DNA from: Deltaproteobacteria bacterium
Lineage (GTDB): Bacteria; Desulfobacterota; DSM-4660; Desulfatiglandales; HGW-15
NCBI GenBank assembly: GCA_016931115.1
Contig: JAFGFM010000034.1
Span: forward strand, 1 to 34,415
DNA: 34,415 bases
Reading direction: 5' to 3'
In this document: positions 1-34,415 of the stretch, piece by piece
Layout of the letters: the number at the start of each line of letters is the position of its first letter
Numbering within the stretch: the first letter of the stretch is position 1
The notes under the pieces: model-generated
What the model saw: the letters and a program-made list of their open reading frames with translations, nothing else
Told to the model about the DNA's origin: nothing
Databases searched by the model: none
Program-made: the position numbers and the translations under genes

Positions 1-51
1 CCTTTTTGAATGCAAGATGGTTTTTAAATCAGATGGCGATAGGTTCTCCAT
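1..51 (-). CDS. possible start of a leftward gene (17 codons visible)
   Basis: Reading leftward from 51, an ATG is preceded by AGGAG about 6-7 nt upstream, and an open frame (MENLSPSDLKTILHSKR) runs off the window edge. The good ribosome binding site is the only real support. If this gene is real, the region 52-429 is a divergent promoter region and the palindromes in it may be operators. The opposite strand also has an open frame here (3-98), and at most one of the two is likely to be genuine. No family can be assigned from so few residues. Confidence 0.35.
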   Translation of the reverse strand, partial: MENLSPSDLKTILHSKR

Positions 52-98
52 ATCTTTCTCCTGACGAAAAGATATTACTTTTGTTGATGGCCTTTTAG
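3..98 (+). CDS. possible C-terminal tail of an upstream rightward gene
   Basis: An open frame enters from the left edge and ends with TAG at 96-98. The tail ends in SPDEKILLLLMAF, an amphipathic composition plausible for a protein end. A long palindrome starts 3 nt after the stop, as a terminator hairpin would, but no T-tract follows it directly. This competes with the leftward candidate at 1-51. Function unknown. Confidence 0.3.
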   Translation, partial: FLNARWFLNQMAIGSPYLSPDEKILLLLMAF

Positions 99-101
99 TA
101 A

Positions 102-135
102 TTAGCGGAAATGCCAGCACTGGCATTTCCGCTAA
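102..135. repeat. perfect 34-bp palindrome (16-bp arms, 2-nt centre)
   Basis: TTAGCGGAAATGCCAG at 102-117 is exactly inverted at 120-135. As RNA it would form a strong stem, but neither side has an immediate U-tract, so it is not a standard intrinsic terminator. It could be a terminator of the left-edge gene, an operator for a dimeric regulator, or a REP-like element. Confidence 0.7.
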
Positions 136-172
136 ATAGCTGTTTCAGTAGGAAAATATTTTTTTTTCAAAC

Positions 173-213
173 CCATTTAGGAATTTTAGCAACTTGCCAA
201 TATTCCTAAATGG
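173..213. repeat. 12-bp inverted repeat with 17-nt loop
   Basis: CCATTTAGGAAT (173-184) is inverted as ATTCCTAAATGG (202-213). A run of nine T residues lies just before it (around 160-168), so transcripts read leftward would have a hairpin followed some 5 nt later by U-rich RNA. It could therefore terminate leftward transcription or be a binding site upstream of the aldo/keto reductase gene. The rest of 1-429 is AT-rich, with no further gene seen. Confidence 0.55.
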
Positions 214-368
214 CATAATAAAAAGTCAAAACAATGGCTTTTTGTGTTTTTATAGGTCAGGCTTTTTGGTTTGTATTACCACTAAAATCATGAAACAGGC
301 AAAATGTTTTTTATTTTTCTTTATTTCCTTACAATATTGCACCTTATCTGCATGAAACCCGATTTCAT

Positions 369-396
369 TTGACAAAAGAGCCCCCATTCATTAACT
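369..396 (+). promoter_or_regulatory. candidate sigma-70 promoter for the aldo/keto reductase operon
   Basis: A perfect -35 hexamer TTGACA lies at 369-374. The best -10 with proper spacing is the weak TTAACT at 391-396 (16-nt spacer). It is placed 34 nt before the start codon at 430 and would give a short leader carrying the AGGGAG ribosome binding site. Confidence 0.35.
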
Positions 397-429
397 TTTT
401 ACCATCAATTTCAGGCAGGGAGATTTAAA

Positions 430-1611
430 ATGCTGTACAGAAAAATCGGCAGGACAGGATATGAGGCATCAATCTTGAGCATGGGATGCATGAGGCTCCC
501 CATGCTTGAACAGGAAAATCCCCCCAAAGATTTTATAGAAAGACAGAGGGCAGTAAATGAAGAAAAGGCCCTTGAGCTTATCGAGTATGCAATAGAGCAC
601 GGTATAAATTACTTTGACTCTGCATACATGTATCATGCAGGCAACAGCGAGCTGATACTGGGTAAGGCTATCAAGGGTAAGAGGGATAAACTTATCATCA
701 CCACAAAATCCCCTGTAATGATGATGCAGAAGCATGAGGATTTTGACCGTATACTGGATGAGCAGCTTAAAAGGCTGGATACAGACCACCTTGATTTTTA
801 TCTCCTGCACGGCCTTGTAAAAGAGACATGGGAAAAGGCAAAGGCACTCAAGGTATTTGACTTCCTTGACAGGATCCAGAGGGATGGCAGGGTAAAAAAC
901 GCGGGTTTTTCATTTCATGATAAACTGGATGTGTTCAGGGATATAATAGATGCCTACCCCTGGGCAGCGTGCCAGATCCAGTATAATTATTTTGATGAAA
1001 ATTATCAGGCAGGTAAAGAGGGTTTGAAATATGCAACATCAAAGGGTATTGGCGTTATAGTGATGGAACCCTTAAGGGGCGGAAGGTTCACAAAGAGGAT
1101 ACCTGATGCAGTTCAAAGAATATGGGATACAGCAGAGATAAAACGCAGCCCCGCAGAGTGGGGGCTCAGGTGGGTTGCCAACCACCCTGATGTATCTGTA
1201 ATATTAAGCGGCATGACCACAATGGAGCAGCTTAAGGAGAACATCGGGATTGCTGACGAATTCAAACCGGAGAGCCTCACACAAAAAGAGCTTGGGATTA
1301 TTGACAGGGTGGTTAAGGCCTATAAAGATATTATGGCAGTGGGCTGTACCACATGCAACTACTGCATGCCCTGCCCCAATGGGGTTAATATACCTATGAT
1401 CTTTTCGCTGTACAATGATGTTGTTATGTTTAAGGATGAGATGCCTGTAATAATGTACAACACAATGGTGCCTCCTGACCAGAACGCCACAAACTGCATT
1501 GAATGCGGTGAGTGCGAAGATAAATGCCCGCAGCATATAGAGATTATCAGTAACCTCAAGGATGCCCACAGGGCGCTTTACAATGAAGAGTGGAAACCGG
1601 GTCCTCGTTGA
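430..1611 (+). CDS. aldo/keto reductase with C-terminal ferredoxin domain
   Basis: NAD(P)H- or ferredoxin-linked carbonyl oxidoreductase, probably cytoplasmic, substrate unknown. The N-terminal ~290 residues are an aldo/keto reductase barrel with the tetrad visible: Asp63 and Tyr68 (in NYFDSAYMY), Lys93 (TTK) and His127 (LLH). The C-terminal ~90 residues carry two cysteine groups, CTTCNYCMPCP near residue 305 and CIECGECEDKCP near 360, which fit two 4Fe-4S clusters. This combined architecture is common in anaerobes, where the clusters may pass electrons to or from ferredoxin or flavodoxin. At 393 aa the length is normal for the fused family. The start is supported by GGCAGGGAG 7 nt upstream. 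The next gene, 52 nt downstream, encodes a flavodoxin-like protein, so the two may be redox partners, though that partner is predicted to be exported. The physiological substrate cannot be inferred. Confidence 0.9.
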   Translation: MLYRKIGRTGYEASILSMGCMRLPMLEQENPPKDFIERQRAVNEEKALELIEYAIEHGINYFDSAYMYHAGNSELILGKAIKGKRDKLIITTKSPVMMMQKHEDFDRILDEQLKRLDTDHLDFYLLHGLVKETWEKAKALKVFDFLDRIQRDGRVKNAGFSFHDKLDVFRDIIDAYPWAACQIQYNYFDENYQAGKEGLKYATSKGIGVIVMEPLRGGRFTKRIPDAVQRIWDTAEIKRSPAEWGLRWVANHPDVSVILSGMTTMEQLKENIGIADEFKPESLTQKELGIIDRVVKAYKDIMAVGCTTCNYCMPCPNGVNIPMIFSLYNDVVMFKDEMPVIMYNTMVPPDQNATNCIECGECEDKCPQHIEIISNLKDAHRALYNEEWKPGPR

Positions 1612-1663
1612 CCCCTGAAAACCTTTAGAACAGGATAATAATTTTAAAAGGAGGATATGAGTA

Positions 1664-2254
1664 ATGGAAAGACGTGATTTTATAAAGGCTGGAGTAATTG
1701 GATTAGGAGCAATGGCGATAGCAGACACAGCGACAGCCCTTCAGTTTTACCCCAAAAAGTCAGATAAAAAATGGGCTGTTATATACAACACATGGTGCGG
1801 TTCAAGCCGTGACGCTGGTGTGTGGATATCAGAGGGTATGGGCGGCATAGCAGATGTGTTTGATGTACGCGAAAACCCTGACCTGTCTGCATATGACCAT
1901 ATAGTTGTGGGAGGCTCTATCAGATCAAATACTGTTTCCAAAGAGATGCAGGATTACCTTACAAAAAACAGGGATATTTTAAAGGACAAGGTACGTGGCT
2001 TCTTCTGCGTGCAGGGCAACAGGAAACAACCTACAGGCCCTGAAAATGTAAAACAGCTTATTGATGGCCACCTTTCAGTTATTACCGGCGTCACTGGCGT
2101 GCCCGGAAGATGTTTTAATGGAAGGATAACGTTAAACCTGCTTGAGCCAAATGAATTTAAAATGATGAGTGAAATGAAAATGGATGAATATGATTATATG
2201 AAGAGGGTTGATTTCCTGGAGTTTGGAAAGGAGATACTGGCCTCTGTAAAATAA
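1664..2254 (+). CDS. Tat-signal flavodoxin-domain protein
   Basis: The protein opens with MERRDFIKAGVIGLGAMAIA, a twin-arginine motif (RRDFIK) followed by a short hydrophobic stretch, as in Tat signal peptides. Residues ~35-190 look like a flavodoxin/HemG-type FMN domain: a beta strand followed by the phosphate-loop-like WCGSSRDAG (~44-52), then DHIVVGGSIRSN (~84-95), where flavodoxins contact the flavin. Tat export would fit a protein that binds FMN in the cytoplasm and acts outside. AAGGAGG precedes the ATG. It follows the ferredoxin-bearing aldo/keto reductase by 52 nt, most likely in one operon. At 196 aa it is close to the protoporphyrinogen-oxidase/flavodoxin class, but no heme function is implied by context. 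The electron donor and acceptor are unknown. Confidence 0.75.
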   Translation: MERRDFIKAGVIGLGAMAIADTATALQFYPKKSDKKWAVIYNTWCGSSRDAGVWISEGMGGIADVFDVRENPDLSAYDHIVVGGSIRSNTVSKEMQDYLTKNRDILKDKVRGFFCVQGNRKQPTGPENVKQLIDGHLSVITGVTGVPGRCFNGRITLNLLEPNEFKMMSEMKMDEYDYMKRVDFLEFGKEILASVK

Positions 2255-2264
2255 TGTTCATATT

Positions 2265-2310
2265 GTAGGGGCGAAAAATTTCGTAGGGGCGAAAAATTTT
2301 TCGCCCCTAC
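2265..2310. repeat. REP-like palindrome with duplicated arm, possible bidirectional terminator
   Basis: GTAGGGGCGAAAAA (2283-2296) pairs perfectly with TTTTTCGCCCCTAC (2297-2310). An extra direct copy of the left arm, GTAGGGGCGAAAAATTTC, sits at 2265-2282. The element lies between the convergent ends of the flavodoxin gene (2254) and murJ (2399), where a two-way terminator is expected. The duplicated arm suggests an interspersed repeat family that inserts or copies by arms. Confidence 0.7.
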
Positions 2311-2345
2311 AGATTTTAAATAATAAATTCCATACGAATTCATGC

Positions 2346-2365
2346 GGGCACGCTGCGGCGTGCCC
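2346..2365. repeat. GC-rich hairpin, second REP-like element
   Basis: GGGCACGC (2346-2353) pairs with GCGTGCCC (2358-2365) across a 4-nt loop. A related fragment, ACGTGCCCC, occurs near 2389-2397 just past the murJ stop. With the preceding palindrome it fills the convergent intergenic space. Confidence 0.55.
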
Positions 2366-2398
2366 CTTCTACAGATTTATCAAACCTTACGTGCCCCA

Positions 2399-3994
2399 TT
2401 ATCTTTTTCTATTTATCAACCTTGTCAGGATGCCGATCTCCTGGCATTTAAATATCCATGCACCCACAATAAAGATGATAATGCCTCCTGTGACCATTAC
2501 TGCTATCTGGATAATGAGAGATATGTTTGAATGGTGCAGATACTTTGAAAAGAGATAGATATTTATCAGGATCAGACATATGGACATCAATATGGATGCT
2601 GATAAGACCTTTAAAATAGAAACCAGGAGAGGTCTAAAATTCCATTCAGGCATCTTTTTTCTGAGAAAAAATACCAGCAGGAGGAAGTTGACTGCCGAAG
2701 AGATGGAGAGAGCCAGTGCAAGGCCGTTATGCTTCATGGGGAACATCAGCAGGAGACCTGATACAAGATATGTAAAAAAGGTTATGACCGATATCTTTAC
2801 AGGTGTAACCGTATCCTGAAGCGCATAAAAGGCGGATACAATAACCCTTACGCCTGAAAAGGCCCATAAGCCAATTGAATAGTAGATAAGGGCGCTGGCA
2901 GTCATATCGGTTGATACAGCATCAAAGGCCCCTCTCTGAAAAAACAGATGTATAAGAGGTTTGCCCATGATGATAAGCCCTGCCATTGCAGGTATGGATA
3001 TAAAGAATGTCATCTTGAGTGCATGATCAAGTGTATCCATAAAGGCACTATTATCCTTTTCCGCTGCCTGCCTTGATAATGAAGGCAAAGAGGCGGTGCT
3101 GATTGCAATGGCAAACACCCCGAGCGGCAGTTCAACAAGCCTGTCCGCATAATAGAGCCATGAGACGCTCCCGCCAGGAAGATAAGAGGCAAGCAGCGTA
3201 CCAGTTAGCTGGTTGATCTGGTATATGGCAGAACCGAACAGTGCAGGGATTATCAGGAGGGCTATCTGTTTTACAGCAGGGTGGCGCAGGTTAAACAGGG
3301 GTTTAAGCCTGAGTCCGCACCTGTAAATAAAGGGCAGCTGTAGCAGTATCTGCATTACCCCGCCAATAAGAACCCCTATGGCAGACCCGATAACAGGCTC
3401 CTCCAGATGAGGGGAGATCAGGTATGTGGCCCCTATTATACCCAGATTAAGAAATATGGGGGCAGCAGCAGGGGCTGCAAAGTGTTTAAGGCTGTTCAAT
3501 ACCCCCATAAAAAAGGCCACAAGACTGACAAGCAGTATATATGGGAATGTGATACGCGTTAGCAGCACGGTAAGTTCATACTTTGCACCTTCGTTCACAA
3601 AGCCATTGGCGATCAGCCTGACTATCCAGGGGGTAAGGATAATGCCAAAAACGGTGATAATCACAAGGATGATCGATAAAAGGGTCAGTATGTTTCTGGC
3701 AAGATCAAAGGCCTCTTGCTTTGACTTTGTTTTCAGGTATTCAGTAAAGACAGGGATAAAGGCAATGGTCATGTTCCCTTCCGCTGTAAACCTGCGGATC
3801 ATATTGGGTATCCTGAATGCCACAATAAAGGCATCAGCAGATATGGTTGCCCCGAAAAAGGAGGCAATAACCATATCCCTTATAAGGCCAAGTACCCTGC
3901 TTATCATTGTATAAAATGAGACAATGCCTGCTGCCCTGCCCATCTGGCGCTTTTCTATGTTATCTGTTTTTTTTATTAATCTGTTTATTTCCAT
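2399..3994 (-). CDS. murJ: lipid II flippase MurJ
   Basis: Inner-membrane MOP-superfamily transporter that flips lipid-linked peptidoglycan precursor to the periplasm. The family signature is clear: ISRVLGLIRD at 31-40, ISADAFIVAFRIPNMIRR at 51-68. By alignment to E. coli MurJ, the essential charged residues Arg18, Arg24, Asp39 and Arg52 correspond to Arg33, Arg39, Asp54 and Arg67 here. About 14 hydrophobic segments fill the 531 residues, the usual length. There are roughly 15 extra N-terminal residues compared with E. coli, and the upstream sequence has no strong ribosome binding site, so Met18 (start at 3943) is an alternative start. It is divergent from rpsT, an arrangement often seen for these two genes, and convergent with the flavodoxin gene. 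Confidence 0.95.
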   Translation of the reverse strand: MEINRLIKKTDNIEKRQMGRAAGIVSFYTMISRVLGLIRDMVIASFFGATISADAFIVAFRIPNMIRRFTAEGNMTIAFIPVFTEYLKTKSKQEAFDLARNILTLLSIILVIITVFGIILTPWIVRLIANGFVNEGAKYELTVLLTRITFPYILLVSLVAFFMGVLNSLKHFAAPAAAPIFLNLGIIGATYLISPHLEEPVIGSAIGVLIGGVMQILLQLPFIYRCGLRLKPLFNLRHPAVKQIALLIIPALFGSAIYQINQLTGTLLASYLPGGSVSWLYYADRLVELPLGVFAIAISTASLPSLSRQAAEKDNSAFMDTLDHALKMTFFISIPAMAGLIIMGKPLIHLFFQRGAFDAVSTDMTASALIYYSIGLWAFSGVRVIVSAFYALQDTVTPVKISVITFFTYLVSGLLLMFPMKHNGLALALSISSAVNFLLLVFFLRKKMPEWNFRPLLVSILKVLSASILMSICLILINIYLFSKYLHHSNISLIIQIAVMVTGGIIIFIVGAWIFKCQEIGILTRLINRKR

Positions 3995-4002
3995 TTTTTA
4001 TC

Positions 4003-4016
4003 TTGACAGCTATAAT
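4003..4016 (+). promoter_or_regulatory. candidate rpsT promoter elements
   Basis: TATAAT at 4011-4016 is a perfect -10 hexamer about 50 nt before the rpsT start. A perfect TTGACA lies at 4003-4008 but only 2 nt away, so the two cannot serve the same promoter. TTGACA could instead pair with TTAAAA at 4025-4030 (16-nt spacer). Which combination is used cannot be decided by eye. Confidence 0.35.
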
Positions 4017-4068
4017 CAATTTAATTAAAAAAGAACGTTTACAAATCTTAACAACAGGAGTGTTTAAT

Positions 4069-4338
4069 TTGGCAAATCATAAATCAGCCATTAAAAGGGC
4101 AAAACAGAGTGAAAATAGAAGACTCAGGAACATGGGCTACAAAACCCGTTCCAAGAATATCGTAAAAGAGGTTCGGGAAGCCACAGCTGAAAACGACAAG
4201 GAAAAAGCTGTCGCAACACTTAGAAAAGCTACTGTAATCATTCAAAAAAGCGCCTCTAAAGGTGTGTTTCATAAGAAAAAAGCTTCCCGTAAGATATCCC
4301 GTCTTGCACGTCAGATTAACCAGATTTCGGCATCCTGA
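4069..4338 (+). CDS. rpsT: 30S ribosomal protein S20
   Basis: Binds 16S rRNA early in small-subunit assembly. The start is TTG at 4069, chosen because the following residues ANHKSAIKRAKQSENRR are the conserved S20 N-terminus and because CAGGAG ends 8 nt upstream. The frame stays open further left, to an ATG at 3907, but that part overlaps murJ and is not S20-like. The 89-aa product is highly basic, alpha-helical and of normal length, ending in the usual RKISRLARQIN region. Its stop codon TGA directly abuts the stop codon of holA on the other strand. S20 is often autoregulated in other bacteria, and a weak TTG start fits tight translational control, though no further evidence is visible. Confidence 0.95.
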   Translation: MANHKSAIKRAKQSENRRLRNMGYKTRSKNIVKEVREATAENDKEKAVATLRKATVIIQKSASKGVFHKKKASRKISRLARQINQISAS

Positions 4339-5346
4339 TCAGTTTTTTACAAGAGACAGAAACAGGTTCTCGAGAACGGGCCTTGGTCTTGAGCCCGACT
4401 TGAGCAACCTGTCTGTTTCATAAAGTAACGAAATCCCCTTTTTTAGCCCTTTGGCGCTCCAGTTTTTGGATTGCCTTATCAGCTTTTCCGCTGAAAAGGG
4501 TGCAATAGCCAGTTTTGACGCTATTTCACCTGCCCCTTTGCCCTCTGAGGCCAATATACTTGCCTGCCAAAGGAGCCCTATCTGCCTGTTAAGCATCCCT
4601 ATGATCTGGAGAGGTGCTGCCCTTTTATCCTCCTCATCAAGAAACCTTGATAATGCAGAAAGGAGCTGTACAGTCTTTTTTTCAGAAAGTGCATCCATCA
4701 GTTCAAAAATGGTGAACATCCGGCTGTTGATGGCAAGCTCCTTCACCTCAGCCTCTTTTACCTTTTTATCCCCGAAAGATAGCTTTAGCTTTTCAAGCTC
4801 TCCATATATTTTTCTTAAGCCCCCGCCTGATATATCCTGTAAAAGAGCGCACGCGTCACGGTCAATATTGAGCCCGATCTCACGAGCGGTTGTCTGTATC
4901 CAGGGGATCACCTGGAAATTCTTCAGATCACTGAAGTTTACAGCCAGGCCAGCCCCCCTGATGGTTTTATAAAATTTATTCTTAAAATCGGTCTTTTCAG
5001 AGAGAAATATAAGGCAGGTTGAATCTACCGGTTTTTCCAGGTAGGGGACAAATTTATTGAGCTGTTCCGCCTTGTATGCATCTGTTCGTTTAAGGATTAT
5101 GAGCCGGTTTGATGATAGAAATGGTAAGGACTGTGCCCTGTTTATTACATCGGAAGGGTTAACCTCCCCGCCGTAGCATGTCTCCATGTTAAAGTCCCTT
5201 GCATTTTCAGGGATGAATTTTTCACGGATATTATCAAGCACTCTTTCAATAAGAAATTCATTGGGGCCATAAAACAGATAGAACGGGGCAAGCCTGCCCT
5301 TTTCCAGTGCACGGGTCACATCCTCTGGCTGAAGATCTCCTGCCAT
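4339..5346 (-). CDS. holA: DNA polymerase III delta subunit
   Basis: Clamp-loader wrench subunit that opens the beta sliding clamp. Residues 20-40 (APFYLFYGPNEFLIERVLDN) match the family start, where a degenerate AAA+ P-loop lies. The middle (AINSRMFTIFELMDAL) and C-terminal collar domain (IIGMLNRQIGLLWQA) are also typical. The 335 aa length is normal. The ATG overlaps the lptE stop by one nucleotide (TGATG), so the two are translationally coupled. It is the last gene of the long leftward run, and its stop TGA shares the palindrome TGATCA with the rpsT stop, leaving no intergenic space. Confidence 0.93.
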   Translation of the reverse strand: MAGDLQPEDVTRALEKGRLAPFYLFYGPNEFLIERVLDNIREKFIPENARDFNMETCYGGEVNPSDVINRAQSLPFLSSNRLIILKRTDAYKAEQLNKFVPYLEKPVDSTCLIFLSEKTDFKNKFYKTIRGAGLAVNFSDLKNFQVIPWIQTTAREIGLNIDRDACALLQDISGGGLRKIYGELEKLKLSFGDKKVKEAEVKELAINSRMFTIFELMDALSEKKTVQLLSALSRFLDEEDKRAAPLQIIGMLNRQIGLLWQASILASEGKGAGEIASKLAIAPFSAEKLIRQSKNWSAKGLKKGISLLYETDRLLKSGSRPRPVLENLFLSLVKN

Positions 5347-5903
5347 CAGAACCTTTCCATGGTACGGTTAAATATCCTGCCGGACACGAGCCTTGCTATC
5401 TTCAATAAAGCATCCCTCTCACTCTTCCGGTTCATTAAGGGGTCAGAGGTAATATCAAAACCCGCCTCCTCTGTTATGGATAGATCACTCCATACCGTCT
5501 CTCCGGTTAATCTGTTAACAAGGCTTGCATTAAGACGCAGTGTCATACGCCTTTTTCCTGTTGTCTCATGCATAATCTCATGCCCTGAAATCTCTCTTTT
5601 TGTTGAATCATAGGCCAGAGGCTGGGCCATCACCTCATATATCTGAACCTTAAGTATCATCTGCGCATTATCCATGCCTTTAATGGGGAGCCTGCCGCGG
5701 CTTATGAACTCGTTTCTCAAGACTGTCGTAAAGTCCGCCTCAAACCCCTTTTCAGAGGCAGTGCTTTCTATCATGGGTATAGCAATGCTCTTTAGTTCAA
5801 TGCCGACAGGTTCTCCCTCTGCCCTGAACCTGTAACCGCATGCGGCAAGGCATAGAACCGATATAAGCGCCAAAAAGGTGCATACAGCCCTTGAAAGATT
5901 CAT
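5346..5903 (-). CDS. lptE: LPS-assembly lipoprotein LptE
   Basis: Outer-membrane lipoprotein that plugs LptD and helps place LPS at the cell surface. The first 22 residues are a lipoprotein signal with lipobox LAAC, and Cys22 would be lipidated. The mature part begins GYRFR and continues with the LptE-type pattern IAIPMIESTASEKGFE and LRNEFISRG. The 185 aa length is typical. It lies between leuS (9 nt gap) and holA (1-nt overlap), the classic leuS-lptE-holA order. This gene is the main sign here of an LPS-bearing outer membrane. Confidence 0.9.
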   Translation of the reverse strand: MNLSRAVCTFLALISVLCLAACGYRFRAEGEPVGIELKSIAIPMIESTASEKGFEADFTTVLRNEFISRGRLPIKGMDNAQMILKVQIYEVMAQPLAYDSTKREISGHEIMHETTGKRRMTLRLNASLVNRLTGETVWSDLSITEEAGFDITSDPLMNRKSERDALLKIARLVSGRIFNRTMERF

Positions 5904-5912
5904 GCTGTGTCC

Positions 5913-8486
5913 CTATATAACTATATTGACAAGTTTCTGCTGTACGACAAAAATCTTTCTGATATTTTTATCGCCAATAAAGCCTTTAACCTTTTCATCC
6001 TGGATGGCCATTTCCTCTATCTCTTTGTCCGAAATGGAGGCAGGCACCTCTATCTTGCTCCTGACCTTGCCATTGACCTGCACAACAATGAGCCTTTTGT
6101 CCTTCTCAAGGGCACCTTCATTGTATCCGGGCCAGCCCGCATCGATCAGATAACCCTCATGACCCAGCATGTGCCAGAGCTCTTCTGTTATGTGAGGCAC
6201 AACAGGAGAAAGCAGAATTACTGTCTTTTCAGCTGTCTCCCTTATTACAGACCATGAGTTTTCATCCATCTCTTTTGCATCATTCATATACCTGTAGGCT
6301 TCATTGATAAGCTCCATTACAGCGCTTATGGCAGTATTAAAATGGAACCTGTCTTCAATATCATTTGTAACCTTTTTTACAGTCTCGTGTATCTTCCGGT
6401 TTAGCGTTTTAAGGTCACCGGTTAGTCTTTCTTCATCTACCTTTGGTGCATTTTTAAAATTATCTATATTGTCATCTACAAGTCTCCAAACACGGTTAAG
6501 GAACCTGTATGCACCTTCCACACCCTGATCGTTCCATTCAAGGTCACGCTCAGGCGGAGAGGCAAAAAGGCAGAACATGCGCACAGTATCTGCACCATAG
6601 GTATCAACGAGCAGGGCAGGATCAACAACATTCTTCTTTGACTTGGACATCTTCAGACTTCTGCCCCTTATTACCTGCGCGCCGCATTTTGTGCATTTGT
6701 CATCCTTTACCTCATCCGGGAAGAGGTAGCCGTGCTCTGGGCACTCCTCAGTCTCCTTGCACACCATGCCCTGGGTGAGGAGGTTTTTAAATGGCTCATC
6801 CACATGCACATACCCAAGGTCTTTTAAGACACGTGTAAAAAACCTTGAATAGAGAAGGTGCAGGATTGCATGCTCTATGCCGCCTATGTACTGGTCAACA
6901 GGGAGCCAGTATTTTACACTCTCTTTATCAACTGGTGCCTTGTCATAGCGGGGGCTGGCATACCTTGCAAAATACCATGACGACTCCACAAATGTATCCA
7001 TGGTGTCTGTCTCTCGCCGCGCAATGCCGTTACACTTCGGGCATTTTGTCTCATAAAAATCAGGCTCAAACGAAAGAGGTGACCCGCCTCCCCCTCTAAG
7101 CTCCTTATTAAGCGGAAGCACAACAGGCAGATCCTTTTCATCGACAGGCACAATACCGCATTTATCACAGTAGAGCATTGGTATGGGTGTGCCCCAGTAC
7201 CTCTGGCGTGAGATATTCCAGTCCCTGATCCTGAAGTTTACTGTTCTGCTGCCCATGCCCTCTGATTCGAGGTACAGGGCTATCTCCTCTATGGCCTTGA
7301 GGTTAGAGAGCCCATTAAACCTGCCTGAATTGACAAGGAGACCCTGCCCTTCATAGGCCTTTGTCATGGTATCCGCATCAAGCTCAGTGTCAGCCGGGGT
7401 GATAACCACCCTCTTTTTAAGATTGTATTTCTGAGCAAACTCAAAGTCCCTCTGGTCGTGAGTCGGCACACACATGATCGCACCCGTGCCATAATCAGCG
7501 AGCACGAAATTACCCACAAATATGGGGATCTTTTCCTGCGTCAGGGGATTAACTGCATAACGCCCTGTAAATATCCCCTCTTTCTCGGTAAACTCAGCAG
7601 TGCGGATAAAACCGGCTATCTTCATGTTGCGTTCTATAAAGGCAAGCACATCCTTTTCTTGTGCGGTCCCCTTTATCATACCTTTAAGCATCAGGTGCTC
7701 AGGCGCAAAACACATGAATGTCACGCCATAAACAGTATCAGGCCTCGTGGTAAAAACATCTATGAACTGGTCAGAATCAGCAAGCGGAAACTTTATTATC
7801 GCGCCATAACTTTTCCCTATCCAGTTCTTCTGCATGGTGATAACACGCTCAGGCCATCCTGTGAGGCTATCGCATTTTTCAAGTATATCCTCTGCATAAT
7901 CGGTGATCTTGAAGTACCAGCTGTCCATCTCTTTTATGGTTACTTCCCTGTTTGTATGACGCCAGCAGCAGCCATCCTCAACCTGTTCCTTTGCAAGCAC
8001 AGTCTGACACAGGTCACACCAGTTGACATTTGTCCGCTTCTTGTATGCAAGCCCCTTTTCAAACATCTTTATAAAAACAAGCTGCTCCCATTTGTAATAA
8101 TCAGGGTCACATGTGGCAATTTCACGTTTCCAGTCATAACTGAAGCCCATCATCCTGAGCTGACCCTTCATGTGGGTAATATTGGCGTATGTCCATTTTG
8201 CAGGGTGGGTATTATTATCAATGGCGGCATTTTCAGCTGGAAGGCCAAAGGCATCCCACCCCATGGGATGAAGCACATTCTTACCGGTCATCCTCTTATA
8301 CCTGGCTATAACATCCCCTATTGTGTAGTTGCGCACATGACCCATATGTATCTTGCCTGACGGATAGGGGAACATCTCCAGAAGATAGTATTTCTCTTGA
8401 TCCGGGATCTCTTTTACCTCAAAAAGGGCTGAATTATCCCAGCTCTCCTGCCATTTCTTTTCTATTGTCTTTGGGCTGTATTTCAC
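5913..8486 (-). CDS. leuS: leucyl-tRNA synthetase
   Basis: Class I synthetase charging tRNA-Leu. The HIGH motif is HMGH at 47-50 and KMSKS is at 612-616. The CP1 editing domain is intact: the threonine-rich TTRPDTVYG at 246-254 and THDQRDFEF at 342-350, with Asp344 matching the conserved aspartate that holds the amino group of mischarged amino acids. Zinc-type cysteine pairs occur at 157/160, 440/443, 482/485 and 582-601. The 857 aa length is normal for bacteria. It begins 22 nt after the M17-domain gene and is followed by lptE. No T-box or leader is visible, consistent with expression from the upstream operon. Confidence 0.98.
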
Positions 8487-8508
8487 AATCTGCCTCTACC
8501 TTTAAATT

Positions 8509-9132
8509 TTATATTAGCATTCCTGCCGCATGTTCTTCTGTTTCCATATCTGTAAGCCATGAATATTTATCCAGGATAACTGAAAAATCAGAAACAGACG
8601 AATATATCTCCCTCAGTTTACCTGACATGGGTTCAACCGCATCCATGTGCCCCCTGTCAACACATATAAACATCTTCAATATGGTTACAGGATCATCCTT
8701 ATATTTATTTAAATAAGCATTGCCAAGGGTTTTTATCACTGTTTCAAGGTGCATCAGGTACCCCGGCGCAAACCTCTCTGAGACAGGCAGATAGAATGCA
8801 AACTCATTTATCCCCATTTTCTGCAGCACTGAGCCGAGCGCTGAGGCCTCTCTCCTCAGTAGTTCTATTGAATATTCTGATTCCTCTCCCATGCCATGTA
8901 TGAGAAGTTTATCAGCCTTGATAGCCTCCTGTGTTGCAAAAAGCAGCTTTTCTCCGCACTCCCCTGACCAGACACCCTCATTAATGATATCGCTTATGCT
9001 GCTGACCATTTTTCTGTCCATATTTTTCATTACACCGGACAGGCCGGAATTTATGCTGAATGAAAAAATCACAATTGCCTGGCAAAAGAGATCCTCAAGT
9101 GGACGATATGTAAACCTCAGGTCAAGCCGCAT
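8509..9132 (-). CDS. orphan peptidase-M17 N-terminal-domain protein
   Basis: A 207-aa protein resembling only the N-terminal, macro-like domain of leucyl aminopeptidases (PepA, M17). The order of elements fits: a hydrophobic strand (AIVIFSFS, ~20-27), a loop ending GVWSGECGEKLLF (~53-65), DKLLIHGMGEESEY (~73-86), then a helix and FAFYLP (~110-115). The metal-binding catalytic domain of M17 enzymes is absent, and the gene ends normally before leuS, so it is not simply a truncated pepA. In PepA the N-terminal domain takes part in hexamer assembly and DNA binding. Here it may bind a ligand or partner, but the function is unknown. It sits between nusB (8 nt) and leuS (22 nt), inside the operon. 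Confidence 0.65.
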   Translation of the reverse strand: MRLDLRFTYRPLEDLFCQAIVIFSFSINSGLSGVMKNMDRKMVSSISDIINEGVWSGECGEKLLFATQEAIKADKLLIHGMGEESEYSIELLRREASALGSVLQKMGINEFAFYLPVSERFAPGYLMHLETVIKTLGNAYLNKYKDDPVTILKMFICVDRGHMDAVEPMSGKLREIYSSVSDFSVILDKYSWLTDMETEEHAAGMLI

Positions 9133-9140
9133 CGTATCAT

Positions 9141-9563
9141 TTATTCCCGGTTTTTATCCTGCAAATATTTTATGTAAATATAATCCAGCACCCCGTTGAT
9201 AAAGGCTCCTGATTCCTCTGTGCCGTATTTCTTGCCAAGTTCAACCGCCTCGTCAATGGATACCTTGTAGGGGATACTTTCCATATAGAGCATCTCATAG
9301 ATGCTGAGCCTTAATATGCTCCTGTCTACCCTTGACATCCTTTCCAGTCGCCAGTTTTTAGATGCCTCCTTTATAAGGCTGTCAATATGGCTCAGGTTTT
9401 CTGATATACCCCTTACAAGCTCTCCTGAAAAAGTCTGTAATGATTTCGGGGCATCGAAATTCTCACAGATAAGCTCAAAGCTCTTTTCCGGGTCACCGGG
9501 GCTGTATTCCATAAAAAAAAGGATCTGGGTCACCAGTTCCCTTGCTTTTCTTCTGTTTCCCAT
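9141..9563 (-). CDS. nusB: transcription antitermination factor NusB
   Basis: All-helical protein that binds boxA RNA with S10 (NusE) in rRNA antitermination complexes. The N-terminus MGNRRKARELVTQILFFMEY and the C-terminal half with SRVDRSILRLSIYEML and SIDEAVELGKKYG are diagnostic. The length of 140 aa is typical. It follows ribH by 35 nt, an arrangement found in very many bacteria. Confidence 0.95.
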   Translation of the reverse strand: MGNRRKARELVTQILFFMEYSPGDPEKSFELICENFDAPKSLQTFSGELVRGISENLSHIDSLIKEASKNWRLERMSRVDRSILRLSIYEMLYMESIPYKVSIDEAVELGKKYGTEESGAFINGVLDYIYIKYLQDKNRE

Positions 9564-9598
9564 TCTTTAAATCTGTTTATACCTGCCGCCCTGAACGG

Positions 9599-10066
9599 CT
9601 ACTTCATGTTTTTGAAAAGGCTTGCCATCTCCATAGCGGCCATTGCTGCATCCCAGCCCTTGTTCCCGGATTTGGACCCTGCCCGCTCAATAGCCTGTTC
9701 AAGGTTATCAGTGGTAAGTACCCCGAAGGTTACAGGAACCGTACTTTCAAGTGATACAACCGCTATCCCCTTGGCTACCTCAGATGCCACATAATCAAAA
9801 TGGGGGGTTGCACCCCTTATCACAGCGCCAAGGCAAATTATGGCGTCATACCCGCCTTTTATTGCAAGCCTTTTTGCAGCAATAGGGATTTCAAAGGCGC
9901 CAGGCACCCTCACCAGGGTGAGGTTGTCTTCATTTGCGCCGTGTCTCTTCAGTGCATCCAGCGCCCCTTCAACAAGCTTTGAGCTTATAAAGTCGTTAAA
10001 TCTGCTTACCACAATGGCAAACCTGAAACCCTCCGCGGATATAATACCTTCAACTGTTTTTGGCAT
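9599..10066 (-). CDS. ribH: 6,7-dimethyl-8-ribityllumazine synthase
   Basis: Penultimate step of riboflavin synthesis, condensing 5-amino-6-ribitylaminouracil with 3,4-dihydroxy-2-butanone 4-phosphate. Substrate-binding segments are clear: SRFND at 21-25, VPGAFEIP at 54-61 and [12 protein letters not shown] at 80-91, with the catalytic His at 89. The length of 155 aa is standard for the capsid- or pentamer-forming enzyme. One nucleotide separates it from ribBA, implying coupled translation. Confidence 0.97.
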
Positions 10067-10067
10067 C

Positions 10068-11297
10068 TTATTCTCCTGTTGTTTGTTTATTCTCTTTACC
10101 TATCTTCATCATATGGCCAAGCTTCTGACACTTGGTCAACAGGTATCTTATATTTTCAGGCCTGGGCTCACATTCTATAGGAACCCTGCTTGATACTTCA
10201 ATCCCGTACCCCTCAATCCCCTTAATCTTTTTGGGGTTATTTGTCATCATCCTCATCTTTCTTATACCAAGCGCATGAAGCATCTGGGCGCCCACCCCGT
10301 AATCACGAAGATCAGCCTGGAATCCAAGTTCTTCATTGGCCTCTACAGTGTCACGACCTTTGTCCTGGAGTGCATATGCCTTAAGCTTGTTGGCCAGCCC
10401 AATCCCCCTTCCTTCCTGTTGAAGGTAAAGGATTACACCAAGGCCTTCATCCTCAATAATCTTCATGGCCTTTGCAAGCTGGGTGCCGCAATCGCACCTG
10501 TATGATCCGAATACGTCCCCTGTAAGGCACTGTGAATGCACCCTGACTAATATCTCCTTATCAGGGTCTATCTTTCCCTTGACCAGGGCAAGATGTTCAT
10601 GATCATCAATATCATTGATAAACCCGTAGGCAGTGAATTCACCATACGGTGTGGGGAGTACCGTTTCAGCAACAATATGAACAAAGGACTCTGTTCTCAT
10701 CCTGTAGGCGATAATATCAGCTATTGTTGCTATTTTGAGATTATGCCTTTCCGCAAATTCTATAAGATCAGGCATCCTGGCCATTGTGCCGTCATCATTC
10801 ATGATCTCGCATATGACGCCGGCAGGTTTAAGCCCGGCTAGCCTCGCAAGGTCAACAGATCCCTCGGTCTGCCCGGTCCGGAAAAGGACTCCCCCCTTAC
10901 GCGCCCTTAAGGGAAATACATGCCCCGGCTGCACAAGGTCATCAGGCCTTACATCATCTTTAATGGCTGTGAGGATTGTCTTTGCCCTGTCATGGGCTGA
11001 GATACCTGTTGTTACCCCTTCTCGAGCCTCTATGGATACAGTAAAGGCGGTATGAAAGGGTGACCTGTTGTCAGTTACCATAAGCGGCAGCTTAAGCTTT
11101 TCAACATACTGATGGTCAAGTGAAAGGCAGATAAGCCCCCTGCCGTATTTTGCCATAAAATTAATGGCCTCTGGGGTAATCTTTTCAGCAGCTATGGTAA
11201 GATCACCCTCGTTCTCCCTGTCTTCATCATCCACAAGGATTATCATTTTGCCGTTTTTAAGGTCTTCTAAAACATCTTCAATTCTTGATAAAGTCAT
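10068..11297 (-). CDS. ribBA: bifunctional DHBP synthase / GTP cyclohydrolase II
   Basis: Supplies both precursors of riboflavin. Residues 1-200 are the RibB domain with the acidic signature [10 protein letters not shown] at 23-32 and HTAFTVSI at 82-89. Residues ~205-400 are the RibA domain with the zinc cysteines Cys257, Cys268 and Cys270 ([14 protein letters not shown]) and QQEGRGIGL around 294-302. Both active sites look complete, so this is a true fusion rather than one with a decayed half. The ATG overlaps the ribE stop by 4 nt. Confidence 0.97.
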
Positions 11298-11965
11298 TTT
11301 ATTTTACTGCCAAAACCAAACTGCTCCAGCATCTCCATGCTTATTGATGAAGGATCTTTACTGTTTCCGGCAGCTTTCTCCTTTATTAATAATTTTTCAA
11401 CATACCTGGCTATCATGTCAGTCTCAATATTGACCGCATCACCGGGCTTTTTTGTAAGCAGGGTTGTCATACCCCCTGTTTCAGGGATGATATTAACCTC
11501 AAAATACCCTGTTTGACAAACATTAATCGTAAGGCTGATACCGTCAATTGCAACAGACCCCTTGGCAATGGTGTACCTTGAAAGCCCTTCATCAATCTTT
11601 ACACCGATCAGCCATGATTTTTTGACCTCTCTTTTTTCCGATATTATGCCAGTGCCATCCACATGGCCTGATACAATATGCCCCCCCAGCCTGTCAGAGA
11701 GCTTCATCGCCCTTTCAAGGTTTACCTCTGCCCCCCTTTTTAAAGAGCCGATAGTAGTTCGGGAGGTGGTTTCGCTTGATGCATACATCCTGATCAGCCC
11801 CTCATTCATCTCTGTAATAGTCAAACATACACCGTTTACTGCAACGCTGTCACCGATCCGGGAGTCTCTCATATCAAAAAGAGGCATGATCAGTAAATCC
11901 ATATCACCATTAATGATCCGTGAATCCTTTATCCTGCCTGTGCCCTCAATAAGACCAGTGAACAT
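11294..11965 (-). CDS. ribE: riboflavin synthase alpha chain
   Basis: Dismutates two lumazine molecules to riboflavin. The start [10 protein letters not shown] is the family N-terminus, and the internal duplication is visible: [10 protein letters not shown] in the first half matches [11 protein letters not shown] in the second. The 223 aa length is slightly longer than the usual ~210, with the additional residues at the C-terminus. It lies 11 nt after ribD and overlaps ribBA by 4 nt, giving the order ribD-ribE-ribBA-ribH. I use ribE in the B. subtilis/NCBI sense (ribC in E. coli). Confidence 0.96.
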
Positions 11966-11976
11966 TCTACATTCCC

Positions 11977-13083
11977 CTAATAGACCGGATAACCGGTAAT
12001 GAGTATATCACTACCGATCTTCCTTATCTTTGTTCTTTCAAGGTTCAGTGTATCATTCATGCAAATGGGCCCCTTTCCTGTAGCCATGGGGATGCCGTCA
12101 CCCGCACCCAGAATCTTAAGCGCCTTGAATATCATAAATTTATCTATAAGCCTTTCCCTTATCATTGATCCCATGAGGCAAGCCCCACCCTCAAACAAAA
12201 CCGAGGTAATATTTTTTTTACTGAGGATATCCATAAGTGCTGCAAGATCAATATGATTATCCTTTACCCTGCATCTTATAACAGAGGTGTTGCCTCTTTC
12301 AACCCGTTTTATCCTTTCAGGGTCAACTTTTTCACCGGTAATTATATAGTTTTGGACATCAGCATCATCATTCAGAAGCCTTGCATCCGGAGAGATCCTG
12401 AGATGTGTATCCAGTACTATCCGGTGAGGACTGCGATTGTATTTTCTCATCAGCCTTGAGGTTAAAAGAGGGTTATCCGCTATAACAGTACCTATGCCTA
12501 CCATTACGGCATCAACCTGAGACCTCAGCCTGTGGACATATCTCCTTGCCTCTTCCCCTGTAACCCACATGGAATGGCCTGTTGATGTGGCAGTAAAACC
12601 ATCAAGTGTGAGAGCTGATTTGGCTGTTATAAAAGGCCTGCCTCTATTTATGAATTTAGCAAAGGATTCAAGGAGCTCCATGCACTCTTTTTCAAGCACC
12701 CCTGTCCTGACATTCACCCCTTTCTCTCTCAGATATTCTACCCCCCCTCCCCTGACATTCGGGTTTGGGTCCCTCATGCCAACAACCACATTTCTTATGC
12801 CGCTATCCAGTATGGCCTTTGTGCATGGCGGTGTCTTGCCGTGATGATTGCAGGGTTCAAGGGTAACATAAATGATATCACGGGGGGTCGTCTTCCCCTT
12901 AAGGTTTGAGATGGCATTCACCTCTGCATGGGCAGACCCTGCTTTTTTGTGATACCCGGTAGCGATAATCTCTCCATCCCTCACAATAACAGCCCCTACA
13001 GCAGGATTAGGGGCAGTTTTTCCAAGGCCCTTTGATGCCATCGCAAGGGCCTTTTTCATATATATGGTATCTTTATCGCTCAA
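11977..13083 (-). CDS. ribD: bifunctional riboflavin deaminase/reductase RibD
   Basis: Carries out deamination of the pyrimidine and reduction of its ribosyl side chain. The N-terminal ~145 residues form a cytidine-deaminase-like zinc domain with His52, Glu54 (AHAEVN), Cys78 and Cys87 (PCNHHGKTPPC). The C-terminal ~220 residues are the NADPH-dependent reductase, with AKSALTLDGF, VGIGTVIADNPLLTSR and LFEGGACLMGS. The length of 368 aa is normal. No FMN riboswitch is visible in the 72-nt gap before it, so regulation probably comes from the larger operon. Confidence 0.97.
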   Translation of the reverse strand: MSDKDTIYMKKALAMASKGLGKTAPNPAVGAVIVRDGEIIATGYHKKAGSAHAEVNAISNLKGKTTPRDIIYVTLEPCNHHGKTPPCTKAILDSGIRNVVVGMRDPNPNVRGGGVEYLREKGVNVRTGVLEKECMELLESFAKFINRGRPFITAKSALTLDGFTATSTGHSMWVTGEEARRYVHRLRSQVDAVMVGIGTVIADNPLLTSRLMRKYNRSPHRIVLDTHLRISPDARLLNDDADVQNYIITGEKVDPERIKRVERGNTSVIRCRVKDNHIDLAALMDILSKKNITSVLFEGGACLMGSMIRERLIDKFMIFKALKILGAGDGIPMATGKGPICMNDTLNLERTKIRKIGSDILITGYPVY

Positions 13084-13155
13084 ATTTATCTTCTGGAAAG
13101 GGGTTATTAATAACAGGGACAGGCGGTATTGTCAGGATTTAAAAGGAAAGAGGCA

Positions 13156-13626
13156 CTAGCTAACTCCTTCTCTTCTGGCTTTGATTATATCTTCCAGTTC
13201 AGCCATGAATTCGTTTATATCCTTGAACTGCCTGTAAACAGATGCAAACCGGACATAGGCGACTTCATCCCAATCCTTAAGGCTGTTTATAACCTTCTCC
13301 CCTATCTCTTTGCTTTCAACCTCCTTTTTACCAAGCTCCTGAAAATAGACCTCCAGGGAATCAACAAAGTCATCTATCATGGTTACACTGACAGGCCTTT
13401 TCTGGCAGGCATTTTTTATACCGGCTATTATCTTGTCACGGCTGAAAGGCTCCCTCCTGCCATCCTTTTTTACAACCATCGGAAGGATCTCTTCGAGCTT
13501 TTCATAAGTGGTAAAACGTCTTTCGCATTCGAGACATTCCCTGCGTCTTCTTATGGTGCGGCCATCCTTGCTTAACCTTGAATCTATAACCTTATTTTCG
13601 ATATTGGAGCAATAGGGGCATTTCAT
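13156..13626 (-). CDS. nrdR: transcriptional repressor NrdR
   Basis: Nucleotide-sensing repressor of ribonucleotide reductase genes. The N-terminal zinc ribbon has Cys3, Cys6, Cys31 and Cys34 with the DNA-binding stretch [20 protein letters not shown], followed by an ATP-cone domain (~46-136). The length of 156 aa is typical. It overlaps the dCMP deaminase gene by 4 nt, so two functions in deoxynucleotide supply are translated together. No clear pair of NrdR boxes was found within the window, so its targets are probably elsewhere. Confidence 0.97.
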
Positions 13627-14069
13627 ATACTCAACCTTTCGATTTCGAGTTTTGCTTCTTCGAGCATCTGATCCGACAGTGGATCATCATATCCTTCACG
13701 GTAATAAACCTTCTTTATGCCTGCATTGATTATCATCTTGGTACATATCACACAGGGTTTGTTAGTACAATAAAGAATTGAACCGTTTATGGAAATGCCA
13801 TGGTATGCAGCCTGCAATATCAGGTTCTGTTCCGCATGCAGGCCCCTGCACAATTCATGTCTCTGACCTGAGGGTACAGAGGAATCTTCCCTGAGGCACC
13901 CTACCTCTTCACAGTGCCTGAGCCCGGAAGGAGCCCCATTGTAACCTGATGCCAGTATCCTTTTGTCCTTGACCAGTATGGCCCCAACCTGCCGTCTCAG
14001 GCAGGTTGATCTTCTGGCTACAAGATCTGTTATTGCCATGAAATATTCTGGCCATGATGGTCTTGACAA
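13623..14069 (-). CDS. dCMP deaminase family protein (ComEB-like)
   Basis: Zinc deaminase expected to convert dCMP to dUMP for dTMP synthesis. The catalytic HAE motif is at 78-80 and the second zinc motif PCVIC at 105-109. An additional cysteine/histidine set typical of dCMP deaminases is present (His52, Cys53, Cys58, His71, Cys74). The length of 148 aa fits. The gene follows glyA, which supplies the methylene-folate used by thymidylate synthase, and overlaps nrdR. Often named comEB or dcd by annotation pipelines. Confidence 0.92.
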
Positions 14070-14089
14070 TTATATTACCCCATTAAAAC

Positions 14090-15340
14090 TCAGTTGAAAT
14101 ACTGGTATATCGGGAACTTTGAACAGAGTTCCTTTACTGTTTCCCTTATTTCCGCAAGGATCTTTTCATTACTGATATTTAAAAGAGCCCTGTTTATCAG
14201 GCTGGCAACTGTTACTATCTCCTCTTCTTTGAAGCCACGTGTGGTAACGGCAGGTGTCCCTATCCTGAGACCGCTTGTAACCTGTGCGTTTCTCTTTTCA
14301 AATGGTACAGTATTTTTATTTACTACTATTCCCGCTTTGCCAAGGGCTATTTCCGCCTCAAGACCTGTTATATCCTTTGATGTGAGATCAACAAGTATAA
14401 GATGGTTGTCTGTGCCGCCGGAAATCAGATTAAAACCGAATTTCATCATCTCCCTGGCCATTACCCTGGAATTTTTCACAACCTGTTTCTGGTATTCAGT
14501 AAACTCGGGCTGTAATGCCTCATGAAAGCAGACTGCCTTTGCAGCAAGCACATGCATGAGCGGCCCGCCCTGTATTCCGGGGAAGATGGTCTTGTTTATG
14601 GCCTTTTGATGTTCCATTGAAGACATTATCAACCCGCCTCTGGGGCCGCGAAGGGTCTTATGGGTTGTTGTTGTAACAAAATCTGCTATACCTACAGGTG
14701 TAGGATGCTGGCCGGCTGCAACAAGCCCTGCTATATGGGCAATATCAGCCATCACGTATGCGCCGACCTCATCAGCTATTTCCCTGAATTTTTTAAAATC
14801 GATCTCTCTCGGATAGGCGCTTGCACCAACAACAATCATCCTGGGAGAGTGTTCCTTTGCAAGATCATACACCTGGTTATAGTCTATGAGCTGTGTTTCA
14901 GGATCAAGCCCGTATGAGAAAGACTTATATATGTTTCCTGAAAAGCTTGCCTTGCTCCCGTGGGTAAGATGCCCGCCGTGTGAGAGGTTCATTCCAAGTA
15001 TGGTATCGCCGGGTTTTAAGACTGAAAAATATACAGCCATATTAGCCTGGCTCCCTGCATGGGGCTGTACATTCACATACTCTGCATTGAAAAGTTTCTG
15101 TGCCCTTTTAATGGCCAGATCTTCAACAATGTCCGCGTTTTCACAACCGCCGTAATACCTTGCCCCCGGATACCCCTCAGCATATTTGTTTGTCAATACA
15201 TTACTCTGGGCCTCTATTACAGCCCTTGATGCATAATTTTCAGATGCTATAAGAACAATACAATCCTGTTCCCTTTTGATCTCTTTTCTTATTGCCTCTG
15301 CAACCTCTGGATCTATTTGTGAAAGCCCTTTTTCAATCAA
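14090..15340 (-). CDS. glyA: serine hydroxymethyltransferase
   Basis: PLP enzyme interconverting serine and glycine with transfer of a one-carbon unit to tetrahydrofolate. The PLP lysine is Lys228 in [14 protein letters not shown], and the PLP-holding aspartate is in [15 protein letters not shown] (~196-210). The N-terminal IASENYAS and [13 protein letters not shown] are family hallmarks. The 416 aa length is normal. It lies 11 nt after rpiB and 20 nt before the deaminase gene. Confidence 0.98.
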
Positions 15341-15351
15341 CTTTAATCACC

Positions 15352-15783
15352 TCAATTTTCTATTTTATCTATACGTGTTTTATGCCTGCCGCCTTCAAAC
15401 CCTGTCTTGAGAAAGACCTTGAGTATCTCAAGCGCCAGACCTTCACCTGTAACCCTTGCCCCAACAACAAGTATATTTGCGTTGTTATGTCTCCTTGACA
15501 GCTCAGTAGTAAAATGATCATGACAAAGAGCTGCCCTTACACCTTTAAACCGGTTTGCGGCTATGGACATGCCAATACCCGAACCGCAGATCAGCACCCC
15601 CTTTTCATATTCGCCCGAAGAGACAGCAAAAGCAACCTTCCGGGCAATATCAGGGTAATCAACCGAATCGGCGCTGTATGCACCTGCGTCTGACACCTCA
15701 TATCCGAGTTCATGCGTAAGCAGCTCTTTATACCTGTTTTTCAAATCAAAACCGGCGTGATCCGAACCAATAATAATTTTCAT
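15352..15783 (-). CDS. rpiB: ribose 5-phosphate isomerase B
   Basis: Interconverts ribose 5-phosphate and ribulose 5-phosphate, the latter being the substrate of the RibB domain encoded downstream. SDHAGFDLK at 7-15 and the catalytic cysteine Cys66 in ICGSGIGMSIAANR are clear, as is the phosphate-binding CHDHFTTELSRRHNNANIL. The length of 143 aa is standard. It sits 11 nt upstream of glyA. Confidence 0.96.
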   Translation of the reverse strand: MKIIIGSDHAGFDLKNRYKELLTHELGYEVSDAGAYSADSVDYPDIARKVAFAVSSGEYEKGVLICGSGIGMSIAANRFKGVRAALCHDHFTTELSRRHNNANILVVGARVTGEGLALEILKVFLKTGFEGGRHKTRIDKIEN

Positions 15784-15812
15784 AATCCCCTGTTCAAAAT
15801 AAAAAGTGAAAT

Positions 15813-17054
15813 CTATGGTTCAAACGCCTTAAACAGCAATGACGCATTTGTCCCGCCAAAACCAAATGAATTTGACATTGCCACCTTCACCTGTGCCTTT
15901 CGCGCCCTGTTTGGAACATAATCAAGATCACATTCAGGATCAGGTGTTTCATAATTTATTGTAGGCGGAATTATTCCATGCCTGATTGTCAATGCAGTGT
16001 AGATTGCCTCGACCCCGCCTGTTCCACCCAGGAGATGACCTGTCATGGATTTTGTAGAGCTGATAGCGAGTTTATATGCATGCTCGCCAAAAAACTTTTT
16101 TACAGCCTTTGTCTCAGACAGATCATTAAGAGAGGTTGATGTCCCGTGTGCATTAATGTAATCGACATCTTCAGGCTTCAGACCCGCATAATTAACTGCC
16201 ATTGCCATACAGTTTACTGCCCCGTCACCTTCAGGGTGCGGTGCAGAAACATGGTATGCATCACCGGAAAGCCCGTAACCGACTATTTCAGCATATATCT
16301 TTGCCCCACGGTTCAGGGCGTGGTTCAACTCTTCAATTACGAGAATGCCAGAACCTTCGCCAATCACGAATCCATCTCTATCTTTATCAAACGGGCGGGA
16401 TGCCCTTTTTGGATCATCATTTCTTGTTGACAGGGCATGCATTGAACAGAACCCTGCAAAGGCAAGGGGGGTAACAACTGCCTCTGCGCCACCTGTAATC
16501 ATTGCATCGGCGATTCCGTCCTGCACAAGCCTGAAGGATTCGCCGACAGCATGAGAACTTGCCGCACAGGCAGTTTCTATGGATGAATTAGGACCCATTG
16601 CACCATATTCTATGGCAATCTGCCCCGGGAGCATATTGGGGATTATACCGGGTATAAAAAAGGGACTTACCCTTCCCGGCCCCTTTTCAAGAAGGGTCTT
16701 GTGAAAACTTTCGATCATTGAAAGTCCGCCGAGCCCTGACCCGGTAAGACACCCTACCCTGTTACGATTTTCAGGGGCTATTTTAAGCCCTGAATCTTCC
16801 ATAGCCATCCTTGCCGATGCCAGACCGTAATGAATAAAGATATCAAACCTTCTTATCTGCTGCTTATCAATAAAATCTTCAGCATGAAAATCTGTCACCT
16901 CAGCGGCAATTTTACTTTTATAGTCTGCGGTATCAAACCTGGTAACCGGCCCTATAACCGATTTGCCTGAACATAAGGCATCCCAGTTTTTTTCAACCCC
17001 TGTGCCCAGAGGAGTGACCATGCCCAGACCGGTAATCACAACCCTTCTCTTCAT
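15813..17054 (-). CDS. fabF: beta-ketoacyl-ACP synthase II
   Basis: Elongating condensing enzyme of type II fatty acid synthesis. The catalytic triad is at the canonical numbers: Cys163 (TACAASSH), His303 (NAHGTSTSLND) and His340 (STKSMTGHLLGG). The length of 413 aa matches FabF. It is encoded 51 nt after acpP, as in most bacteria. Confidence 0.97.
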   Translation of the reverse strand: MKRRVVITGLGMVTPLGTGVEKNWDALCSGKSVIGPVTRFDTADYKSKIAAEVTDFHAEDFIDKQQIRRFDIFIHYGLASARMAMEDSGLKIAPENRNRVGCLTGSGLGGLSMIESFHKTLLEKGPGRVSPFFIPGIIPNMLPGQIAIEYGAMGPNSSIETACAASSHAVGESFRLVQDGIADAMITGGAEAVVTPLAFAGFCSMHALSTRNDDPKRASRPFDKDRDGFVIGEGSGILVIEELNHALNRGAKIYAEIVGYGLSGDAYHVSAPHPEGDGAVNCMAMAVNYAGLKPEDVDYINAHGTSTSLNDLSETKAVKKFFGEHAYKLAISSTKSMTGHLLGGTGGVEAIYTALTIRHGIIPPTINYETPDPECDLDYVPNRARKAQVKVAMSNSFGFGGTNASLLFKAFEP

Positions 17055-17105
17055 ATAAATAAACCCCTTTATCCCTGTACCTGATATGATTCCTGCATGG
17101 GGAAT

Positions 17106-17342
17106 CTATCCCATTGCCTTTGTAACGTATGCAATAGCATCCTTTACCGTGGTGATCTTTTCAGCATCTTCATCGGGTATTGATACATCAAACTCCTCTT
17201 CCATGGCCATAATAAGCTCAACCTGGTCCAGAGAATCAGCTCCCAGATCATCCACAAATGAGGCTGTTGGAACAACATCTTCTTCAGCCACATCAAGCTG
17301 TTCACAAATTATATTTTTGATTCTTTGTTCAATATCTGACAT
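17106..17342 (-). CDS. acpP: acyl carrier protein
   Basis: Carries growing acyl chains on a phosphopantetheine arm. The attachment serine is Ser37 in [20 protein letters not shown], the classic ACP signature. The protein has 78 residues and is strongly acidic. Its position between fabG and fabF is conventional. TCAGGAGGGATAG-type sequence upstream gives a strong ribosome binding site, as expected for an abundant protein. Confidence 0.98.
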
Positions 17343-17404
17343 TAAACTATCCCTCCTGAAAAATTATTAATAAATAAAAAAACCAAACAACTAATATCAC
17401 GGGC

Positions 17405-18151
17405 CTACATATAAAGGCCGCCATTTACATGAATAATCTGCCCTGTAATATAAGAAGCAGATTCTGAACAGAGCCAGTATACGGTTTCTGATACATCCTG
17501 AACCGTACCAAGCCTGCCAAGGGGTATCTGCTGAAGGTATGACTCCACCACCTTTTCAGGAAGCGCATCAGTCATTTCTGTCTGGATAAAGCCAGGTGCA
17601 ACAGCATTTACAGTAATGCCCCTTGAAGCTACCTCTCTTGCAACAGCCTTTGTAAACCCCATAATCCCTGCCTTTGATGCAGAGTAATTTGCCTGACCTG
17701 CAACCCCTATCTGGCCTGATACAGAGGCTATATTTACTATTGTGCCCCTTCTGTTTTTTATCATTGACCTGATAATGGTCTGGGTGCAGTTGAAAATGCT
17801 TTTCAGATTTATATTCAGAACAAGATCCCAGTCTCGTTCTGACATCTTCATTAACAGACAATCCCTTGTAATGCCTGCATTGTTTATCAGGGTATCAACC
17901 CTTCCGTATTTTTCAAGCACACTGTCAAAAAAGGTTTCTACAGCAGATTTGGATGAAACGTCAACCTTGAAACTCTCACACCTGATACCCTTTTCATTTA
18001 ACATCGCAAGTGTCTGGTCGGAAAATGTTTCATCCTGATCATAATGAGCAATTATAATGACCGGACGCTCTTCAGCAAACTTGAGGGCAATTGCACGGCC
18101 TATACCCCTCGACCCCCCTGTTACAACTACAACTCTCTGTGAGTTATCCAT
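17405..18151 (-). CDS. fabG: 3-oxoacyl-ACP reductase
   Basis: NADPH-dependent SDR that reduces 3-ketoacyl-ACP. With the ATG at 18151 the product has 248 aa and begins MDNSQRVVVVTGGSRGIG, placing the nucleotide motif TGGSRGIG at 11-18 and the catalytic residues Asn114, Ser143, Tyr156 and Lys160 at usual positions. The frame remains open to an ATG at 18214, but the extra 21 residues would overlap plsX and do not resemble the family, so I prefer the shorter form, which also has GGGTGGA upstream. It lies 40 nt after plsX. Confidence 0.94.
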   Translation of the reverse strand: MDNSQRVVVVTGGSRGIGRAIALKFAEERPVIIIAHYDQDETFSDQTLAMLNEKGIRCESFKVDVSSKSAVETFFDSVLEKYGRVDTLINNAGITRDCLLMKMSERDWDLVLNINLKSIFNCTQTIIRSMIKNRRGTIVNIASVSGQIGVAGQANYSASKAGIMGFTKAVAREVASRGITVNAVAPGFIQTEMTDALPEKVVESYLQQIPLGRLGTVQDVSETVYWLCSESASYITGQIIHVNGGLYM

Positions 18152-18191
18152 TATTATTTCCACCCTGTAAAATATTTTTTTTACCTGAGGG

Positions 18192-19175
18192 TTACATTGA
18201 GCGTAACCCCTCAAGGCTGTTTAAAAGCTTTTCACCTGTATTGTTATGAACATAACTATAAGCCATCCTGATGGCATTTTTTATCGCCTTTTCAGATGAG
18301 TGCCCGTGACATACGATGCATACCCCGTTAATGCCCAGCACAGGGGCACCACCATATTTTGCATAATCAAGGTTTTCTTTAAAATCCCTTATAAAACTTT
18401 CATCATTGAAAACGCCGGATCTCTTATCAAGCCCTCTAATTAACCTGGAGGTAATTGATTCTGCAACCCCTTCTGATATTTTCAGAACAACATTTCCTAC
18501 AAACCCGTCACATACAATGATCTGTACCTTTCCGCTTAAGATATCCCTGCCCTCTATATTGCCGTAAAAATCAAAAGGGCCTTTAGCAAACAGATCATAG
18601 GCCGCCTTTACAAGGTCATTGCCCTTTCCAGGCTCTTCACCAATATTTAAAAGAGCTATCTTTGGTCTTTTCATACCAAAACACGACACAGCAAAGGCCT
18701 CGGCCATTATGCCGAATTGATACAGGTGATGAGGCCGGCAATCAACATTCCCCCCCACATCAACAACTATGACATCTCCCTTTTCACCGGGGAGAATACC
18801 GGCAAGGGCCGGTCTCTCAACCCCTTTCAGCTTTCCCGAAGCCATTATACCGGCAATTATTGTTGCGCCTGAATTTCCGGCGCTGACAACCGCATCTGCC
18901 CTTCCGGTCTTAAGAAGCTCAAAGGCTACCCTTATGGAGGAATCTTTCTTTTCTCTGTACCCCTTTACAGGAGATTCACCCATATCAACTGTCTCACTAC
19001 AGTGATAAACCGTCAGCCTTTCCATGCATATTTCATCCTCAAGGTAAGGATTGACAGCCGCGTTATCTCCTACAAGAACAATATGGCAATCTATCTCTTT
19101 TAAAGCCAGTAAAGCCCCGTGAACGACCACTTCAGGAGCATGATCCCCTCCCATGGCATCCACGGCTATTATCAT
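18192..19175 (-). CDS. plsX: phosphate acyltransferase PlsX
   Basis: Makes acyl-phosphate from acyl-ACP for phospholipid synthesis. The N-terminus IIAVDAMGGDHAPEVVVHGA is diagnostic, and GADAVVSAGNSGA-like and GFVGNVVLKISEG segments follow. The length of 327 aa is normal. It lies one nucleotide after rpmF and upstream of fabG. In many related genomes fabH and fabD stand between plsX and fabG, and neither is present here. Confidence 0.97.
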   Translation of the reverse strand: MIIAVDAMGGDHAPEVVVHGALLALKEIDCHIVLVGDNAAVNPYLEDEICMERLTVYHCSETVDMGESPVKGYREKKDSSIRVAFELLKTGRADAVVSAGNSGATIIAGIMASGKLKGVERPALAGILPGEKGDVIVVDVGGNVDCRPHHLYQFGIMAEAFAVSCFGMKRPKIALLNIGEEPGKGNDLVKAAYDLFAKGPFDFYGNIEGRDILSGKVQIIVCDGFVGNVVLKISEGVAESITSRLIRGLDKRSGVFNDESFIRDFKENLDYAKYGGAPVLGINGVCIVCHGHSSEKAIKNAIRMAYSYVHNNTGEKLLNSLEGLRSM

Positions 19176-19176
19176 T

Positions 19177-19362
19177 CTATATCTCTTCTTTTGTCTCGAT
19201 TATTGTCTTTCCCCTGTAGGTGCCACAGTTTTTACATACCTGATGAGATAATACCGGCTCATGGCATTGGGGACAAGAAGATACATTTGGCATTGTGATA
19301 TGATCGTGGGATCTCCGCATATCCCGTTTTGATTTCGATTTTCTCTTTTTTGGTACAGCCAT
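19177..19362 (-). CDS. rpmF: 50S ribosomal protein L32
   Basis: Small ribosomal protein of 61 aa with the N-terminus MAVPKKRKSKSKRDMRRSH and a zinc ribbon of Cys30, Cys33, Cys43 and Cys46. The presence of all four cysteines marks the zinc-binding (C+) form rather than the zinc-independent paralogue. It is sandwiched between yceD (17 nt) and plsX (1 nt), the ancient yceD-rpmF-plsX arrangement. Confidence 0.97.
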   Translation of the reverse strand: MAVPKKRKSKSKRDMRRSHDHITMPNVSSCPQCHEPVLSHQVCKNCGTYRGKTIIETKEEI

Positions 19363-19379
19363 TTATTTTCCCACTCCTT

Positions 19380-19913
19380 CTAATTTTTTAATTTATTAAG
19401 CGTAGCAAAAGCCGGATGCCCCTGTGCTTTTATACATTCACAGGAATTCACATTCAGATTACATCCGCATTTTGCACATAATCCAAGACAATCAGCTCTG
19501 CAAAGACATTTAACAGGTAAAGAGAGAAAAAGCTGCTCCCTTATTATCTCATTCAGGTTGACTTTATCATCCTGTATAAAAACAACCTCAATATCCTCTT
19601 CCACTAATTCCAGTTCATCCTTTTCAGAATCACCGGTTGTTGGAACCAGAAAGTAGTTAAACTCAGCCTCTATCTCCTGCCTGTATGGCTCAAGACACCT
19701 GTCGCATGAAACCCCCAACGCCCCTTTAAAGGTGCCATCAAGTACATATTTCCTCTCGACTCTGTAAATCGTAAGCTCCACGCTAATCGGCGTCTCGATT
19801 GACTCTATCTGATAATCATCTTCTCCCGGTGACCACCACCCCCTGTCAAGGGTATATGAAAAATATTTTTTCCCTTCACCAGGAATTGTCTTAAGATCAA
19901 TTATCATCTGCAT
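19380..19913 (-). CDS. yceD: DUF177 / YceD family protein, probable 23S rRNA accumulation factor
   Basis: Member of the YceD (DUF177) family, linked in other bacteria to 23S rRNA maturation or stability and nearly always encoded before rpmF. Cys70 and Cys73 (CDRC) and the cluster CLGLCAKCGCNLNVNSC around 142-158 are the family's cysteine motifs and probably bind zinc. The length of 177 aa is normal. The first ATG (19913) has only a weak purine-rich site upstream, and Met3 at 19907 is an equally possible start. It is the first gene of the 19-gene leftward run, directly behind a strong promoter. Confidence 0.88.
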   Translation of the reverse strand: MQMIIDLKTIPGEGKKYFSYTLDRGWWSPGEDDYQIESIETPISVELTIYRVERKYVLDGTFKGALGVSCDRCLEPYRQEIEAEFNYFLVPTTGDSEKDELELVEEDIEVVFIQDDKVNLNEIIREQLFLSLPVKCLCRADCLGLCAKCGCNLNVNSCECIKAQGHPAFATLNKLKN

Positions 19914-19936
19914 ATTCTTTTACCAAATAATTCCAA

Positions 19937-19987
19937 GGGGTTAATTTAATTATTAAAATCCCCGTATATTCTATAAAAAAATAGAAT
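19937..19987 (-). other. structured 5' leader of the yceD operon
   Basis: Between the predicted transcription start (~19985) and yceD, the transcript could form two hairpins: ATTCTAT/ATAGAAT arms (19981-19987 with 19968-19974, 6-nt loop) and a GGGG/CCCC-closed AT-rich stem (19960-19963 with 19937-19940). They may protect the 5' end or mediate regulation by a ribosomal protein such as L32. No known riboswitch class is recognised. Confidence 0.4.
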
Positions 19988-19991
19988 GTGC

Positions 19992-20019
19992 AGTATATAT
20001 CAGAACACCTGTTTGTCAA
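19992..20019 (-). promoter_or_regulatory. near-consensus sigma-70 promoter of the yceD-holA operon
   Basis: On the minus strand, TTGACA (20014-20019) is followed after 16 nt by TATACT (19992-19997). Five of six -10 bases and all -35 bases match consensus. The expected start near 19985 leaves a leader of about 70 nt before yceD. No comparably good promoter was noticed in the gaps downstream, so it may drive the whole leftward run. Confidence 0.8.
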
Positions 20020-20082
20020 GTTTTTTGAATAAGATACAAAAGAGATATATAGAGAAAAGGAGATTAAAATGTATCGGGGGGG

Positions 20083-20131
20083 AAAAAACAAAAATCACCA
20101 TCTGTCATTATGAATTCAGACAGATGGTGAT
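20083..20131 (-). terminator. intrinsic terminator after flgM
   Basis: Read leftward, ATCACCATCTGTC (20119-20131) pairs perfectly with GACAGATGGTGAT (20094-20106) across 12 nt, and TTTTGTTTTTTCC follows at once (20081-20093). A 13-bp stem plus U-tract is a textbook Rho-independent terminator, 22 nt beyond the flgM stop. It insulates the strong yceD promoter just downstream. Confidence 0.85.
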
Positions 20132-20152
20132 CTATATTATTACACAACAAAT

Positions 20153-20470
20153 CTAGATAATATTTGTTATGGAATCTGCCAATACCTTTTCAGCAACCTT
20201 TGTTGAATCAACATGATAGGTATCATTTTTTACCATCATTTTGAGCTGTTCTATCTTTGCAGCCCGCTCCTCAGGGACAATATCCATCTTTTCAGCCGCC
20301 TTGCTGAATTCCACAGATTCCTGGGAAATATCAACCTTGGTGCCCTTTCCAGAATCCTTTTCTTCTGCCTGCCCCTGGCCACTGATATTTTCTGCCTCTT
20401 TCAGTCTGGTCTGGGATGGATCAAGGTTTCCAACCTTATTAATACTGCTTGATATTTCATTAATCTTCAT
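20153..20470 (-). CDS. flgM: anti-sigma-28 factor FlgM
   Basis: Small protein that holds the flagellar sigma factor FliA inactive until it is exported through the hook-basal body. From Met at 20470 (MKINEISSSINKVG) the product is 105 aa; the upstream in-frame ATG at 20506 adds 12 non-conserved residues, while AAGGGGG lies just before the chosen start. The N-terminal half is polar and probably disordered. The C-terminal half has the FlgM pattern KVDISQESVEFSKAA, then REERAAKIEQLK-like helix and NDTYHVDSTKVAEKVLAD. It follows the DVU0524-type gene by about 54 nt and ends before a terminator. No other flagellar gene is in the window. Confidence 0.85.
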   Translation of the reverse strand: MKINEISSSINKVGNLDPSQTRLKEAENISGQGQAEEKDSGKGTKVDISQESVEFSKAAEKMDIVPEERAAKIEQLKMMVKNDTYHVDSTKVAEKVLADSITNII

Positions 20471-20524
20471 TTTTGCCCCCTTCAAGACCATAAAACAGGT
20501 CTTCATATAAAAAAAGAGATACTG

Positions 20525-20746
20525 CTAATCCTCTGTCATCTGCATATCAATACCACCGGAGATCTGATTCACAAGCTTATCAGTCATCTTTCTAAGGACC
20601 TCTTTTTGACGGGCCTCACCAGAGATGTTTATTACATCGACAGGCTTTTTCTTTTCCAATGTGCCTTCATCTGCAATCATTGCCTTTTTCTTCAGCTGAT
20701 TACCGTATATCCTGAGCACATTTCTTATCTGATAAGTAGTGATCAA
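20525..20746 (-). CDS. DVU0524-type FlgM-associated small protein
   Basis: A 73-aa basic protein beginning ITTYQIRNVLRIYGNQLKKK, which I recognise as the small protein encoded next to flgM in Desulfovibrio-type bacteria. Its exact role is not established; the pairing suggests regulation of late flagellar genes. The start codon is TTG at 20746, since the conserved N-terminus begins there and GGAGG lies 9 nt upstream. The central NISGEARQKEVLRKM region resembles motifs around the sigma-binding part of FlgM-like proteins only loosely. Confidence 0.7.
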   Translation of the reverse strand: MITTYQIRNVLRIYGNQLKKKAMIADEGTLEKKKPVDVINISGEARQKEVLRKMTDKLVNQISGGIDMQMTED

Positions 20747-20767
20747 AATAAATTGCCTCCACTTACC

Positions 20768-20795
20768 TATTCGACCCGGGTGTTTTAAAACTTAA
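20768..20795 (-). promoter_or_regulatory. candidate sigma-28 (FliA) promoter
   Basis: On the minus strand, TTAAGTTT (20788-20795) is followed after 12 nt by GTCGAATA (20768-20775), against the consensus TAAAGTTT-N11-GCCGATAA: 7 of 8 and 5 of 8 matches with one extra spacer base. It sits directly before the ribosome binding site of the flgM-operon, where a class 3 flagellar promoter would be expected. The implied leader is short. Confidence 0.4.
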
Positions 20796-20827
20796 ATTTT
20801 TTTTAATAATAAAGTGGAGAAAGAAAT

Positions 20828-20858
20828 AAAGAGAGCTGATTTTCATACAACTCTCTTT
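20828..20858 (-). terminator. possible weak terminator after the response regulator
   Basis: AAAGAGAG and CTCTCTTT (8-bp arms, 15-nt loop) lie 60-90 nt beyond the response regulator stop, followed leftward by ATTTCTTTCTCC. The stem is weak and the tail is only moderately U-rich, so read-through into the flgM pair is possible. Confidence 0.4.
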
Positions 20859-20917
20859 TAATCGGCTACAGGAGGGTAAAACCTTACTGAATTTATCAAT
20901 AAAGTAAACCGGTTCTG

Positions 20918-22312
20918 TTAGCTAGCCGCGCTGCGAGGCTTTTCTATCCCCTGTTTTTTTATCTTCTCAACAAGCGTTGTCCGGTTCATGTTCAATAACT
21001 TTGCAGCCCTGTTTTTGACCCAATCCGCCTTTTCTAGTGCCCTTATAATAAGGAGCTTTTCATAATCATTGATGGCATTATTGAGTGAGAACCCGTCGTC
21101 AGGTATCATGGACGGTCCGACCTCTTCGCTCTTCTGTTTCTGAAGAAGCTTGTCAGGCAGATCATTTACAGTAAGCTCATCGGCATCTGTGAGGATCACC
21201 ATCCTCTCTATTATATTCTCAAGCTCCCTGACATTTCCAGGCCAGTCATAATTCATAAAGGCCTTCATTACATCCTTTGATACGCCTTTAATCTCCTTGC
21301 CCCTCGTCTTGATCATAATGTCTACAAAATGGTGGATAAGCAATGGTATGTCCGAGCGTCTATCACGAAGCGGGGGTATTTCTACAGGGATAACCCTTAA
21401 TCTATAATAGAGATCCTCCCTGAACTGATTTTCCAGAACGAGTTTATCCAGATCCTTATTGGTGGCTGCAATCACCCTGATATCACATTTAATCGTTTTG
21501 GTGCCGCCAAGCCTTTCAAACTCCTGCTCCTGCAATATACGTAGCAGCTTGACCTGCAGATGAGGGCTCATCTCACCAATCTCATCAAGAAAGATGGTCC
21601 CGCCGTTTGACATCTCAAACCTGCCTATGCGTGTCCTTATGGCATTTGTAAATGCCCCTTTTTCATGGCCGAACAGTTCACTCTCCAGAAGGTCTTCAGG
21701 GATCGCGCCACAGTTTACAGGGATAAGAGGTTTGTCACGACGCATACTGTTATAATGAATGGCCTTGGCAACAAGCTCTTTACCTGTGCCTGATTCCCCC
21801 AGGATAAGAACTGTACTGTCAGTATCAGCTACCTTTTCTATTATCCTGAAAACCTTGCCCATCTCAGGGCTGTCACCTATAAAGTTATCGAATTTATATT
21901 TCTTTTTAAGCTGACTCTTCAGTGATACATTTTCCCTCTTTATATCCCTGAATTCAAGCGCCCTGTTAATGACCATTATTACCTCTTCCATCTTTACCGG
22001 TTTTGCAAGATAGTCAAAGGCACCCGCCTTCATGGCCTCAACAGCAGTTCTTATGGTGGCATAGCCTGTCAGGATAATCCCTATTGTGTCAATGGAATGA
22101 TCAACCAGGTATTTGAGTACCTCCATTCCATCAACCTTTGGCATATTCAGGTCAATGAGGGCAACATCATAAAAATCCTCTTCTATCAGATTAATGGCCT
22201 CTTCACCATTCTGTGCAGCATCAACATCAAAATCTTCAAGGCCTAGTATGTCAGAAAAGGACTCTCTGATCTTTGATTCATCGTCTACTACCAGTATTTT
22301 TGCTTTTGCCAT
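20918..22312 (-). CDS. NtrC-family sigma-54-dependent response regulator
   Basis: Two-component transcription activator. The receiver domain (1-120) has Asp10/Asp11, phosphoacceptor Asp54, Thr82 and Lys104. The AAA+ domain (~145-380) has Walker A GESGTGKE at 172-179 and Walker B GTIFLDE at 238-244, plus arginine-finger region [13 protein letters not shown]. The sigma-54 contact loop reads GAFTNA at 219-224 instead of GAFTGA. The Fis-type helix-turn-helix is near 434-455 ([17 protein letters not shown]). The length of 464 aa is standard. No histidine kinase is adjacent, so it is an orphan in this window. CAGGAG lies 8 nt before the ATG. Its position upstream of flgM hints at flagellar control but does not prove it. 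Confidence 0.93.
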
Positions 22313-22717
22313 AGATTACTCTCCTGTCAGGTAATATCATTTGAATAATACAACGCCAATATTTTGGCTCTAGTCTTAACGACGTCAATATTCTAACTTC
22401 AAATTTTAAAATAGCAATCTTTTTTTTAATTATTAAGAGAGATATAGCTGTTTGAAAGTAATATTGGCTATTTTAGGTAAATATGAAAATAAGTTATGTC
22501 ATAAATTGTGTTTAGATATCATTATATTGTAATTTTCCTACCTGAAAATTTATTATACTGCGTTCAAACAATCATGGAGGCACAGATTTCGTCAAAGAGT
22601 TGACAAATAATCTACAACTGTACAAGAAAAGGCGGTTATGCTAAAAGCATAAGTCAAAAAATTAACAAAATTAGGATCAGCTAGGAACATCGACCATATT
22701 TTACAGGGGGTACAGGG
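22313..22717. other. AT-rich divergent intergenic region
   Basis: About 405 nt between the divergent response regulator and EI24 genes, very AT-rich around 22380-22570. I see TTGACA at 22600-22605 (rightward, no good -10 at the right distance) and a small hairpin TTATGC-TAAAA-GCATAA at 22636-22652. No gene, RNA family or sigma-54 site of the TGGCAC-N5-TTGCA type was recognised. Confidence 0.5.
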
Positions 22718-23431
22718 ATGCAGATACTGAGCGGCATAAGATATAATCTGGCCGGATTAAAGATGGGGCTCATGACCCCAGGGCTCCTATTTCTGGGATT
22801 ATTGCGCTTTTTTGTTGTCATCCTTATGGCGATAGGCCTGGGCGCTATAATACTTATATACCATACTGATATAATCTCTGTAATATGGACAAAACCGGAA
22901 AGCCTCTGGGTGGTTTGGATGTGGTATCTTCTATCATGGCTCATATCACTGATCCTTATAGTATTCTCATCTGTGATCGCATATCTACTTTCCCAGATAC
23001 TATTTTCGGTTGTGATCATGGACCGAATGTCAAGGATAACAGAAAGGAGAAGCAGGGGCCATGTTACAGAACCCAATAATCTATCCTTTTTAGGCCAGCT
23101 CATGTATCTGATCAGGCAGGAGATCCCAAGGGCAATCATACCGGTATTTTTACTCCTGATACTTTCTGTTATTGGGTGGATCACACCTTTAGGCCCTTTT
23201 ATAACGATTTTTACCTCTATCATTGCAGTAGCTGTTCTTGCATGGGACAATACAGACCTTGTTCCTGCAAGGCGATGCCTGAAATACAGGAGCAGGTTCA
23301 GGTTTTTTATTGATAATTTTTCATTTCATATAGGCTTCGGGCTTTTATTTCTGATCCCTGTTATCAATATACTCTGCCTCTCTTTTGCTCCAATAGGGGC
23401 CACCCTTTTCTACCTGGATCAACATGAATAA
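22718..23431 (+). CDS. EI24/CysZ-like integral membrane protein
   Basis: A 237-aa protein with several long hydrophobic segments (~20-50, ~65-100, ~138-175, ~203-232). The end, GFGLLFLIPVINILCLSFAP followed by IGATLFY, is the characteristic EI24-domain motif shared with CysZ sulfate permease. CysZ imports sulfate in enterobacteria, but many EI24 proteins in other phyla have no known substrate, and no cysteine-synthesis gene is nearby. The start is supported by GGGGGTACAGGG before the ATG. The next gene begins 25 nt later, so the two probably form an operon. Confidence 0.8.
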   Translation: MQILSGIRYNLAGLKMGLMTPGLLFLGLLRFFVVILMAIGLGAIILIYHTDIISVIWTKPESLWVVWMWYLLSWLISLILIVFSSVIAYLLSQILFSVVIMDRMSRITERRSRGHVTEPNNLSFLGQLMYLIRQEIPRAIIPVFLLLILSVIGWITPLGPFITIFTSIIAVAVLAWDNTDLVPARRCLKYRSRFRFFIDNFSFHIGFGLLFLIPVINILCLSFAPIGATLFYLDQHE

Positions 23432-23456
23432 TAATACTGTTTAATATGAGAATCAA

Positions 23457-25385
23457 ATGACCAGAAAATTTCCAAACCTTTTTTCGCCATTGAAAGTGGG
23501 GAGATTAACCCTCAAAAACCGGATTATATCTGCCCCAATGACCTTTCCCATATTAACCTCAGATGGATGCCTTACCCCTGAGGCAATCGCATTTTATGAA
23601 CTCAGGGCAAAGGGTGGTGCCGCAGTGGTTACTGTGAGTGAACTTATTGTGAAGCCTGAAGGAAGATACTACCCTGTTCAGGTGATTACCCATGCCCCAA
23701 ATGCAAAAGACAGCCTGGCAATGGCGGCACGAGCCATAAAGCGGCACGGGGCCATACCCAGTATGGAATTATCACATGGAGGCAGACACGCCCTCACGAA
23801 TGCAAAACATCCAGTAAGCTACGGGCCTAGCGATGAGTTTTCTGACGACGTACAGAAGGTACATGCAATGACCCATGACATGATAGAGGATATCATTAAA
23901 GCCTATGGAAAGGCTGCAGAGATGTGCATGGCCGCAGGTTTTGAAATGCTTCTCATACACGCCGGTCATGGATGGCTCTTACAGCAGTTTCTCTCACCTG
24001 CCACAAATAAAAGAACAGACAATTACGGCGGGAATCTAACAAACAGGGCAAGGTTTGCTATTGAAGTAATCGACAGGGTGCGCTCTGTTGTGGGCAACGG
24101 TTTTCCTATTGAACTGAGGATGAGCGCAGAGGAGTACATGACAGGTGGCTACAGTTTTCCCGAGGCCATTAAGTTTGCAAAACTGATACAAAACAGGGTT
24201 GACCTGATACAAGTATCAACAGGCGCTCATACAGGGAGTTTTGAGAAAACCCATCCATCTTCATTCATGGAGAGAGGTGTAAATGTGCATTATGCAGAAG
24301 AGATGAAAAGGCATATAGACATACCTGTCTCCACCATAGGGGCGTTAAATGAGCCTGCCATGCTTGAGGATATAATCGTTAAATGCAGGGCTGATGCAGT
24401 TGTAATGGCAAGGGCGCTTTTGGCTGACCCGTATCTGCCGAAAAAGGCATACATGGGAAAGGATGATGAGATAGTACGCTGTTACAGGTGCTATGCCTGC
24501 ATGGCAGAGAGGATGACAACCGGCCTGCGTATATGCGCCCTTAACCCTGTGATCGGAAGTGAATATGAAACAGCTTTTATAAAAAACACCTCGATGCCCA
24601 AAACCGTGCTGGTCGCTGGCGGTGGCCCTGGAGGCATGCAGGCGGCATTAACAGCTGCTGAACGGGGTCACAATGTTATCTTATATGAAAAGGGCGATAA
24701 GCTGGGCGGTGCGCTTAATTGTGTTAAAGGGGCACCATTTAAGGATGACCTGTACAGATTTATCTCCACAAAGACCATTCTTATGCTGAAGGCAGGTGTT
24801 GATATAAGGATGAACACAGAGGTAACACCAGAGCTCGCAGCACAAATCAGGCCTGATGTGCTTATTGTTGCGGTTGGTGCAGAACCAATTATTCCTCAGA
24901 TACCAGGTATAGATGGCGAAAATGTGATAATAGCAAATGATCTTCCGGATAATTTTAAAAAGGTCGGTAACAAGGTCGTAGTGGTGGGTGGTGGGCTTGT
25001 AGGGTGCGAGACTGCACTTCACATGGCTATGGAAGGTAGAGAAGTAACTGTTATAGAGATGATGGGAAATTTATGTCCTGATGCAAACCAGCGCTACAGG
25101 CCATTACTGATGGCCCAACTTGAAAGAGATGTCAGATGCATAACAGGGATGCGCGGGGTGCAGATTACAGATAAAGGCATTTTATGCGCTGACAGGGATG
25201 GAAATACGACCCTCTTTGAAGCGGACAGTGTAATATGTGCGGCAGGCCAGAGGCCATGCAGAGATGCAGCAGATGTGCTTAAAGACAGTGCGCCTGAAGT
25301 GATAGAAATAGGTGACTGTGTAAAGGCATCAAATGTAACACAGACTCTGTTTCAGGGGTTCTGGGCAGGGGTGGATATAGAGTAA
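23457..25385 (+). CDS. FMN/4Fe-4S/FAD enoate-reductase-type oxidoreductase (old yellow enzyme family)
   Basis: Three-part enzyme of the 2,4-dienoyl-CoA reductase/BaiCD/trimethylamine dehydrogenase group. Residues 1-335 form the FMN barrel (KNRIISAPM, IHAGHGWLLQQFLSPATNKR at 167-186). The cluster cysteines are Cys342, Cys345, Cys348 and Cys360. From ~382 there is an FAD/NAD(P) module with VLVAGGGPGGMQAA and a second dinucleotide motif VVVVGGGLVGCETA. The spacing of the third cysteine is x2 rather than the x3 of E. coli FadH, and the active-site tyrosine of FadH corresponds to Trp173, so the substrate is probably not a dienoyl-CoA. The length is 642 aa. It would reduce an activated C=C bond or a related substrate, cytoplasmically; the natural one is unknown. 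Confidence 0.88.
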   Translation: MTRKFPNLFSPLKVGRLTLKNRIISAPMTFPILTSDGCLTPEAIAFYELRAKGGAAVVTVSELIVKPEGRYYPVQVITHAPNAKDSLAMAARAIKRHGAIPSMELSHGGRHALTNAKHPVSYGPSDEFSDDVQKVHAMTHDMIEDIIKAYGKAAEMCMAAGFEMLLIHAGHGWLLQQFLSPATNKRTDNYGGNLTNRARFAIEVIDRVRSVVGNGFPIELRMSAEEYMTGGYSFPEAIKFAKLIQNRVDLIQVSTGAHTGSFEKTHPSSFMERGVNVHYAEEMKRHIDIPVSTIGALNEPAMLEDIIVKCRADAVVMARALLADPYLPKKAYMGKDDEIVRCYRCYACMAERMTTGLRICALNPVIGSEYETAFIKNTSMPKTVLVAGGGPGGMQAALTAAERGHNVILYEKGDKLGGALNCVKGAPFKDDLYRFISTKTILMLKAGVDIRMNTEVTPELAAQIRPDVLIVAVGAEPIIPQIPGIDGENVIIANDLPDNFKKVGNKVVVVGGGLVGCETALHMAMEGREVTVIEMMGNLCPDANQRYRPLLMAQLERDVRCITGMRGVQITDKGILCADRDGNTTLFEADSVICAAGQRPCRDAADVLKDSAPEVIEIGDCVKASNVTQTLFQGFWAGVDIE

Positions 25386-25396
25386 TAAGAAAGGCA

Positions 25397-26302
25397 TTAT
25401 AATAAAATATCATCTAATGCTTGATTTATTTCCTGGAACTTAAAGCTGTAGCCCTCATTCAAAAGCCTCTTTGGAATAACCCTCTGCCCTTTCAATAAGG
25501 TATCAGCAAAATCGCCCATAACCAGTTTGAGCATAACCCCTGGCACAGGAGGCATAATGAGAGGTTTTTTCATTATTGAAGCAATAGCCCTTGTCAATTC
25601 CCTGTTTGTTACAGGGTTTGGTGCCGTACAGTTATATATGCCGCTCAAGCCTCTGTTTTCTATCTGATAGATAAAAATATTAACAAGGTCATAGAGGTGT
25701 ATCCACGAAAAATATTGTCTCCCATTACCGAGCTGGCTTCCAAGCCAGTATCTGAAAAGAGGCAGCATCATATGGATTGCACCTCCGCCCTTGCCAAGCA
25801 CAATACCAAACCGGTTTAATATTACCCTTGCCACATAGGATAGCGCTTTCAGGGCAACCATCTCCCATTCCTTTGAGAGGGATGAAAGAAAGTCATTGCC
25901 CGGTGCAGCATTTTCATCCAGCAACTCGTCATCGTGAAAACCGTAATAACCCACAGCAGAGGCACTTATAAGTAACAAGTCTGACTTTTTATGCCTGGCA
26001 ATCTCTTCGACTATATTTCGGGTCGTATCAATACGGCTTTTAATAAGGGTTTCTTTATATGCCGGTGTCCATCGTTTGAATATGGAGGCCCCTGCCAGAT
26101 TAATAACCACATCACATTCCATGAGCTTCTCAAGCCATGGACCTTTTATGGCAGGATCACCATCAACATGGGTGATATTATTATCATGCGCCGGATTTTT
26201 TGATGAACGGGTTAATACGTACACCCTGTGCCCTTTACCTGAAAGGGCGACTGAAAGCGGTTTACCTATAAAACCTGTGCCACCGGTTATAAAGATATTC
26301 AT
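25397..26302 (-). CDS. TIGR01777-family NAD-dependent epimerase-like protein
   Basis: An SDR of the YfcH/SulA type. GGTGFIG at 7-13 binds the nucleotide, and VINLAGASIFKRWT (~69-82), ISASAVGYYG (~111-120) and the C-terminal VPGVMLKLVMGDFAD and PKRLLNEGYSFKF stretches (DUF1731-type) are typical. The length of 301 aa is normal. The cellular function of this family is poorly defined. It begins 18 nt after the speD-like gene, so it is probably co-transcribed with the polyamine genes, an association without obvious biochemical reason. It converges with the oxidoreductase gene, whose stop is 11 nt away. Confidence 0.88.
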   Translation of the reverse strand: MNIFITGGTGFIGKPLSVALSGKGHRVYVLTRSSKNPAHDNNITHVDGDPAIKGPWLEKLMECDVVINLAGASIFKRWTPAYKETLIKSRIDTTRNIVEEIARHKKSDLLLISASAVGYYGFHDDELLDENAAPGNDFLSSLSKEWEMVALKALSYVARVILNRFGIVLGKGGGAIHMMLPLFRYWLGSQLGNGRQYFSWIHLYDLVNIFIYQIENRGLSGIYNCTAPNPVTNRELTRAIASIMKKPLIMPPVPGVMLKLVMGDFADTLLKGQRVIPKRLLNEGYSFKFQEINQALDDILL

Positions 26303-26320
26303 ACGCCCTCCATTGGATAT

Positions 26321-26725
26321 CTACTTTCTGATAATAAAACTGGAACGGACAGTACTGGCGCCAAAATATTTTTTTGAGAAATTCTCAACTTGCTCTATGT
26401 CAAACTCTTTACATGAAAAGATATTGAGATAGGCAGCCCTGTATTCTTTTGAAAAATGCCCTGTCACTGAACCCTCTTCAGAAAACTGAATAATCGATAA
26501 AAGCCTGCTGCTCTCAATACCTTCACCGGAACATGAGGATATTGGTTCACCGGAGGGTTTCATGCCTGATGCATCAAACAGTCTACCTGGAAAACTTCTT
26601 ATCAAACCTGTATCGGATATGGTATCAATGTCGCAACCATACAGGTCAAGCACCAGCTCACGACCGAAAATAACAGGGGATAAAGGCACCCTGTTTTTCT
26701 TATTTTTAACTGCGGTTAATGTCAT
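26321..26725 (-). CDS. divergent SpeD-like (AdoMet decarboxylase-related) protein
   Basis: A 134-aa protein that aligns with class 1b AdoMet decarboxylase over its whole length: FGRELVLDLYGCD at 20-32 corresponds to the family start, and EYRAAYLNIFSC at 94-105 corresponds to the strand carrying the catalytic cysteine. The self-processing motif ESHLSIHTWPE of the true SpeD encoded nearby is absent. In an ungapped alignment, the residues equivalent to the T. maritima Ser55, His68 and Cys83 are Ser77, His90 and Cys105, while the pyruvoyl-forming serine (Ser63) becomes Gly85. A gapped alignment could place Ser82 there instead. Its ATG overlaps the speE stop by 4 nt. It may be an inactive partner or regulator of SpeD, or an enzyme with another substrate. 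I found no further evidence to choose. Confidence 0.7.
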   Translation of the reverse strand: MTLTAVKNKKNRVPLSPVIFGRELVLDLYGCDIDTISDTGLIRSFPGRLFDASGMKPSGEPISSCSGEGIESSRLLSIIQFSEEGSVTGHFSKEYRAAYLNIFSCKEFDIEQVENFSKKYFGASTVRSSFIIRK

Positions 26726-27576
26726 ATAAGGCGTTCATTTAAAAAACCCGGGACATAAAAGGCCCCGATGTGTACCCCGGGGTTATAATATCTGGTTTTT
26801 ATTTTAGATGCGGATGATTTTTGCTCAAGTGAATTTAGGCTTGTTTTACAAGGATCGATTTTATCGGAACAGAACATCGCAGAGAAAAAGCCGCCAACAT
26901 AGGTTGGTATGGCAAATACATAAGGTCTTACAATCTGAAAAATATCTTTTAAAAGGATATATGACGCCCTCTGCTCATCAGGCTGCATATGAATGGAACC
27001 GGTCTGACATACCATTATGCCATCTGGAGAGAGAAGATCGTGGATACCCCCGTAAAACTCCTTTGAGAAAAGGACTGTTGCAGGGCCGATCGGATCAGAG
27101 GAGTCAACTATAATAACATCATATTTTACATCGGTCTCTTTCACAAACCTTGCGCCATCAGTTACTACAAGATCTGCCCTTATATCATCAAATGCCCCAT
27201 TACTTATCGTAGGCAAAAACTCTTTGCAGATATTGATCACAGCAGGGTCTATCTCAACGATTGTTGCCTTCTTTACATGCCTGTGCCTTAAGACCTCCCT
27301 CAATATACCGCCGTCTCCCCCTCCTATTACAAGTACCTTTTCAGGATTCGGGTGAGACAGCAGAGGTATATGAGACATCATCTCGTGATATATAAATTCA
27401 TCTTTTTCAGTTGCCTGAACAACCCCGTCCAAGAGGAGCATCCTGCCATACAGGCTGGATTCCACCACCTTCATGTGCTGGAATTCGGAACTGTTTTCGT
27501 AGAGAATGGACTCTATCCTGTAATGGGTTTCAATATCCTTCCATCTTTCAATTACCCATTGGTGATCCTGGGTCAT
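26722..27576 (-). CDS. speE: spermidine synthase
   Basis: Transfers the aminopropyl group of decarboxylated AdoMet to putrescine or a related amine. The nucleotide-binding GGGDGG is at 85-90, the acidic VEID at 107-110, and the catalytic DSSDPIGPA begins at Asp158 with Asp161. YHEMMSHIPL (63-72) is the conserved substrate-side motif. The length of 284 aa is normal. The gene overlaps speD by 4 nt upstream and the speD-like gene by 4 nt downstream, so all three are translationally coupled. Acceptor preference (putrescine, agmatine or cadaverine) cannot be read with confidence. Confidence 0.95.
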   Translation of the reverse strand: MTQDHQWVIERWKDIETHYRIESILYENSSEFQHMKVVESSLYGRMLLLDGVVQATEKDEFIYHEMMSHIPLLSHPNPEKVLVIGGGDGGILREVLRHRHVKKATIVEIDPAVINICKEFLPTISNGAFDDIRADLVVTDGARFVKETDVKYDVIIVDSSDPIGPATVLFSKEFYGGIHDLLSPDGIMVCQTGSIHMQPDEQRASYILLKDIFQIVRPYVFAIPTYVGGFFSAMFCSDKIDPCKTSLNSLEQKSSASKIKTRYYNPGVHIGAFYVPGFLNERLI

Positions 27577-27986
27577 GATGCGATAATTCCCCTCCTGATC
27601 TCCTGTACATCGATCCTGAAAGGCTTGAATTCTTTTTCAAAAACAGGGATCGCAAGATGAGGATTCAGTGTCCCGCATACAAACAGATCAAGTGCCGCGT
27701 AATCATATTCCGGCCATGTATGGATACTTAAATGAGATTCCTGAAGGATAGCTACACCGGATATTCCGCCATTGGGAGTAAAGACATGAAGGTCAATACC
27801 GAGCATAGTTGCACCACAGGTATTGATCGCTTTAATAAAGATTTCCCGGATCCGGCTGGAATCATCCAGGAAATGCTTTGTCCAGAGTTCAATAAGCAGA
27901 TGAACCCCGGTATATTTCACGTCACCGTCCTGGCAGCAAAATTCTCTTGCATATAAATAATCTTTGTTTAATGTTATATTTTTCAT
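27573..27986 (-). CDS. speD: S-adenosylmethionine decarboxylase proenzyme
   Basis: Pyruvoyl enzyme that makes the aminopropyl donor for spermidine. The self-cleavage motif ESHLSIHTWPE is at 83-93, so cleavage should fall between Glu83 and Ser84. Ser76, His89 and Cys104 match the processing and catalytic residues of the class 1b enzyme from T. maritima. Conserved family sequence begins only at about residue 27 (GVHLLIELW). The ATG at 27986 has the nearest AGGAG 15 nt away, which is far; that site suits an out-of-frame ATG at 27996 much better. An in-frame GTG at 27920 (residue 23) would give a 115-aa protein of more usual length. The true start is therefore uncertain. Confidence 0.93.
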   Translation of the reverse strand: MKNITLNKDYLYAREFCCQDGDVKYTGVHLLIELWTKHFLDDSSRIREIFIKAINTCGATMLGIDLHVFTPNGGISGVAILQESHLSIHTWPEYDYAALDLFVCGTLNPHLAIPVFEKEFKPFRIDVQEIRRGIIAS

Positions 27987-27996
27987 CTATACTCAT
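27922..27996 (-). CDS. possible 24-aa leader peptide upstream of and overlapping speD
   Basis: ATG at 27996 lies 5 nt after AAGGAG, ideal spacing, and opens a 24-codon frame (MSIDEKYNIKQRLFICKRIL, then LPGR) that ends with TGA at 27922-27924. The frame differs from speD and overlaps its first 21 codons. The stop is one nucleotide from an in-frame speD GTG (27918-27920), so coupled re-initiation is conceivable. The evidence is positional only. The alternative is that the ATG at 27986 is used despite the long spacing and this frame is accidental. Confidence 0.4.
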   Translation of the reverse strand: MSIDEKYNIKQRLFICKRILLPGR

Positions 27997-28020
27997 AAAA
28001 ACTCCTTTTCCTTTTATTTT

Positions 28021-28051
28021 TACCTGAATAGTGCTGAGCATCCTTCAGGTA
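28021..28051 (-). promoter_or_regulatory. leader hairpin upstream of speD
   Basis: TACCTGAA (28044-28051 read leftward) pairs with TTCAGGTA (28021-28028), with an inner TGCT-C-AGCA helix in the 15-nt loop. It ends a few nucleotides before the purine-rich ribosome binding site of the speD leader frame. It could be an RNA regulatory structure or a DNA operator. No known riboswitch was recognised. Confidence 0.45.
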
Positions 28052-28102
28052 CAATAAAACAAGGCATGTCGAATAAACCAAACTGATTGAAAAATCAATA
28101 AA

Positions 28103-28227
28103 AAAATGTGTTTTACACATTTTAGATCATGTTTATTATAAAGAGCTGTTGAATAAAAAGAATATTAATATTATATTGGCCACATGCATACTTAATACTG
28201 TAAAAATGACCTATTTTACTGTATATT
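28103..28227. promoter_or_regulatory. hairpin and repeat motifs in the speD / CoA-disulfide reductase divergent region
   Basis: AAAATGTGT (28103-28111) and ACACATTTT (28115-28123) form a 9-bp stem with a 3-nt loop. Further right, ACTGTA is directly repeated at 28197-28202 and 28218-28223, 21 bp apart, and GTAAAA/TTTTAC form an inverted repeat between them. TATATT at 28222-28227 could be a rightward -10. Spacing of about two helical turns suits a regulator binding beside a promoter, but no known box is matched. Confidence 0.35.
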
Positions 28228-28273
28228 TTTTTAATATTTGTCTATCTGCCCATAAATTTTGAAAGGATAAAAA

Positions 28274-29926
28274 ATGGCAAAAAAACTGCTCATAATCGGT
28301 GGTGTAGCTGGAGGCGCAACAGCGGCTTCCAGGGCAAGAAGAATTGATGAAGCCGCAGAGATAATCCTTTTTGAGAGGGGTGAATATATCTCCTTTGCCA
28401 ATTGCGGCCTGCCCTATTACATCGGTAAGATTATCAAAGAAAGGGAAAGCCTGCTGGTGACCACAGCCGCCGCATTTAAGGCAAGATATAACATAGATAT
28501 CAGACCCTTTTCCGAGGTTACTGAAATAGACAGGAACAGTAAGGAGGTTATGGTAAGGGAGATAAAAACAGGTAAGAGCTACAAAGAGAGCTATGACAAG
28601 ATCATACTCTCGCCCGGGGCTGAACCTGTCAGGCCACCGCTTGAAGGAATAAACATAAAAAATATATACAGCTTAAGAAGCATCCCTGACTCTGACCTTA
28701 TTAAGGCCCATGTGGATGAAAAAAACCCTGAATCCGCAGTAATAATAGGCGGCGGGTTTATTGGTCTTGAAATGGCTGAAAACCTCGTACACAGAGGAAT
28801 AAAGGTTACCATTATCGAGATGCTTGATCAGGTCATGGCCCCGGTCGATTACGAGATGGCCTCTATGGTTCATGCACATTTAAAGGAAAAGGGTGTCGGG
28901 CTTATCCTGGGAGACGGGGTAAAGTCCTTTTCCATGTCAGAAAACCAGGTAAAGGTGATAACCGGCAAGGGTGTGGAGGTCAAATGCGATATGGTTATAC
29001 TCTCCATAGGCATCAGGGCAGAAAGCGTACTAGCCAGAAACACCGGTCTTAATATAGGAAAACGCGGGGGTATAGTAGTTGATTCAGGTATGAGGACATC
29101 AGACCCTGATATTTATGCGGTTGGTGACGCTGTAGAGATCAGGGATTATGTATCCGGATTTCCTGTAATGACCGCACTTGCAGGGCCGGCAAACAAGCAG
29201 GCTAGAATAGCCGCTGACAATGCAATGGGAAGAAATGCAAAATTCAGAGGAACCATGGGGACTGCTGTTGCAAAGGTATTTGATCTGGTTGTCGCCTCTA
29301 CAGGCAATAATGAAAAGAGCCTGAAACAGAATAATTTGCCCTATCTGGTAAGCTACACCCACTCAGGGTCACATGCAGGTTATTACCCTGACGCAGAGAT
29401 GATGGCCATCAAGCTTATATTTTCACCGGGAAGCGGAAGGATACTAGGGGCGCAGATAATCGGCGGAAAAGGGGTGGATAAAAGGATAGATGTGCTCGCC
29501 ACTGCCATATACGGCTTTATGACTGTGGATGACCTTGAGGAGCTTGAACTTGCATATGCCCCGCCCTTTTCATCCGCAAAAGATCCGGTAAATATAGCCG
29601 GTTTTGTGGCCTCAAATATCCTTAAAGGGGATGTGCAGACGGTCAACTGGGATGACCTGAAGGGCATTGACAGTGAAGATGAGATACTCATAGACCTGAG
29701 AGACAAAAACGAGCTTGATGAATCGGGCATTATAGAAGGGGCCATCAATATCCCCTTAAGTGAACTCAGGGAGAGGCTTCCTGAACTGGACAGGACAAAA
29801 AGCTATATCCCCTTCTGCGCCATAGGCCTGAGAGGGTATCTGGGGCACAGGATACTTGTCCAGAACGGCTTTAAATCAAGAAACCTTAGCGGAGGGTACA
29901 AGACCTACAAGGTAACTGCGAAGTAG
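28274..29926 (+). CDS. CoA-disulfide reductase-like FAD oxidoreductase with rhodanese domain
   Basis: Flavoprotein of the CoADR-rhodanese (Npsr-type) family. The FAD motif GGVAGGATAASRARR is at 9-23, and the single redox cysteine is Cys44 in SFANCGLPYYIG. A second dinucleotide motif, VIIGGGFIGLEMAE, lies near 155-168. The C-terminal rhodanese domain (~460-550) has its active cysteine Cys515 in CAIGLRG. Related enzymes reduce CoA persulfide, polysulfide or CoA disulfide using NAD(P)H, and an anaerobe living with sulfide or sulfur compounds would use it for sulfur reduction or thiol balance. The length of 550 aa is right. GAAAGGATAAAAAATG supplies the ribosome binding site. It is followed by a repeat-rich gap, so it may be transcribed alone. 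Confidence 0.9.
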   Translation: MAKKLLIIGGVAGGATAASRARRIDEAAEIILFERGEYISFANCGLPYYIGKIIKERESLLVTTAAAFKARYNIDIRPFSEVTEIDRNSKEVMVREIKTGKSYKESYDKIILSPGAEPVRPPLEGINIKNIYSLRSIPDSDLIKAHVDEKNPESAVIIGGGFIGLEMAENLVHRGIKVTIIEMLDQVMAPVDYEMASMVHAHLKEKGVGLILGDGVKSFSMSENQVKVITGKGVEVKCDMVILSIGIRAESVLARNTGLNIGKRGGIVVDSGMRTSDPDIYAVGDAVEIRDYVSGFPVMTALAGPANKQARIAADNAMGRNAKFRGTMGTAVAKVFDLVVASTGNNEKSLKQNNLPYLVSYTHSGSHAGYYPDAEMMAIKLIFSPGSGRILGAQIIGGKGVDKRIDVLATAIYGFMTVDDLEELELAYAPPFSSAKDPVNIAGFVASNILKGDVQTVNWDDLKGIDSEDEILIDLRDKNELDESGIIEGAINIPLSELRERLPELDRTKSYIPFCAIGLRGYLGHRILVQNGFKSRNLSGGYKTYKVTAK

Positions 29927-29965
29927 TGTCCATCCAGAGAGAGACAAATTCCGGATGGACACTAC
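29923..29965. repeat. 13-bp inverted repeat starting in a stop codon
   Basis: GTAGTGTCCATCC (29923-29935) is inverted as GGATGGACACTAC (29953-29965), with a 17-nt loop. The left arm includes the TAG stop of the preceding gene. There is no U-tract, so it is either a Rho-type or processing hairpin, or a REP-like element inserted at the gene end. Confidence 0.65.
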
Positions 29966-29977
29966 CTAGGTATAATT

Positions 29978-30165
29978 AACCACGGAGAGCACGGAATAGG
30001 ATTTAAAAAATTTACTCTCCGTGATCTCCGTGTCCTTGTATGGTTGAAGTGACAGATTAAAATTGAACCGCAAAGACACAAAGGGCGCTAAGAAAAACAA
30101 ATATTATTTATTGATAAAATAATAAAAAGATTTTCTCCGTGCTCTCCGTGTACTCCCTGGTTAAA
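29978..30165. repeat. cluster of imperfect ACGGAGAGCACGGA-type repeats
   Basis: AACCACGGAGAGCACGGA (29978-29995) faces CTCCGTGATCTCCGTGTCC (30016-30034) and GGTT (30042-30045). A second unit has GAACCGCAAAGACACAAAGG (30065-30084) facing CTCCGTGCTCTCCGTGTAC (30135-30153) and TGGTT. Each unit is a long imperfect inverted repeat with direct sub-repeats. They look like short interspersed elements of the REP or MITE kind; no gene is present in this 286-nt gap. The pgm promoter must lie within or just after them. Confidence 0.6.
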
Positions 30166-30212
30166 ATTGATGTTAACGTATTTAAAGCTTTATTTTTTCT
30201 GGAGACATTATA

Positions 30213-31847
30213 ATGGCATCTGCAATTCATGAGTTTGCAGGCAAGATCGCGCCTGAATCGGTTCTGATCAATCCGGATAAACTTGTTTCAGCATACTATG
30301 CAGCTGATCTATCCGGCCCTGTTTCATTCGGCACATCAGGGCACAGGGGAACATCCATCAAGGGCACATTCAACGAACTTCATATTGCTGCCACATCACA
30401 GGCTATATGTGAATACCGCAGATCAAAGGGTATTAAAGGCCCGCTTTTTATGGGTTTTGACCCCCATGCACTATCCATACCTGCATTCAGGACTGCCCTT
30501 GAGGTGTTTGCTGCAAATGATGTGGAGACCATCATCCATAAAAATGATCAGTTCACACCAACGCCTGTGATTTCATTCCTTATACTTGAACATAATAAAC
30601 AGGATCAACACCATCAGGCAGATGGCGTTGTTGTTACCCCTTCACACAACCCTCCAAGGGATGGGGGGTTCAAGTACAATCCGCCAAGCGGTGGCCCCGC
30701 TGATGTGGATGCAACAGACTGGATACAGGAGAGGGCTAACGAGCTGATAAAGAATAAAGGAAGGGATATAAAAAGGGTCCCATATGAAACCGCCTGCAAA
30801 AAAGAGAATGTGCATGCGCAGGATTTCATGATGCAATTTATCAGGTCATTGTCCAGTGTGGTTGATATGAAACTGATAAAGGATGCGGGCATCAGGATCG
30901 GCGCTGACCCCATGGGTGGCGCTGGCACGGGTTTCTGGCAGCCATTAGCAGAGCTCTATAGCCTTGATATAGATGTGGTCAATAAAAAGACAGACCCGAC
31001 ATTCAGCTTCATGACCCTTGATTCAGATGGTGAGATCAGGATGGACTGCTCCTCACCCTATGCAATGGCAGGTCTTATTGCCATGGCAGACAAATATGAT
31101 ATTGCATGGGGAAATGACCCTGATTTTGACAGGCACGGTATTGTATGCCCTGATGGCCTCATGAACCCGAACCATTATCTTTCTGTTGCCATCTGGTACC
31201 TCCTTAAAAACAGGGCGGGCTGGAATAAGGATATCACCATAGGCAAGACCCTTGTAAGCAGCAGCATGATTGACAGGGTTGTTAATGCCTCAGGCAAGGG
31301 TTTATATGAAGTGCCTGTGGGTTTTAAATGGTTCGTTCAGGGGCTGCTTGATGGGAAAATTGCATTTGGCGGTGAAGAGAGCGCTGGCGCAACCTTTTTA
31401 AGGATGGATGGCTCGACATGGACAACAGATAAGGATGGCTTCTGCATGACCCTTCTGGCAGCTGAGATACTCGCAAAAACAGGAAAATGCCCCTCCGATA
31501 TATATAAAAACATCCTCATCCCCCTGCATGGTGAACCCTTTTACCAGAGAAAAGATGAGGCCATAAGCGATGAACAGAAAAGGTTGTTAAAGGGGCTAAA
31601 ACCTCAAGATATTAAAACAGATAGAGTGGCCGGTAAAAAGATCATTGAGGTTTTAACCAGGGCACCAGGTAACAATGCCTTAATAGGCGGGGTCAAGGTG
31701 ACACTTGAAGGCGGTTCATGGTTTGCCATAAGGCCATCAGGCACAGAGCCCAGGATGAAGATATACATAGAGAGCTTTGAGGGTAAAGGGCTCTGGCAGA
31801 GGATCTATGAGGAGGCCCTGCCCCTTATATTCGGAAATATAAAATGA
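30213..31847 (+). CDS. pgm: phosphoglucomutase (alpha-D-glucose 1,6-bisphosphate-dependent)
   Basis: Interconverts glucose 1-phosphate and glucose 6-phosphate for glycogen, LPS and nucleotide-sugar synthesis. FGTSGHRGTS at 39-48 and the phosphoserine loop TPSHNPP with Ser144 are present. The metal loop reads DPDFDRHG, the sugar loop GGEESAGA, and the phosphate-binding RPSGTEPR is near the end. The length of 544 aa matches the E. coli Pgm type rather than the shorter ManB/GlmM types. GGAG precedes the ATG by 9 nt. The next gene overlaps its stop by 4 nt. Confidence 0.96.
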   Translation: MASAIHEFAGKIAPESVLINPDKLVSAYYAADLSGPVSFGTSGHRGTSIKGTFNELHIAATSQAICEYRRSKGIKGPLFMGFDPHALSIPAFRTALEVFAANDVETIIHKNDQFTPTPVISFLILEHNKQDQHHQADGVVVTPSHNPPRDGGFKYNPPSGGPADVDATDWIQERANELIKNKGRDIKRVPYETACKKENVHAQDFMMQFIRSLSSVVDMKLIKDAGIRIGADPMGGAGTGFWQPLAELYSLDIDVVNKKTDPTFSFMTLDSDGEIRMDCSSPYAMAGLIAMADKYDIAWGNDPDFDRHGIVCPDGLMNPNHYLSVAIWYLLKNRAGWNKDITIGKTLVSSSMIDRVVNASGKGLYEVPVGFKWFVQGLLDGKIAFGGEESAGATFLRMDGSTWTTDKDGFCMTLLAAEILAKTGKCPSDIYKNILIPLHGEPFYQRKDEAISDEQKRLLKGLKPQDIKTDRVAGKKIIEVLTRAPGNNALIGGVKVTLEGGSWFAIRPSGTEPRMKIYIESFEGKGLWQRIYEEALPLIFGNIK

Positions 31848-33481
31848 ACAGATATTCGATATATAAAATACTGCCTTCTGCACTGTTTATTGTCATTACT
31901 CTCTCATTCACCTGTTCAGGAAAGCCATTCAGGACATCTATAGATAATAATAAAGTGAGCCATATACATAAACCAGCCATCTCAGAACAAGACACCGTAG
32001 AAAAAAATAGCAGGGAAGAGAATCTGCGATTATCATCTGATATCACCAAGCTCAAAAAACTATCAAATGAACTTGAGTCTTTGAAGTCCGAGATGCTGGA
32101 AATGAGGGCGAACTCAAAGGTGTGGACAATGGAGTATTTCCCGCCAGAAGAGCATGACAGGATAGAAAATATCCTTTTCAGGTACCTTATGATCAGAAAC
32201 GCCCTGTGGGAGATCATAGACTGCTACAAGGATTACAGGGAGCATTTCACAACCCCTGAAACCCAGACAAAGGGATTCATCATCGGTTACAGTGCAGGTC
32301 TGCACCTTACCTCCTACACATCTATGCTTGTCGCCACATTTATTAATGAACCGGCTGGCAAACGTAAACTTAATGAGGCATATCCGAGGTCTGAGATAAA
32401 GGCAGATACATATGAGATGCTTCTTTCAAGCCTCACATCTATTGATCACATGGAGGCTATCAAGGTTGCATGGGTGCTGTTTAATAATGAAAAGGCTGAC
32501 ACCTCTTCAGTGCTTTACACCATCTACAGCACTGACCTCGAATATCAGGCTGTAATTGACCGGATAGGCGATCTCTACAACCAGACAGATGAGAGGATCA
32601 CATATATCCTCAAAAAGAAATCCCTGCTCTTTCCTAAAACAGTCAACAGGTTAAGGCATTCTGTAATCTTAACACTGGCAGAGACCATGAAGGATAAAGT
32701 GGGGGATAATCTCTATGCAATCAGGGGTCTGCTTTTTTCCAATGTAAGTGATATAAAGATGCCTCTTACACGGCCCATTCAATTTACAGATGAACAAAAA
32801 AAGGAACTCCACTCTATTCTAAGACCGGGTGATATTATACTCACCTATACAGCAGGGTACATGAGCAATATCTTTTTACCGGGATCATTCAAGCATGGCA
32901 TCACCTATGTGGGTGACAGATCCGCAAGGAAAATTCCAGGGCTTGCAAGTGATCCTAAAGCGCTTCTTGCAGGCATAAATATCAATAAACTTGAAGAGGA
33001 TTTTAATACTGACCTTCTTGAGTCAGGTCTCAAGGCAGATGTTATAGAAGCGGTTGCAGAGGGTGTTATCTTTAATTCCCTTGATCTCCTGCTTGATACC
33101 CATATCAACAGGATGGTTGTCTTAAGGCCCAGGCTGTCGATGGAGGAGAGCAAAGAGGCCATCACCATTTTATTTGCGCTTCTTGGTTCAGACTATGATT
33201 TCAAGTTTGATTTTAATGACGGCTCATACCTCTGCTGTACAGAGGTGATATACAGGGCATTAAACTCAAGGGGCGATTTTAATTTTGGCCTTGTAAAAAG
33301 GATGGGCACCCCGACACTGAGCGCTGATGATATCCTTGAATACTATGTGAGGAATGAATACAGGCCATTTGACATTATTGTTTATGCGGAGAAAGATCGT
33401 TCATCAGATGGCCATATGGCAAGCCTTTATAAAGGGGATAAAGGGTTGAAACAGTTGAAGAGGCTCATGAATATACAATGA
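31844..33481 (+). CDS. exported YiiX-like permuted papain-fold protein with large N-terminal region
   Basis: 545 aa. Residues 1-24 are a signal sequence; LSFTC could be an atypical lipobox with Cys24, but Thr before the cysteine is unusual. Residues ~50-95 are charged and predicted coiled coil. Residues ~100-310 are helical and unrecognised. Residues ~320-515 match the permuted NlpC/P60-papain amidase (YiiX/YaeF) fold: LRPGDIILTYT at 326-336, catalytic His351 in FKHGITYVG, and Cys465 in YLCCTEVIYRAL. Such enzymes are hydrolases or transferases acting on amide or ester bonds in lipids or envelope material. The overlap with pgm (ATGA) indicates coupled translation and suggests an envelope-polymer role, but substrate and location are inferred. 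Confidence 0.7.
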   Translation: MNRYSIYKILPSALFIVITLSFTCSGKPFRTSIDNNKVSHIHKPAISEQDTVEKNSREENLRLSSDITKLKKLSNELESLKSEMLEMRANSKVWTMEYFPPEEHDRIENILFRYLMIRNALWEIIDCYKDYREHFTTPETQTKGFIIGYSAGLHLTSYTSMLVATFINEPAGKRKLNEAYPRSEIKADTYEMLLSSLTSIDHMEAIKVAWVLFNNEKADTSSVLYTIYSTDLEYQAVIDRIGDLYNQTDERITYILKKKSLLFPKTVNRLRHSVILTLAETMKDKVGDNLYAIRGLLFSNVSDIKMPLTRPIQFTDEQKKELHSILRPGDIILTYTAGYMSNIFLPGSFKHGITYVGDRSARKIPGLASDPKALLAGININKLEEDFNTDLLESGLKADVIEAVAEGVIFNSLDLLLDTHINRMVVLRPRLSMEESKEAITILFALLGSDYDFKFDFNDGSYLCCTEVIYRALNSRGDFNFGLVKRMGTPTLSADDILEYYVRNEYRPFDIIVYAEKDRSSDGHMASLYKGDKGLKQLKRLMNIQ

Positions 33482-33558
33482 ATCTATTTTTTGTTGGTTT
33501 ATTAAAGCTATTTAAGTTAAATATTTCTCTATAACCTGTTAATGACAAGGAGGATAAA

Positions 33559-34415
33559 ATGGCAAACATCGATTATGAAAAGTTAATAGCGCGTTTCCCG
33601 GATGGAGAGGTAATCCCCGCGATTATGAACCGGCAGATCCCGAGTATGACAATGATTAGTGACAATCTTATACCAGGGTCAAACAATTATATGGAAGGCG
33701 GATGGATTTATGACATGCCTGAGCCGAATCCTGGCGTATTTGAGATGAACCACCGAAAATTTGATGAACTGGTAATGCTTATAGGCAGTGACCCTGATAA
33801 CCCGGAATACCTTGGGGCCGAGATTGACTTTTATGTGGCAGGCCAACCCGTAACAATCAACAGGACAGCCGCAATGTTCATACCCAAAGGAATACCTCAT
33901 GGACCGCTGCACTATAAAAAGGTATATGGTAATAAGCCGGACATCAAGCCTCATTTTATGACCGGTATCATGATAGGGGTTGGTAACCTGATGGAGGCAT
34001 GGGGAGACAGCGGTGTTGCGGAGGCAAAGAAAGAGTTCCCTGTAAAGGCCGCTAATGACAAGAGGGATTATTCCCTTTTAGGGCCAAAAAAGTATCTCTT
34101 TGAGGTTGGGCAGGGGCTGAAAAACCGCAAAAGCATGACACTCATGAGCAGCGCCCTTGTCCCGGAGTCACACTCATATGTCAATCTTAGCTGGATAACC
34201 GGTATACCTGAAACAGACCCCAGAGAACACGCCCATGACTATGATGAACTCCTGGTGCATCTTGGAGGGAACCCTTTTCGCCCAAATGACCTCGGTGCGG
34301 AGATAGAATTTGAACTCGGAGGAAAACAGCATACAGTCAACTCAACCTCTTCAGTATGGCTGCCAAAGGGTGTAAAGATGGGGCCAATGAAATGGAAAAA
34401 TTTCAGGCACCCCCA
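33559..34415 (+). CDS. tandem cupin-like protein, 3' end cut by window
   Basis: The frame starts with ATG 5 nt after AAGGAGG and stays open for 285 codons to the window edge. Two repeats offset by about 160 residues are visible: residues 64-124 (NHRKFDELVMLIG, LGAEIDFYVAGQ, FIPKGIPHGP) and 224-284 (HAHDYDELLVHLG, LGAEIEFELGGK, WLPKGVKMGP). Each resembles a cupin barrel. The HxH part of the metal motif is kept only in the second repeat, while the later His of PxGxxH (His114) is kept only in the first (Met274 in the second). It has no signal peptide. Function unknown. It follows the YiiX-like gene after 77 nt and may be a separate unit. Confidence 0.65.
   Translation, partial: MANIDYEKLIARFPDGEVIPAIMNRQIPSMTMISDNLIPGSNNYMEGGWIYDMPEPNPGVFEMNHRKFDELVMLIGSDPDNPEYLGAEIDFYVAGQPVTINRTAAMFIPKGIPHGPLHYKKVYGNKPDIKPHFMTGIMIGVGNLMEAWGDSGVAEAKKEFPVKAANDKRDYSLLGPKKYLFEVGQGLKNRKSMTLMSSALVPESHSYVNLSWITGIPETDPREHAHDYDELLVHLGGNPFRPNDLGAEIEFELGGKQHTVNSTSSVWLPKGVKMGPMKWKNFRHP

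Follow-up and report, generated by a model that had tools for sequence, protein, structure and literature searches.

A speE-coupled protein of the SpeDC lineage that lacks the pyruvoyl-forming serine, a candidate non-catalytic partner of SpeD

SpeDC proteins are pyruvoyl-dependent ornithine decarboxylases that evolved from the S-adenosylmethionine (AdoMet) decarboxylase SpeD and that carry diagnostic Gln, Thr, Phe and Tyr residues (Li et al. 2023, PMC10407285). Degraded SpeDC domains also occur fused to SpeD, as in Victivallis vadensis and Desulfobacter latus, and SpeD activity persists in a bacterial fusion of this kind; in eukaryotic AdoMetDC, likewise a fused pair, one of the two halves is dead (PMC10407285). 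In trypanosomes, a dead paralogue, prozyme, raises AdoMetDC activity about 1000-fold (PMC5201418). Here we describe a SpeDC-like protein without the pyruvoyl serine that is encoded in a polyamine operon within a window of 34,415 nucleotides (the whole stretch of DNA that was analysed) from a deltaproteobacterial genome. An earlier note on this DNA held that a bacterial pair of SpeD and an inactive partner would be new. This claim needs narrowing: the family is known and a dead SpeDC fused to SpeD has already been described (PMC10407285), and what is new is the free-standing, operon-encoded form, without the serine and in a genome that also codes for a PLP-dependent decarboxylase.

The gene is the third of a coupled polyamine set, laid out as follows.

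27573..27986, minus strand: speD, canonical class 1b AdoMet decarboxylase with ESHLSIHTWPE (TIGR03330, 122 bits, cut-off 75.65)
26722..27576, minus strand: speE, spermidine synthase (TIGR00417, 327.9 bits, cut-off 249.55)
26321..26725, minus strand: predicted SpeDC-lineage AdoMet_dc-fold protein, 134 aa, with Gly85 and without pyruvoyl serine; Ser86, Ser77, Gln80, Glu83, His90, Phe91, Tyr99 and Cys105 kept
26459..26479, minus strand: codons of Glu83-Glu84-Gly85-Ser86-Val87-Thr88-Gly89 (GAA GAG GGT TCA GTG ACA GGG), the remodelled processing loop; ancestral form Glu-Thr-Ser-Ser-Ile-Thr/Leu-Gly
25397..26302, minus strand: NAD-dependent epimerase-like gene, downstream (PF01370 and DUF1731)

The SpeDC-like reading frame starts with ATG and is joined to speE, which it directly follows, by the 4-base ATGA overlap that the earlier note had described and that the coordinates bear out; speE in turn shares 4 bases with speD. 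The epimerase-like gene begins 18 bases past the SpeDC-like stop and is possibly co-transcribed with it, and it shows no sign of a polyamine role. No known RNA or riboswitch was found around the operon at gathering score. A terminator-like hairpin followed by T6 (26748-26768, minus strand) lies within the last part of speE, shortly ahead of the SpeDC-like start; it was rejected as a terminator, such sites occurring at chance number and the hairpin not being kept in the one sampled congener (G001).

Profile searches place the product in the Pfam AdoMet_dc family (PF02675, 48.5 bits against a cut-off of 25, E 1.2e-12, residues 24-133), whereas the SpeD equivalog TIGR03330 fails with 19.1 bits against a cut-off of 75.65 and the ESHLSIH-type motif is absent, in agreement with the earlier reading of a gene that aligns with AdoMet decarboxylase but lacks ESHLSIHTWPE. 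Homologues retrieved from public genomes, in which QLIETSSITGHF...AYINIFSCKEFD or a close variant is found, match SpeDC proteins. In the tree, which has few columns and many weak forks, the window protein groups with that of the congener (support for the pair 100). Next to this pair, within the SpeDC set, stands the operonic SpeDC of G006, a genome that belongs to the family of the window genome, shares its speD-speE-speDC order and has ETSS intact. By motif and tree the gene is assigned to the SpeDC (ornithine decarboxylase) branch, and a recent duplicate of SpeD is ruled out as its origin. The suggestion of an inactive paralogue kept in a polyamine operon thus stands as to the loss of the serine, the SpeD fold, the coupling to speE and the ongoing selection described below, but not as to descent from a SpeD duplicate, and a changed substrate, another option raised before, holds for the ancestors of the gene, the SpeDC ornithine decarboxylases. 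Compared with described SpeDC proteins (PMC10407285), the window protein is alike in fold, family, clustering with speD and speE and the gene order of many SpeDC operons, and it keeps three of the four diagnostic residues (Gln80, Phe91 and Tyr99); it differs in having Gly for the pyruvoyl serine and Glu for the diagnostic Thr (position 84), and in the loss of Phe66, Gly75 and Ile82.

In an ungapped BLASTP alignment with the SpeD of the window, Gly85 lies opposite the pyruvoyl Ser84, and Ser77, Glu84, His90 and Cys105 pair with the Ser, Glu, His and Cys of that enzyme, all as first read. The gapped alternative, by which Ser82 would serve as the pyruvoyl residue, fell away, since ungapped alignment with the nearest homologues puts an invariant Ile at 82 and an invariant Ser at 85. 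Gly85 is also no sequencing error, as the congener protein, 85% identical, has the same SEEGSVTGH. The search for homologues covered 61 relatives, 395 genomes of the phylum and 285 genomes of the phylum of L034 (an Omnitrophota record), together with one scan each of a genome collection and of IMG/VR. The pyruvoyl-forming serine (S63 of Thermotoga maritima) is present in 223 of the 225 distinct homologues obtained and is replaced by Gly only in the window genome (G000) and G001, in a sample drawn by similarity to mostly Ser-bearing members from which strongly degraded ones, such as C-terminal fusion domains, may be missing; within it, the Gly85 form appears restricted to the genus. His90 and Cys105, the equivalents of His68 and Cys83, are invariant in all 225. 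Among 143 GHF-type SpeDC proteins, 22 columns are nearly invariant; seven of these are changed in the window genus (53, 66, 75, 82, 84, 85 and 87), all of them within 53-87, up to and including the processing site. Without a serine at 85, no pyruvoyl group would form at the usual place and the protein would stay an uncleaved chain; that it is catalytically dead we infer from the loss of the serine only.

An AlphaFold2 model of the window protein (pLDDT 89.8) finds its best PDB matches, by Foldseek, in T. maritima AdoMetDC (1tlu/1vr7, TM 0.84/0.82 by target length, E 1e-8 for the match with TM 0.84), and the matches also include the non-processing S63A mutant of that enzyme (1tmi). The SpeD three-dimensional fold, on which the earlier note had made its proposal depend, is thus predicted with high confidence. 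The likeness to the class 1b SpeD of T. maritima extends from the predicted fold (TM ~0.8) to the active-site His and Cys, whereas Ser63 is lacking, the motif is of SpeDC and not of SpeD type, and identity is ~23%.

The speD-speE-speDC order, a common one among SpeDC genes with the serine intact, is found in more than 20 loci, mostly Omnitrophota records or genomes reached via the Omnitrophota search, and suggests that the whole operon has been transferred. Adjoining or overlapping genes in this order are seen in L036, L037, L038 and L229-L253, as well as in G006 and the window genus. A survey of neighbouring genomes, proposed in the earlier note, returns a recurrent arrangement, including in G006 and in the congener, and the gene, whose absence from close relatives would have counted against the proposal, is present there. 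The GenBank phage and plasmid collections, searched with the window protein, yielded no relatives.

Elsewhere in the window genome and in its congener is coded a 387-aa PLP-dependent decarboxylase of alanine-racemase fold (96% identical between the two, dN/dS 0.04). It keeps the AVKxN, HVGS, EPGR and GPTCD motifs, and its best relatives of solved structure are lysine/ornithine and ornithine decarboxylases; judged by its sequence, it would be an ornithine (or ornithine/lysine) decarboxylase able to make putrescine. No close copy was found in the other 59 of the 61 relatives, where the next best have 38-40% identity and belong to another family of the order. Neither the window genome nor the congener has a member of the OKR_DC, arginase/agmatinase or PvlArgDC families. 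The PLP enzyme is therefore confined, in this sample, to exactly the Gly85 lineage, in which putrescine could be made without SpeDC. The window host differs in this respect from the SpeDC hosts described before, whose genomes were without canonical ADC/ODC (PMC10407285). The serine was lost once and the PLP enzyme gained once, so that their association makes a consistent story, unreplicated, and not a statistical test.

On the stem that precedes the congener split, the SpeDC-like gene accumulated 0.95 changes per site, compared with 0.21 on the branch to G006, a rate about 4.5 times higher; the same branches give 0.24 against 0.35 in speE and 0.31 against 0.10 in speD. Derived changes at conserved sites number 21 in the window lineage and 4 in its sister (p 0.0009). 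The corresponding counts in SpeD, 7 and 1, do not differ significantly (p 0.07), and co-evolution of SpeD and the SpeDC-like protein is for this reason not claimed. After the fast stem the gene is under purifying selection, its dN/dS between window and congener being 0.23-0.31 by two methods, where speE, speD and the epimerase-like gene give 0.12-0.19 (speE 0.19). A burst of change followed by constraint is the mark of a changed role; decay alone is unlikely to bring constraint back. Differences between the congeners fall at 3 of 40 positions in core strands and at 17 of 94 outside them, which is suggestive only (p 0.18).

The reading that we prefer, with a probability of roughly 0.5, is that SpeDC was made redundant by the PLP enzyme, lost cofactor formation and was kept as a non-catalytic protein, most likely as a partner of SpeD. 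The ancestor would have had an active pyruvoyl ornithine decarboxylase (SpeDC) as the third gene of a speD-speE-speDC operon that led to putrescine and spermidine. In the ancestor of the genus, putrescine supply would have passed to the PLP-dependent ornithine (or ornithine/lysine) decarboxylase, whose gene lies elsewhere. SpeDC would then have changed rapidly and lost several pocket residues along with the pyruvoyl serine (Ser to Gly85), leaving the conserved and presumably non-self-processing SpeD-fold protein of today. Its present job would be to pair, without catalysis, with the SpeD of the operon, in the manner of the dead member of SpeD/degraded-SpeDC fusions, of eukaryotic AdoMetDC and of the trypanosome AdoMetDC/prozyme pair, and to set the stability or activity of that enzyme; this partnership is judged the best fit for a free-standing, putatively dead SpeDC that would be co-expressed with SpeD and SpeE. 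Class 1b SpeD forms dimers. Counting against a dead partner, Ser77, Glu83, His90 and Cys105, which should matter for processing and catalysis, have all survived the fast stem, as one would expect if the enzyme is still processed; and in a sample of two genomes slow decay may be compatible with the data as well.

The strongest competitor, in our estimate an unlikely one, is that the cofactor has moved, self-cleavage now taking place between Gly85 and Ser86 and the pyruvoyl group forming one residue further on, in a decarboxylase whose substrate may be the old one or a new one. Other pyruvoyl enzymes, namely aspartate decarboxylase and phosphatidylserine decarboxylase, are cleaved at a Gly-Ser bond, and both congeners have kept Ser86, His90, Cys105, Ser77 and Glu83. 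Yet all 223 other homologues share a single register, with Ser five residues ahead of His, and Ser86 is no newly arisen residue but the ancestral neighbour of the lost serine. Residue 85 moreover begins a strand in the AlphaFold2 model, where a shift by one residue would be expected to flip the side chain to the other face, and a PLP decarboxylase probably capable of supplying putrescine is present. To our knowledge no AdoMetDC-fold enzyme has a displaced pyruvoyl site, and if cleavage at Gly85-Ser86 does occur, the window protein would be the first, as far as we know.

We give slightly less credence to the view that the gene is a passing relic, a redundant SpeDC heading for loss that is still in frame at the operon end but functionless. 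The disappearance of the serine and several pocket residues from a lineage with a PLP decarboxylase, together with the fast stem, agrees with it; what speaks against it is the behaviour of the gene since the congeners parted. At a synonymous distance of ~0.34, a third calculation gives a dN/dS of 0.25 with a bootstrap range of 0.14-0.44, the distance between the window protein and that of G001 (0.17) is similar to that of speE (0.20), and the processing loop SEEGSVTGHF is identical in both. The least probable alternative is a sensor, in which an uncleaved SpeDC would bind ornithine or putrescine and regulate SpeD, SpeE or the operon, for although Gln80, Glu83, His90, Phe91 and Cys105 of the catalytic pocket are kept, other conserved positions (53, 66, 75, 82 and 84) are changed, the ligand is purely conjectural and we know of no small-molecule sensor precedent in the SpeDC family.

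Returning to the partnership with SpeD, we propose more tentatively that the locus encodes a bacterial prozyme-like pair, composed of SpeD and, as a protein of its own encoded two genes downstream, an uncleaved subunit derived from SpeDC, and that this pair may be the unfused counterpart of the SpeD/dead-SpeDC fusions thought to be the source of eukaryotic AdoMetDC. As in those fusions (PMC10407285), a SpeDC-derived unit without processing residues is kept with an active SpeD, but the dead unit is fused there, whereas the window protein is separate and coded on the other side of speE. With the trypanosomatid prozyme (PMC5201418, PMC6221367) it has in common that a separate, presumably non-processing AdoMetDC paralogue stands beside an active AdoMetDC; prozyme, however, is of class 2 (eukaryotic), has an independent origin and is a proven activator, while the window protein is a candidate one. 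Should the protein indeed be an uncleaved SpeD partner, it would represent, in free-standing form, the step by which the two-domain eukaryotic AdoMetDC has been proposed to have arisen, and the prozyme strategy of trypanosomes would have been invented independently a second time.

SpeDC genes were also met in other settings. G006 has, at L102:2533-6701, a second SpeDC (LIETSLISAHF type) together with a GNAT-type transferase, an ATP-grasp protein and a LysA-like PLP decarboxylase, and a PLP decarboxylase lies ~3 kb from SpeDC on contig 96 of G003 and on contig 549 of G016; these sets look like one conserved cluster, which may make a conjugated amine. In G148 (L292:3187-4334), a SpeDC with an intact ETSSVTGHF overlaps a PAPS-reductase-like gene amid phage-like genes without known family, and is possibly prophage-borne. 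No loss of the pyruvoyl serine was seen among the viral SpeDC-like proteins read from IMG/VR (L168-L226), where 59 viral contigs encode SpeDC-like or related proteins; in a few of these (L181, L208 and L209) a second AdoMet_dc gene adjoins the SpeDC-like gene.
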